The notes beneath the pieces were generated by a model, which had not been told where the DNA came from, made no database searches, and saw only the letters and a list, made by a program, of their open reading frames with translations. A stretch of 64,000 bases of DNA from assembly GCA_947034885.2 (NCBI GenBank), contig OX344755.2, positions 25,303,052 to 25,367,051 of the forward strand, read 5' to 3'. Shown here piece by piece: positions 1 to 64,000 of this stretch. Position 1 is the first letter of the stretch. Each line of letters begins with the position of its first letter. The DNA comes from Thuidium tamariscinum. Lineage: Eukaryota; Streptophyta; Bryopsida; Hypnales; Thuidiaceae. Made by a program: the position numbers and the translations under genes.

Positions 1-169
1 GGGTTTAGTATTTGGCGGTTGGCCACTTTTGTTGAGATGGTTAATTGGTTGCTTCTATTTAGGGTTGGTTGTCTTCACCATTTGACAATTCTTCATGTAA
101 AGAGTCGATGCTCTTGTTATCATTGGTGTTGCTTTGATGTTTTAGATTTTAAAATACTCAATCTTTCAA

Positions 170-440
170 GGGTTGCTTCACTTGTAAGTATCACTTCAAC
201 TTGTTAATTGTTTATTGTTATGTGGAAAACTTACTATTCAAGTTGTTAATTGTTATGGAAAACAATTAAACTTTGTTGATTGTTTTGTGGGAAACTATTT
301 AAGTTGAGTAAATTGTTATGGAAAACGATTCAACTTTGTTGATTGTTATGCTTCAATACTTTAAGTTGTTAATTGTTGTTGTTTTTGTCAAAAACTGTTC
401 AACTTGTTAATTCTTATGTTTCAAGAGTTCAACTTGTTAC
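170..440. repeat. Irregular ~50-bp tandem repeat (CAACTTGTTAATTGTTATG)
   Basis: The phrase CAAGTTGTTAATTGTTATGG, or close variants, recurs about six times, each followed by a GAAAAC-like block. Unit length varies and there is no open frame across the array. The flanks 1-169 and 441-640 show nothing I can assign. Confidence 0.6.
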
Positions 441-640
441 TGAATGACCTCCAGTTTAGAAGTCAAGTTAGATGATTGACTCACTCCTTCAATTTTTTTT
501 ATTGCAACAAGAAGCATATCCGACACACATTATGCTTTTCTTTTGTATTTCAATGAAAATCTACCATTGACGTCTTCCATTGAAACTTGTCTTTCAATTG
601 AAGGGGTGAAATTTGAAAGCCCTTCAATATAAAATTCATA

Positions 641-1960
641 TGAGGGCTTCAATTTGGACTGTTGCTCCCTGCCCCTTCTGCAAGTTGGGAGATGCAGTTA
701 GCTGGGCCTGTCATTTTTGGGTTCTCTAAGTTCCTAGTTGACCCATTATAGAGACATGCCCTTCAGTTGTCCTCCTGGCCCAACTTCCAATGTCCCTGCC
801 TAGCTAGAGGTGGAAGATCCCAGGATCCCCCGCCTATTGGTCCGTCTTTGGGTTCCCTCCTTCTCTTTCTCCTTGTTGACGGAGCCTCCCTGCCCGCCCA
901 CTTCCATGTCCTAGGACTAGGCTAGGCTGGATTTGATCCGGTCCCCTCTGCGCTCCCCGTCCAGGCCTCCGAAAACAAAGTTGACCAATGCAACAGCAGT
1001 TGGCGTCCCTATACCAATAGAGACTTGACGGGGAAAGGAAAGGGATTGATGAGGCTCCCGAGAACAACCTTCGTCACCAGGAGGGAAAAAGACATTTGCA
1101 TGGTAGGGATTCCACGGGATGGCACTGGACATGTAGGTCTGCTTCCGCGAGTTCATGCCAAAATATCTTTACTTCTCTCAGTTCGACAATTTGGCAAACA
1201 GATAAGAAGTTTTTTGTTTTCAACACTTTAGAAGGACATTCCTAATATTGGATCCCAACTTTCTCTTCATGTGTGAAAGTGTTTGTTCTTCGAATTCTAC
1301 TTTTTCTGAAGACCAATTTCTCCAGATTTCTAGAAAAAGTTGTCACTAATATTTTTTTTTAAATAATTTCGATGCCTTCCCAATTGTCCCGAGTTCTTTC
1401 TTTCCGAAGCTGACCTCCACGTACGGTAATGATGGGGGAGGGTAGTGGCTCGGCAGGGCCTTTTCGGTGGTTGGTTCCCTGGGCAAGAGAGCAGCGAGAC
1501 CAGGCTACCGGCTCCTCCCCGGTTGTTCTCGCAGCCCTCCACTCCGCAGCTGGCGGGCTGGCTGGTTCCTCAGCAGAAAAGGCCGCCCAGCCGGGCCGGG
1601 CGGGGCGGGCGGGAGCGCGGGGGAAGTGAAGCGAAGGGAATCTTTGTCTGGAGGAGGATCCAGTCCTCCGCCCTGGCCTGGGAGAAGCCAGAGAGGGCAG
1701 CCCAGCTGGCTGGACTGCTGGACCCCGCCTGGGTGGGACTCAAACTGAAGTTAGCAGTAAGTTACTAACTGATCCTTCAGTTAACTTACCCTTTTTTCCC
1801 TCAGTTGCCCTGGCTGGCTTTTCTCCTTCCTTCCTTCCGCTCAGCCGGGGACTCGGCCGGGCCGGCTGATTCGCTGCTTCCCGAATCGAGCTTCGTTCAC
1901 TTCTTCCCGGCAGCTGACTGGGGACGGGACCAGATGTCGTGGAATCAAGGGGCCGTGAAA
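641..1960. other. GC-rich, CpG-containing island, gene-like but unassigned
   Basis: This segment stands out from its AT-rich surroundings, with the highest GC at about 1430-1960. It contains a GTAAGTT donor-like site near 1756 and pyrimidine-rich AG sites (for example around 1803), so it could be the promoter and leader of a plus-strand gene whose first coding frame is the short frame at 1984. A 79-codon minus-strand frame (917-1156) crosses its left half, but it has no recognisable domain and I do not call it. Inverted AACTGAAG / CTTCAGTT blocks lie at about 1743-1782. It could instead be the remnant of a GC-rich mobile element. Confidence 0.35.
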
Positions 1961-1983
1961 ACGAGAGAATAACTTACTCAGCC

Positions 1984-2118
1984 ATGGCAGACATAAGCTA
2001 CTCCAGCCCTAAAAGCACCCTCCGTCGCTCTTTTCAGGGAAATTGGAAATCACCAAATAAGGAACTCAGGGAGTCGAACAACACACCACCATACCCTTAC
2101 AATATGGAGGAATGGTGA
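1984..2118 (+). CDS. Short 44-residue reading frame after the GC island (hypothetical)
   Basis: The ATG lies in a good plant context (GCCATGG). The frame encodes MADISYSSPKSTLRRSFQ and continues with Asn, Pro, Tyr and Trp-rich residues to a TGA at 2116-2118. It sits directly downstream of the GC-rich island, where a first coding exon would be expected. I recognise no family. It may be a real small protein, the first exon of a longer gene (a CAG/GG junction occurs after residue 18), or chance. It has no signal peptide or membrane segment. Confidence 0.3.
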   Translation: MADISYSSPKSTLRRSFQGNWKSPNKELRESNNTPPYPYNMEEW

Positions 2119-3393
2119 AAATCCTCATTGTTGCGGAGAGAAAAATAGTATTTAAAAAAAGGTTCAGATGGGGCTCATTTTGTTTTAGAGGATGGAAATA
2201 CAATTGGTTTGTTTCAAAGATTTTGTTAAAATCTTTCAATCTATGTGGTCAAATGGGCCAAAAGTTGTTCTATACATTGACTCACTTGTTTAATATACTT
2301 TTGTATGGGTAGATTACAAAAACATGTTTATTTTGGGATTCAAGACAAGGCATCAAAAATTGACAATTGGAGACTTTTCTGTTTCCAAAACACCCTCCAT
2401 CCTTTAAGGATTTAGAATGCACAAGCACAACGACACAACTAATGTGACAAAATTAGGCAACGAAAAACTTTTTTGTGGAATAGCTACACTAATAATGACA
2501 TTTAGTGTTTGCACCACTAATTAATTGCAAACTCTAACACTAAATGTCAACAACACTACTAGTATTACAACTATATGATTATTATTTGTCAATTTCTATA
2601 ATATTCAATAGAATTTATATTGACATGTAGCACTTGCACTAAATTAGGATTTTTTTGTTTTCATTTTTATAAAATACTATAGTGGCAATATGAAATGTTG
2701 TTGTGGTTCTCCAAATATTTCATCATTCATCCACATATTGGTTATAAAATATTACATTAGCACATGTCACATATTCATATTCATGTTTTTATCCACAATC
2801 TAGTGATTTCATCCAAAATCTTTTTTAATTTAAAGTTTTTGGGAAGTTTCATCCAAGATTTTATTGTTTATATTCTAAAAGGCTTGGTGCTAGGTTCATT
2901 AATTTGGTGCAAATTGACAACAAAAATCCTACCCTAAATGTCATAAACACCATACTAGTTATGTTACCAATACTAAATGTCAATCTAAATATTATTTGTC
3001 AATTGAATATGAATTAGAACGAATCAAATAGTATGGCAAGTAACACTAAATGTAATACAATACAAAATATCATTATTAAGATAGTGAATGTCAAGCTTTT
3101 TGAACTTACTTGGACCCATGAAGTCCTTTGTGGTTTGCCCATCTTGCTTGATAGGAAATTAAAACTCTCCCTTTTCACTCCCCACTTTTGGTCCTAAAAG
3201 AATGCCATAATAAAATTTGTCCACATCAAAGTTAGTTCATTAAATTTTGTACAATATGGCCATGGCAACTAATCAAGCTAGCTAAGTATATATGCCCAAA
3301 AGAAAGAAATAAAATGTGAAAGAACATAAACTCTTGAGCAAAAGAATAGGTACAATTTTAATGGGCCCACATTTTCAAGATCTTGATTGTTGA
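2119..3393. other. AT-rich stretch with a hairpin and CACTAA-type motifs
   Basis: No gene is visible. A perfect 14-bp inverted repeat (TGACATTTAGTGTT at 2496-2509, its complement at 2536-2549) forms a hairpin, and ACTAAATGTCA-like motifs recur to about 3090. This resembles the subterminal region of a DNA transposon, but no element ends were found. Confidence 0.35.
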
Positions 3394-3397
3394 TTAA

Positions 3398-4303
3398 CCC
3401 ATGAAGGACCAAGGCCTTTTTTCTGTCAAAAAACTCTCAAAATTGCCATTTTTGTTGCATTCACCCAAGAAAACAATTGTTTTTTAATAATCTAACCATA
3501 GGATCTTCTACTTAACTTGATTGAGATCAGGTGGTAAAAATTTCATGAAGTTTGACCGTACAAATTGGAAGATATGAGCATTCAAAGTTTGAAATTCAAG
3601 TTTTTTTGAACTATGGTTTGCAATTTCAGATTACTTTGACTGGCATTTGTAAAAAGAATTGAACTATAGAATTTGAATTTTTTTGTGTTAAAAAATTGAG
3701 TTGAGAGTCTAGGAAAAAAATTTCAGACAAAAAACAATTGATTTTCATTCTTTAAGAAATTGTTAAGTAGATGTAGGTCCAAGATTGAAAGAAAAACTAA
3801 ATGGTTAATAACTCTAAGATGGTATCGAAATACAATAATCCCAATGGTGAGATTGTTCTAGCAAGTAAACATAACCTTGTCCAATAATTTTTTTTGACAA
3901 ATTGTGAAAATTGCATTAAAAATGAATCCTATAGGTTATTTTTTGAAGAAATTGTTTAGATTGCCTTCAAAACAAGATTGTCCATAACTTTCTCATTGTA
4001 AGTCCAAATAGAATGAATCAAAGCTTCACTTATAGGTAAAAATATACTATTTTAGAAAAAAAAAAAATTAATTAAATTTTGACTTTTTGCAAAAAAAATT
4101 CTACCTGCCGAATGAAAATTTGGGCTTTTTGTGGTATAACTTTTGCTCCCAGCCACCAATTGAAATAAAAATTACATTCCCATGAAGCTAATCAATTTTC
4201 CTATCTTATGAGAAAGTTTCAAAAATATTCATTAAAAATTGAGATCTACGGAACCTACCCGAACTCCAAATTGTCCCCCTAAGGGACAATGGTCCTTTAG
4301 GGG
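3398..4303 (-). mobile_element. TTAA-flanked TIR element, copy 1 (906 bp, non-autonomous)
   Basis: The element is flanked on both sides by TTAA (3394-3397 and 4304-4307). Its ends are inverted: CCCATGAAGGACCA at the left against the complement of TGGTCCTTTAGGGG at the right. The interior has no open frame. It is homologous, in inverse orientation, to the copy at 7014-7957: both share the GAAGCTTTGATTCATT / AGAAAGTTATGG block and a CCATTGGGATT block. TTAA duplication with ends starting CCC is the pattern of piggyBac-like elements. Sola3 elements also use TTAA, so the superfamily is an inference. Confidence 0.7.
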
Positions 4304-4307
4304 TTAA

Positions 4308-5029
4308 ACAATAAACTTATTCATTAAATCCATTTGTCTTTCACATATTTTAGTTTCTATTTCTACTACTACAAAAATATTTGAAGCAAGCCCAAGTGTT
4401 CTAAAGAGATCGTAGTAAAGAAACCATGTAAGATGAAGAGAGGTTGTTTAGCTACCATAATTTTTACATACATTAGATGATTTTCTTGAAGTGATCAATT
4501 TTCCAAGCATGACTCATGTATAATTTATATCATGATTTACAATTTGGAAATTCTAAGAGATATATAATAGTAACAATTCTTGTTGTGTTTTTACTTGGAT
4601 ACATCTATAACCACATAAATCCATATCCATATTAGATATGGTTGGTAATTTTTATTTTAATATTTTCAATACACACAGTCTTTTGAGATGTTTTATTTGG
4701 TTTTGATGAGAAAATAAGTATTGCTTCCAATTTTGTCTAATAGAATGTACAATTACCTCAAGATGTAAATAGATAGGGCCTTTGCTACTTATAGATGCTT
4801 GATTTTGTTTTTTAAAATTGAGCAAATACAATTGGATTCTATGTTTGATTCTAGCCTAAGGATGTCTCTACGTCAAATCCTACAGTACCTTCTAAGCAAT
4901 GGATCTTCAATATAGGTCATATTCTAAAGTTTGAGTGAGATTAGTCTATCCTAGTTTCAATTCCCTCAAATTTCTAGTCTATTTTGATTTCAGTCAAATT
5001 TATAAATTCCCTAATTCCTTCCCTATTTG
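4308..5029. other. AT-rich intergenic DNA, nothing assigned
   Basis: No coding frame, repeat or RNA gene could be supported here. Confidence 0.5.
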
Positions 5030-5690
5030 ACTCCTTAAATCTCTAAGCATGTCTTAAGTGTACTTCAACTTCCTAATTCATACCTACTTTATCTTTATTT
5101 TGATTTTCTTTTTAGTTTTCTATTACAACTCTATTTCATTTCCAATTCTAACTCTATATCAGTTTCCTTCTCCACTTCTACATTGATTTTTTCCTCTACC
5201 TCAATTTCTTTTTCCACTTCTACATTGATTTTTTCCTCTATTTCAATTTCCTTTTCCACTTCTACATTGATTTTTCCTCTACTTCAATTTCCTTGTCCTA
5301 TTTCTATTTTAATTTGTTTCTATTCTACTTTGATTTTTTACACTACTTCTATTTGATATTTTCTTTAAAGTCTACTTTAGTCTACCTCACTAGTTCTATT
5401 TCACTTCCTTTAATTTCTTATGCTAATTCTATTTTTAATTGTCTTCCCTAATTCTACTTAATTATCTTTAATCTTTTAATCCTAATTCTACTTCTACTTC
5501 TATTTCTACTTTAATTTCCCTTTCTAATTCTATCTTAATTTTAAATTCCTAATTTTCTTCTAATTTCACTTAATTTTTTTTTCTAAATTATATCTTAATT
5601 TTTTATTTAACTTCCGAGTCTACTTTAATTTTCTATTCTAATCCTATTTCTACTTTAATTTCCTATTCTAATTTTCAAATCTAAATTCCT
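5030..5690. repeat. Pyrimidine-rich strand-asymmetric tract with a 47-bp tandem repeat
   Basis: About 650 bp of the plus strand is dominated by T and C, with repeats of TTCTA, TTTCTACTT and AATTTCC. At about 5165-5300 a unit of about 47 bp (CACTTCTACATTGATTTTT then CCTCTA..TCAATTTC) is repeated three times. The rest looks like decayed copies of related short units. Confidence 0.65.
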
Positions 5691-7009
5691 GAAATGAGAC
5701 AATTAGTGAGAGAGGAGATTATGGCATACTTCCTCTATTACAACAGTTGTGGCCTTTGTCCCTAATTGTTCAAGTGTCATAGTTGGTTACTCCACCATTT
5801 GAATGCCACAAAGTAAGGCATCAATGTTTTTTTCACTATAAACTATTCTCAACTTGTTCCTAATTTGAATTTAGATGCAATTATTTGCTTCTTATCCCCA
5901 ATTGGACTCCATCCTTCTTTTCCTCTTTTTCTTCTACCTTCTCCTCCCTTGACTTGTCTCCCATACCTTTGACTAGGATAGTTGGTCTTACAAATTTTCT
6001 TACATTACAAATTTCTAGGTGAAATTCTAATAATGCAAATTTCTACTTGTAAGATGTGTATCTACTTGGAAGTTTTGATGTACCTCTACTAATTAGAGCC
6101 TATGAAATGTATGCTACTTCCTAGTGGAACTACCTAATTTGAATCTAATGGATCATTTACAGTCCACAAGGCTTTGTGATATGGGTTCTTACTTCTATTT
6201 AGACTTTCCCCCTCTTCTACCATCATCACTTCATTTTCCTATCATTGACTTCAATTATAATATGTGAGGTCATTTCCCTATTGTTGACCTCGATTATAAT
6301 ATGTGAGGTTGTGAGGGAGAGGGAGAGAAAGAGGAAAAGAGAGAAAGAGAGAGCTTGGTACAAGGTAATTCTCTTCTTCTAAAAGTGTTATCTCCTCTTC
6401 TAATCTATTTGATTCTTTATGCAATCCTATCCTACCTCTACCTCCTTCTATCTTTCCTACTTATTTTTCCCAATTAGCTTGGCTTTAATAGAAAAACTTG
6501 AATTTATAGTAGTTGAGAGTCTCTTGCTTTGCTTTTGGTTTGAAATGCCCTACCAGCTACCTAGTTATTAGTCCTAGTTATAAGCTAGTTACTTGTATAG
6601 TAGCCTCACTTGATACCACATAGTTGCTTGGTCACAATGGCTTGTAGAAATACTTGTCCGGATTCCTCTAACACAGTAATCCAATCGCAGTTACTCACTT
6701 ATAGTATCTAACTGCAATATTCAACCTACAATCCCTAGAGGATGATTGGGGATAATTGGGGTGATTGGGGATGATTAGGGATATATGACTAGGAAAACTA
6801 GGAGACGGGATGGCTAGACGAGTTTTCTTTTTCTTTTTCTTTTTTTACCTTCTCTTTTTTGTATTGACCAAACTAAACAAAGAGGATTAGTAGAAAAAGA
6901 AGGTAGACATAGAAAAGCATGGACAAGGCTAAGGGAAGAATATGACCATAGAACCTATTATCTTGCTTATGCATTCTAGTTTACTATTCTACTTTTAGAG
7001 GCTAAACCA
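5691..7009. other. AT-rich intergenic DNA with a short duplication and a GA tract
   Basis: A ~50-bp direct duplication (CAATTATAATATGTGAGGT and GATTATAATATGTGAGGT) lies at about 6238-6310, followed by a purine tract of GAGGGAGAG and AAAGAG repeats to 6355. No gene is visible. Confidence 0.5.
6748..6780 (+). other. Candidate G-quadruplex motif
   Basis: Four G runs (GGGG, GGGG, GGGG, GGG) are separated by loops of 6, 5 and 7 bases. This meets the usual G3+N1-7 rule. It lies in otherwise AT-rich DNA with no gene nearby. Confidence 0.5.
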
Positions 7010-7013
7010 TTAA

Positions 7014-7957
7014 CCCCTAAAGGACCAAACTGCGTTTTTTGGCAACATACTGATTTTGGGCAACTTACTACGGATGGAGTTTTTATTCCTTTTCTTTGAA
7101 ATTTTTACACAACATGTGTCTAAGGAGTAGTTTTATGGCCCAACAATTTTCATGACTTTTGACTACATGGTTAAAAGTTATGACATGATATGTTGTTTCC
7201 TTTGTTCGACGGGCAACCCGGGCAGCCAAAAAAACTTCTTTAAAAATTACTTTTTTTTAAAACTAAAATTTGAAATTGATTTCTTTGATTTTTATCTAAG
7301 TGGAAAGCTTTGAATCATTTCATTTTGATTAATGAGTCAAAAGTTATGGGGAATTTTAGTTTGAGGTAGTTTGTGTTTAGTTATAGAATCTCTACACTAC
7401 AAAAAAAGTTTGAGATTCTTTATTTAATTCAATTTTTAATATTTTTGAAAAAAAATAAAAGCATTGGGTGTATATTGTTTAATACAACATTACAACCATT
7501 GGGATTGTCCTCTTTTAACTCTATAAATAAATTTTTAATAATTTAGTATTTTGGCTCATTTTCTACTTCGTTCTACTTACTATTTTTTCCTATATGTTGT
7601 ACAATTCCAAATGATGTAAAAAATTTCAAGCATGTAGCCAACTTCACTTAAAAATTGAATCTAAAGAGTTAAAATCATTTTGAACATTTTTCCATACAAA
7701 TATGGTCTTTTGAAGTGCAGTTGCCTAGATTTTCGTTGTGGTTAAAAAATGATTTTTGTCTCTTCAAACACTAATATCTTGCAATCTACATGGCGGAAAT
7801 TTCTGAATTTTTTTTCACATCTTCTAAAACTTGTGTTCTAAAATATCCTATGGTTACTTTTGTCTAAGAAATTTTTTTTCTTAAAATTTGATAGTTGTCT
7901 AATAAATGATCATTTTGAAGCAGTTTTGGTGAAAACATAGTCAAAAACCTTTAGGAT
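7014..7957 (+). mobile_element. TTAA-flanked TIR element, copy 2 (944 bp, non-autonomous)
   Basis: TTAA is present at 7010-7013 and 7958-7961. The left end CCCCTAAAGGACCA is the inverse of the right end of the copy at 3398-4303. The right end, CCTTTAGGAT, is diverged. Interior homology with copy 1 runs through AAGCTTTGAATCATTTC, AAAAGTTATGG and CCATTGGGATTGTC. There is no transposase frame, so it would depend on an enzyme encoded elsewhere. Confidence 0.68.
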
Positions 7958-7961
7958 TTAA

Positions 7962-8619
7962 AAGGCATTTGAGGGCAAGAGAAGCCTATTTGAAGGTTGT
8001 TTACTTCTATATTCCCTATGTTATTTAGAAATTGCAAATCAACCCCTATTGGGTGAAATTTTGAAATTTTTGAAAAACAAACAAATTCTAAAAGTGTTAA
8101 GAAATCTACATTTTAAAAAAAATTTAAAAAAATTTAAAAAAATTAATTATTTTTTTCTGACATAATAGTCTCTTGACACTACAAGGGAAATGGGCCCTAA
8201 TCTAAAGAAATTTTGACAGAATAGTGTCCGAAATGACAGCCACATGTCCGAAATGACACCCACGACTTGTGAAATTTTGCTTTTTGTCAATACAATCAAT
8301 ATTGCAATGTCTGTCAAATTTCTTGTCAATATTCTTGTCAATTTCTCAATTAATTTTGACAAACAAAGTTAATGTTTTTCTAGAAATCCAAGAAATTTTA
8401 GTATAAAATTTTTATTTTAGATATAAAATGATGTAGCTATCATTTACTAACTTTATAAAAAAATTACAACTCATTACAATGTTTAACCATTCCTTCAACA
8501 CTTGCACATTAGTTGTCTTCGTGAGAGAGAAACTCCCTATATATATGATGAGGTGAGAGGTCGACCAACCCATATGGGATAAGTGATTTTTTGAAGTTGT
8601 GAGCTCATAGTGAAGTTAA
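7962..8619. other. AT-rich intergenic DNA
   Basis: No gene is visible. A CACTACAAGGGAAATGGG string at 8177 looks like a lone CACTA-type end, but no matching TAGTG end was found. Confidence 0.4.
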
Positions 8620-9000
8620 AAATCCGTAACTTTGTAATGAAACTAAGATTTTAGACTTCATTTTAGCATAGTAGAATGTCTTTTTTCAAAAAACTTTGAA
8701 CTAAGACTAGTTAGAATATGAATTGGAGTTTCAATTTCAAAAATAATTTTGACATTTCATGTTTTCAATCAAAATTTATAGGCAGATTTCAAAGAGGAAG
8801 TTTCAAAAAAATACTAAGAACAATTTCAAACACCTCTTTGAAATTTCATAACTTTTGATTGGAAACTTGAAATGTCAAAAGAATTTTTGGATGCAAAACT
8901 TGAGTTTATTTTCTAACTAATGTTAATTCAATTTTTTTTGAAAAGAACATTCTTCTATGCCTAAATGAGGTCTGAAATCCTACTTTCAACACAATTCCTA
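8620..9000. mobile_element. Foldback (long inverted repeat) element, ~380 bp
   Basis: The left arm (about 8620-8795) and right arm (about 8825-9000) are imperfect complements along most of their length. For example TTTAGCATAGTAGAATG pairs with the complement of CATTCTTCTATGCCTAAA, and CAGATTTCAAAGAGG with the complement of CCTCTTTGAAATTT. A related half copy lies at 47480-47640, so this is a dispersed family. There is no coding frame. Confidence 0.6.
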
Positions 9001-9699
9001 TTTCTAATTTAATGTGTTATTTCAATTTATAATGTTATAAGATATCATTGATTCTTTTCCAATGGCAAAACAATTGCACTCAAGATGTAATATTTTTACC
9101 TTTGATCCTATATTTTCAACCTTGCAAGGGCCACTTTGACCACGTGAAGCACATAATGTCATTCTTCTTAAGATTTTGTATTAGTTTCCCAGTACTTCTA
9201 CAAAGTAGGGACAGAAATTTTTGCATTTTTGCATTCAAGTAGAAAAGGCACACAAATTGTTGTCTACCTATTAAATTTGGAATATACATTTTTATGAGTT
9301 GATTACCTTAGTTTCAAGGTAAAATTTTTGGCCTAGAGATGTATGACAATGAATTCATTATTCATTTATCAACTTGTAAATTTTTCAAGATGATTTAGAA
9401 GTTTCATTGTGAGTATTGAAGATAATTATACACCTCATTTTTCTAAATAAAAATTCTAATCATGCACTCTCCTTTAACATAGACAATCTTCAAAAATATC
9501 ATTTAATGGTCATTCAAAAGTTGTCTACTTGTCTTACAAGCATTTCATGTCCAAGTTTGGAAATGACAAGAATTTGGTTGTATAAGCAACATGGTCATTG
9601 CATTTTAAAGCACAACAATGATCAATGTTGGCATGAATTGAGCTAGACATATGATGCAAGAGGGTTTCTGTATGGATGGTGGTTGTTGAGTGTTTTAGT
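9001..9699. other. AT-rich intergenic DNA, nothing assigned
   Basis: Only short frames without recognisable features occur here. Confidence 0.4.
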
Positions 9700-11400
9700 G
9701 AGGTGGTAAAGGTAGCAAAAATTTGGGTGAAAATTTGTAGATGTTGTAATGAGTTGATTGCACATTGATTTGATTGGTATAGATGGTGAGAATTTGGAGA
9801 TCACAAATGCTAGAGTGAATTGATTGAATACAACATGGAATTGATAGATAAAAGTGGTGAAAATCAGGGTGATTGTAAATGCTACAATGAGTTGATTGAA
9901 CAAAGAATGATTTGATTGATAAAGGTAAAGAGAATTCGGGTGATTATAAATGCTATAGTGAATTGATTGAATACATCACATATTTGATTGGTAATTAAAA
10001 GTGGTGAGAAGTCAGGGATTCATAGGTGTTGTAGTGAGTTGATTGAACATAGCGATTTGATTGGTAATGATTGTGAGAATTTGGACAATTACAAATGCTA
10101 CAATGAGTTGATTGAGTACATCATGGATTTGATTATTAGAGGTGGTGAGAATATGGGTGGTCATAAAATATTCATTTTTCATTGTAGATGCTACAATGAA
10201 TTGATTGAACACAATACAAATTTGATTGATAAATGTAGTGAGAATTTTGGTAATTGCAAATGATGCTATGAGTTGATTGAATATGTTAATTTGATTGGTA
10301 AAGATGGTGAGAGAAATTGAGGGATCACAAATGTTGTAGTAAATTATTAAGCACAATAATAATTTAATTGGTAAAGATAGTGAGAATTCAGAGGATCATA
10401 GAGGCTATCATGAGTTGATTGAATACAACACATACTTGATTGGTAAATGAGGTGGTGAGAATGTGGGTGAGAATTTGTTGATGTTGTAGTGAATTGATTG
10501 GATACAAAGATTTGATTGGTAAAAATGGTGAAAATTTGGGTGAAAAATTTGTGGATGTTGTAGTGAATTGATTGTGTACAAAGATTTGATTGAACACAGT
10601 GATTTGATTGAAAAAGGTGGTGAGCATTTGGTAATTACAAATACTACAATTAGGCAATTGAATATAACATTGATATGATTGGAAAAGGTAGTGAGAATTT
10701 GGGGATTATAGATACTACAATGAGTTGACTAAGTATAACATTGATTTGATTAGTAAAGGTTGTCAAAATTTGGAGAATCATAGATGCTATAGTGAATTGA
10801 TTGAACGCAAGATGGATTTGATTGGTAAAGGTTGTCAAAATTTAGAGAATTACAAATGCTACAGTGAATTGATTGAATGGAAGACGGATTTGATTGATAA
10901 AGGTTGTAAGAATTTAGAGAATCACAGATGCTATAGTGAATTGATTGAACGCAAGACGGATTTGATTGGTAAAGGTTGTAAGAATTTGGAGAATCGCAGA
11001 TGCTATAGTGAATTGATTGAATGTAAGACGGATTTGATTGGTAAAGGTTGTAAGAATTTAGAGAATCACAAATACTATAGTGAATTGATTGAACGCAAGA
11101 CGGATTTGATTGGTTAAGGTAGTGAAAATTGAAGTATTATAGATGCTATAGTCAGTGATTGAGGATAGTGATTCAATGATTGGTAAAGGTGGTGAGAATT
11201 TGGGAGACATAGATCATGCTACAATAAATTGATTGAGCGCAACATTGATTTAATTGGTAAAGGTGGTGCAAAATTAAATGATCTTAGATGTTACAATGAG
11301 CTAATTGAGTGCAATCTTGGTTTGATTGATAAATGTGGTGCAAATTTGGATGATCATAGATGTTGTAATGAGTTGATTGAATACAATATCAATTCAATTG
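9700..11400. repeat. 72-bp tandem array (~23 units), open on both strands in places
   Basis: A unit containing GAATTGATTGAA, GATTTGATTGGTAAAGG and GAGAATCACAAATGCTA repeats across 1.7 kb. Between 10791 and 11079 the same landmark recurs exactly every 72 bp and units are nearly identical; the left part is degenerate. Because 72 is a multiple of three, the clean part stays open for 130 codons (10725-11117, plus strand) as a 24-residue repeat with the core CYSELIERKTDLIGKGC. Frame breaks in flanking units and the open minus strand argue for a minisatellite rather than a gene, though a repeat protein is not excluded. Confidence 0.8.
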
Positions 11401-12189
11401 CATAGGGTGGATTGTAAAAAATGAAAATTTGAGTATACTTCATTATTGGTTTTGATGTGAAAGTAGTAGCAAGTATACTAGTTATTACTTGTATTCCAAA
11501 ATGGTGACAATTTGAGGTAAAATTTTTGCTTACACTGTAGAAATGTATGAAGGGGAATGAAGTGTACAATTATTGTTGGCATTCTAAGAGCGCCTACAAG
11601 GATAGAAAGGCAATTGTCAAGCAACTTCATGGAGGTAGAATTTATAAGATAAATAAAAGAACGGGAAGGCTCAAAAAGCTTAGTGAGAGCAATCTTTGTA
11701 CAATTTTATTATTCATGGGAAATCATTGTTGATACTTGCTTGGAAATATTACCATTGATTACCCTACAAAAGTAAGCACTAGGATAGTTCATTGAGTTTA
11801 ACACAAGTGCAACACTATTAGGACAATTGTAGTAAAAAAAATTCTTCAAGCGTCTTTGTATATGTGAGTGATTGCATTATGTAAGACAATGTTGTAATAA
11901 TAAAATTTGCTTTGGAAAAATAGTGAGATTTTAACTCCAATTAGATTTAGCCTAGGGTATGAAGGGATAGAATAGAATAAGGAACTTCAAATATATAAGC
12001 ATAAGGCATGTATAACTTGTTATATCAATACATGCATAATATTTATAAGCTACGTGTATCCCATACTTGTATATATATTATATATAACTATCATATATAG
12101 TATTGTACAAGTCGTATACAAATTATGTAAATGCTATTAAATCCTAAGAAACATAGTTAGACTTCAAATAAGTACCATAGCTACTCTAA
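11401..12189. other. AT-rich intergenic DNA
   Basis: No gene is supported. A strongly palindromic TA-rich patch (TATATATTATATATAAC) is at about 12070-12110. A 61-codon frame at 11547-11732 has no recognisable feature. Confidence 0.4.
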
Positions 12190-12760
12190 AATTCCAAATC
12201 CAATGTGTTTTATCTTCATGAAAAAATAATAAAATTTTGCACAACTTCTTTAAATTTTAAGACAAACAAAGATATTATTGTCCATAAATTATAGCTTGTT
12301 GAAGTTAGCATTTTCAACTTCAAAGGCAACAATACATACCTCCACTTAAGAGCTTGTAACTTTCACTTCAAAACTCCAAATCAAAAGTGTAATAGCATTT
12401 TTGAAAGATGAAAAAATAATAAAAAATACATTTAAAATTCAACTCTATTAATAGAAGATATTTTCTATAAGTTGTAGCTCATCAAAATTGACACTTTTGA
12501 TATTGGAGGCAACTCAATGTTAGTTTATTCTTGAACCCATAACTTTCTTTTTTTAAACTCCAAACAAGTGTATAATATCTCTATAAAAAGCTAGTAATAG
12601 AATAAACAACTATAGAGAATCTCAAAGCTACACATTCTTCGACCAAACAACTATGAAAGCCCAATTTTTTTGCCATTAACCTCTAAAACGAACACTTCTC
12701 TTCTACTCCATCAAGCTAGTATAACAATCTTATACAAACTCCAAATCAAACAATTCATAT
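12190..12760. repeat. Degenerate ~182-bp tandem repeat (about 3 units)
   Basis: The landmark CTCCAAATCAAA or variants recurs at about 12195, 12377, 12561 and 12742, giving a spacing of 180-184 bp. Each unit also carries GATGAAAAAATAATAAAA-like and TTGTAGCT..TTGA..TTAGCA/GACAC-like blocks in the same order. Units are strongly diverged. Confidence 0.6.
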
Positions 12761-12849
12761 TTTTTTAGAATTACAAAAAGAAGTAGAACATACTCAAAAA
12801 CATTCATTGCAAAATTAACAAAATAAAAGACACTATGGCTCTTCAAACA

Positions 12850-13383
12850 TGTGGCCTCCACAATACAATTCTCTAATGGAAGAAGATCCCTTATTTATCT
12901 TCTTACCTTATCCAACCTCCACCACATAAAGAGGTAGACTTCAACCTACATTGTGGCAATATGGCTTCTTGGTGATAATTAATTATCCTCTTTTCATCCT
13001 TATCTATCCATTTAAATTCCTAAGAAGGTAAAATTATCTTCATTTTTCTCTTTTTAACTTCAAATATATAAAATGAATTATCAAAATATGACTAAACACA
13101 ATATCAAAATAATAAAGACTTAACATATGTCTATTGAAGGTAAAAAATAGAATCCAAGAAGAGCATCACTCCATTTGAAAGAATTTGAAGATGCACCTAA
13201 AAATAACTACAACATAATTTGTACAATTAGCCTTAGCCATAGGATTCAGTGGAACTTTCAACCAACATTTGTAGTCATGACTTTCTTTGATAGACATAAT
13301 TATATAATAGGACTCATCATCATTTAGACCCTTGTAACACCATTCACATATTACTTCTCAATTGCCAAGCTCAATACATCCAA
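12850..13383. other. AT-rich intergenic DNA, nothing assigned
   Basis: No gene, RNA or ordered repeat could be supported. Confidence 0.4.
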
Positions 13384-14218
13384 TTTACAACAAGATCACT
13401 TCATGAGCATCACGTTGAAGGTTCCTATGCCATTTTTGCTCCAATTAAGGTTGTTTTGATGAATAAGAGGGATCACCTTCATCTTGTGGACACTGATATG
13501 ACAATGCTAAGTTCAATAGTAAAAGAGGTTGATCCAACAATTGCAACAAAAAAAATTCTAATGTAGCCTATGGTTGAAATTCTTCATTTTAAGACTAAAA
13601 AACAAACTCTTGTTTGACAAACTGAAATTGAAAATCCAAAACAAATAAAACCACACCAATTTGATGAAGTTCTTAAATGGTTGTCTCTTTTTTATAGTTT
13701 GCTTGTAATGTCGATGAGAAGGTGTGACCTTGAAGCTACTTCAATTGATGTCATTATCTTTATTATCTTATTATAACTAAAATTCAATCAAATAATATAT
13801 AAATAAACATTTTAACAGAATGTCCGCATTTGCAATGTGACAACAATTGTATGGAGTGAGTACCAAAAATTGGAAGTGTATTCATTGAATAGACAAATCC
13901 ACTCTTAAAATTCGAAAAAGTTTAGGACAAGTTTATGTTTGAAGAATGACATATGAATGATATTTGTGAAGTTATGGATTTTTTGTTTTAAGAAGTAAGA
14001 CATTTCTTATGATTTTAGGTGACTTTGTAAGAGATAAGAAATCAAAGCTTGTTTTCACAGCAAAAGATGGGTATAAAGCTATTAATTTTGTTGAATTAGT
14101 CAACAATAGCCAATTACCTCAATTTATGAGCAAAGTTTTACATGCTATATTTATGAAATATCGTAGAGTAGTGCATCAAAGTAGAGCACTTGAAGAATGG
14201 GAAAAACTAGATTGACCT
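13384..14218 (+). pseudogene. Decayed protein-coding stretch of unknown family
   Basis: From about 13384 one frame reads RSLHEHHVEGSYAIFAPIKV and stays coding-like (including NKRDHLHLVDTDM and SIVKEVDPTIATKK) to about 13774, broken by only two stops (near 13565 and 13618). After an AT-rich break it is followed by an open frame (14009-14215) reading GDFVRDKKSKLVFTAKDGYK and ending EEWEKLD. An acceptor-like TTTTAG precedes the second block, so the two could be exons of one former gene. The mixed charged and hydrophobic composition is unlike the surrounding AT-rich noise. I do not recognise the family. The in-frame stops suggest a pseudogene or a captured gene fragment. Confidence 0.45.
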
Positions 14219-15487
14219 AAGAAAAAAGCTTAAATGGCTTGCAAATGACAATGGCAAATAATGTTTATACTTTAACTTTATTATTCTTCTTTAAAAAAAG
14301 TTGCGAACAATATTATAAAGATAGTAAAGTTTAAGTATTGGTGTTCAACTTCATACTTCTTTTCATTATATATTAAATTAAAAATTAGTCATTCAAGATC
14401 TAAAACATTATATATTAATTAATAAATAATTAATAACTCCATTTCTACAAACTTATAGGTGATTAAAACTAGCCAAAAAGTAAATAAATGTTGAGATAAC
14501 CTATTATCCAAAATTGGTAGGTAGGAGACAATCTATTTGTCTTTGGCACCATTTCAAAATTCATATACTTGATTTTTTAGGCTAGAATGTTAAAGACAAA
14601 ACATTTTGTCTTTCTAATATTTAATACAATTTTGTAAACTTGTCTTTGAAAGTATTATATACTTAAAAGAGTATATTTGTTTTACCTAAGAATTGACTTT
14701 AATAATTGAATGATACCCTATACCCTTTATTATCTACTTCAATATAAAGATAATATTAAGAGATCAATTATTTAAATATTCATTTTAATTTGTATTGGGA
14801 AAATTCATAAAACACTAGTATTCAACAAAAATATTAATGCACTAACCTTCTGAGTTGTATTTATAAATAGAACATAAATAAACCATCTCTTTGAACTAAG
14901 GTCTAGTTTATACGTAGAATTAAGGGGCTAGAAAATTGAAAAGTCTCCTTCTCCAAGCCCCCTTGTTTGCTATTGAGAAATTCTCTTCTAGTGGTTTATG
15001 ACCTTTAGATTGGTATAAACTATAAATTGCTATGATGCATGAAATGGCAATTTTTTTTAATAATGAAATATAATAGTGATTTTTAGCAAGAACTTCAAGA
15101 CTTTTAGTTGGACCTATTTCATAAGGAAAAATCTAATTGTAATACTATAGGGGCTCAAAATTTGAAGATTCAAGATTTTATATAGGGAAAAAAATGAAAT
15201 CCAAGTCACTTGTTCTACTAAGACATCTATGACATCTCATTTCATTGCGCAAATCCATCTTCAAACAAATACTCAATTTAAGCCAACCAAAACTTTCAAA
15301 AAATTGGTCCTTCCAACTCTAGCTTTGAAATAAAGTAGGCCTTACCTACTTGATCAAATAGAAATTACAAATATGACAATAAATTATACCACACATTCCT
15401 AAATAAAAAATAGATTTAGAGGTTTAATAACTTTGCACATTCAATCTTTAGAGGTTCAAAATTTTAAAATGCACCTTTGTAAGATTT
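14219..15487. other. AT-rich intergenic DNA, nothing assigned
   Basis: No coding frame, RNA gene or clear repeat is visible. Confidence 0.4.
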
Positions 15488-15490
15488 AGG

Positions 15491-15712
15491 CACTACAAGA
15501 AAAAGGGGTGTTTTAAGTGCATTTTTGAGTATTGTTTGAGACATAAGATTATAAATAATGATCTTTAAAGAGATTTTGAGTAAATTTTTACTAAAAATAC
15601 ATGTATTTCTAATAAATTTTTACTAAAAATCTCCTTACAGGTCATTAATTATAATCTTATCTTTAAGACTATACTTGAAAATGCATTTATAACAAGCCTT
15701 TTTCTTCTAGTG
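15491..15712. mobile_element. CACTA-type MITE (222 bp)
   Basis: It starts CACTACAAGAAAAAGG and ends CCTTTTTCTTCTAGTG, flanked by the 3-bp direct repeat AGG (15488-15490 and 15713-15715). The arms fold back: AAGTGCATTTTTGAGTAT against ATACTTGAAAATGCATTT. The CACTA...TAGTG ends and 3-bp duplication are the hallmark of the CACTA (En/Spm) superfamily. It encodes nothing. Confidence 0.88.
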
Positions 15713-15715
15713 AGG

Positions 15716-18700
15716 GTAGCTTATTGTTAGTAGAGATATTTGTATTATTTTGAAAACTTCTAAAATGATAGATCTTATGAATCAATATGTAATGGATAAT
15801 CAACTTTTGTATAATTCTAATTAATGATTATAATTATATATATATATATATATATAATTGCACCTCCCCCAATTGCGTTTTCAGAACTATTGGAAAGCCC
15901 TTAGCAAGTAGGGGGTGCATAGGCTTTATTTTGTGATGTTGGAATCTATAGTTGAAAAGTTATTGAATTTCAAAAGAATTTCTATTTGATAAATTCAAAA
16001 ATTACTTTTATTTTTATTTGGACTGATAGCAACATAAAGCAAACTAGTATGGCATTTGCACAATGAAAAATAAAACAAATTATATGTATCTATCAATGAT
16101 AAATAAAATATAGAGTTAAATTTTAGTTGGATTGATTCATTTAATCTTGAATTAAAAACTCCCATTTTTAATATTACATTTACCAATTCCTATCCTAACT
16201 TTAATTGTAAGATTATCCTTATTTGATTTAGATTTGAAAATTCATAAAATTTAATTCATAGAGAATCTTGTTGCTAAACATATTTGAAAAAAAATTCCAT
16301 CAATTATTTTTTTAAATAGACAATTTTCATAAAGAATAGCTATGAATACTTTATAATTTAATTTATAAACTAAACTTGTTTTAAAAAACTCAAAGTTTTG
16401 AAGTTTTTATTTTCACATGTGTCAATATAAAAAAAATCTATAATTTAAAATTTCATCAAAAACTTTTGTTCTTATGAAAGTTTAGGTTTCACCATGGCAT
16501 AAGGCATGCAATGCTATTAAAGAATCTAATTGGTATTTGTGAGAATAGAATCACCATTAAATACAATTTTGGTCATAATTTAATAATATTGACATTCATC
16601 AACTATTTAAAATTAATTTTACACCAAGATTGATTTTCACTATTTGATGGTGGTTTTCTGAAGACCTAAAAATTATCCTTTTAGCACAAGGGGACACAAT
16701 TTACACTTTAGCAAAAAAAAACATATGAAGACCCTTTAGAGACTTTGATTTTCTATGTGGAAGGATGTTGTTTTCCAAAAAATAATTTGCTCTAATCTTT
16801 GTATTGATTATTTGTATTGACATGCTATATAAAAATGATGTCTTTGAAAGGCACACTAATATGTGCTAGGAGCTTCAAAAAAATTCTATACCATTCAACA
16901 ATTTTTAAAAATTGATACTTAAGTAATTAACATGAACTTCATTGTAATTAATTCATGTATACCTCAATATAGTTTATTATAAAATATTCACATTAAAAGG
17001 AATCAAAATCTATTAAGGGCATCTGTTAAGAAATAATGTTTCTTTTCACTTAACCCTGAGCCTTTAGTTCATATTCACTAAATTCTAAACCTTTCTACAC
17101 TCATTCCAATCAAAATGTCACTACAAGTAAGATCCACAAAAGTTAATCATATCCATTGGTAGTGGAGACAAGCTTTGAGTTGCATAGAAACAAACAAATA
17201 ATTTGATTGAACTATTGAAAAGACTGTGAATGTCAAATAAAACAATCTTTTATTCATAGAAGGCTAGATTTGAGGAGCTTGGGAGCCTTTGAAGTTAAAA
17301 TACTACTATCTCACAAAACATTGGAGGTCAAATTTTCAAATTTTCATATATTCTAAAGAAAAATCCTTCAAAAAATCTCATAATTAAAAGAAAAAAATAT
17401 TAATTTTTTATTATAGGATTTGATGCAATTTTTAAACAGAACATAGTCATGGACCTTAACCTTGAAATTACAACGTATATTCTTTGATGGGTCAAACTTC
17501 ATTAATTTTCTATACTACAATATTCTTTTCTAAAACTTAAATATTCTTTTCATGTGGTGTATATATCAAAAATATACTTTCATTTTTTGATAATTAAAAA
17601 AAGTTACATGATTTTTAAATTTATTACGTAGTACTTTATTAAAAAATTAGTAATTATAAAATGGTTAAAATGCTTTGAAATTTTAAGAAAAATTAGAGAT
17701 AATAGTGATTAAAAAAATGAAATAATTGGTATATTCCTTGTAATCATGTTTCAAAAAATTCAATAGAAAAAGTCCAAAAAATTGTGTATTAAGTTTCTAA
17801 GACACTACCTTCATATTGTAACAAAAACTTCATTTTTTACAATTTTCAAAACTATTAAAATGGAATTAAAAAATAGATTATTGGTGATATTTTCTAAATT
17901 AAGCCTAAAAAAAAGGATTATTAAAAAATTTAGGCTTAACTTTCAGGATGTCCTTGGGGGTTGCAATGTTCATTTATGGGTTAACTTCTAAAAGACTAGA
18001 AGGTGTTTGAGTACAACTCTTCTTTTCTCAACTTGCTTTGCTAATAGGCATAATCTCATCATTTATACAACTTAATTTTGATGATCACCTCTATTGAAAT
18101 AAAAGAAAACTTAAGTAGTGTGTGCGCCTATTTATCCCCCCTTGATAAATAATTGAGCACAACTAGACTCTTTCGTCATTTTGAATTTTTTATTTATTTG
18201 GGTGCTTAGGCATTGGTCCACTATGCCTTCTAAGCAATGAATCTTTTTGAGTGCCTAAGAATACTCAAATAGATGCAAACATCTCCAATGCTAACAAAAG
18301 AATAACTTCATATACTAATAGTAAGGTGAATAGCTAAATTAACTAGGCTATTGTGGCTTTTTGGTATGAAATGTGTCAAATCAAAATCAATGATACTAAC
18401 TTGTAGAGAATTCTTTTCCATTTCTAAAAATATAAAATTGAACCCTAGAGGACTTTCTTAGCAAAGGTTGTCAATGGATGAAGTTTTGCCCTCAAGAAGG
18501 TTTATAATACTTCATCTACAATTTTTATTTACTTTTCTAATTCAAAATGACTTGAGATTTTTTGGATGTTATAAACGTGTTGGCCTCTTTCTAAATCTTG
18601 AATTTGGTCCTAATTGAGTGTTTATTCTAAATGTTCATCCAATTTGGATTTGAAACTTCATCCTTTGATAATTTTCTCATTTTAACTCCAATTTGGTGTA

Positions 18701-19712
18701 CTTTATGTTTCCACAAACCTCTTAACCTCTTCTTTAAGGTTTCATACTAATATCTATCATGACTCCTTATCTAATTGGTCTAACTTTCTACTTAGCCTCA
18801 GCCTTAATTGATTATAACTAATTATGATATTTGAAATGGAAATAGGGAAATTTAACCATATACTTCAGAGATTGATTCTTCATACCAAAAAGTGTCCTCC
18901 ATTTCTTGATTCTCCTCTTGGACCATTGCGTTTGTAGTTTTTATTGCAAATTTTGATGTTTACAACGTTTTTCAAAGGTAATTAATTTTCTATTGTTCTA
19001 AACTTTTTTTTTCCACCTCCCTTCTTTTCTTCTAAGTCTATCTTAGCCTATTTAGAGTTTTCTAAGCATTGATTTTCAATACAATAAAATTTTCTACCAC
19101 TACTTTATCATTTAGTTGACTAATTGACATTCTTTCGTTTAATCAATGAATTCAACTACTTTTCTATAGAATTTTTGATGTGTCTTCCTAATCTCTCTAT
19201 TCCTACTAATTTTTTGTGTTTCTATCAATCATCATCATTATTCTACTTAATGTCTTAGTTGTAGAGAGCTTGAGTTTGAGAGAGATGAGAGACTTTGCAA
19301 ACCTTGTTGGCTTACATGATTTTGTAAACTTCTTCTTGCTTACTCCTTCCTTCACTTTTATTTTTTCTCACTATCTTCTTCTTGTAACTTTTTCCTCATC
19401 CCATTTTCACTAGATGTATTCTATAATTTGACAAAACATCAAACTATCAACTTCATCCAAAAAACTGTACTATTTATCATAAAAATTGTCTCTTTTTTTA
19501 GCCTAAGGAGGCCTCACCCTGCGGCAAGGCCTAATTGTCCTTGTTTTGACTTGTATAGAGCCTAGCAAGGAGGAACCTTGTTATGATGCAAACCAAGCTT
19601 GCTTGGTGGGGAGCCCTAAGTGAGGGTTTGTTGGTAGGGAGTTCTAATCAAGTCAACCTCAACTTGGCAAGGGGTATGTGTGTGTACTAGTAAGGAGCTC
19701 GGCTAAGCTCGG
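15716..19712. other. AT-rich intergenic DNA, mostly unassigned
   Basis: It includes an AT microsatellite at about 15836-15858 and a short hairpin (AATTAAGCCTAAA and its complement, about 17897-17940). The last 200 bp before 19713 (around 19500-19710) are richer in G and C but show no frame or element end. No gene is supported. Confidence 0.4.
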
Positions 19713-22700
19713 TGTAGGCAATTCTAACTCCACCCTTGAGCTTGAATCTAACACACGGGTTCTATGTCTAATCAAGTAATAAATCCATTTGAATGTTCAA
19801 AGAGTGCCTTCCAAGCAATGAATTCTAATAACGTCTTTTTAATCTTAAAAATCACTAATTTCACTAATTGTGATAATTGCTAGTATTTTAAGGGTTTTGA
19901 ATGAACTCGTAAGTTTAAATCTTAATCTAACAATTAACTACTCTATTCTATCTAATTTTAGTTTTTTCCAAATGACTTAAAGTAAAAAAAATCAAAATCT
20001 ACTTATTCTAATTAGTTCTAAGAACTTGGCAAGATAAAGCTGAACATCTAAATAAGGAGAATAAAAATCAAATAAAGTCAACTTACTTCCTCAACGTAAA
20101 TCTCCATGGTCCCATCATCAAACATCATGTGGACATACTCTCGGGCAAACTCTTCGTTAAACTTCTCATCTCGGTCCATTTAACTAATCTATGACAAAAT
20201 ACCTTATTTATTGGTAAATGGTAAATTCCTAATTCAAAATGCACCAATGGTTATGGGTTTTAACTATTTTGTGTATTTTTGAGTAATTCCTATCACTTCG
20301 TAATTATTGAAATATCGCAAAGTTAATTAAATTCACCAAAAGTAAAACAGTTGATTCTAAATAAAATCCTAAGCAAAATCAATTTAATTTGAATCTAGAA
20401 AATTGTTAATTTCTTATAATTCTAAATAATTAGTTATCTTTTGTTTATTCCTTCTTGGCTTATTTGGCCAAAATATCAATTGGCAATTAATTAGTTTCCA
20501 GAATCTGAAAATCTAATCAAATCTTTCAAATCTAATTAATTTTAAATTTCTCCTAACTCCTAAAGAAATTGGTTGTCAATTTTATCCTTTTCTTTTCAGC
20601 TTATTAGGCCTAATAAAAAGAAACCAACAAAATCCTAACATTCTAAAAATCTAATTAATAACTAATTACCAAAAAATGAAGAACAAATCCAAGGAATGAA
20701 AATAAATTTCAATAGTAAGATTCTGTAGAAATTAGTTTTTAAATGTCAAAGGTCAAAGCCGAAGAATAAAAACCAATTTCAATAGTGATATTCTATAGGA
20801 ATTAGTTTTTAAGTATTTCCTTCCAATCACCACCATATGTCTATTCCTTCTTGCAATTCTCAATTCATTTGTGGAGTTTGAGTGTGAGATTGTTGAGAGA
20901 GACAACTTGAAGTTTGGCTATGGTGGCTTGTAGGATTTCTTGGTTTTCAAAACCAAAATGGCTTTGGCATGGCTCCAATTGCCTAGCCTTTTGAATTATG
21001 AATTCCATAGTTTAATACCAGTTTTGAATATAGTGTATGAATTCACTGAGTTTGAATTTTTGATGTTCTATTTTATCATGCAATTGCATGGACTTAGCTG
21101 GAACTGGAATTGCTTTCTTTTTGTCATACTTGACTAGCTACCTCCTATTGAATTAGACTGGTGTGAGCCCTTAAGTTGACACTTGGAACTCTGGGTCTAT
21201 TTTTCGCAAATGTTTTGTAAAATTTAGTTTAAATATACAAGAAAAATACATTAAAAAAATGTTAGGAGAGTTTTGGTAGTAGTCTCTATCAAAATGGTGA
21301 AGAAACATCTTAGAAGGTGGAAAATTCTTAATTCTAGGAATTTTCATTCTAAGTCTTAGAAGTGAGTTGAGGGAATATTTAGTGATTTCGAGAGATGTGA
21401 GAGTATAAGAGTTAGTCGGTCCTAGTGTTTGTCTGTGCAAAATCAACCTTTTAGGAATGCACATAGCATACTGACTAAGCCAATCAAGTCTATCATAAGT
21501 CTAGAAGGTTTACCAAAGTCTAAATCCAATTCTAGTGTAAATTGGATTTGGAAATAAAACTTTACAACCAACTTTGAGAGTTGAAGTATCAAGACATTGA
21601 AGATGGTGGAATTGACAGTTGAAGACTACAGAGAAATATTCTAAGGGTAGGAGTATGCCAGGAGCAAACAAAAATCAAGCAATTGTCCAAGATTCCCGGA
21701 TATCGGGAATTAAATTGTCCAATTGGGCAAAGTAATTCCAAATTACTAAAAATAAACAAGTACAAGATAGCGTGGAACTTACATTTAGAATCTAGAAGTG
21801 CCCTAGATGTTATCCAATTTATTTTGGATTTTTTCAGAATTCTACGTTGACTCCATGGAAGTCAACTACACATAAACATATTCGTAAATTTCTAGAAATT
21901 ACTTATGTTGCAGTAAAATCTCACTAAAAATTAGGATAGATTTTTGTGTGCTTAATAAGTGCTCAGTCAAGTTTGAAGACATTCCGACATTTCTAACTAC
22001 CAAAACCGGCATCAACATCGGATTTCAATAGAATTTACAATTTGGCGGCCGGTTGACTAGCGTACTAGGATCAAATGATGTCCAATTGACACAAATGGGG
22101 AGACATTACTTGCTCTCACAGACATTCCTAACAACCCTAGCCTAATAGATTCATCAAAAAGTGCAAATCCTAAAGGTTAGATTTTTAACTTTTAATTGGA
22201 GTTACCGTAATTCCAATTTGGGTGCACAAACGGCCTAGGAGTGAGGGGTAGAGGGTTCTTTAGGCTAATTGGGGTCTTCTGAAGACAATGGCGCAGACAA
22301 ATTTCCGTTTCGGATTGTTTCCTAAAAGATAGAGAGGGTCATCTCTTAATTTGACTTTTTAATTGTTTAATTGTGGTTAATTAAAGTGATTTTGGAAATA
22401 TCTCTTGGAAAATCAAAGATTGGATTTGGTCAAGATCTCTTTCTTGTGTAAAAATCCATCTTTGGGCTAAAGAAAGACAACTTTCAAAATAACTTTTGGT
22501 TAATTTGCAAAATATCTAGATAGATTAGGGTTAATTTCAAAATATCTTGAATTAAGATTTTGGATTTGATTTGGTCAAGATTTTATTAGCTAAATGGGGG
22601 TGTTCATAGAAATTTCCATCATTAAACAAGTATTATTTTGGAATTACATTAGGGTAGTTTAGGGGGAAAAGTAACAAAGTGTTTTCACTGGCAACTTACC

Positions 22701-22720
22701 AAGGAGGGCTCAACCATGGG

Positions 22721-22730
22721 TATATAAGGG
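22721..22730 (+). promoter_or_regulatory. Conserved LTR TATA box (LTR A)
   Basis: TATATAAGGG lies about 1,560 bp from the LTR 5' end. The same motif occurs at the same distance (1,520-1,580 bp) in the other three LTRs, on the minus strand: 26496-26505 (F), 34825-34834 (C) and 37814-37823 (D). Conserved blocks follow it (GGCAACTTA.., TGCTACCGACGTGGTAGGAG). It probably marks the U3/R start of the retrotransposon promoter. Confidence 0.6.
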
Positions 22731-22999
22731 TCCCCCTCTAAGTTGCCGGTATCCTTTCTTTCGTACACCGACACTTTGTTCTTCTACTCTTATTTTGTGC
22801 TACCGACGTGGTAGGAGCACCACTTGGACTAAAGATCTTGGCTAAGTTTTGTTTTGTGTTTTATTGTTGAACTTTGAAGGTTTAGGGCCCCTTCAATTAA
22901 TTTATATTTAACTACCTTTGTGTTAGAGGCTAAGCCTCAACTTCTTGTTTGGTAACTATTTTGTGGAAATTTCAAGCATTGAGCGCTAAATTTTGGTTT

Positions 23000-23115
23000 A
23001 AACACTGTCATGTGTACCTTCTTTGGTGGCAAAATCTTGAAATACTAAAAAAATTTGGGAATTTATAGTGAAAGTTCGGTTAAATACTGTCATGTGTACC
23101 TCCTTTTGCGATTAA
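23000..23115 (+). repeat. Paired CACTGTCATGTGTACCT repeats downstream of the LTR TATA
   Basis: Two direct copies of (T)ACTGTCATGTGTACCTYCTTT lie about 85 bp apart. The same pair exists in LTR F (near 25874 and 25970), C (34465, 34550) and D (37450, 37540), on the opposite strand. Conservation in all four LTRs suggests function in the parent element, perhaps a regulatory or structured leader motif. Confidence 0.6.
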
Positions 23116-23589
23116 GATTCTTAAAATACTATTCAACAATTTCTAAACGGTGAAGCTTTGAACCCCTTACAAACTCCTTAAATGATAAAAACTTGGGAAA
23201 CAAATCAAATCATTTTGTTACACCAATGGTTTGATTAAAGGAAAAAATCGATAAACTCCTTAGGCACTCTTACTTTCCAAGACATTTGGGAATTTAAGAA
23301 ATAAGCAAGACCTTAAGACTTCCAAACTAAACACTCTCACTACCATTTCTTTATTTTGTTTAGCTCTCTCATTTCCCTTCCTTATTGCTCATTAGATAAA
23401 AAGGTTGACAACACTCTTAAACCACAAAAATATTAGAATGATAATTCCTTTATTACATTAGAAATAGTCATATAGTTTAGATTAGTGTTCAACCCAAAAA
23501 TCCAAAAAGTGATCATTTAGTTTAGACTAGTTTTAGTTTAGTATTCCATCCAAAAAACCATAAAATCAAGATCCAAACCAAGGCATAGC

Positions 23590-23725
23590 CATCTAGCCAG
23601 TTAAGGCACTAGACTGGGGTCGAGCTGAGGACGAATTGAGGCATCGAACGAGGTCAGGCTGAGGACGGACTAAGGCATCAGACGGGGTCGGACTGAGGAC
23701 GGATTGAGGCATCGGATGGGGTTGC
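23590..23725. repeat. GC-rich 34-bp minisatellite inside LTR A
   Basis: The block GCTGAGGACGRAYTRAGGCA recurs at 23624, 23658 and 23692, an exact 34-bp period, in strong GC contrast to the rest of the LTR. LTR D has a ~28-bp GC-rich array at the corresponding place (36859-36970). Confidence 0.7.
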
Positions 23726-26048
23726 CAGCGGCCACTCACACCTTGCTACGTGGCACATACGTGGTGCCCACCGGTGGTGAGTTGGCAAGAGGGCTTAGGG
23801 AGGCTCAAGGGAGCACTAGACGGGGTTCAGAGACTAAGGGGAGTCGAGAAGGTTTAGGGACTGTGAGGAGTCGGAAAGGTCTAAGGACTAGGGTTTTTTG
23901 GAAGTGGGAGTGCAAAAACACAACTCATACACAAAAGCTCAACTCAACTCAAGTAAGCTAAACCATCACTAAGACTCTATACTAAAAAATGACATTATAA
24001 ACATTGAATTCTTGACCAAATTACAAGGAGTTGGAAAGAGAACCCACAACTTTTCATTTCAATTTTTTGTCAAAAATCTAAAATTTGCAACATCCATAAG
24101 TCTTCACCAAATTCCTTCAACCCCAAACGCCATAGCCATTCTCTATCTCCGAAATATTGCAAAACATCTCAAGGCAAGAATGAGAGAGAAGAAAAAGAAT
24201 TAGGAAGATTAAGGTGACGGAATCCTCACACGTGAAGAAACTTGCATTAAAAAACTAATTTTCAAAGAATAACACTATAGAATTTGATTCTTTATTCTTG
24301 GGGTTTGACCTTTGGGAATTAAAAACTAATTTCTTTGGAATATTACTATAGACATTGTTCTTTTTCTTTGATAGTTAGTTATTAATTAGATTCTTAGAAG
24401 GTTTGAATTTTGTTGGTTTTGTTTTATTAGGCTTAATAAGCCAAAAGGAAAAAAACAAATTGATAACCAATTTCTTTAAGAATTAGGAAAAAATTAAAAA
24501 TTAATTAGATTTGAAAGGATTTGGTTAGATTTTTAGATTCTTTGCTAATTAAATGCCTTTGAAATTAGAATAGGGATTTAACAAGGAAAAAACAATAACA
24601 AAAATTGACAAATTAGCTAGAATTTCCAACTATTTTTTGCATTAGAATAGATTTATTTGCTAGGGACTTGACCATTTAAGTAGACTAAATTAAAATTGTG
24701 GTATTTTCTAATTACCGGGGACTTAGGAATTAAAAGAAATCCGCAAACAATTTAGATCTATATCACCATTAGTGTTTTCTTTTCAACTACAATAGATTTT
24801 TTACCAATGACATGAGAATTATTATGGATTAGATGGAGAGCTGTAATGATTTCAATGGTGAGATTACGGGTGATTCCCTTCACATGATGATGTTCGACGA
24901 TGGGACAATAGAAATTTACGCCAAAGAGTTAAATTGATCTCATTTGATTTTTATTCTTACTGTTTTGTTGCTAAGTTTTTTTTACCAAAGGCTTGGAATT
25001 ACGGTTAGTTAGAATCTCACATGATAAATTAGAATAGGATAGATTAAAGTAGTTAACATTTGGATTAGATTATAGAAATTCACAAAGAATATTTTACCTT
25101 TTAATGGTTGCAACTTATCAGAAAACATAATTAAAAGAATTCATTGCTTGGAAGGCACTCTTTGAACATCCAATTAGAGGAATACTTGATTAGATACAAA
25201 ACCCGTGTGATAGATTTTAAGCTCAAGGGTGGAGTTAGAATCGCTCACAACTAACTTCGTCTTGTCGGACTGAATTGGCTTTTGAACTCTTCCTAGCATC
25301 CTACCCAGCCCTTTTCCATTGCTAGACATGTGTCGTGCTAGAATTAGAGGAACCCCTCAGGTGCTAGCTCCATCTGCTTGCTATGTGTTCTTTCGTGACT
25401 AGTTGCCGCGACTAACCTGTGAGCCTATTCCCATCCGCTGTTCTTGTTGGTTCTGACTGGTCCCTTTCCTTGGCCTCCGAACTAGTTCTGAATTTGTCCT
25501 AAACTGATGTCAAATACACCTAAAAAATAACTAAGGAAATAAACGAAATTAAATTAAAACTAACTTATCAGAGTTCTAAAAAGAACTTACACAATTGAAA
25601 TTTGGGGACATTTGGCACACCCTTTTCCCACAAAATGTGAGAAAAGTAATGGAAAGCCAAAGTAAGAAATAGAAAAGAACCAATAATCTAATAGTTTAAT
25701 TTTATCCTAAGCTTATAATGGTAAAATTCCACCAAAATTCCACCAAAATTCCACTTCTAAGTGTTTTAAGTGTAAGATTTAAAGTCAAAGCTTCGCTGTG
25801 TGGAAGAAATTCCAGGTAAAATAGATGACAATAACCCAATAATTGTATCTTGTGAATTCAAATTGCAAAAGGAGGTACACATAACAATGTTTAACCAAAA
25901 TTTTGTTTTAAATTTCCAAAATATCCACAAAAACTTAATATTTTGAGATTTAGGAGCCAAAGGAGGTATACATGACAGTGTTTAATTGGACTTTGGCACT
26001 AAAATCTAAAAATTACGACAAAATAAGAGCCAAATAAGAGTTTGAGGT

Positions 26049-26280
26049 CCACGGTTGCTAGTATAGAAGTGTGAGCTTATGAGCCTCAATGATAATGCAC
26101 CTATAATATAGGTACTTATACTATAGAAACCTTCTATAATAAGCGTATATTTATACTATAGGTACCTATATTATAGGTAGTTTTTCTATAAACACCTTCA
26201 AAGTTGGTAGTATATTTACTTAAATATATATAAGAAGTTCACATGCTCGCATGTTCATACTCACACACTAGTATCATTGC
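26049..26280. mobile_element. hAT-like MITE (232 bp) inside LTR F
   Basis: It is flanked by the 8-bp direct repeat TTTGAGGT (26041-26048 and 26281-26288). Comparison with LTR D (AAACTTGAGGCTTAGCCTC near 37612) shows the uninterrupted site, so the insertion is real. The ends are loosely inverted (CACGGTTGCTAGT against the complement of ACTAGTATCATTG, and a shared GTGTGAG..TATGA). The interior is a near-palindrome of CCTATAATATAGGTA blocks. An 8-bp duplication fits the hAT superfamily. It encodes nothing. Confidence 0.75.
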
Positions 26281-28082
26281 TTTGAGGTAAAGCCTATAAC
26301 TCAAAAGAAAGAAAATAGGAATCAATTGAAGGCACCCTAAGCCTTCGAAGTTTAACAAGAAAAATAAAAGAAACTTGGCCAAGATCATTGGTCTATGAAA
26401 TGCTCTGACCATGCCACTAGCACAAAATAGAGAGAAAGAGACCTAAGTGTTCGTATGCAATAAAACAATGAGGATATTGGCAACCTCAAGGGAGACCCTT
26501 ATATACTTGTTTTTGGGCCCTCCACAATAAGTTGCCAATGAAAACACTTTATTACTTTCCCTTAGATATTTTCTAATCTACCCTAATTGTAATTTCAATA
26601 TAATACTTGTTTAATGATGGAAAACTCTAGAACTCTCCCCATGTAATTAATAAATCTTGGCCAAATCAAATCCAAGATCTTAATCCAAGATATTTTGAAA
26701 TCAATGCTAATTTACCTTGATATTTTGTAAATCAACCAAAAGTCATTTTACAAATTGTCTTTTTTTTAGTCCAAAGTTGTCTTTTTACACAAGGAAAAGA
26801 TCTTAACCAAATACAATCTTCAATTTTCCAAAAGATATTTCCAAAATCACTTCCAATTAACCGCAATTAACGATAAAAAAATCAATTTAAGAGTTGACCC
26901 TCTCTATCTTTTAGGGAACAACTTGAAACTGAAAATCATATGCACTATTGCCTTCAGAAGACCCCAATTAGTATGTTGGACACTTTTCCCCTCACTCCTA
27001 GGCCATTTGTGAGCGCAAATTAAAATTACGATAACTCCAATTAAAAGTTAAAAATCTAACTTTTGGAGTTTGCGCTTTTTAGTGAATCTATCAAGCTAAG
27101 GTTGTTAGAAATATTGGTAAGATCAAAGAATGTCTCTTTATTTTCTCCAATCAGACACCGTTAGCTCTTGGTATGCTGGTCAACTTGCTACCAAATTGTA
27201 AATTCTCATAAACTAAATGTTGGTGTTGGTTTTGGTAGTTGAGAATGTCAGAATATCTTCAAACTTGACTAGGCACTTATTTAGCACACAAAAACCTAAT
27301 TTAATTTTTAGTGATAGTTTATCGCAACATATGTAATTTCTAGGAATTTACGAATATATTTGTTCGTAATTGACTTCCTATGGAGTCAACATGGAATTTT
27401 GAAAAAATTCAAAATAAATTGGGTAAAATTTAGGACATTCATAGATTTTAAGTGTAAGCTCCACGCTCACTTGCATTTGTCTAATTTTAGTAATTTGAAA
27501 TTTTTTTGCCCAATTCGACAAATTTAATTTCCAATACCCGAAAATCTTGGACAATTGGTGATTCTTTTTAGCTCTTGGCATGATTCTACCCTAGAAATAC
27601 CTCTTTGTAGGCTCTAGTTGTCAATTCCACCATCTTCATTGTTTTGATACTATAAATCTCAAAGTTACCTGCATGATTTTTTACTTTTAAATCCCATTCT
27701 CATCGGAATTGGATTTAAACTCTTGTAGACTCTCTAGACCTAAAATAGACTTTATTGGCTTATCCAATATGTTATATGCATCCTTAAAAGGTTGATTTTG
27801 CACAGACAAACACTAGGACTAACTAACTCTTATATCTTGACATCTTTCGGAATTGCTAACTATTCTCTCAAATTCATTTCTAAAACTTAAAATGAATGAA
27901 AATCATTAGATTTAGGAATTTTCCACCTTCTAAGTCATTTCCTCATTACTTTAGTAGAGATTGCTACCAAATTACTTCTAACACTTTTTTTATGTGGTTT
28001 TTTTTCAATATTTACACTAAAATCTGTAAAATATCAACGAAAAATAAATCTAGAGTTCCAAGTGCCAACTTGAGGGCTCACA

Positions 28083-30520
28083 TTCAACCTTAGCAGGTAC
28101 TAGCATGGGCTTAGAAGTTTGAATTGGCTAAGTGGAAAATAGGGCTAGATTTGATTTGATTTGTTTTGTTTTGTTTTGTTTTAATTTATTTTTATGTAAT
28201 TTATTTTTTATTTATTTATTTTTCTCTCTTATTCCTTTGTTTCCAAAAACTCCTATCTCCTAACTCTAATACAAATTTTCTCTCAAGCTTTCTCCCAACT
28301 CTAAAGTCAATTTTAGAAGCAATGCTCTATCGTCAAATCCTAATTTTTACTTTTCATAACCTAAAGAAGTCAAAGCTTCATTGTATTTCCGGAAATATAC
28401 TAAATTTTATAAACTCCCCAAATTCTCAAGGTCAAAGTTGTACCGTATTTGTTAAAATATACTAAATTCTATTAACTTCCAAACTCTCGAGGTCAAAGCT
28501 CCGCCATACTTGACAAAAGCTATGAGTACACTACACAAATTTGACAAAGTCCACTTCAAGTGTTCATTAGAACTTACACATAAACATGCTAAAATTCTTG
28601 TGTAAGTGCAACCACTTGTTTGTACTATACAAAAACACAATACAAACAAGTTAGTACAACAAAACACATTCTCTAGGGGATTTTTCACGTAGGGAATTCT
28701 CACTTAATAGTGTATAATCTCAAAAATATAAACTAGACGGCTTCCTAAGTAGCATTGCCAAGGTGCGGAGGGGCTAATCTCTAGGGTTAGTACAAACATA
28801 CACAAGAAGTTCAAAAACTTCAACAACCTAAAAAATTAATACAAAAACATGTACCAATGGCACGGAAACAAGTTCATAAGTTGGAAGGAACCCCAAAGTC
28901 CTTCAAACTTGTACAAAGACAAAATTTTGAAGCTTTAAATGCTCCAAAAATCACATGTTTTGCAACTTGGCACAAAATAGGCCAAAAATTCAACAAAATA
29001 GACTAATGTGGATGGAATGCCAAAAAATGGTTACAATGGATGTTTTGAGAGGAGAAGGGTGCCTTTTATATTCTTTTAAGGTTATCCACCTCCTCTCATT
29101 TCAATATGGTAATCTTATCACTAAGATTTTTATCCCAATTCTATCAACTTTGACTTTTTACATTGGTCCATTTTTGAACTTTTGGAAATTAAATCCAAAT
29201 CACAAACAAAATGTGCCATTTGCTTCATAAGGCTATTTTTAGTTAATGGATCTTTGCAAAAAACAACGACCAACTTTGTAGTACTTTACAAAATTGGTTT
29301 TTCTCCAATGCTATAACTTTTGATTGATGAATCTAATGTTAAAAATTTTTAAAACTATTTCTAGAGTTTTTTATTGCAGTTATATTCTTTATTTTTTATA
29401 ATTAAAAAAAACATCCTTTATTTAAATGATACTTTTGTTAATTTTTCACACTTTCAAGATTAGTTTTTTTTAATACTATTGTGTAGTTGAAATCAATGAT
29501 TTTTAGTTGAAAATTTTGTAGTATGTTTTTATAATAGGTAGACATGTCCCTAACAAAGGGCATCTAAAGAACCATTATTTTATGACGTCTACAATGGTAC
29601 AAATAGGCCTCCATTGTGTGCACACTTCTAAACATTAGAAATGGTTTGAACTCATTTTTTAGTCAGACTTCATCACTAAGAAATCTTTTCAAATATTAGC
29701 CCATTTTTAGTTTTGTTTAAAATTGTTTTTCCTACTTTTTACAAATTAAAATGTCAATGTATGTATTTTCTTTACTAGAATTCAATGTCCAAGAAAATGT
29801 CCTAGAAAATACAATGTAAGTTTTTTTTAAATCTCTCTTCTCAACCAAAAATTCAAATATACTAGTATAAGAATTCTTTGGAAAATGGTCAATTTGCCTA
29901 TTGTATAGGTATCTAATGTCACTGTTAATGTAGGTCTAACTTTGAAACATGTTTATTAGCCAACTCACTCTTATTTTCAATTTTCACACCAAACCGTTTG
30001 TTATCGATGTTATTTGACACAATGTTGCAATTTTAGCCCTACCTAGGACTAATCTAGGGTGGGCAAATATTTTTGGCAAATAGTCTTTGTTGCTCAATTT
30101 ATCAAATGCATGATGTAGGAGTTGTGAATTTATTTATATATATATATATAATAAAAAAATCAAGTTTTCAATTATTGTTATATTGTCTTACTATAGCAAT
30201 CTGTTCAGTTTTCTATTTTTAGCTAGCCTAATTGCCAATTAATGCAAGATGCTAAATTTTTTTGAAATCTTTAATTACTCGTTCCAAGCAACAATGAATT
30301 TGCTTGAATCCACTCCACCACATCCAATGCTCTATAGGAACTTTAGAGCATCTCTATGGCTGGACTTAGCAAAGGACTCAAAATCAGACCCTTTGCCAAG
30401 CTTTTGAATTGTGGCCGAGTTGTGTGACAATGGTTTGTCCCACTGCAAAACAATAAAGGTATCCCTCTGAAAGGAACAAATACCTTTAGGAAGGTTTCTA
30501 ATTTATTTTGTTTTAAATTT
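28083..30520. other. AT-rich DNA between the two LTR stacks
   Basis: No gene is supported. A TTTTG/TTTA-rich low-complexity patch lies at 28150-28220. Two to three ~62-bp imperfect direct repeats (AATATACTAAATTYTAT.AACT..CCAAA.TCTC.AGGTCAAAG) lie at 28365-28520. An AT dinucleotide run is at 30130-30150. Confidence 0.45.
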
Positions 30521-32526
30521 TGTGAGCGCTTCTAACTCCACCCTTGAGCTAAAAGTTTATCACACGGGTTCTGTCTTTAATTGAGTAATTCTTTGATTGG
30601 GTGTTCAAAGAGTGCCTTCCAAGCAATGAACTCTTTTAATTATGTCTTTTAGTACTACTTTTACTATTGCGGTTTGTTGTTAGTTCAAACCTTTATGGTA
30701 AATTGTCCTAATTCTATTTTGAAAATTAACTAATCTATCCTATCCTATCTTGTCAAATGCGATTCTGTCTAATTCTAAATCCAAGCATTCGATAAAAAGA
30801 AACTTAGTAGTAAAACAATGAGAATGAAAATCAAATGGGATCGATTTAAGTCTTCCGCATAAATCTCCATGGTTCTGTCATCAAACATCATCATGTGAAG
30901 GTATTCTCCCATGACTACGCCATTGAAATCATCACGGTTCTCCATCTAATCCATAATAATCCTCAAGTTGTTGGTAAATTAAATCTATCTTGGTTAAAGA
31001 AAAACTAATGGTGATATAGCTCTAAACTAATCGCGTATTTCTTGTTATTCCTAATTTTTCGGTAATTAGAAAATACTACAATTCAACTTAGTCTACCTAT
31101 TAGGCCCTTAGCAAATAATCTATTCTAAAAAATCAATGGGAATTTAATTGTTAGTTTTTGTTATTGTTAGCTTTTTTCTTTTTTGTTCTAAATTAATATT
31201 CGAAATTCAAGATGAAATTAATTATTTTGAATCGAAAATTATCATCAAATCTTTTCAAATCTAATTAATTTTAAATTTCCCTTAATTCTCAAAGAAATTG
31301 GTTGTTAATTTGTTGTTTTCCTTTTGGCTTATTAGACCTAATAAAATAAAACCAACAAAATCCAAACCTTCTAAGAATCTAATTAATGACTAACTACCAA
31401 AGAATGTAGAACATTGTGAGCGCTTCTAACTCCATCCTTGAGCTAAAAGTTTATCACACGGGTCCTGTGTCTAATTGAGTTTTCTCTCTAATTGGGTGTT
31501 CAAAGAGAGCCTTTTAAGCAATGAACTCTTTTAGTCACGTTTTTTAAGTGTCAATTGTTCTACCCGATTCGTTGTTACTCCCGTAGTAGATATTCCTAAG
31601 TCTATTTTAATGCCTGACTAATATTTCCTATTATAATCTAATCATACTTAATTCTAATTCCAAGCGTTCGGTAAAAAGAAACTTAGTAACAAAACAATGA
31701 GAATAAAAATCAAATGGGATCGATTTACCTCCTCTGCGTAAATCTCCATAGTCCCGTCGTCAAACATCATCACGTGAAGATATTCTCCCACGACCTCGCC
31801 ATCAAAATCATCCCAGCTCCCCATCTAATCCATAGTAATTCTCACGTTGTTGGTCAATTAAATCTATCCTAATTGAAAGGAAACTAAAGGTTATGTAGCG
31901 CTAATTTAATTGCATAATTCTTATAATTCCTAAATCCCGGTAATTAGAAAATACTGCAATTTAACTTAATCTACCTATTTGGTTAAGTCTTTAGCAAATA
32001 CTCTATTCTAAAGAAATCAATGGAAATTTAATGGTTAATTATTTGTTGTTTTTATTTTTTCTTTTGGTTCTAAATTAATATTCAAAATTCAAGTCAATTT
32101 CAAGTTGAATTTAATTATTTTGAATCGAAAATTATCATCGGATCTTTTTAAATCTAATTAATTTTTGAAATTGTGTTAATTTCCTAAAAAAATTAGTTGT
32201 CAATTTGTCCTTTTCCCTTTGTCTTATTAAAATATTTTAAATAAAAAACTTCCATCAAATCTTTTCAAATCTAATTAATTTTTGAAATTGCGTTAATTCT
32301 AAAGAAATTGGTTGTCAATTTGTTTGTTTCCCTTTTGGCTTATTAGGCCTAATAAAACAAAACCAACAAAATCCAAGCCATCTAAGAATCTAATTAATAA
32401 TCAACTACCAAAGAATGTAGAACATTCCTAAAGAACAAGAATAAATTCAATAGTAGGATTCTTTTTAAATAGTTCTTTAATACCAAAGGTCAATCTTGTG
32501 GAATAAAGAACCTTATTCAATAGTAA

Positions 32527-32911
32527 CTAGGGTGGCCCGTGCCGTTGCCACGGCCTAATTTTTTTAATGTATAGAAACTTCAAAATTCAATAACTTTCAT
32601 GCCGTACAGCCGTAGATTGGAACACCATGAATCAAAGCCCGTGCACCCCTCCTTGCCGAGGGCTTTCCGATGGTACCAAACACGCACCTGGGGGACTCAC
32701 GGTTCGGGAGATCTCAACGTAACAAACAAACAAATAGAATATATCATAACTTTCATGCCGTAGGTTGGAACACCATGAATCAAAGCCCGTGCACCCCTCC
32801 TCGCCGAGGGCTTTCCGACAGTACCAAACACGCACCTGGGGGACTCACAGTTCGGGAGATCTCAATGTAACAAACAAACAAACAGAATATACCATGCTAA
32901 TTTAATGTATA
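32527..32911. mobile_element. Retroposon-like insertion (385 bp) with a 26-bp target duplication
   Basis: A 26-bp direct repeat (begins GAATAAAGAACC, ends CAATAGTAA) flanks it at 32501-32526 and 32912-32937. LTR D has the uninterrupted site near 36440-36470. The insert starts CTAGGGTGGCCCGTGCC. It contains a ~156-bp direct duplication (units from about 32592 and 32748) with GC-rich blocks such as CCGAGGGCTTTCCGA and a CAAACAAACAAA tract, and ends TTTAATGTATA. A long target duplication points to target-primed reverse transcription by a LINE, so it is a SINE-like or truncated LINE copy. I cannot name the family. Confidence 0.75.
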
Positions 32912-33482
32912 GAATAAAGAACCTTATTCAATAGTAATATCCTTTGAATATGAATATTTTAATCCTAAATTCCTCACGGCTTCTCTTAATCCTCCTAATC
33001 CCTTTCCTCCCCCTTCCTTTTGCTTCAAGATGTTTTGCAATTTTTGTGAGAAGGATGGTGGCTATGGAGTTTTTAGTTGGAAGGAGATGGACGAAGATTC
33101 TTTGATGTTGCAATTGTTTAATTTTTGGTAGAAAATTGAATTTAGGAGTTGTGAGTTTCTCTTGTGACTCTCCTTTGATTTGACCAAAATTTAAATAATT
33201 GTAACGAGAATTTTAGGTGAGGATTCTTACTTGTTGTAGAATGTGAATTTTGGAACTCCAACCCCTGGATCAGCACCCAGACTCCCGACTCCCAGTTTCG
33301 GCATCCAGACCCTAGGCCCTCAGTACAGAACCCCGAGCCCCCCCTGCCACATGGCGGGGCGTGATTGGCTGGCGGGGGGTGAGGGGGCCACTGCTTACTA
33401 CTGAGCCGCTGCTGGCTGATCGGAATTTTGATAGACTAACTGGCCTCTACTTGGCTGATTGGAATTTTGATAGACTAATTAG

Positions 33483-34203
33483 GGGTGATTGCAAGAAACA
33501 CCTGCCAATTTTGTTGCGTTTGGCTGTTTTTTTCGGGAGTACTTTAAAATTAGAAAATTAATTTTTAAAAATTTGAAAAATATGAATAGTGTATATGCCT
33601 CTAAGATGAAGGTTTTCACCGAAGGAAATGGATAGAAAAATTCTCTAAGTAGAAGAACTTGAAAAGTGCCAAACCTCCAGAAAATACATACCTTCATGTT
33701 TTAATTAGGGAAAAATAGCAAAAATAGATATTTTCAAAAAATAAAAAGAGGAAATTTGCAACAACTTTATGGAGATGGTCATTCACAAAAAAACCCACCA
33801 AAATAATATTTTAAATGTTTCAAAATACAAGCAGAAGGGAGCTCTCTTTGTAGACCTCCACATCACATAAAATTAACTATTTTTAAAAATCCTTCCTTGG
33901 AGAGCTATAAGTCTATTAGAAGACCATCTCATCCAAATTTCATCTTAAAATCATTAAAAAAAGGTACTCCATAGTACTAAAAACCCCTAAACTGCCAAGT
34001 GTGACATTCAATCAGGGTCTATTTTTGGATAGTAAATTATTTTTGAAAATTATGAAAAAATTATGGAACTTTTATGATAGTTATGAGTACTTTTCCTACA
34101 AATCTTGAGTCAATCGGAGGCAAAACACAAAAGTTATGGCCAAAAAACAGATCAGCATACGTAGTGTGACACAAAATAGGACAGGTGTTTCTTGCAATCA
34201 CCC
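33483..34203 (-). mobile_element. GGGTGATTGC-TIR element, copy 1 (721 bp), nested in LTR C
   Basis: The ends are inverted: GGGTGATTGCAAGAAACA and TGTTTCTTGCAATCACCC. It is flanked by the 4-bp duplication TTAG (33479-33482 and 34204-34207). Its interior is collinear, on the opposite strand, with the copies at 45296-46021 and 48215-48915 (blocks such as TGGCCATAACTTTTGTG, AGATGGTCTTCTA and CATCTCCATAAAGTT). There is no transposase. Consistent 4-bp duplications exclude the classic CACTA, hAT and MULE patterns; Sola1/Sola2-type elements use 4 bp, but this assignment is only a guess. Confidence 0.9.
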
Positions 34204-36839
34204 TTAGTCCTTTGACTTGGACTAGTTTTTTATAATTGCATAAAATTGACCCTAATGATTAATTCTACTTTTAACTAATTGGTGCATGCGACGCGAGGAT
34301 TGGTTTTATGGCAATAAAGGGTAAAAATCCCAAGGTTTCAACCCCTTTCCTACCACGGTTTGGAACTGTGAATTGTTGGAATTGGTTAGATGAGCTCTAC
34401 CATAAGACTAGATTCACGTATGAAGTTTTCCGTTATAGTACTTTAGGAACTATTAATCGCAAAAGGAGGTGCACATGACAATGCTTAACCGAACTTTTAC
34501 TTTGAGTTCTTTAAAGTTTCTTAGTATTTCAAGATTTTGCCACCAAAGGAGGTACACATGACAGTGTTTAAACTGAACTTTGGTACTCAATGCTTGAAAT
34601 TTCCATGAAATGATAATTGACAAGAACTTGAGGTTTAGCCTCTTGCACGATTGAAAGGGTGAGAACTAATTGAAGGGGCCCTAAGCCTTCAAAGTTTCAA
34701 CTTAAAACACAACAAAACTTGGCCAAGATCTTTGGTCCAAGAGGTACTCCTACCACGTCGGTAGCACGAAAGAAGAACAAAATGTCGGTGCAAGATATAA
34801 GGGTATTGGCAACCTCAAGGGGGGCCCTTATATACCCGTGCCCGGGCCCCTCTCGGTAATTGTCAGTGAAAACATTTTATTACTTCTTATCCTAAACTAC
34901 CCTAATGTAATTCCAAAATAATACTTGTTTAATGGTGAAAATTTCTAAAAACATCCCCATTTAGCTAATGAAATCTTGGCCAAATCAAATCCAAGATCTT
35001 AACTCAAGATATTTTGAAATTAACCAAAAAGTCATTTTGAAAATTGTCTTTCTTTAGCCCAAAGATGGCTTTTTACGCAAGAAAGAGATTTTGACCAAAT
35101 CCAATCTTCGATTTTCCAAGAGATATTTTCAAAATCACTCTTAATTAACCGCAATTAACGATTAAAAAGTCAAACTAAGAGCTGACCCTCTCTATCTTTT
35201 AGGGAACAACTCGAAACGGAAAACCCTATGCGCCATTGTCTTCAGAAGACCCCAATTAGCTTGAAGGACCCCTTACCCCTCACTCCTAGGCCGTTTGCAC
35301 GCCCAAATTGGAATTATGATAACTCCAATTAAAAGTCAAAAATCTAACTTTTATGATTTGCGCATTTTGATGAATCTGTTAGGCCAGGGTTGTTAGGAAT
35401 GTTTGTGAGAGTAAGGAATGACTCCTTAGTTGCAACAATCGGACATCATTCGCTCCTGATACGCTGGTCAACCCACCACCAAATTGTAAATTCCATTGAA
35501 ATTCGATGTTGATGCCGGTTCTGGTAGTTGAAAATGTCGGAATGTCTTCACACTTGATTGGGCACTTATTAAGCATACAAAAACCTATCCTAATTTTTAG
35601 TGAGATTTTATCGCATCGTATGTAATTTTTAAAAATTTACGAACATTTCTATGTGCGGTTGACTTCCCATAGAGTCAACGTGGAATTTTGGAAAAATCTG
35701 AAATAAATTGAGTAACATCTAGGGCACTCCTAGATTCTTAGTGTAAGTTCCACGCGACCTTGCACTAGTCTATTTTTAGTAATTTGGAATTAATTTGCCC
35801 AATTGGACAATTTAATTTCCGATGCCCGGGAATTTAGGACAATTGTTTAGTTCTTGTTCGCTTCTGGCATGCTCCTACCCTAGGAACACCTTTCTGTGAT
35901 CTTCAATCTCCAATCCTCTATCTTTCATCTTGTAAAATTCCACTTCTCCAAGTCATTTGTAATCGTTCTACATTTAAATTCATTTTGTCCAAAAATTGAA
36001 TTTAAGCCTTGGTAAATCTTCTAGGCTTGTAGTAGACTCTTTTGGCTTAGTCAATATGTCATGTGCATCCTTAAAAGGTTATTTTTGCACAGACAGACAC
36101 TAGGACTGACTAACTCTCATTTCCCTATTTCTCTCGGAACTACTAAATCTTCATACAAACTTACTTTGAAGACTTAGAATGATACAAATTCCTAGAATTA
36201 GGAATTTTCCAACTTCTAAGTTGGTTTTCCACCATTTTGGTATAAATTGGCACCAAAATGCCTTCAACACTCTTTTTATGTCTTTTCCTTGTATAATTTA
36301 GCTAAATTTTGCTATTTAATCGCGAAAAATGGATCCAGAGTCTCGAGGGCTCACAAACATTTCTAAAGAACAAGAATAAATTTCAATAGTAGGATTCCTT
36401 TTAAAATAATTCTTTAATACCAAGGTCACGGCTTGAGGAATAAAGAACCTTATTCAATAGTAATATTCTTTGAATATTAATATTTTAATCCTAATTCCCT
36501 CATGTGTGACTATTCCATGTCCTTAATTCTCTTAATTCCTCCCTTCCTTCTTCATTTTGCTTCTAAGATGTTTTTGCAATTTTAATGAGAAGGATGATGG
36601 CTATGGAGTTTTGAGTTGGAGAGAGATGGATCAAGATTTTGTGAAGTTGCAATTGTCAAATTTTGGGTAGAAAATTAAATTTAGAAGTTGTAAGTTTCTC
36701 TTGCAACTTTTGTTTAATTTTTGACAAAAAATTTAAATGATGGCAAGGTTTGGGTGAGGATATACTTACTTAGGAGATTGTTTTGAAGTATGAGAATATG
36801 AGTGTTTTGGTGTCCCCGAATTCCCTGGACCCATCTCCC

Positions 36840-36970
36840 CACAGTCCCAGAGCTCCCCAGACCGGCACCACAGACCCCGACTCCCAAACCGGCGTCCACA
36901 GACCCCCGAGCCCTCAGACCGGTGACACAGACCCCAAGCCCTCAGACCGGCTCACAAACCCCGAGCCCCA
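36840..36970. repeat. GC-rich ~28-bp minisatellite inside LTR D
   Basis: CAGACCGG-type blocks recur at 36859, 36885, 36915 and 36943, with ACAGACCCC and GAGCCCTCAGACC between them. The flanking LTR sequence is AT-rich. It corresponds to the GC-rich tandem region of LTR A, but with a different unit. Confidence 0.65.
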
Positions 36971-39462
36971 GCCACGTGGCGGCTTCTGACGAGCGGGACC
37001 CCTCGTTGGGCCGAGTCAGCCTCTACCACGTGGTGGGGCGTAATTGGCCGGTGGGGGGGGAGAGGGGGCACTACTTGATAGGCTCCGTTGGCTAGACTAA
37101 ACTGAGCGATTCGCTGGCTGATTGGAATTTTGGTAGACTGGCTGGTCCGCTGGCATGGACTAATTTTTGGTAAACTAGTTTCTATAATCTCACTTAATAA
37201 AATTGACTCTAATAACTAATTCTACTCTTAACTAATTTGTGAATGCAATGCAAAGAATTGGTTTCATGGCAATGAAAGGGTGAAGACACCAAGGTTTCAA
37301 CCCCTTTACTACCACGTTTGAGAATTGTGAATTGTCAAAGTTGGTTAGGTAAACTTTACCATGTGACTGGATTCACGTGATAGTTACAATAGCTTTATCG
37401 TATGAAGCTTTTCGTTATAGTACTTCAAGAACTATTAATCATATCGCAAAAGGAGGTACACATGACAGTGTTTAACCAAACTTTCACTTTGAGTTCTTAA
37501 ATTTTCTTAGTATTTTAAGATTTTGCCGCCAAAAGAGGTACACATGACAGTGTTTAAACCGAACTTTGGTACTCAATGCTTGAAATTTCCACGAAATGAT
37601 AGTTGACAAGAAACTTGAGGCTTAGCCTCTTGCATGATCAGAAGTGTGAAAATCAATTGAAGGGGCCCTAAGCCTTCAAAGTTTCAACCTTAAACACAAA
37701 ACAAAACTTGGCCAAGATCTTTGGTCAAAGAGGTGCTCCTACCACGTTGGTAGCACGAAAGAAGAACAAAGTGTCAGTGCGAGATATAAGGGTACTGGCA
37801 ACCTCGAGGAGGGCCCTTATATACCCGTGGCTGGGCCCTCCCCGATAAATTGCCAGTGAAAACACTTTGTTACTTCTACCCCTAAACTACCCTAATGTAA
37901 TTCCAAGATAATACTTGTTTAATAGTGGAAATTTCTAAAAACATCCCCATTTAGCTAATGAAATCTTGGCCAAATCAAATCCAAGATCTTAACCCAAGAT
38001 ATTTTGAAATTAACCCTAATCTATCTAGATATTTTGCAAATTAACTAAAAGTTATTTTGAAAATTGTCTTTCTTTAGCCCAAAGATGGATTTTTACGCAA
38101 GAAAGAGATCTTGACCAAATCCAATCTTCGATTTTCCAAGAGATATTTTCAAAATCACTCTTAATTAACCACAATTAACGACTAAAAAGTCAAACTAAAA
38201 GCTGACCCTCTCTATCTTTTAGGGAACAATTCAAAACAGAAAACCGTCTGTGCCATTGTCTTTAGCAGACCCCAATTAACCTAAGAGTCCCCTGACCCCT
38301 CACTCCTAAGCCGTTTGTGTGCCCAGATTGGAATTACGGTAACTCCAATTAGAAGTCAAAAATCTAACTTTTATGATTTGCGCATTTTGATGAATTTGTC
38401 AGGCCAGGGTTGTTAGGAATGTTTGTGAGAGTAAGGAATGTCTCTTTATTTGCGTCAATCGGACATCATTCGCTCCTCATATGCTGGTCAACCCACCACT
38501 AAATTGTAAATTCCATTGAAATTCGATGTTGATGCCGTTCTGGTAGTTGAGAATGTCTTCAAACTTGACTGGGCACTTATTAAGCATATAAAAACCTATC
38601 CTAATTTTTAGTGAGATTTTATCGCATCGTACGTAATTTTTAGAAATTTACGAACATTTCTATGTGCGGTTGACTTTCCATGGAGTCAACGTAGAATTTT
38701 GGAAAAATCTGAAATAAATTGAGTAACATCTAGGGCACTCCTAGATTCTTAGCATAAGTTCCACGCAATCTTACACTTGTCTATTTTTAGTAATTTGGAA
38801 TTACTTTGCCCAATTGGACAATTTAATTCCCGATACCCGGGAATTTTGCACAATTGTTTGATTCTCGTTCACTCCTGGCATGCTCCTACCCCTGGAACAC
38901 CTTTCTATAGTTTTCGATCTCCAATTCCTCCATCTTTCATTTCTTGAAATTCCAATGCTCCAAATCACACATAATTGTTTTACTTCTAAATCCAATTTAT
39001 TCTAAAATCAAATTTAGGCCTTGGTAAACCTTCCATGCTCGTAGTAGGCTCTTTTGGCTTAGTCAGTATGTCATGTGCATCCTTAAAAGGTTATTTTTGC
39101 ACAGACAGACACTAGGATTGACTAACTCTCATTCCATCATTTCTCTCGGAATTACTAAATCTTCACTCAAATTTACTTCTAAGACTTAGAATGATAGAAA
39201 TTCCTAGAATTAGGAATTTTCCACCTTCTAAGGTGGTTCTCCAATCTCCACCATTTTGGTAGAAACTACTACCAAAACTCCTTCAATACTCTTTTTATGT
39301 CCTTTTCTTATAATTTTAGCTAAATTTCGCAATTTACTCGCAAAAAATGGATCCAAAGTTCCAAGTGCCATTTTGAGGGCTCACAAATTTGAATACCAAA
39401 AAATTGGTTTTCTATTATTTAAGGTCTCCTTCTCTTTGCTTGAGGAGAACTCAAAATGATTT

Positions 39463-39690
39463 GAGTTTGCAATAGAACAAGGCTTGATATATCCCGATGG
39501 GGTGGAGGGAGGTGCTTCAATTCATAAGGAATATATGAATTCCAATTAGTTGAAACTAGAAATTCAAGTTTTGAAAATTCAAAATTTGAATTCCTAGTTT
39601 CAATTAGTTGGAAATCATATATCTTAAATGGGTTGGGGCACCTCCCTCCACCCCACGGGGATATAAAGAGCCTTGTTCTATTACAAATTC
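39463..39690. mobile_element. Foldback MITE (~228 bp)
   Basis: Two long complementary arms start GAGTTTGCAATAGAACAAGG and end CCTTGTTCTATTACAAATTC, meeting near 39578. Landmarks such as GGGTGGAGGGAGGTG pair with CACCTCCCTCCACCCC. A third, partial arm (GGGTGGAGGGAGGTGTCCC, at about 39772) follows, with another small palindrome at 39808-39842. No target duplication could be fixed. Confidence 0.72.
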
Positions 39691-39859
39691 ACTTCTTACT
39701 ACATTCACATGAAGTGGATGTAGGAAGATATGAGTTTTCATAAGAAGTGGAGCTCACTATATCCTCTTAGGGTGGAGGGAGGTGTCCCAATCCCAATAAT
39801 TGTGATTCATCAATTATGTGAATCACAATTCTAAATTATTGACCATTTTCACTTTAGTA

Positions 39860-42800
39860 ATAACTTTATTCTCACACCTAATTCTCAACACTAGTAGAAA
39901 TATTATGACCAAATCAACAAAAATCTATCAAAAATTTGTTGATATAGGTAATTCTTAAGCAACAAAATATTGTTGAATTTGTATAGTTGACTTGGACACT
40001 ACCAAACAAAAAAAGATTGGCAATGAACTAAAAAGTATTGACTACAAATATTGATCTTCAATAGATAAGGATACACTTGATACCATAGTGAACGGAAAGG
40101 TGTGCATTGCAAGTGTTGTTTTCAAACAACATTTTGTAAGTCAACAACCCAATTCTATTGATCGTCTTTGTTGACTTGGAATTGTGCTATTGCTTCTTAG
40201 TGGGGACTACAAAAACTCCTAAGAATTGTTCTACCTTCTACAATGTCTTAACATATTTTCCATACCTAATACAATCATTTTAATTTCTTTGTAAGAAAAT
40301 TAGTGTTGTCAATGTCATCAAGAAGTTGGTCCACATCACTATACATATGAATGAAATATTGGGTGCAATATTTGTTCCAATGTCTAAATGTAGAATAAAA
40401 AATGGACATACACTTGTTGTGCCAATCTAACTTCCTATAATCACCTCTACTTCTACTCTCTATTCTTTAAGCAAGAGACCTTTGTTATAACTACATAAAT
40501 ATTTCAAATTGAATCTTTCTCTCTTCCTAATTTGCCTTCTATATTTTCAGTGTAGACAATTTTGTTTGGACAAAGAAGGAGGCACCTACACTAATCTATG
40601 TAAAAACACTTCACAAAGGATTCCCTCTTGAGAAGTTGTCAACCTATTCATATTCATTATCTCTCTACATGCAACCTTCCAACAACCAAAGTTAAAGAAG
40701 AGCATGTCATGCATGGTCTTACACAAAGGTCAACCTCAATGTTGTTTTTTATGTCTTCCATGCTATTCACATGAAGAAAAGCACAATTATTCCAGCAAGA
40801 CACTAAACATGCCAATTGATTTATCCAATCTACATTTTTATGTAATAAACTACTTGCTCAGTATACTTAACAAATCTTCCCACTTACTCCTGAACTTGAG
40901 CTACCGCACTCTTACATCCTCTCTTTCTCATACATCTGAAGATAGTAATTAAGTCCTATTTTTTAAAAATTTCTTTAAATATGAAATGATCAAACAATAA
41001 CCTTCCTTCTTCTTGCACAAAAAATATATGAACTTCTAGAACCTTTAGTTTCAATGTAAGGTCAAGTAGAACAGAAGCAGTTCTCAGAATGGTATTTGGA
41101 ACTCCATAACTTCAATCTCTGCTTATTGATTCTTGTCCCCAACATCTCCGACTTCTACTTGTATAAGACAATAGAAACTCATTGATAAGCTTTTCATCCA
41201 AGTCATGGACATGACCAATTTCAAGTAATTCCACATTTGTGCTTCCTTGAAAACATATTAGTAACTATTAACTAACCTATAAATTCTACAACACAACTAA
41301 AATTTTAACATCTTCTTTTTATTTATTCTCTTTCGATTGACAAATGGACAATGTTTCCTTCCAATATATCTTCCAGTATTTGAAATGACCGATACTATTG
41401 TAGTACATGTAAACCATTATCAAGCCCAGGTCTATTCCGGCCAAAACTACTTATCCACTTATAGATGACAATTGACTAAGGAAACTGAATTCTCTCACCA
41501 AGTCCAATGCCTGAAGCCACTTTTGTTCACTGTACATGACATCCCCTCAGCATCTATGCATATAAGGGACTCTCCATTATTTTTTTCCTTGTCATATCTG
41601 CATGTGAAATTTTTGCCTTTTGTATACCTTTGCTTCATATAGTGAAAGATCTTCTACAAATAACATTACTTTTTTGTACCTACAATTTAGAAAAATCAAT
41701 GGAGAACTAGTAGAACATGAAAATAGCTACTAATTTCCTTATCAATTCACTACCTAGTAATTTTACTGTTCTATTCCTTCACGTCCTTAAGTCTTGCCAG
41801 CTTTCCTTATCTTCTTCATCTTCTTCAATATATATCTACATCGTCTTCTTTTTTGCTCTCATTTCTTGTTCAGTTCTATCCTACACATTTATGACAAATA
41901 TATTATCATTACCTAGGAAACCATCTCAATAGACAAGTCCACATTTTCTTTAGGACCAAGGGTTCTTTTTGCAAAGTAGAAAACCTAAAATATGAAGAAA
42001 GTCTCAATATTCACATTTGTAAGTCACATTGAAGTACTAAGACATAGTCATTCTCCTTCACACTAAACTGTTCACTTTAGATTTTTGTAAAAACAACCAG
42101 ACTAGACAAAAAAATGTGATTGTCAAGGTATGAATTCTCACCATCTTTTGGGCAAGCAACTACTACATAATGCCTACATTCACACATGAACGCTTCCACT
42201 TCCACCTCCCTGTCACTTTCAGAGACTAACACGTACTATGTACTTTGGAAAAAACAAAAAATAGGACCTACATGACATTTTATTCACTCTACTATTGGGT
42301 TACTTCTATTAGCATACAATATTTCTGTACGTCCTTGATGCATTATTGAAACGAGTGTTTTACCTTCCACCACTCTTACTTTCCTTCAACCATCCTTCAA
42401 ATTCAATACTTCTTCTAGAATACTAGAATTCATCATCCTCTCACTTTTAACTTACATTACCTCCATTACAATCAATAATTCAGAAACTTCAAAGAAAAAG
42501 AAAAGGAAATTTCATTTTGAATAGTCATTACTACTAAAGCCTCGGACTTCCTTTGCTTTTGCTTTGTTTCCTCAAATTTTGCTATTGAACATAATATTCC
42601 AATGCAGTTTGATTACAAATTTGAACAACAATCAATTGCATGTGCATCCTTCCATCTTCTCTATTCACCAAACACTAAGACACATTAATATAATATTCCA
42701 AACTCTTATAATATTTATTTAGAACAACAATTCCTTAGAATTCCCTATGTAGTCTACCGAGTCGACAACCTCCACCCCACCCCATTCCTAATCTACTTGC

Positions 42801-44068
42801 CTTTCAACATACAATGTTCCTAAGCTGTTTCCTCTAAATCATGTTATTACAAACTTAGGCAAACCTTATGGACAATGAATTCTAATTCTCACCAAACTCA
42901 ATTTCACTGCCACTACTCCTAGTCATGAAGTTGCCTCACTTCTTTATATGAGATTGAATTTGTTCTCCCTTGGCACTTACACTTACACATCCACAGATTT
43001 GGTCACAAGCACTTCAAAAGGCATCATCAATGAATCTTACTATGACTTCTCCCTTTCCTTTAAGCATAAATCGTTGTCCATTAGCAAGATTAGGAATTGC
43101 ACTTCCATTGCAATGTTCAACTTGTATGCAACAACCCACAAAAGATTGCTTGACCACCTTTCCTTGCTTTCAAATTTCCCATCTACATTAATGATCGATA
43201 TCAATTGATTCAACTGACTATATAGCATTGGCTACTTTGCCTAATTTACTTTCCCTCTTTATGTTCAGAACCAATAACAGAGGCTCCCTTGTAAAGACAC
43301 CTACAATTTGAAAAGTCAATTTTTTCAAATATAGTTCACAATGATCACATTATAGCCAAATACCTAAAAAAACTAACAATTCATTGATAACAAATGCAAT
43401 GCTTATTGACAATGAGAGATTCCCACTTCACTAGTACATACCTTGTCCTGAACTAACAAGACTCTACTCTCATAGAAGACTCAAATTCCTCTCATTCTTC
43501 ACCGCCTCTTATCTTGATTTAAGACACAATGCTCCTCGCTCATGAAGCACACATCTCATATAGTTTCTATTGTCTATTGTCAATAACACTCACCTACCCT
43601 TTACAACCATATACCAATAATTTATGCATCGTCACACTTAATACTAATGGTGATTAGCTTTCATCTTCCCAATTGTCCTTGTTTCACACATCTTATTGTC
43701 AATAATGACTCCTACTCATTCAAGACTCTTATTTGGCCAAGCTTAACTATATCCATCATAATCAACAACATGTTCAATAGAAACATTACCTAACATTCCT
43801 CCACATATCCAACAACAAATCACAAGTGCCAAACAACATGCCCCCTTCAATATTGTGACACACTACATTCCTAAATACTTCTCATTTGGTTGGACACAAA
43901 ATTCCTTTAGGCATCTTCAAGCTTGGTTTTGGTGACTTTTAGCAATTCATATTAGTAGAAAACTGTACTTGCTGTGACCTTCATGATGCAAGAAGGAGCT
44001 CACATACTGTTCCTAATAATATTGATGAAGCAAATTATGGATATCCTTGATTTCCTACAATGAAGGTA
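39860..44068. other. C-rich, G-poor, strand-asymmetric decayed DNA
   Basis: No gene can be supported. From about 40200 to 43900 the plus strand is rich in T, A and C and unusually poor in G, with many short frames but no extended one and no recognisable motif. It could be a heavily deaminated old element or pseudogene on the minus strand. A CACTAGTAGAAAT string at 39889 looks like a CACTA end without a partner. Confidence 0.4.
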
Positions 44069-44824
44069 GGGTGATTGTAAGAAACACTTGTCCTTTTTTT
44101 TGTCCCCTTGACCTCCAATAGGTAATTTTTTACTCATAAAATTTTCATTTTTTCTTTATTTGTCTTGAAATTTGGATTGAAGGTGCACACAAAAGTTTTA
44201 GATGTTGAATAATTTTTTCAGAATTTTTAAAATTATATTACTATTTTTAAACAACCCCCGATTGGGTGTCTACCTTGACCATTTTGGAGGTTTTTAGTCC
44301 TATTTTTGACTCAAAAATCCAAATTTGAAGCCACAAATTAGACAAGTTGGAGGTCTACTAACATTACAAGGGGTGACAATGAGTTTTATGAAAATAGTAA
44401 TATGTCTATTGTGCACATGGGGTCAAAGTGACCTTTCTTTGCACAAAGGCTATGAAGAGGGAAAATTTTCCTAGAGGAATTTTTTGTTACAATGTAAGTA
44501 CAATTTTGTTTAGAAAAATGAATTTTTTTTAAAGAATTTTTTGAATTTTTTTTGAATTACTAAAAATGAAAAGGTCCACAAACCCCTTTTTTGCTATTTT
44601 TTGCTCCTAATGACCTGAGTAGTACTTTGTAGCACTCTATAGTATTGCATAATACTACATAGTACTAAATCGACGGCCCAGATTTGCAGGTGCCCAAAAT
44701 CAACGACTAACATTGACAAGCACAATGTAGATGCGCAGTACTGGTAGGATCGCACAGGATTGCTAGTTCTATACTAAAAAACTGCGTTTTTGAGACAAAA
44801 ACATGAAGTGTTTCTTGCAATCAC
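44069..44824. mobile_element. GGGTGATTGC-TIR element, copy 2 (~756 bp, divergent interior)
   Basis: The left end GGGTGATTGTAAGAAACAC and right end GTGTTTCTTGCAATCAC match the termini of the family at 33483, 45296 and 48215, but most of the interior differs, so it is a sister subfamily sharing ends. The last two bases of the right end (CC) are missing because a CACTA-type end (CACTACAAGAAATTGGG) begins at 44822 and overlaps it. The 4-bp duplication is therefore not visible; TA follows on both sides. Confidence 0.7.
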
Positions 44825-44845
44825 TACAAGAAATTGGGGGTATAA
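44822..44845 (+). mobile_element. CACTA-type transposon left end, abutting the TIR element
   Basis: CACTACAAGAAATTGGGGG is a typical plant CACTA terminus and shares CACTACAAGAAA with the MITE at 15491. It is followed by many ATGACT motifs, as in subterminal repeats of CACTA elements. No right end was found downstream, so the element is either large and degraded or truncated. Confidence 0.45.
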
Positions 44846-44989
44846 ATGACTATGCAAGAATGACTGCATGTCTGGTTTCACTAAACAATGACTGCTACTT
44901 CTATAATTGCACCAACTCTACCCTCTTCACAATTTTAAAGTCATTCTATAGTCATGTTTATGACTCGAGGATGGAGAAAGGATGAAACT

Positions 44990-46710
44990 AGATATTCATT
45001 AGTAGAAATTCATTTAAAATGTCATTGACTAATTGCTTGTCATAAACTATGATTACTTATTACTATTAAATGACTTTGAGATGAATAGAAGGTTTCAAAT
45101 AGTCTATAGTGCAATTTTTTGCATTGAAGACGAGTAGGGCACCAAGCTGACGTGGATGGTAGTCATTTTTTAATTACTAATCAATAACTGTGTTTTACTA
45201 GTATGTAACTCTCAAATGACTACAAAGTCCCAAATTGATTAGAGTGTAATTTTTTGCACTAAAAAAGGTTAGGGCACCAAGTTGACGTCAATAGTGGGTG
45301 ATTGCAAGAAACAATTGTCCTATTTTGTGTCACACATTGCATGCTGATTTGTTTTTTGGCCATAACTTTTGTGTTTTAGCTTTAATTGACTCAAGATTTG
45401 TAGGGAAGGTACTCATAACTATTATAAACCTTCCGTAATTTTCTCATAATTTTCAAAAATATTTTATTATCCAAAAATGGACCCCAAAAGGATGTCACAC
45501 TTGGTAGTTTAGGGGTTTTTAGTACTAGGGAATACCTTTTTTCAACGATTTTAACATGAAATTTAGATGAGATGGTCTTCTAGTAGATTTATAGCTTTCC
45601 AAGGAAGGATTTTTAAAAATATATTTATTTTTATGTGGTGTGGAGGTCTACAAAGTGAGCTCCCTTCTGCTTGTATTTGAAACACATAAAATATTATTTT
45701 GGTGGATTTTTTGGTGAATTACCATCTCCATAAAGTTTTTGCAAATGGCTACTTTTTATTTTTTGAAAAAATATTTTTTTACTATTTTTCCCTAATTAAA
45801 ACACGAAGATATGTGTTTTTTTTGGAGGTTTGGCACTTTTCAAGATCTCCTACTTAGAGAATTTTTCTATCCATTTCCTTTGGTGAAAACCTTCATCTTA
45901 GAGGTATATATATTATTCATATTTTTAAAAAAAATTTAAAATTAATTTTTTAAATTTTAAAGTACTTCCGAAAAAATCAGCCAAATGCAACAAATAGGAC
46001 AGGTGTTTCTTGCAATCACCCTAGTAATCATTTTTTAATTACTAATCAATGACTATATTTTACTAGTTTGTGACTCTGAAATGATTGCAACGTCCTAGAT
46101 TGGCTAGAATATAATTTTTTGCACTGAAAAAGGTTAACAAACCAAGCTGATGTTGATGGCAATCATTTTTTAATTACTAATCAATGATAGTGTTTTACTA
46201 GTATGCAACTTTAAAATGACTACAAAGTCCCAAATTGATTAAAGTGTAATTTTTTGCACTAAAAAAGATTAGGGCACCAAGTTGATGTCGATGGTAATCA
46301 TTTTTTAATTACTAATCAATGACTGTATTTTACTAGTGTGCAACTCTAAAATGACTGCAAAGTCCTAAATAGGCTAGAGTGTCATTTTTTGTACTAAAAA
46401 AGTATGCGGCACCAAGTTGACGTGGATGGTAATCATTTTTTATTTACTAATCAATGACTGTGTTTTACTAGTATGCGACTTTAAAATGACTACAAAGTCC
46501 CAAATTGGCTAGGGTGTAATTTTTTGCACTAGAAAACGTTAGGGCACTAAGTTAACGTGGATAGTAGTCAATTTTGAATTACTAAAATCTGATTGCACAT
46601 TACTACTTTATGATTTTAAAATGATTACAAAGTCTTCATTAGACCATAGTACAATGTTTTGCAATTAAACAAGTAGGGCACTAAGCTAATATGGACAATA
46701 CTATTTCAAG
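44990..46710. repeat. 135-bp tandem array interrupted by a TIR element
   Basis: The landmark ACCAAGYTGAYGT recurs at 45141, 45276, 46141, 46276, 46411, 46546 and 46680. Spacing is 135 bp (once 134), except for one gap of 865 bp that equals 135 plus 730, the length of the TIR element copy with its 4-bp duplication. Each unit also carries TTTTTTAATTACTAATCAATGA and AAATGACTACAAAGTCCCAAA blocks. No coding frame crosses it. Confidence 0.88.
45296..46021 (+). mobile_element. GGGTGATTGC-TIR element, copy 3 (726 bp), in the 135-bp array
   Basis: The inverted ends are GGGTGATTGCAAGAAACA and TGTTTCTTGCAATCACCC. It is flanked by the 4-bp duplication TAGT (45292-45295 and 46022-46025). The neighbouring 135-bp units supply the empty site (TGGTAATCATTTTTTAATT or TAGTAGTCA), so the ends and the duplication are proven by comparison. 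The interior is collinear with the copies at 33483-34203 (inverse) and 48215-48915. There is no open frame. Confidence 0.92.
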
Positions 46711-46739
46711 GAAAGTTTTAGCCCTCAAAGGGGCTAATT

Positions 46740-47091
46740 TCATTCCAAGAGTTCCCTTCAAGGATACTTGCAGACCCTTTAAGCAACAATGATTACTAAT
46801 CATCATTAGTAATGACTAGTGATCTATTAAAAAATTTAAAAAATTTAAAAGCTTATAATCTTGAAAATATCATGCTGATGTTGTAGCATTGATCCTTGAT
46901 TAGATTTGAATTTCTATAATTTTTTAATTTTTTAATATAAATTTTTAAAAATAATTTTTTAATATTATAAAAATCAATTCATTCTTACTATTCTTGGAAT
47001 CCTATAATTTCAAGCACTCCCATTCACTAGCATCAAAAATAGATTTTTTATTTTTTTGGTTTGGTTTCCTTTTTTTCTTCACAACTCCTTC
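46740..47091. other. AT-rich spacer, nothing assigned
   Basis: Only T and A runs and short inverted stretches (AAAAAATTTAAAAAATTT) are seen. Confidence 0.4.
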
Positions 47092-47310
47092 CACTAGAAG
47101 AAAACCATGTTAAAATCCGTGAAAACATGTCATGTAGTTTATGTTGAGTTCCTGTTTCAAAACACAGTGAAAATGCAGTCAAAACGCAAAAAAACGCAAA
47201 AAAATGCTTTTTTTGCATTTTGACTGCATTTTGACTGCATTTTAAAACAGGAACTCAACATAAACTACATGACGTGTTTTCACAGATTTTAACATGGTTT
47301 TCTTTTAGTG
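47092..47310. mobile_element. CACTA-type foldback MITE (219 bp)
   Basis: It starts CACTAGAAGAAAACCATG and ends CATGGTTTTCTTTTAGTG, with the 3-bp duplication TTC at 47089-47091 and 47311-47313. The arms are nearly perfect complements for about 100 bp (AACTCAACATAAACTACATG against CATGTAGTTTATGTTGAGTT), so it would fold into one long hairpin. It has the same size class as the MITE at 15491-15712 but unrelated arms. It encodes nothing. Confidence 0.92.
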
Positions 47311-47479
47311 TTCAAAGGTTGAAAATTTTTCTAATGGATGTTCACTTGTTCTTAGATTTCTACAATATGACTGTGTTTTACTACAATGCGACTCTAAAAT
47401 GACTACAAGGTTGAAAATGATTGCAAGGTCAAAAATGACTACAAGGTCCCAAATAGACCATGGTGCAAATATATTTATA

Positions 47480-47640
47480 ACTTTTGATTTAAGGCTCAAA
47501 ATCTAAAATGGATTTTTGGAAATAAAAGTAGAATTGATTTCCTAACTTTTGTTAGTTCAAAGTCTTTTAAAAAAAATTGATTTGCTATGTATAAATGAGG
47601 TTTAAAATTTTACTTGTAACATAATTCCTGCATTTTATAT
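47480..47640 (+). repeat. Half copy of the 8.6-kb foldback family
   Basis: It aligns with the right arm of the foldback at 8620-9000: ACTTTTGATT, AATGGATTTTTGGA, TTTCCTAACTTTTGTTAGTTCAA, AAAAAAATTGA.., TATAAATGAGGT and CATAATTCCT occur in the same order. The second arm is absent. Confidence 0.5.
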
Positions 47641-47739
47641 ATCCCACATGCTTTGTCTTGCCTCCTTCTATACCTTTAGTATAAAGGTTTTGTCATTTCA
47701 TCCCTTTTTACTCTTATACTAAGAGGCTTTGGAAGCCAT

Positions 47740-47890
47740 CTGGCATATGTGCCAAATGTAATGTATGATGTATAAAATATTTTATATGGCATATTATGTA
47801 TGGTGTATTGGATGTGATGTATTATGTATGATATATGGTGTATTATGTATGGTGTATGGTTTATTGTATATAGTATAGTATTGTAGAACT
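47740..47890. repeat. TGTATTATGTATGG low-complexity repeat
   Basis: Irregular iterations of TATGTATGGTGTAT and ATGTATGATGTAT are present. There is no coding frame. Confidence 0.6.
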
Positions 47891-47929
47891 TTGAATGTAC
47901 TCATATGTGATTATGAAATGACTTATTCC

Positions 47930-49050
47930 ATCCTAACTTTTGAATGACTACATTATAACTTTAAAATGACTTATGCATGACTTTGAGATGACTAATGTGG
48001 ATGTCCATGCCAGCAGTGCTTTGATTGTATCACGACTACATAATAACTTTAAAATGAATTTAAAATGATTTTGAAATGCCTTTAAAATGACTTCTATATG
48101 ACTTTGACGTGGATGTTTACGTTAGCAATATTAAGATTGTATCACAACTACAAAATCACTTTAAAATGACTTCTATATGACTTTGACATGGATGTTCACG
48201 TCAACAGTATTTTAGGGTGAATGCAAGAAACACTTGTACTATTTTCTATCACGACATGTGCTGATCTATTTTTTGGCCATAACTTTTGCATTTTAACTTG
48301 AAATGACTCGAAATTTCTAAAGAAAGTACTTATGACTATCATACACCTTACGTAATTTTTTCATAATTTTCAAAAATTATTTACTATTTAAATAGTACTA
48401 GTGATTGAATGTCACAAATGCCATTTTGGAGGTTTTTAGTACTATGAGTACCTTTTTTTTAATGATTTTGAGCTCAAATTTGGATGAAGTGGTCTTCTAG
48501 TAGACTTCTAGCTTTCATCCAAAGGGATTTCAAAAAAGTTATTTTTACATGGTGTACAAGTCCACAAAGTGAGCCTCCTTCTACATTTTTTTGGAAACAT
48601 GTAAAAAGTGATTTTGGTGATTTCTTTTATTAATAACCATCTCTATAAAGTTTTTGCAAATGGCCAATTTTTTTTTAATTATATTTTTTACTAATTAAAA
48701 CATCAAAGTATATATTTTCTTGAGGTTTAGCACTTTTTAAGTTCTCCACTTAGAGATTTTTTTAACAAATTTCCTTCGGTGGTTTTCTTCATCTTAAAGA
48801 TCTTTACATTGGTCATATTTTTTATATTTTTTTAAAATTATTTTCTAATTTTAAAGTGCCCCCGAAAAAATCAGCCAAACGCAACAAATAGTACAAGTGT
48901 TTCTTGCATTTACCCTTTAATTGTATTGCACCTACAAAATGACTTTAAAATGACTTCTAAATGTCTTCTATATAACTTTGATGTGGATGTTCATGTCAGC
49001 AATGATTTTATTGTATCACAACTATGAAATGACTACTTCATGGGTTGATG
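47930..49050. repeat. Irregular repeats of AAATGACTT / GTGGATGTTCA, split by a TIR element
   Basis: Blocks of TTTAAAATGACTTCTATATGA, TTTGACGTGGATGTTCACGT and TTGTATCACAACTACAAAATG recur at intervals of about 80-110 bp. The AAATGACT motif is shared with the 135-bp array, so the two arrays may derive from one ancestral element. Confidence 0.6.
48215..48915 (+). mobile_element. GGGTGATTGC-TIR element, copy 4 (701 bp)
   Basis: The ends are GGGTGAATGCAAGAAACACTT and its inverse AAGTGTTTCTTGCATTTACCC. The 4-bp duplication TTTA is at 48211-48214 and 48916-48919. Joining the flanks gives GTATTTTA-ATTGTATTGCACC, which matches the uninterrupted neighbour repeat at about 49000 (GATTTTATTGTATCAC). The interior is collinear with copies 1 and 3. 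There is no coding frame. Confidence 0.9.
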
Positions 49051-49732
49051 TGGATGTTCATATTTGCAAAATTTTCTTTAAAAATGGGCAACTACCCGAA
49101 CTTTTCAAAAAATTTGTTTGTCCACCTCTAGAAGTGATGCTTTGAAATATGCACTAACAATTACACATTCACTATAGCCTTCACATAGTACAAAAAAATG
49201 TATTCAGTACTTGACCTAAATGAATTTACTTTCTCATGAATGGAACAAGTGCTAAATATGAAAAAAAAGTATACAATTTTGAGAGAACTACTCTACTTTC
49301 CAACATATAGAATCCACAATGTTGTTCTCTTAAATGATTGAGGTTTACACTCAAACTGTGTGTGACTTAGAACTTATCAATTTTTGCTAGTAGTTGTGGG
49401 GAAATATGGTTCAAATATAGAGATGAGGATATCCATGGGAAATCAAATAGTATAGAGGTGAGGAACATTCTAGAGAAGTGGCTTGTCATTGAAGGTGTTG
49501 TGTAATTTAAAATAGTTGCTTAGGTTTTGTACAATTTTAGGCTCTACTACATTAGAATTTGAACTAGTAGTGTGCTATAAATTATATAAGAAGGATTCTT
49601 TACTATTTTGCAACTGAATATGGAGTTCCTTTTGAGTACCCAACTTTTGGTGTTTCTTCATTGTAGTCTAAGGAATGTTGTTTTGTACAAAGGAATGGAA
49701 AATAATCAACAATTGTTTTTGTGCAATGCTAC
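49051..49732. other. AT-rich intergenic DNA, nothing assigned
   Basis: No gene, RNA or repeat could be supported. Confidence 0.4.
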
Positions 49733-50149
49733 ACATTAGAAAAGACTTGAACCCAAAAAGAGGCCGCTTTGTAATGCAAAAATTTAAGTGGGAATAGCCT
49801 TCACAACTTACTAATTAGGCCAAGAATTCTATGATGAATTCAAAAATTAATCATCATTACTCAATCCATCCCTATGATCTCATGAATTAGTGGGTGGTAA
49901 GAGCCTTCTAAATTCACTAATTGGCCAAGAAATGCATTATGAACTCAAAAATTCATCATCATTACCCAATATAACTTCAAGATATCATAAATCTCATGAT
50001 GGATTCCTCATGAAGGATGGAGCACATGCCAAGTGGTGGGTGTAATGCCACGTATGATTGCTCTCATACTCATGCAATTACATGCAATTAGTACTACAAT
50101 TGGTAAAAAAACTCGAGGCCTCTTTTTGGGTTCAATTCCTTTCTAATGT
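49733..50149. mobile_element. 417-bp TIR element with ~30-bp ends
   Basis: The left end ACATTAGAAAAGACTTGAA, continuing CCCAAAAAGAGGCC, is the imperfect inverse of the right end (GGCCTCTTTTTGGG, then TTCAATTCCTTTCTAATGT). An internal ~110-bp direct duplication (TAATTAGGCCAAGAATTC.. and TAATTGGCCAAGAAATGC..) is present. The flanks share GCAAT within TGTGCAATG and TTTGCAATTG, so a duplication of roughly 9 bp is possible but not exact. MULE-type is a guess. Confidence 0.65.
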
Positions 50150-50714
50150 TTGCAATTGCCTCAACAAAACTATAGAATGAGGAGGTTGTGGTGACTGCAT
50201 GGAAGACTATCTGACACTCAATTAATTAATGCAGGGTGAAAGCAAGCTAATAGGAGCCACAAGTGGACCTTAATGGACTTCTTTGGGTATTGGTTTTATT
50301 CCAAGGAGGTGCCACCTGAACATCATATTCATTAATTTGGGAGATTTGGAACCTCCCAAAATAATGTTGCCCATTTTGAAGTAGCAAAAATTAAATACAA
50401 CTTCATTTAATTGAAGTCGAAAAAGTCTTCATTTTTTAGGAGGAAATTGTACTTTTAATTGGAAAGACTGTTCCAAGCTAAAGAAGAGCAAGTTGCGTCT
50501 CTATTGCCCAACGAGAATGAAGAATCTGTTTAGGCGTGCTGTACATTTGAAGTAATGTTAGTATAGGTAGCAAGTTCTATCCTTACCAGTGCTTCTTGAA
50601 GGTTTAGAATATATGATACAAACTTGTAGCTCATAACTAAATAGCAGTCTATAATTATTAATATATGTATAACTTGGATTGTTGATCACCCCATTGAATT
50701 AGGGTATATTGTGA
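50150..50714. other. AT-rich intergenic DNA, nothing assigned
   Basis: No feature is supported. The flank of the tRNA-like sequence starts here. Confidence 0.4.
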
Positions 50715-50785
50715 GAAGTCAACACTTCTGAGACTGATAGGTGATTGTGAGATTGGAGGTCCGGGTTCGATTCCCGTTGACTTCC
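50715..50785 (+). tRNA. tRNA-like sequence (tRNA relic or SINE head)
   Basis: GAAGTCA at 50715-50721 pairs perfectly over 7 bp with TGACTTC at 50778-50784. The T arm CCGGG-TTCGATT-CCCGT gives four of five pairs and contains a perfect pol III B box (GGTTCGATTCC). An A-box-like CTGAGACTGATAGG follows the acceptor at the usual place. I could not fit a normal anticodon arm, and position 8 is not T, so it is more likely a decayed tRNA or a tRNA-derived SINE head than a working tRNA. No anticodon is assigned. Confidence 0.5.
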
Positions 50786-51402
50786 ATCTTTTGAAGCCGT
50801 GGGCGCTATCCTGATAATGAGCTACAGTTTAGAATAGTGCAGCTTTCATTCATACGAATTTTTAGTATTTTTTGTTATATTGAATAAGTTTATTCATGGA
50901 TTACATAGAAAGGATGTTCTACAAATAGAGATGATGTTGATAATGATTATTTTTTATATATTAAGTGCAAATTGTGTCCTTCATTAAATATTAAGTCATT
51001 AAATGAAGCGTTGATTGAGAGGCAATTGTTTTCAAAGTTGTTATAAATTTGAAGAAAATAAATTGTGAAATAATAAAAAAAGGAAATATTTCACTTCTAT
51101 ACACTATAGAAGTAAACGTGTAATGCAATAGAAAATATATTAAATACCAAGTGTAAATACATTTGCTCTGCAAAGTACTTTACACAATACAAAATACTAA
51201 TTTCAATACAAATCTATAAAATAAAATCTTAACATTCCAATCAAAACAATACTATCTATATTATAACACACCAAATTCTATGAATCCTATAGTTATTCAA
51301 ATACTTTATCCTAAAGCAAAATCAAGCAATCAAATATCAAATAGAAACTATCCAAAGCCGGTTCATATGCTATGTAGTATTTCTGTAGTATCCTGTAGAA
51401 AC
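50786..51402. other. 3' flank of the 944-residue gene
   Basis: This is AT-rich DNA, presumably the 3' UTR and terminator of the minus-strand gene near 51403. AATAAA-like strings occur on both strands, but no cleavage site can be fixed. Confidence 0.4.
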
Positions 51403-54237
51403 TCAATCTGAATTGTATGAAGTCAAACTACCATTGATGACTTCAACTTGATTGGATGGGATCTTAAGGACACATTCTATTGTGTCCTTCTTCACCCTAG
51501 ACTTCCACGCTGTCACAAGAGAATTAGTGTTTTCCCAAACAGGATTTTGGGTCTCATCTACTTTCCAACGTAGTCCTTTCGTGGAGTCCCATCCATGATA
51601 GAAATCTTGAACATTTCTCTCTCGAGATGTAGGCCGAAAGTACTGAATCAATACACAATTAGGGTGATCAGCATTAGCAAAAGGATCAGACAAGGCCCTC
51701 GCAATCCATATTGGCTTCAAATCTCCATCAGCTGGTCGAACAGCAACAAAATATCCTTCGTAAAGATCACGTGCTACACGAAAAGATGGCAATGGGCGGT
51801 TACGAAGGTTTCCCACGAAAACTTCATCCTCAGCAAACTCCTCACGAACTTCACCATCATCATCAAGTTCGTCTTCTTCTGTAGTTTCTACTCGAGTAGT
51901 AGGCCAAAAACCATCCGTTAATGCTGCAGATGGTTCAATTGGCTCCTTCAAGGTTGCATTCACCGCTCGCCAATAGAACACCAAATGCTCAAAGCGTCTT
52001 CTATATTCTCCACTTCCGTCTTCATTGCATAATGTCTCCCAGTACTTAATGAACCCAGATAAACCCTTGTAAATGTCATCCAAGCTCCTCATTGGAAGGT
52101 GTACAACAGGGTTTGGCTCTCCTCGAGGCCATAGACTCCGCCCTTCAGAATCCTCACGCCACAATTTGATCCCCTCTTCCGGGAGCCAATCATTATCTGT
52201 GCAATAGAACTTATACTTCATAATTGGAACGCCTAGAGCATTGAGGTAGAACTTGAATTGTTGAGCCTTTGTATGTCCAACAAGCACATCATCCCCTCTA
52301 CACAAAGAGTCTTCAATGAAGGCTTTAAAGTCGGGCACCTCCTCGATGAGATGAGGAATTGTGGGCACCGAATCCACATCCATGAATGACTTCATGAGGG
52401 ATGGAATAGTAGGAAAATTTTCCTTCTTCAACTGCATACTCCACCTCCCAAACAAAGCGTCAATGTCATCATGAGTGTGACCAACCAACATGAAACTCAC
52501 ATAAACTTCCCGAAAAATTTTCTTCGCAACAAGAAGGGACCAAAATGCAAATACAAATCTGTTCTTGTTGTCTCCCGTTGCATTGTCCATTTGAACATTC
52601 AGAACTGGTGGGAGGGAAGTTCCAGCAACTGGAACTTCAGGCGCTGGCCGAAGTGAAGATTTGCAAATGTTTGATCCTTGAAGAACCGCGCGAAAAAGAG
52701 GAGCATTGCCAGATCCGGCGAACAATTCCCGTGACGAGTACTTTGGAGGAAGTTCAAGGTCCCGTAGAAGTTTTGCAAAGGATCCCACTGTATAGTTTGA
52801 ATCATGAAGAAAGATATCAAGACCATAATGTGCATAACGCACATCACCATGTCCATGTGCAATCATACCTGTCACAGAAATAGGAAGCTTCATAAGCCCG
52901 TCAAGTTGCTTGCTCTTATGCGAGAAGACTGGGGAGGCCGTCTTTGCATGATCCATTTTGTCATGCATGATTGTCAGACATTCATGAGGATAGGCGCTCG
53001 ATCTATACCGATTGGCATAATATTGGTCACGATGTGCACGAGCTGTAGCCAAATGCTTCTCCAAGAGATGCGTCCATTTGCGTTGCAAGCCAGTACAAGC
53101 TCCCCTTTTCAAAGTCTGCAATCTATCACATTTAGCGCAACGTGCAAAATTATCCCCGGGCTTTTTTGCATTGTATTGAGGGAAGTTCAACTTCCTAATC
53201 TTGCTGATATTCGAAGCCGACACTTCCTTCAATCCAAAAACAGCATTCGCTGCATTAACTTGTGGGATAGTCTCTTTCCACGTGAAATTGGCTGGCAAGA
53301 CCATAGACACCACCTTCTCTCCAGAAGGTAAAGTGTGTGTGCGATGAGGCATGTGGTCAGCAGACTTCTCTAACATGGACTTAAGTGTAGCTGTAGCTTG
53401 CAACGTATGATTTCGAGTCTTTAGCATGCCCAAATTACCGTGTGATTGAGCTTGCTCGCCTTTGTTAGCATATCCTTGAAAACGATGGAATGTGCTCTCT
53501 GAAACCCCCGAGATATGCCTCCATGCTGCCATACACACATCGATTCCGTTGATGGTAACTACCCTCTTCCCTTGAGCATCCCGATGCACTTGTCGATGAA
53601 CATCTAATTTCATGTGGTACCGGAATTCGAATGATGTCTTATGGTACATCCACTCACGGAAAGCCCGAATTTTGGCTCTTGGAAAAGGCTGGACACAATT
53701 GCTTGAGCAGCAGACCTTCGACGATACTGCATTGATTGACTCCTCAGTGAGAAGGCTTTTTGCCTTCACACAAGTTTGAGGAGGTGGATTCCTCACCAGA
53801 CTTGTATATGGTCTCCCACGTGGAGATGACGGCCGCAAGAGGTTAGCTTGCTGACAGTTGTATTTGAAACGGACCTCATGATCGTGAAGGCTTGCTCCAT
53901 CCAAATACACTTGCTCTATGGGCCACGCACGAAGAGAGTACTTCCATTCATCAGGAACATCTCTAGTATCTATAGACTTTGAGATTTGAACAGCCACAGA
54001 AGAATCACCTATGGGTCCATTGCAACCAAGGACTAGGTCGGAATTCACGCTGTGACAGATTCCTTCGGCAACAGGGAGACCGTGGTTATTGTATAAAGTG
54101 ACAACCTTAGTCATCCAAAGCGGTCGTGGGATACCTTCACATTCTGGGATGTCAACAATCGTCTCAACGATGTTCTCACGATCCCCTTCATCAGAGGAAT
54201 AGCCATGAGATAGAACCCCACCTGCCTCCATGATCAC
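51403..54237 (-). CDS. DUF7869-type protein, 944 residues, intact single exon
   Basis: This is the only long intact frame in the window. Near residue 547 it has QMDNATGDNKNRFVFAFW and near 580 LVGHTHDDIDALFGRWS. This pair of an Asp-Asn-rich strand and a His-Thr-His-Asp-Asp-Ile-Asp box is the signature of the family I recall as DUF7869, multi-copy in bryophytes, lycophytes, oomycetes and animals. The acidic boxes look like an RNase H-fold or DDE-type active site, so a transposon origin is plausible but inferred. Cys clusters lie near residue 175 (CCSSNC) and 366 (CAKC), possibly zinc-binding. An acidic stretch (TTEEDELDDDGEVREEFAED) comes after residue 775. No signal peptide or membrane segment is seen. 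The start MIMEAGG has two in-frame Met codons; the first is used here. An AG acceptor-like site (TATGTGTAG) directly precedes the ATG on the minus strand, so an upstream leader exon is likely. Confidence 0.9.
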   Translation of the reverse strand: MIMEAGGVLSHGYSSDEGDRENIVETIVDIPECEGIPRPLWMTKVVTLYNNHGLPVAEGICHSVNSDLVLGCNGPIGDSSVAVQISKSIDTRDVPDEWKYSLRAWPIEQVYLDGASLHDHEVRFKYNCQQANLLRPSSPRGRPYTSLVRNPPPQTCVKAKSLLTEESINAVSSKVCCSSNCVQPFPRAKIRAFREWMYHKTSFEFRYHMKLDVHRQVHRDAQGKRVVTINGIDVCMAAWRHISGVSESTFHRFQGYANKGEQAQSHGNLGMLKTRNHTLQATATLKSMLEKSADHMPHRTHTLPSGEKVVSMVLPANFTWKETIPQVNAANAVFGLKEVSASNISKIRKLNFPQYNAKKPGDNFARCAKCDRLQTLKRGACTGLQRKWTHLLEKHLATARAHRDQYYANRYRSSAYPHECLTIMHDKMDHAKTASPVFSHKSKQLDGLMKLPISVTGMIAHGHGDVRYAHYGLDIFLHDSNYTVGSFAKLLRDLELPPKYSSRELFAGSGNAPLFRAVLQGSNICKSSLRPAPEVPVAGTSLPPVLNVQMDNATGDNKNRFVFAFWSLLVAKKIFREVYVSFMLVGHTHDDIDALFGRWSMQLKKENFPTIPSLMKSFMDVDSVPTIPHLIEEVPDFKAFIEDSLCRGDDVLVGHTKAQQFKFYLNALGVPIMKYKFYCTDNDWLPEEGIKLWREDSEGRSLWPRGEPNPVVHLPMRSLDDIYKGLSGFIKYWETLCNEDGSGEYRRRFEHLVFYWRAVNATLKEPIEPSAALTDGFWPTTRVETTEEDELDDDGEVREEFAEDEVFVGNLRNRPLPSFRVARDLYEGYFVAVRPADGDLKPIWIARALSDPFANADHPNCVLIQYFRPTSRERNVQDFYHGWDSTKGLRWKVDETQNPVWENTNSLVTAWKSRVKKDTIECVLKIPSNQVEVINGSLTSYNSD

Positions 54238-54302
54238 TACACATAAAGGACAAATTATGGTTACTCAATTATGCCCAAAAGAAACTCTGTAGAGTGAGTC
54301 AT

Positions 54303-54331
54303 GTCATTCAACTCGACTCGAGTTGAATGAC
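54303..54331. repeat. Palindrome P1, 14-bp perfect arms
   Basis: Arm GTCATTCAACTCGA, one centre base (C54317), then its exact complement. It lies about 70 bp upstream of the 944-residue start. Confidence 0.9.
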
Positions 54332-54720
54332 TTTTGAAATGAAAGTATTTCTTGTATTAACAAACGAGTCATATTCTTATATGATAGTCACCTCACTATT
54401 GATAATAAAATAGTGATCACATCGTGTTCCAAATCGACTAAGATTGTGAAGTACCACGTGCGTCTACTGAACTCAATCCAAACTCAGCTCAACTGTCAAT
54501 CAGAACGTTCTGAAGAAGTATCCCAGATACCTAACAACAATCTTATTAATCAGAAGTAGTTCTCGGAAAACGTAGACAAGTACATACTTATAGAAATCAA
54601 ACTTTTTTGAGAGGTAAATTATAGTCAAACAATGATAAATGGAATTCGAAAAAACATAAACAAAACATGCTATTCATTTCTGGAAACTCAGATATAAGAT
54701 CATCTGTACAATCACTGAAA

Positions 54721-54970
54721 ACGAATGCAACTAACTCAGAATTCCTATTGCCATATTCCCAGGATTGTACATTCAAGTCGAATGGAGTTGAATGTACATT
54801 ATTGGTAGCCAAGAACTATTGACCAGCATTCCAGATTACGATACCCATTACTCACATTAAACGGATGCAATTAACTCAGAATTCCTAATGTCATATTCCC
54901 CGGATTGTACATTCAAGTCGAATGGAGTTGAATGTACATTATTGGTAGCCAAGAACTATTGACCAACAAT
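54721..54970. repeat. 140-bp-offset direct duplication with palindromes P2 and P3
   Basis: GCAACTAACTCAGAATTCCT and GCAATTAACTCAGAATTCCT begin the two copies, which end CCAAGAACTATTGACC. Each contains the inverted repeat TGTACATTCAAGTC ... GAGTTGAATGTACA (54766-54798 and 54906-54938), a decayed form of the same palindrome. Confidence 0.85.
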
Positions 54971-55180
54971 CCCACTTACTATCTCAATACTCAGATTTCC
55001 AAATTATGAAGAGTGTGAAATCCAGAATCGGAAGCATCAAAGGCTGTTTTTCAGGTCAAATGGAGTTAAATACACATCCTCTGTATATGCGTTCTGAACG
55101 GAGTCACTAGGAAAATCCAGAAACACGTCTACTATACTGGAAGTATATTTCATGGACTGTAATGACTGTTGGACTGTACA

Positions 55181-55201
55181 TTCAAGTAGAGTCGAGTTGA
55201 A
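55181..55201. repeat. Palindrome P4
   Basis: TTCAAGTAGA, one base, TCGAGTTGAA: the right arm is intact and the left arm has two changes. Confidence 0.75.
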
Positions 55202-55335
55202 TATACACCTATCCTAAACTCATGAAGGATGTACGTAATTGGGTCTAACTCAGGTGTCGAATTAGCTCACTAAACTTCTGTTTATCTTATATAAGTAGTG
55301 ATGAATAAATTAATCGCATCTCAAATCCTCGTCAT

Positions 55336-55356
55336 TTCAACTCGAGTCGAGTTGAA
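55336..55356. repeat. Palindrome P5, perfect 10-bp arms
   Basis: TTCAACTCGA, centre G, then its exact complement. Same core as P1, P7 and P10. Confidence 0.9.
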
Positions 55357-55690
55357 TTGCAATCACAACATGCGATGATATCACTTCAGTTTCTCATTAA
55401 TAAACTTAAATCCAGTTCAGTTTCAGTATGACCACTGCTGCAGCAAGGCATTGTAAGTAATGTTAATGTTGAGTCCCGGAAAATACAGCGGCATTTACGG
55501 GTTATACATTTTCTTATGCAAATTCTATGAAATGCGTCCGAAATGATTATGATGGCTGAGTTTCGCCCGAGAAGAAGTCAGTATCGACAGATTACTCGAG
55601 AACTGCATCAAATTCCTATACACATCACTGACATTGAATACCAAGAAATCAGAACAATAGTCACAAAATGTGCGCACAATTCAAAGTACT

Positions 55691-56010
55691 GTCATTCTAT
55701 CAAACAGAACTTCGGAACATACCAAAAACGTGTACACCGTGTAAGATGAGAGCCACTCTTACAACCTCTGTTGCTGAAACAGAAATAACTGCACGATGAA
55801 CTACAAGATCGAACCCAAAAACGCACTCTGCACAATCTCTAACACCATACAACAAGAGTAACAACGCAGTCTTCGGAGCGACAACATCAAGCTCAAACAT
55901 TGAAAATGAATAGACGAGCTTCGTTTGGGAGAAGGTCTATGGTCAGAACGCGGAGAATCCTGGCGCGAGGAATCATGGCGCGAGGAATCATGGCGGGAGT
56001 TTACTATAGC
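55691..56010 (-). promoter_or_regulatory. GC-rich probable promoter/leader of the minus-strand gene
   Basis: The block is less AT-rich than its surroundings. At 55960-56000 the 15-bp unit GCGCGAGGAATCATG is repeated, ending in GGCGGGAG. GGCGCGAG and GGCGGGAG resemble E2F-type sites (consensus TTTSSCGC on the other strand); this is only a resemblance. A 66-codon minus-strand frame (55700-55900) lies within it, with no recognisable domain, and may be leader sequence. Confidence 0.4.
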
Positions 56011-56699
56011 ATTGTCAACGATAAGATTCTCTCGTTTTCAGGGATTTCTAATTAATGCGCATACTTTTCTTTCATTCGATTCCAGACTTCAATGGGGGAA
56101 TTTTCTATTTGTGAAAGTAGTTGGGAGCTCATCGCTACAATCCCTACTTGGATTTTCAGGCCCTCTTTTGGAGGAATGACTTTTGAGAAATGTAGGAATG
56201 TTCCGACGTTTTTTTAAGTATTCAGTGTACTGTAAAGTATCCAAAGCCCTATAATAAGTGGTTTAGGAGGAAACCTATATCTACAACAACAGTAGCCTTT
56301 ACGTATTTTACGTTTTGATTTTTCGAAGATTTCTAAATAGTAGTAAAGATCAGTGACCAAACAATTTGCTCACACGAACAGGCTTTTCAGTTTGGCAACG
56401 CATTAATATATTTAAGGAAGACGGTATATTGAACCGAAGTTTTAATTTTGGAATTTTTTTCCTTTTTCTTTAGACCCAAATTTGTAGATGCACTGAACCT
56501 TATTTGAATTCACTGACATCACTTTATTAGCGCTCGGTAGGAACAGCTCTCGTGGGGATGATGGGCGCGCTGAATTATACCTTTTAACCCCCCTTGAAAT
56601 TTTTTCTTTTTCGCATTTTTTCTTTTTTTTTCAAATTCAGAATTAAGATTCGAAATCAAAGACCCGAAATTAGCTTTGGAGACTCCAAACATACCCATA
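56011..56699. other. Intergenic DNA upstream of the minus-strand gene
   Basis: No gene is supported. Confidence 0.4.
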
Positions 56700-57350
56700 C
56701 AGTCAAACCTCGATAAGTGTTAAAACTCTATATGTGTTATGGAGTTTTTTGCTCCCTTCAAATGAAGAATAGTAATTGTTATGTGTTAAGTGTTACGCAA
56801 TGTCGCGCTCCTGACTTTGTTAATTTTACCTCGGTAAGTGATAAGTTTCCAATAAAAGGCTTTTTGTAAGAGCCATTGCTTAGAAGGAGATAATTTTGAG
56901 GTAAAGTAATAGTTTCTAGTTGCAAAGTCACTCTAGATGTCCGTTCTAAAAACTATAAGTAGAAGAGGTTGTAGGCTTTCAAGATGTAGGTAGTGCTCTT
57001 CAAACTTTGAAAAAGTTTTTGGAGCTAAGAACTAATGACACCATGTTATCTATTAGGAATATTGAAGCACTAGAAAAGGAAGTAGAATCTTGGCATGTAG
57101 TAGAAACTTGCCAAAGTACTATTGATTCATTCTTTCGACGGACTTAGATGAATAATGAATCAATATTTTATAATTTCATCCATTTTTTCTATAAATATTA
57201 CATATTTACCTTTTTTATTCTTCTAAGTATTATTTTTTATAAGTGTTATAAATCATCGGCATCACTCTCTATAAGTGTTATGTGTTACTAGTGTCTAAGT
57301 GTTAGCTAAAAGTATGCTCCCAACCCCTAACACTTATCGAGGTTTGATTG
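56700..57350 (+). mobile_element. pogo-like (Emigrant/Lemi-type) Tc1/mariner element, 651-bp deletion derivative
   Basis: The left end is CAGTCAAACCTCGATAAGTG and the right end CACTTATCGAGGTTTGATTG, a ~24-bp inverted repeat. TA flanks both sides (56698-56699 and 57351-57352). The end closely resembles published Emigrant/Lemi1 ends (CAGT.AAACCTC.ATAA). Inner copies of ATAAGTGTTATGTGTTA repeat near both ends. The interior keeps the last part of a transposase frame. Confidence 0.88.
56977..57147 (+). pseudogene. C-terminal fragment of a pogo-type transposase
   Basis: The frame reads FQDVGSALQTLKKFLELR, continues through a Leu- and Glu-rich helix (IEALEKEVESW) and ends TIDSFFRRT before TAG. Its position just inside the right end of a pogo-like element and its final T-I-D-x-F-F motif fit the tail of pogo/Tigger-type transposases. 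The DNA-binding and DDE domains are missing, so it cannot act as a transposase. Confidence 0.6.
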
Positions 57351-57352
57351 TA

Positions 57353-57529
57353 AAACCAACACAAATATAAACCCCAAACCCCGGAAAAAAATCGTTGCCG
57401 AGGACTTGCCCTCTGTTCTATGTATTGTTTCCCTCTTAATGGAAATTGTCCATATTCCCAAAAATTAAAAAGAATAAATAAAGTAGTGCACTTCCTCCAT
57501 TTAAATAATGGGCACTATATTACTTTTTG
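57353..57529. other. Spacer, nothing assigned
   Basis: No feature is supported. Confidence 0.4.
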
Positions 57530-57850
57530 AACAAAAGAGGCTTCAACAAGCTATATGGTAAATCGCATAAGATATTAACTACTTGGTAAACAATATAAGA
57601 AAAAAACTGCATAGTAAACCATATCAAGTTTTTTAAATAGCAAATCGTTTAGGGTCTTCTTTATATAATAAGACATATAGGATTTTCTTCATGTGGTAAA
57701 TCGTGAAGGGACTTCTTTATACGGTAAGCAATTTAGGGTTATCTTCATCTAGTAAATTCTATGGTGTTTTCATAATATAATGAACCATGTAGGATTTTAG
57801 TTATATGGAAAACCACATAGGACTAAACGTAAAGAATGAATTAGTGATTT
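57530..57850. repeat. Degenerate ~30-bp repeat (ATGGTAAATCG..TAGGATTTTCTT)
   Basis: The motif TGGTAAATCG, or variants such as GGTAAGCAATTTAGGG and AGTAAACCATAT, recurs about ten times at roughly 30-40-bp spacing, followed by TTTCTT-like blocks. Confidence 0.5.
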
Positions 57851-58639
57851 AAAGGTGGTTCACAATTAAATGGAAAGCATCCTCAAAGATTCCAAACCAA
57901 AAAATGGTGGAAGAAGCCTCTATTCTTTTAGAGGAACACAAAAGCAAAGTTTTATTAATTTCAAATAAGAATGCGCAATTAGTGAATATGAAATGTAATT
58001 TGTTCCATAAAAATCAATGATTTATTACCCTAAACCCTATACACATTTCTTTGTATTTTTGCACTATTCATTCCATAACATTTGTGGATTTTGGATGTAA
58101 ATTTAAAAGAAGGCTACACAACACCTTCTTCTATTTACATTCAAATGTGGCAAAACACATCTTAGATCTATACCATTACAAACTTTAGTCTATCATTTTC
58201 ATTTGGCTTTTCTCCACATGAAATTCATTACAAATGAACATTTGTAATTTAAAATTTAAAAAGGACATACCAACTCCTTTGTTCTTCTATTTCAATGGAT
58301 TTTGGACAATTAGAATACAAAATAAAATATTACAAAATAAATTTATAAACTATTACCTAAGATAAATTCTAGGACATTCTAACTAAGTATTAAAAATGAA
58401 TTTCATGACATTCATGGGAGGGGAGGGTTTATATAAAAAACAGGGCACAAGTGCAATTTCTTTCATGATAAAAAAGATTGGCATATACTCAACATGGAAC
58501 TTTAACTAGTCTCCAAATATATAGTTCTCAGACATTCCAACTTCTCCAATGAAAAATAGTTCTTATTCACTTGCATTTCATGAAGAATATAAAATGTTTA
58601 TTTAAACCGAAAAAATGGCATTGTAACCATCATTTATTT
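57851..58639. other. AT-rich intergenic DNA, nothing assigned
   Basis: No gene or element could be supported. Confidence 0.4.
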
Positions 58640-60592
58640 CAAAATTAAAACTAGTGAAGTCATAATCACTCAATTCAAATAAGTATTCAATTTGGAGTGT
58701 CCTAAGACTTGAAAACTTCTACCTATTTTTTGGCCTTGTATTGACGTGAAATTAATGACATTGGGGGCATTTTGATTTCGAATTAGAAATGGTAGTGCGG
58801 TCTATTTTCTTCTTTCTCAATTGAAATTGTTCAATTAGCGATCATTTGATTCAAATTAGTGTTCAATTTAGAGTGCCCTAACACTTCATAACTTTCACCT
58901 TTATTTTTTGGCACCCTTGGACATGGAATTTATGACATTGGAGGCATTTTGATTTCCATTAAAAAAATGGCAGTGTGGTCTATTTTTTTTCCTAAATTAA
59001 AATTAATCAATTAGCGGTTAGTTAATTCAAATTAGTGTTGAATGTAGAGTTCCCTAAGACTTTGAAACTTTCACCTAATTCTTTTGGCTTTTATTGACGT
59101 GAAATTCATGACATTAGAAGGATTTTGATTTCCATAGAAAAATGGCAGTGCGGTCTATTTCCTTTTTTCTCAATTGAAATTGATACATTAGCGGGGATTT
59201 CATTCAAAGTAGTGTTCAATTTAGAGTGTCCTAAAACTTTGTAGCTTTCGCCTACTCTTCTAGCACTGTTGGAGGTGAAATTCATGACATTGGACGGATT
59301 TTGACTTCCATAGAGAAAATGGCATTGTAGTCTATTCTTTTTCTCTCAATTGAAATTGGTCAATTAGCAGACATTTAATTCCAGTTGGTGTTCAAATAAG
59401 ACTGTCCTACATCTCTAGAACTTTCAACTATTTATCGTGACACCCTTTGAAATGAAATTCACATCATTGGAGGCATTTTGATTTCCATAGATAAATAACG
59501 GGAGCCCTGTATTTAAACAAAATAAAAATTGAAATTGGTGAATTAGCGGACATTTGATTCAAATTAGTGTTGGATTTAGGGTGTCCTAGGACTTTAGAAC
59601 TTTCACCTATTTTTTTTGTTTTTATTGACGTGAAATTCATGACATTCTTGGCATTTTGATTTCCATGGAGAAAATGGCAGTGTAGTCGATTTATTCTATT
59701 CAAATTGAAATTGGTCAATTAGAGGGCATTTGATTCAAATTAGTGTTGGATTTAGGGTGTCCTAGGACTTTAGAACTTTCACCTTTTTTTTTTTGTTTTT
59801 ATTGACGTGAAATTCATGACATTCTTGGCATTTTGATTTCCATGGAGAAAATGGCAGTGTAGTCGATTTATTCTATTCAAATTGAACTTGGTCAATTAGA
59901 GGGCATTTGATTCAAATTAGTGTTGGATTTAGGGTGTCCTAGGACTTTAGAACTTTCACCTTTTTTTTTTTGTTTTTATTGACGTGAAATTCATGACATT
60001 CTTGGCATTTTGATTTCCATGGAGAAAATGGCAGTGTAGTCGATTTATTCTATTCAAATTGAACTTGGTCAATTAGAGGGCATTTGATTCAAATTAGTGT
60101 TGGATTTAGGGTGTCCTAGGACTTTAGAACTTTCACCTTTTTTTTTTTGTTTTTATTGACGTGAAATTCATGACATTCTTGGCATTTTGATTTCCATGGA
60201 GAAAATGGCAGTGTAGTCGATTTATTCTATTCAAATTGAACTTGGTCAATTAGAGGGCATTTGATTCAAATTAGTGTTGGATTTAGGGTGTCCTAGGACT
60301 TTAGAACTTTCACCCTTTTTTTTTTGTTTTTATTGACGTGAAATTCATGACATTCTTGGCATTTTGATTTCCATGGAGAAAATGGCAGTGTAGTGGATTT
60401 ATTCTATTCAAATTGAAATTGGTCAATTAGAGGGCATTTGATTCAAATTAGTGTTGGATTTAGGGTGTCCTAGGACTTTAGAACTTTCACCTATTTTTTT
60501 TTGTTTTTATTGACGTGAAATTCATGACATTCTTGGCATTTTGATTTCCATGGAGAAAATGGCAGTGTAGTCGATTTATTCTATTCCAATTT
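58640..60592. repeat. 177-bp satellite array, 11 units
   Basis: The landmark TTAGTGTTGGATTTAGGG recurs at 59571, 59747, 59924, 60101, 60278 and 60455 (measured at TGGATTT), a period of 176-177 bp with near-identical units. To the left (about 58640-59520) five diverged units of 177-180 bp carry AGTGTTCAATTTAGAG, TTGACGTGAAATTCATGACATT and GGAAAATGGCAGTG-like blocks. The right edge is sharp at about 60592. The unit size is that of plant satellites. No coding frame crosses it. Confidence 0.92.
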
Positions 60593-61518
60593 GTTCTTAA
60601 CAAATTACTCCTCCAAATGTACTATTCTTTCTAAGTAGAAAGAATAATTCAATGTAAATATTCCATTGTTTTCTAACCTATAGATATTAATAATTTTTGT
60701 GCTATCTTAAATGCACTTATTTAAAGAAATTCCTCTTAGAGTTAAAGTTAAAGTTCTTAAAACTTTTTAGAAAAAGTCTCTAGAGTACAATTTGTTTTTG
60801 ATACTAATTTAAAGCTTTAAACTTTAAACTTTTATAAATTGAAGTTAAAAAGGTTGAAAGTCATATAATTGTATCTTCAAACAAAATTATAAGTTTTTTA
60901 TTTGTTATAGAATTGGCATTTTGAATATTTTATTGGGCACCAAAAAGGCCTTCATTGGTTCTTCATAGGTTCAACCTCCACTACAAATAAGTTTGGCTAC
61001 GGTATTTTTAAAAGACACTACTTTAGAAATCGCAAAAAGAAATATAAGGTTGATAGGAGTTTGATTACTCTACTTACGTTTTATTAATTCAACAAGCACA
61101 TACCTAACAAAGATGAAGTACTTTTTCTAGAATTCAACTAAAAAGAATGAAATTGCAATTTTGAGAGAAAATAGCGTTGTCCACTTTACTATATTGAATA
61201 GGCTTATTAAGTAGTCAAACTAGACAACACCCTAAACCAAATAATTAAAGAAACTCATGTCCCAAATCAAAAATGTTTAAACCCAAAATCCTAAACCCTT
61301 ACATACTTCCATAAATATTGATGTGCAACTATTGATGTAAGGTACGTGGCGTAAATTCCAATTTGGCATTATAAATACATATGAGTGGGAGGTAAATTTT
61401 GCTTACTTCAATGTATCAACTGTGCTCATTCAAGAGGTGGGTACTTTTCATGATTCTAAATGACTATTTCTTTTTGACTTGAAAAATTTATAACTAATTC
61501 CTAGAAGCTCCAACAACA
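60593..61518. other. AT-rich intergenic DNA with a possible TATA box
   Basis: No gene is supported. CATTATAAATACATA near 61370 is a TATA-like box about 150 bp before the frame at 61519, and an AAGAG/GTGGGTAC site followed by TTCCTAG/AAGC could be a short intron. Both are weak. Confidence 0.3.
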
Positions 61519-61770
61519 ATGGATTATATGCCTACTTCATTTGTATTTGAAAACAAATTTACTGGAAACTATTTGAGATCATTTACTTCTCTACAATTTC
61601 GTGTCCACCATGACATGGTTGGTTTATGGACCTCCTATCTTACACGGAATGAATTACAATATAGAGACATGTTGATTTATGAGTATAGGTCGTCTTCTAT
61701 TCAATGTACCTTTTTAAAAAGTAGTTCACGGCTTCAGGTGCCTCTTTCCACGGTTGTAGGCTCCTCGTGA
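61519..61770 (+). CDS. 83-residue hypothetical reading frame
   Basis: It starts ACAACAATGG, a favourable plant start context, and encodes MDYMPTSFVFENKFTGNYLR and onward, with aromatic and Arg-rich residues. A TATA-like box lies upstream. I recognise no family. It directly precedes the GC-rich leader of the next locus and ends inside it, so it may be a fragment or chance. Confidence 0.25.
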   Translation: MDYMPTSFVFENKFTGNYLRSFTSLQFRVHHDMVGLWTSYLTRNELQYRDMLIYEYRSSSIQCTFLKSSSRLQVPLSTVVGSS

Positions 61771-62940
61771 ACACGGTTACAGGATCTTCTCTCTCGCTGA
61801 GAAAGTTGCCCGCCGCCTTTTTCGGGGCGTTCTGTGGCAATCGTGTTTTCTCGCCCTGTCGATGTTTTCAATCGCCGCGCCTCTTGCTGTTGCCGCGCTT
61901 CTTGCCGTCTTCAACATCTTCGTTTCCTGAGAGGGTTCCGTGTTCACCCAAACAAAAGTTTTCCCCCGATTGTTTGGGGCGCTGCTGCTGCTGCATCCGA
62001 AAATCCTTTGTCTCCTTCAACCGTAAGTGAGAGAGTGTTTAGGATCTCAGACCTTCATTTCTGGGCTTTGCGTTTACATTGTTGGCGCTTGCGGTTCGGG
62101 CTGGCAAACCGATTTGAAGAGCGTTTCAAGTTTGGTTCTCCTTTTCGTAGTTTTGGGTTGGTCGACTGTTTCTTCTTCACGCGCGACATTTTAGTGGGGC
62201 GATTTTCAGTTCCTCCTTGTCCTCTCATTCACCAGGTATTCTCCCCATCTGTGTTGATTTGTGTTGCTGTTTGTTCTGGCACATTCTAGTGGTTAGGGTT
62301 CTTGGGCCGGCCTGGCATTGCGAGGCCACATTTCAGGGTTCGGGGATTTTCTTTTTGCTCATTTGTTACTCAGATACTATGAGTTGGGCCGAATTGGGTA
62401 GGTCGGATTCTAGGGTGCAAGGTTTTCTTTTTGGTGGTTCGTGCAAATTTGCGAGGCCAGATTCTAGGGTGCATTCGGCCAAACCTGCTTCGTTGGACAT
62501 CAGGGTGCAGGGTTTTTTTTTTGTTGCTCATTTGGCGCTTAGATCCTATAAGTTCGGCCAGCTTGCAAGGCCGGATTTCCAGGGTGTAGGGTTTTCGGGG
62601 TTGAACACCAAATGCTTGAATTTGTGAGGGTTTGCAATCAATGAAGATTCCTGGTGAGCAACGGAATTACCCTTCAGCAGGATCCTCATTGATGTTTCCG
62701 TTGAAGCATAGCAGTAATTTTACAGAGGCGTAGGTTTGGTATGCGGAGACTCCCAGTTCGTAGCACTTCTAAGCAGCGACTGTATGGATACTAGTTTCGG
62801 CTTTGGATTAACGGATAGTACATCCGCATTGTTACAGGTTTTGTTGTTGTCATGTTAGAAACAACCTTCTTTATTCAAAAATAGCCTTCTCCATTCACTT
62901 GTTGCTTTCAGAAACAGCTTTCTTTACTCAGTTCTCGCTC
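61745..62940 (+). other. GC-rich probable promoter and 5' leader of a plus-strand gene
   Basis: Base composition jumps from AT-rich to about even GC at 61745, with CpG-rich sequence and a CTGCTGCTGCTG run at about 61980-61995. A consensus donor (GTAAGT, 62023-62028) follows. At 62290-62600 imperfect repeats (TTCTAGGGTGCA..GGTTTTCTTTTT, GCGAGGCC..) alternate with T runs. Overlapping frames of 87, 151 and 136 codons here share no recognisable motif and I treat them as leader. A 30-codon frame starts at 62641 (MKIPGEQRNYPSAGSS), ending TAG at 62733. Confidence 0.4.
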
Positions 62941-63012
62941 ATGCAGGCACAACCACAAGCAAAGCGTGGCGGGATTCCTGGCGGTGCATTGTGTGAAGTC
63001 TTTTTTCGGCAG
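62941..63012 (+). other. Possible small exon (24 codons) before a GT donor
   Basis: ATGCAGGCACAACCACAAGC opens a 24-codon stretch (MQAQPQAKRGGIPGGALCEV, then FFRQ) that ends exactly at CAG|GTATATT, a plausible donor. Direct joining to the acceptor at 63746 would run into a stop after five codons, so if it is an exon it is leader or belongs to another splice form. Confidence 0.25.
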
Positions 63013-63176
63013 GTATATTACTTTTCGCATTTGCACACTCCGGTCACTCAATGTGATTCCCTTCTTCTTCCTCGTCTTACATGAGGAATTCTCACCAATT
63101 TGGCAGGCATAGAATCTAAGTTTATGGCTGTGTTATGACCAAGGTCTGAGCAGTATGTATTAGCAACCAATGCACA

Positions 63177-63226
63177 TTCAACTCGATCAATGTCCATTCA
63201 ACTCGAGAAATGTAAATTCAACTCGA
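63177..63226 (+). repeat. Three palindrome half-sites at an exact 20-bp period
   Basis: TTCAACTCGA occurs at 63177, 63197 and 63217, each preceded by A, in the same orientation. Spacers differ in sequence but not in length. Confidence 0.85.
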
Positions 63227-63290
63227 CCGTAGTCCCTTAAACACAAATTTTGAGAACCTTAATCTGTACCTGATAATCAGGTGCTTGCAC

Positions 63291-63311
63291 TTCAACTCGA
63301 TTCGAGTTGAA
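63291..63311. repeat. Palindrome P7, perfect 10-bp arms
   Basis: TTCAACTCGA, centre T, then its exact complement. Confidence 0.9.
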
Positions 63312-63370
63312 ATGCGGCCACTAAATACCCACACAAAACTTCAGAAACTGAAAACGTAACCATATTGCAC

Positions 63371-63391
63371 TTCAACTCGATTCGAGCTGAA
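63371..63391. repeat. Palindrome P8
   Basis: TTCAACTCGA, centre T, TCGAGCTGAA: one mismatch in the right arm. Its left edge is exactly 80 bp from P7. Confidence 0.85.
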
Positions 63392-63406
63392 GAGAGTAAA
63401 TGCAAT

Positions 63407-63427
63407 ATCAACTCGACTCGAGTTGAA
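63407..63427. repeat. Palindrome P9
   Basis: ATCAACTCGA, centre C, TCGAGTTGAA: nine of ten arm pairs intact. Confidence 0.85.
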
Positions 63428-63559
63428 GAGACAGAATACAGTAAAAGGTAAAACGATAATAGACACCCGAGTTACACAGCCGATCCAACGCCGAAATCCG
63501 AGAAACTAGATTCCTATCACAAAGAAGAAAGTCATACAAAGACGAATTTTCTCGGACAG

Positions 63560-63580
63560 TTCAACTCGAATCGAGTTGAA
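63560..63580. repeat. Palindrome P10, perfect 10-bp arms
   Basis: TTCAACTCGA, centre A, then its exact complement. Confidence 0.9.
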
Positions 63581-63678
63581 TCACCAGAAACAAACTGTCT
63601 TAAACTAAATCTCCGTCTGGAAATTCCAGAAAGAAACATATCAAACCTAATAGCCCGAAACAAAAGCAAGAGTGCTCA

Positions 63679-63699
63679 TTCAACTTCAATCGAGTTGAA
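63679..63699. repeat. Palindrome P11
   Basis: TTCAACTTCA, centre A, TCGAGTTGAA. It lies 50 bp upstream of the ATG at 63749. Confidence 0.8.
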
Positions 63700-63748
63700 T
63701 TGTAGGAAATGCTAGAATCAAGAGTGTTCTAACATATGTTTTCCAGGA

Positions 63749-64000
63749 ATGGAGGAGCAAGTGAAGAAACTCCAGGCGCTTTACCAAAGATATACGATTC
63801 CAGAGGATGAGAAGGAGGAACTTGGAGATGAAGAAACGTTAGGGGATTGTTGGACATGGCTGGAACCACAGAACGTGGAATACTGGACCATAGTTCTTGT
63901 CCCCATGACAAACCATCTGGCGTTCAGAACCAAATTTAAGGGCTCCTCAGCAACTCTTCCGGTCTCCCTCACAGAATCCATAACTGAGTTTACCATCTCA
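63749..64000 (+). CDS. Start of a coding exon, truncated by the window end (84 codons so far)
   Basis: The frame is open from ATG 63749 to the last base. It begins MEEQVKKLQALYQRYTIPED, an acidic, helix-forming N terminus, then carries a Trp-rich stretch (GDCWTWLEPQNVEYWTIVLV) and a mixed strand-like part. A strong acceptor-like site (ATATGTTTTCCAG at about 63734-63746) sits two bases before the ATG, so a leader intron probably ends here. Codon use and GC are gene-like compared with the AT-rich surroundings. I do not recognise the family. Together with the GC-rich leader upstream it probably forms a real gene that continues to the right. Confidence 0.6.
   Translation, partial: MEEQVKKLQALYQRYTIPEDEKEELGDEETLGDCWTWLEPQNVEYWTIVLVPMTNHLAFRTKFKGSSATLPVSLTESITEFTIS

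Follow-up and report, generated by a model that had tools for sequence, protein, structure and literature searches.

The 21 bp palindromes in this 64,000 nt stretch of the Thuidium tamariscinum genome (hereafter the window) are probably cis-acting sites for a sequence-specific regulator encoded by the DNA transposon in which they lie, the binder being the product of a gene of that element (gene 2) with a predicted ParB-like fold. Each palindrome, or dyad, has two 10 bp arms around a single centre base. The features concerned are given below, with positions above 64,000 continuing the numbering of the window into the sequence L005.

50319..50342, + strand: 24 bp terminal inverted repeat at the left end of the transposon, AACATCATATTCATTAATTTGGGA, with the target duplication CCTG before it
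51403..54237, − strand: gene 1, 944 aa open reading frame, Pfam DUF7869 (PF25273), E 1e-43, putative transposase
54307..54327, no strand: dyad 1, perfect, centre C, arms extending to 14 bp
54712..54982, + strand: tandem duplication bearing dyads 2 and 3 (54712-54842 and 54852-54982), 131 nt, 89% identical
54772..54792, no strand: dyad 2, two mismatches to TTCAACTCGANTCGAGTTGAA
54912..54932, no strand: dyad 3, two mismatches to TTCAACTCGANTCGAGTTGAA
55181..55201, no strand: dyad 4, two mismatches to TTCAACTCGANTCGAGTTGAA
55336..55356, no strand: dyad 5, perfect, centre G
63177..63226, + strand: three direct half-sites TTCAACTCGA (at 63177, 63197 and 63217), 20 bp spacing
63291..63311, no strand: dyad 6, perfect, centre T
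63371..63391, no strand: dyad 7, one mismatch
63407..63427, no strand: dyad 8, one mismatch
63560..63580, no strand: dyad 9, perfect, centre A
63679..63699, no strand: dyad 10, two mismatches
63749..64000, + strand: beginning of gene 2 exon 1; the gene continues past the window
65202: dyad 11, in an inferred intron of gene 2
66739: dyad 12, in an inferred intron of gene 2
68012: dyad 13, 16 nt past the stop codon of gene 2

All five palindromes described in an earlier note on this DNA are present where it placed them, just upstream of the 944-residue gene, which lies on the minus strand, and those at 54307 (with its 14 bp arms) and 55336 are indeed perfect. They do not represent five separate sites, since those at 54772 and 54912 both sit in the tandem duplication and are not independent; the single cluster reported was correct as far as it went, but overlooked a second, about 8 kb away at 63177-63699, composed of five dyads and the three half-sites. 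The window has a total of 10 sites at up to three mismatches, far above chance, whereas 100 dinucleotide-preserving shuffles of the 64 kb average 0.01 such sites; every exact copy of the half-site in this sequence falls inside the two clusters. The centre base, previously seen as either C or G, is C, G, T and A in the four perfect sites. Dyads 2, 3 and 4 have TGTACA-type flanks in common, dyads 5 and 6 match at 91% across 34 nt in inverted orientation, and a degenerate sixth site, with five mismatches, is found at around 55050-55070. Searching the whole genome (363 Mb in 19 contigs) at up to two mismatches, as had been proposed, identified 292 places, compared with one for a reversed control pattern. 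A second type of 21 bp palindrome in the window, TTGGAATTAC (at 22196, 27020, 35308 and 38328), was set aside as an ordinary component of 2 kb dispersed repeats; tandem arrays are also present elsewhere, with units of approximately 72 bp at 9738-11400 and 135 bp at 46024-46634.

Both clusters are contained within one DNA transposon of 21,084 bp, extending from 50319 to 71402 and hence beyond the end of the window. Its terminal inverted repeats, 24 bp long and identical at both ends, have the termini AACATC...GATGTT, the right repeat being a perfect inverse copy that ends at 71402 in L005. Four of the five copies read at both ends have 4 bp target duplications (CCTG, CAAT, ACCC and TTGG), the fifth, copy C3, having TTTT and ATTT instead. 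Once the tandem array and the inserts are set aside, the aligned pieces of seven copies, the window's own and six others, are mostly 95-99.4% identical, though some of those from copy C7b fall to 92%. From the identity of the copies, the inverted ends and the target duplications, the element is by its marks a recently active transposon of the cut-and-paste type. Two further repeats were observed within it: a 177 bp tandem array of around 11 units (58673-60591) in its spacer, the length of which seems to vary among copies, and a candidate nested Tc1/mariner-type MITE (56698-57352), with 25 bp inverted repeats (96%) 605 nt apart and TA at both ends.

Thirteen dyads were found in the window's element, all outside the inferred coding sequence: five before gene 1, five before gene 2, two in the inferred introns of gene 2 and one past its stop codon. 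They are found at homologous places in all seven copies, and stand approximately 4.0 kb from one end of the element and 3.4 kb from the other, with none within 3.3 kb of either. Among the 292 genomic places, the inspected sites, which were perfect matches on the first contigs among those listed, all belong to the 21 kb transposon or its relatives. Confinement to one long repeat, the objection the earlier note had raised against its own proposal, is therefore true to the letter, but the sites recur at many positions in the element and related families have different spellings of their own, such that the copying of one repeat is an insufficient explanation.

Gene 2 runs divergently from gene 1; the first cluster is upstream of gene 1 on the minus strand and the second upstream of gene 2, starting at 63749, on the plus strand. 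Three inferred exons (63749-65188, 65323-66675 and 66881-67996), separated by GT-AG introns, would give gene 2 a single clean frame of 1302 aa. As judged by eye, a splice-acceptor-like AG precedes both start codons, hence each cluster may be partly contained in a 5' intron. Past gene 2 is a third gene region with an NIF-type domain (NLI-interacting-factor, CTD phosphatase type; PF03031, E 3.3e-9; 68631-69584, L005:4631-5584), a candidate for either a captured host gene or an accessory gene. DUF7869 is the sole Pfam match of gene 1; the encoded protein had no significant match to phages, viral contigs or PDB sequences (best PDB E 0.2), its single-sequence structure model, with a pLDDT of 34, was uninformative, and no paper mentioning DUF7869 was found in the literature searched. 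Viral contigs contain no exact copy of the dyad itself. In one related copy (L025:3800-7494), exon 1 of gene 2 is interrupted by an insertion of approximately 3.7 kb that does not match the window's element and is flanked by dyads.

The earlier note had suggested selection on a site with two-fold symmetry, of the kind that a dimeric DNA-binding protein would recognise, and the pattern of conservation supports this. Among the seven copies, 6 of 220 arm columns vary, compared with 167 of 1730 other columns in the same segments (Fisher p 2e-4), a count covering 11 of the 13 dyads, in which gapped columns, one dyad with them, were dropped and the other columns include a few exon bases. When the window's element is compared with two diverged relatives, 10 site comparisons show agreement at 180 of 200 arm positions, whereas elsewhere in the non-coding DNA 822 of 1199 positions agree (p 2e-11; gaps scored as differences), and the centre base differs in six of the 10; one relative (L025) has lost the dyad at 63407, and the other (L026) has a degenerate dyad (16/20) in intron 2. 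In a set of 42 distinct sites, picked by similarity to each of the four spellings, two changed base pairs are compensated and 55 uncompensated. As the arms are conserved, the centre free and the changes rarely compensated, the dyad is, on the evidence of its letters, a DNA site in which these are kept rather than their pairing.

The gene encoding DUF7869 has at least 48 scored matches in the genome, out of 951 candidates, and these are mostly either 81-100% identical, including a group near 84%, or 65-66% identical. DNA upstream of six copies from groups other than that of the window's element (family A) revealed dyads of the same form and 21 bp layout, with 10 bp arms and one centre base, at the same places, but composed of other letters; full spellings across the families are TTCAACTCGANTCGAGTTGAA, TTCAAGTAGANTCTACTTGAA, TTTAGGTCGANTCGACCTAAA and ATCAGCTCGANTCGAGCTGAT. 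Of the copies read, both from family B have TTCAAGTmGA/TCTACTTGAA, all three from family C have TTTAGGTCGA, and the one from family C1 has ATCAGCTCGA. Testing the four motifs against the seven regions at up to two mismatches gave two to six own sites in each and no foreign ones, save for one B-like site in A; at three mismatches there are two A-like matches in each B region and one in C1. Among the C group regions, C11 is weak, having two sites. Counting palindromes alone at up to one mismatch, A has two (null maximum 2) and C11 one (null maximum 2; 300 shuffles each), so that in these two regions it is the shared spelling that carries the evidence. Upstream regions of A and B align at the dyads only, and those of A and C not at all, except for one 25-base match between A and C1 at a dyad, whereas related C copies align among themselves. 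Motif C occurs at 789 places genome-wide, against one for its control. Gene 2 is found divergently beside gene 1 in at least 22 loci across three groups, by eye, and in one B and one C copy there are six dyads upstream of gene 2 and two in its inferred first intron, each spelled as in its own family, with no other family's spelling at up to three mismatches. Several of the family B gene 2 dyads have 9 bp arms around ATA, rather than 10 bp arms.

The ParB/sulfiredoxin-type fold is that of bacterial proteins which recognise clustered palindromes as dimers. Residues 300-426 of gene 2, encoded by the first exon, adopt a ParB/sulfiredoxin (Srx) fold in a predicted structure of modest quality, and the top 13 PDB rows in a structure comparison with this model were all ParB relatives; the helix-turn-helix region is modelled with low confidence. 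A 290 aa piece of the protein had no match up to E 10 in Pfam, NCBIfam or PHROGs, and gene 2 as a whole has neither a significant match nor a methyltransferase domain in Pfam. The nucleotide-binding P motif of the ParB/sulfiredoxin superfamily is of the GxxR type (PMC12704722); at the candidate position are the letters NGQH(S/T), not the canonical form, which are kept in the stop-free A2 rows covering the position, two other copies having a stop at that codon.

On the basis of this predicted fold, the gene 2 product would fit as the binder of the dyads better than the DUF7869 protein, which the earlier note had favoured and which becomes a possible second choice. That this putative transposase binds the dyads as transposition or promoter sites, in the manner of TnpA at the subterminal repeats of CACTA elements, is in our judgement unlikely. 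Its gene does adjoin the first cluster and occurs in every family, and soybean CACTA motifs diversify together with the transposase subfamilies (PMC2613891). However, the distance of the dyads from the element ends is not that of subterminal sites, a role rejected for them as being in the wrong part of the element, and two are in the inferred introns of the other gene. Furthermore, the dyads of A and B differ, yet gene 1 is 84.1% identical between these families and gene 2 only 54%; gene 2 likewise evolves faster between A and C2 (37-42% identity, against 66% for gene 1).

Host factors often bind dyads, and those found here are upstream of both genes, as would be expected of host transcription factor sites exploited by the transposon. 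One such factor would draw the dyads towards one spelling, hence four spellings at the same places in related families of a single genome, nearly exclusive at up to two mismatches, make this quite improbable. The hairpin acting in RNA, or a cruciform, perhaps triggering or avoiding processing, could account for perfect inverted repeats and for intronic copies that would be transcribed, but is rejected by the excess of uncompensated changes, by the existence of half-sites directly repeated at 20 bp spacing and by the location of 10 of the 13 sites upstream of two start codons, even if part of this may be 5' intron; we give it hardly any credence. Equally hard to credit is the idea that a tiny mobile palindrome, or tandem duplications, spread recently without function, although local copying is evident in the duplication bearing dyads 2 and 3, in the flanks and extended matches of dyads 2-4 and 5/6, and in a third tandem unit with a dyad of the same type in copy C7b. 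When the dyads are masked the two clusters align at chance (score 23; null median 21, 95% 26), the A-B and A-C comparisons likewise give alignment at the dyads or none, and the arms, with free centres between them, vary less than the DNA around them, in diverged relatives as well. The minute mobile palindrome put forward in the earlier note also lacks target duplications, by eye, and its homologous positions are retained in all seven copies.

Sites for an element-encoded regulator, the interpretation we prefer, have a close counterpart in the VANC proteins of Arabidopsis VANDAL transposons, which act at upstream and intron motifs to remove methylation (PMC5735166, PMC10398659). In these, as found here, the element's own genes have short family-specific motifs densely placed in their introns and upstream DNA, tandem duplication adds further motif copies, and diversification of the motif is matched by that of one element protein. 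The VANC21 motif, YAGTATTAY, is by contrast nine bases in one orientation (PMC5735166), unlike a 21 bp dyad with a free centre, and a ParB fold is not described for VANC in the available parts of these sources (PMC5735166, PMC10398659). The VANDAL transposase is reportedly of the Mutator type; the combination of such a transposase with a VANC-type protein is absent from the present element, as far as the Pfam results for its two genes indicate. Ectocarpus Sola1-1_Ec32, at 21.5 kb, is of the same size class, and its ParB-like gene and transposase lie on opposite strands; the ParB-like protein has a DNA methyltransferase domain in addition, unlike gene 2, and the available text gives no binding sites, whereas candidate sites are mapped here (PMC12477816). 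KorB of plasmid RK2, ParB and Noc have the ParB fold, and KorB regulates genes of its own replicon, repressing from operators that lie either 4-10 bp or between 45 bp and more than 1,000 bp ahead of the target promoters; these proteins are bacterial, with 16 bp OB sites and a demonstrated CTP-driven clamp (PMC11790492), whereas the ParB-like fold here is a prediction. The soybean CACTA elements Tgmt* (TnpA-type) have repeated inverted motifs that are subfamily-specific and presumed to be recognised by a protein of the element, but within 159 and 732 bp of CACTA ends and with a 3 bp duplication (PMC2613891), as opposed to internal sites, AACATC ends and 4 bp.

The likely home superfamily of the element, from its structural marks as distinct from transposase homology, is Sola, because the 4 bp duplication, inverted ends, size and presence in Physcomitrella fit. 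Sola elements have these duplications and ends, can exceed 15 kb and are present in Physcomitrella (PMC10741241, PMC9033089), and their terminal inverted repeats of 11-1124 bp (PMC10741241) encompass the 24 bp observed. Five aligned DUF7869 proteins have invariant D residues in HDKMD, VQMDN and HTHDDID blocks, which by eye may suggest a DDD transposase of the Sola kind. CACTA/CMCT elements, with termini that are 5'-CA..TG-3' in most cases and CMCT duplications of 2-5 bp (PMC12730594), were rejected along with Lanisha, as AACATC...GATGTT does not fit, although a 4 bp duplication would; KDZ elements were rejected on their 7-8 bp duplications.

A dimer of the gene 2 protein would load at the dyads, perhaps spread along the DNA as ParB clamps do, and would thereby control the promoters of both genes. 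As dyads occur in introns and past the stop codon as well as upstream, keeping the non-coding DNA of the element open against host silencing, as VANC does, is slightly favoured over auto-repression of the KorB kind. The family-specific spelling would confine each family's regulator to its own copies. More tentatively, and at rather less than even confidence, this may constitute a complete eukaryotic module resembling ParB-parS, in which a ParB-fold protein loads at family-specific 21 bp palindromes and spreads over promoters and introns against silencing, split into several groups that do not cross-react, the genome having at least four spellings. The parts of this have precedents, but the combination of a ParB-like fold, odd-centred 21 bp dyads and four or more spellings within a single genome was not found in the literature searched. 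ParB-like proteins of giant algal transposons have been guessed to bind their own element, with no sites given in the text available; here, candidate sites are mapped that have conserved arms and a different spelling in each related family, next to a partner gene that evolves fast. This raises the question of whether ParB-type specificities have become orthogonal within a transposon, and whether such self-recognition may have arisen independently of Arabidopsis VANC.
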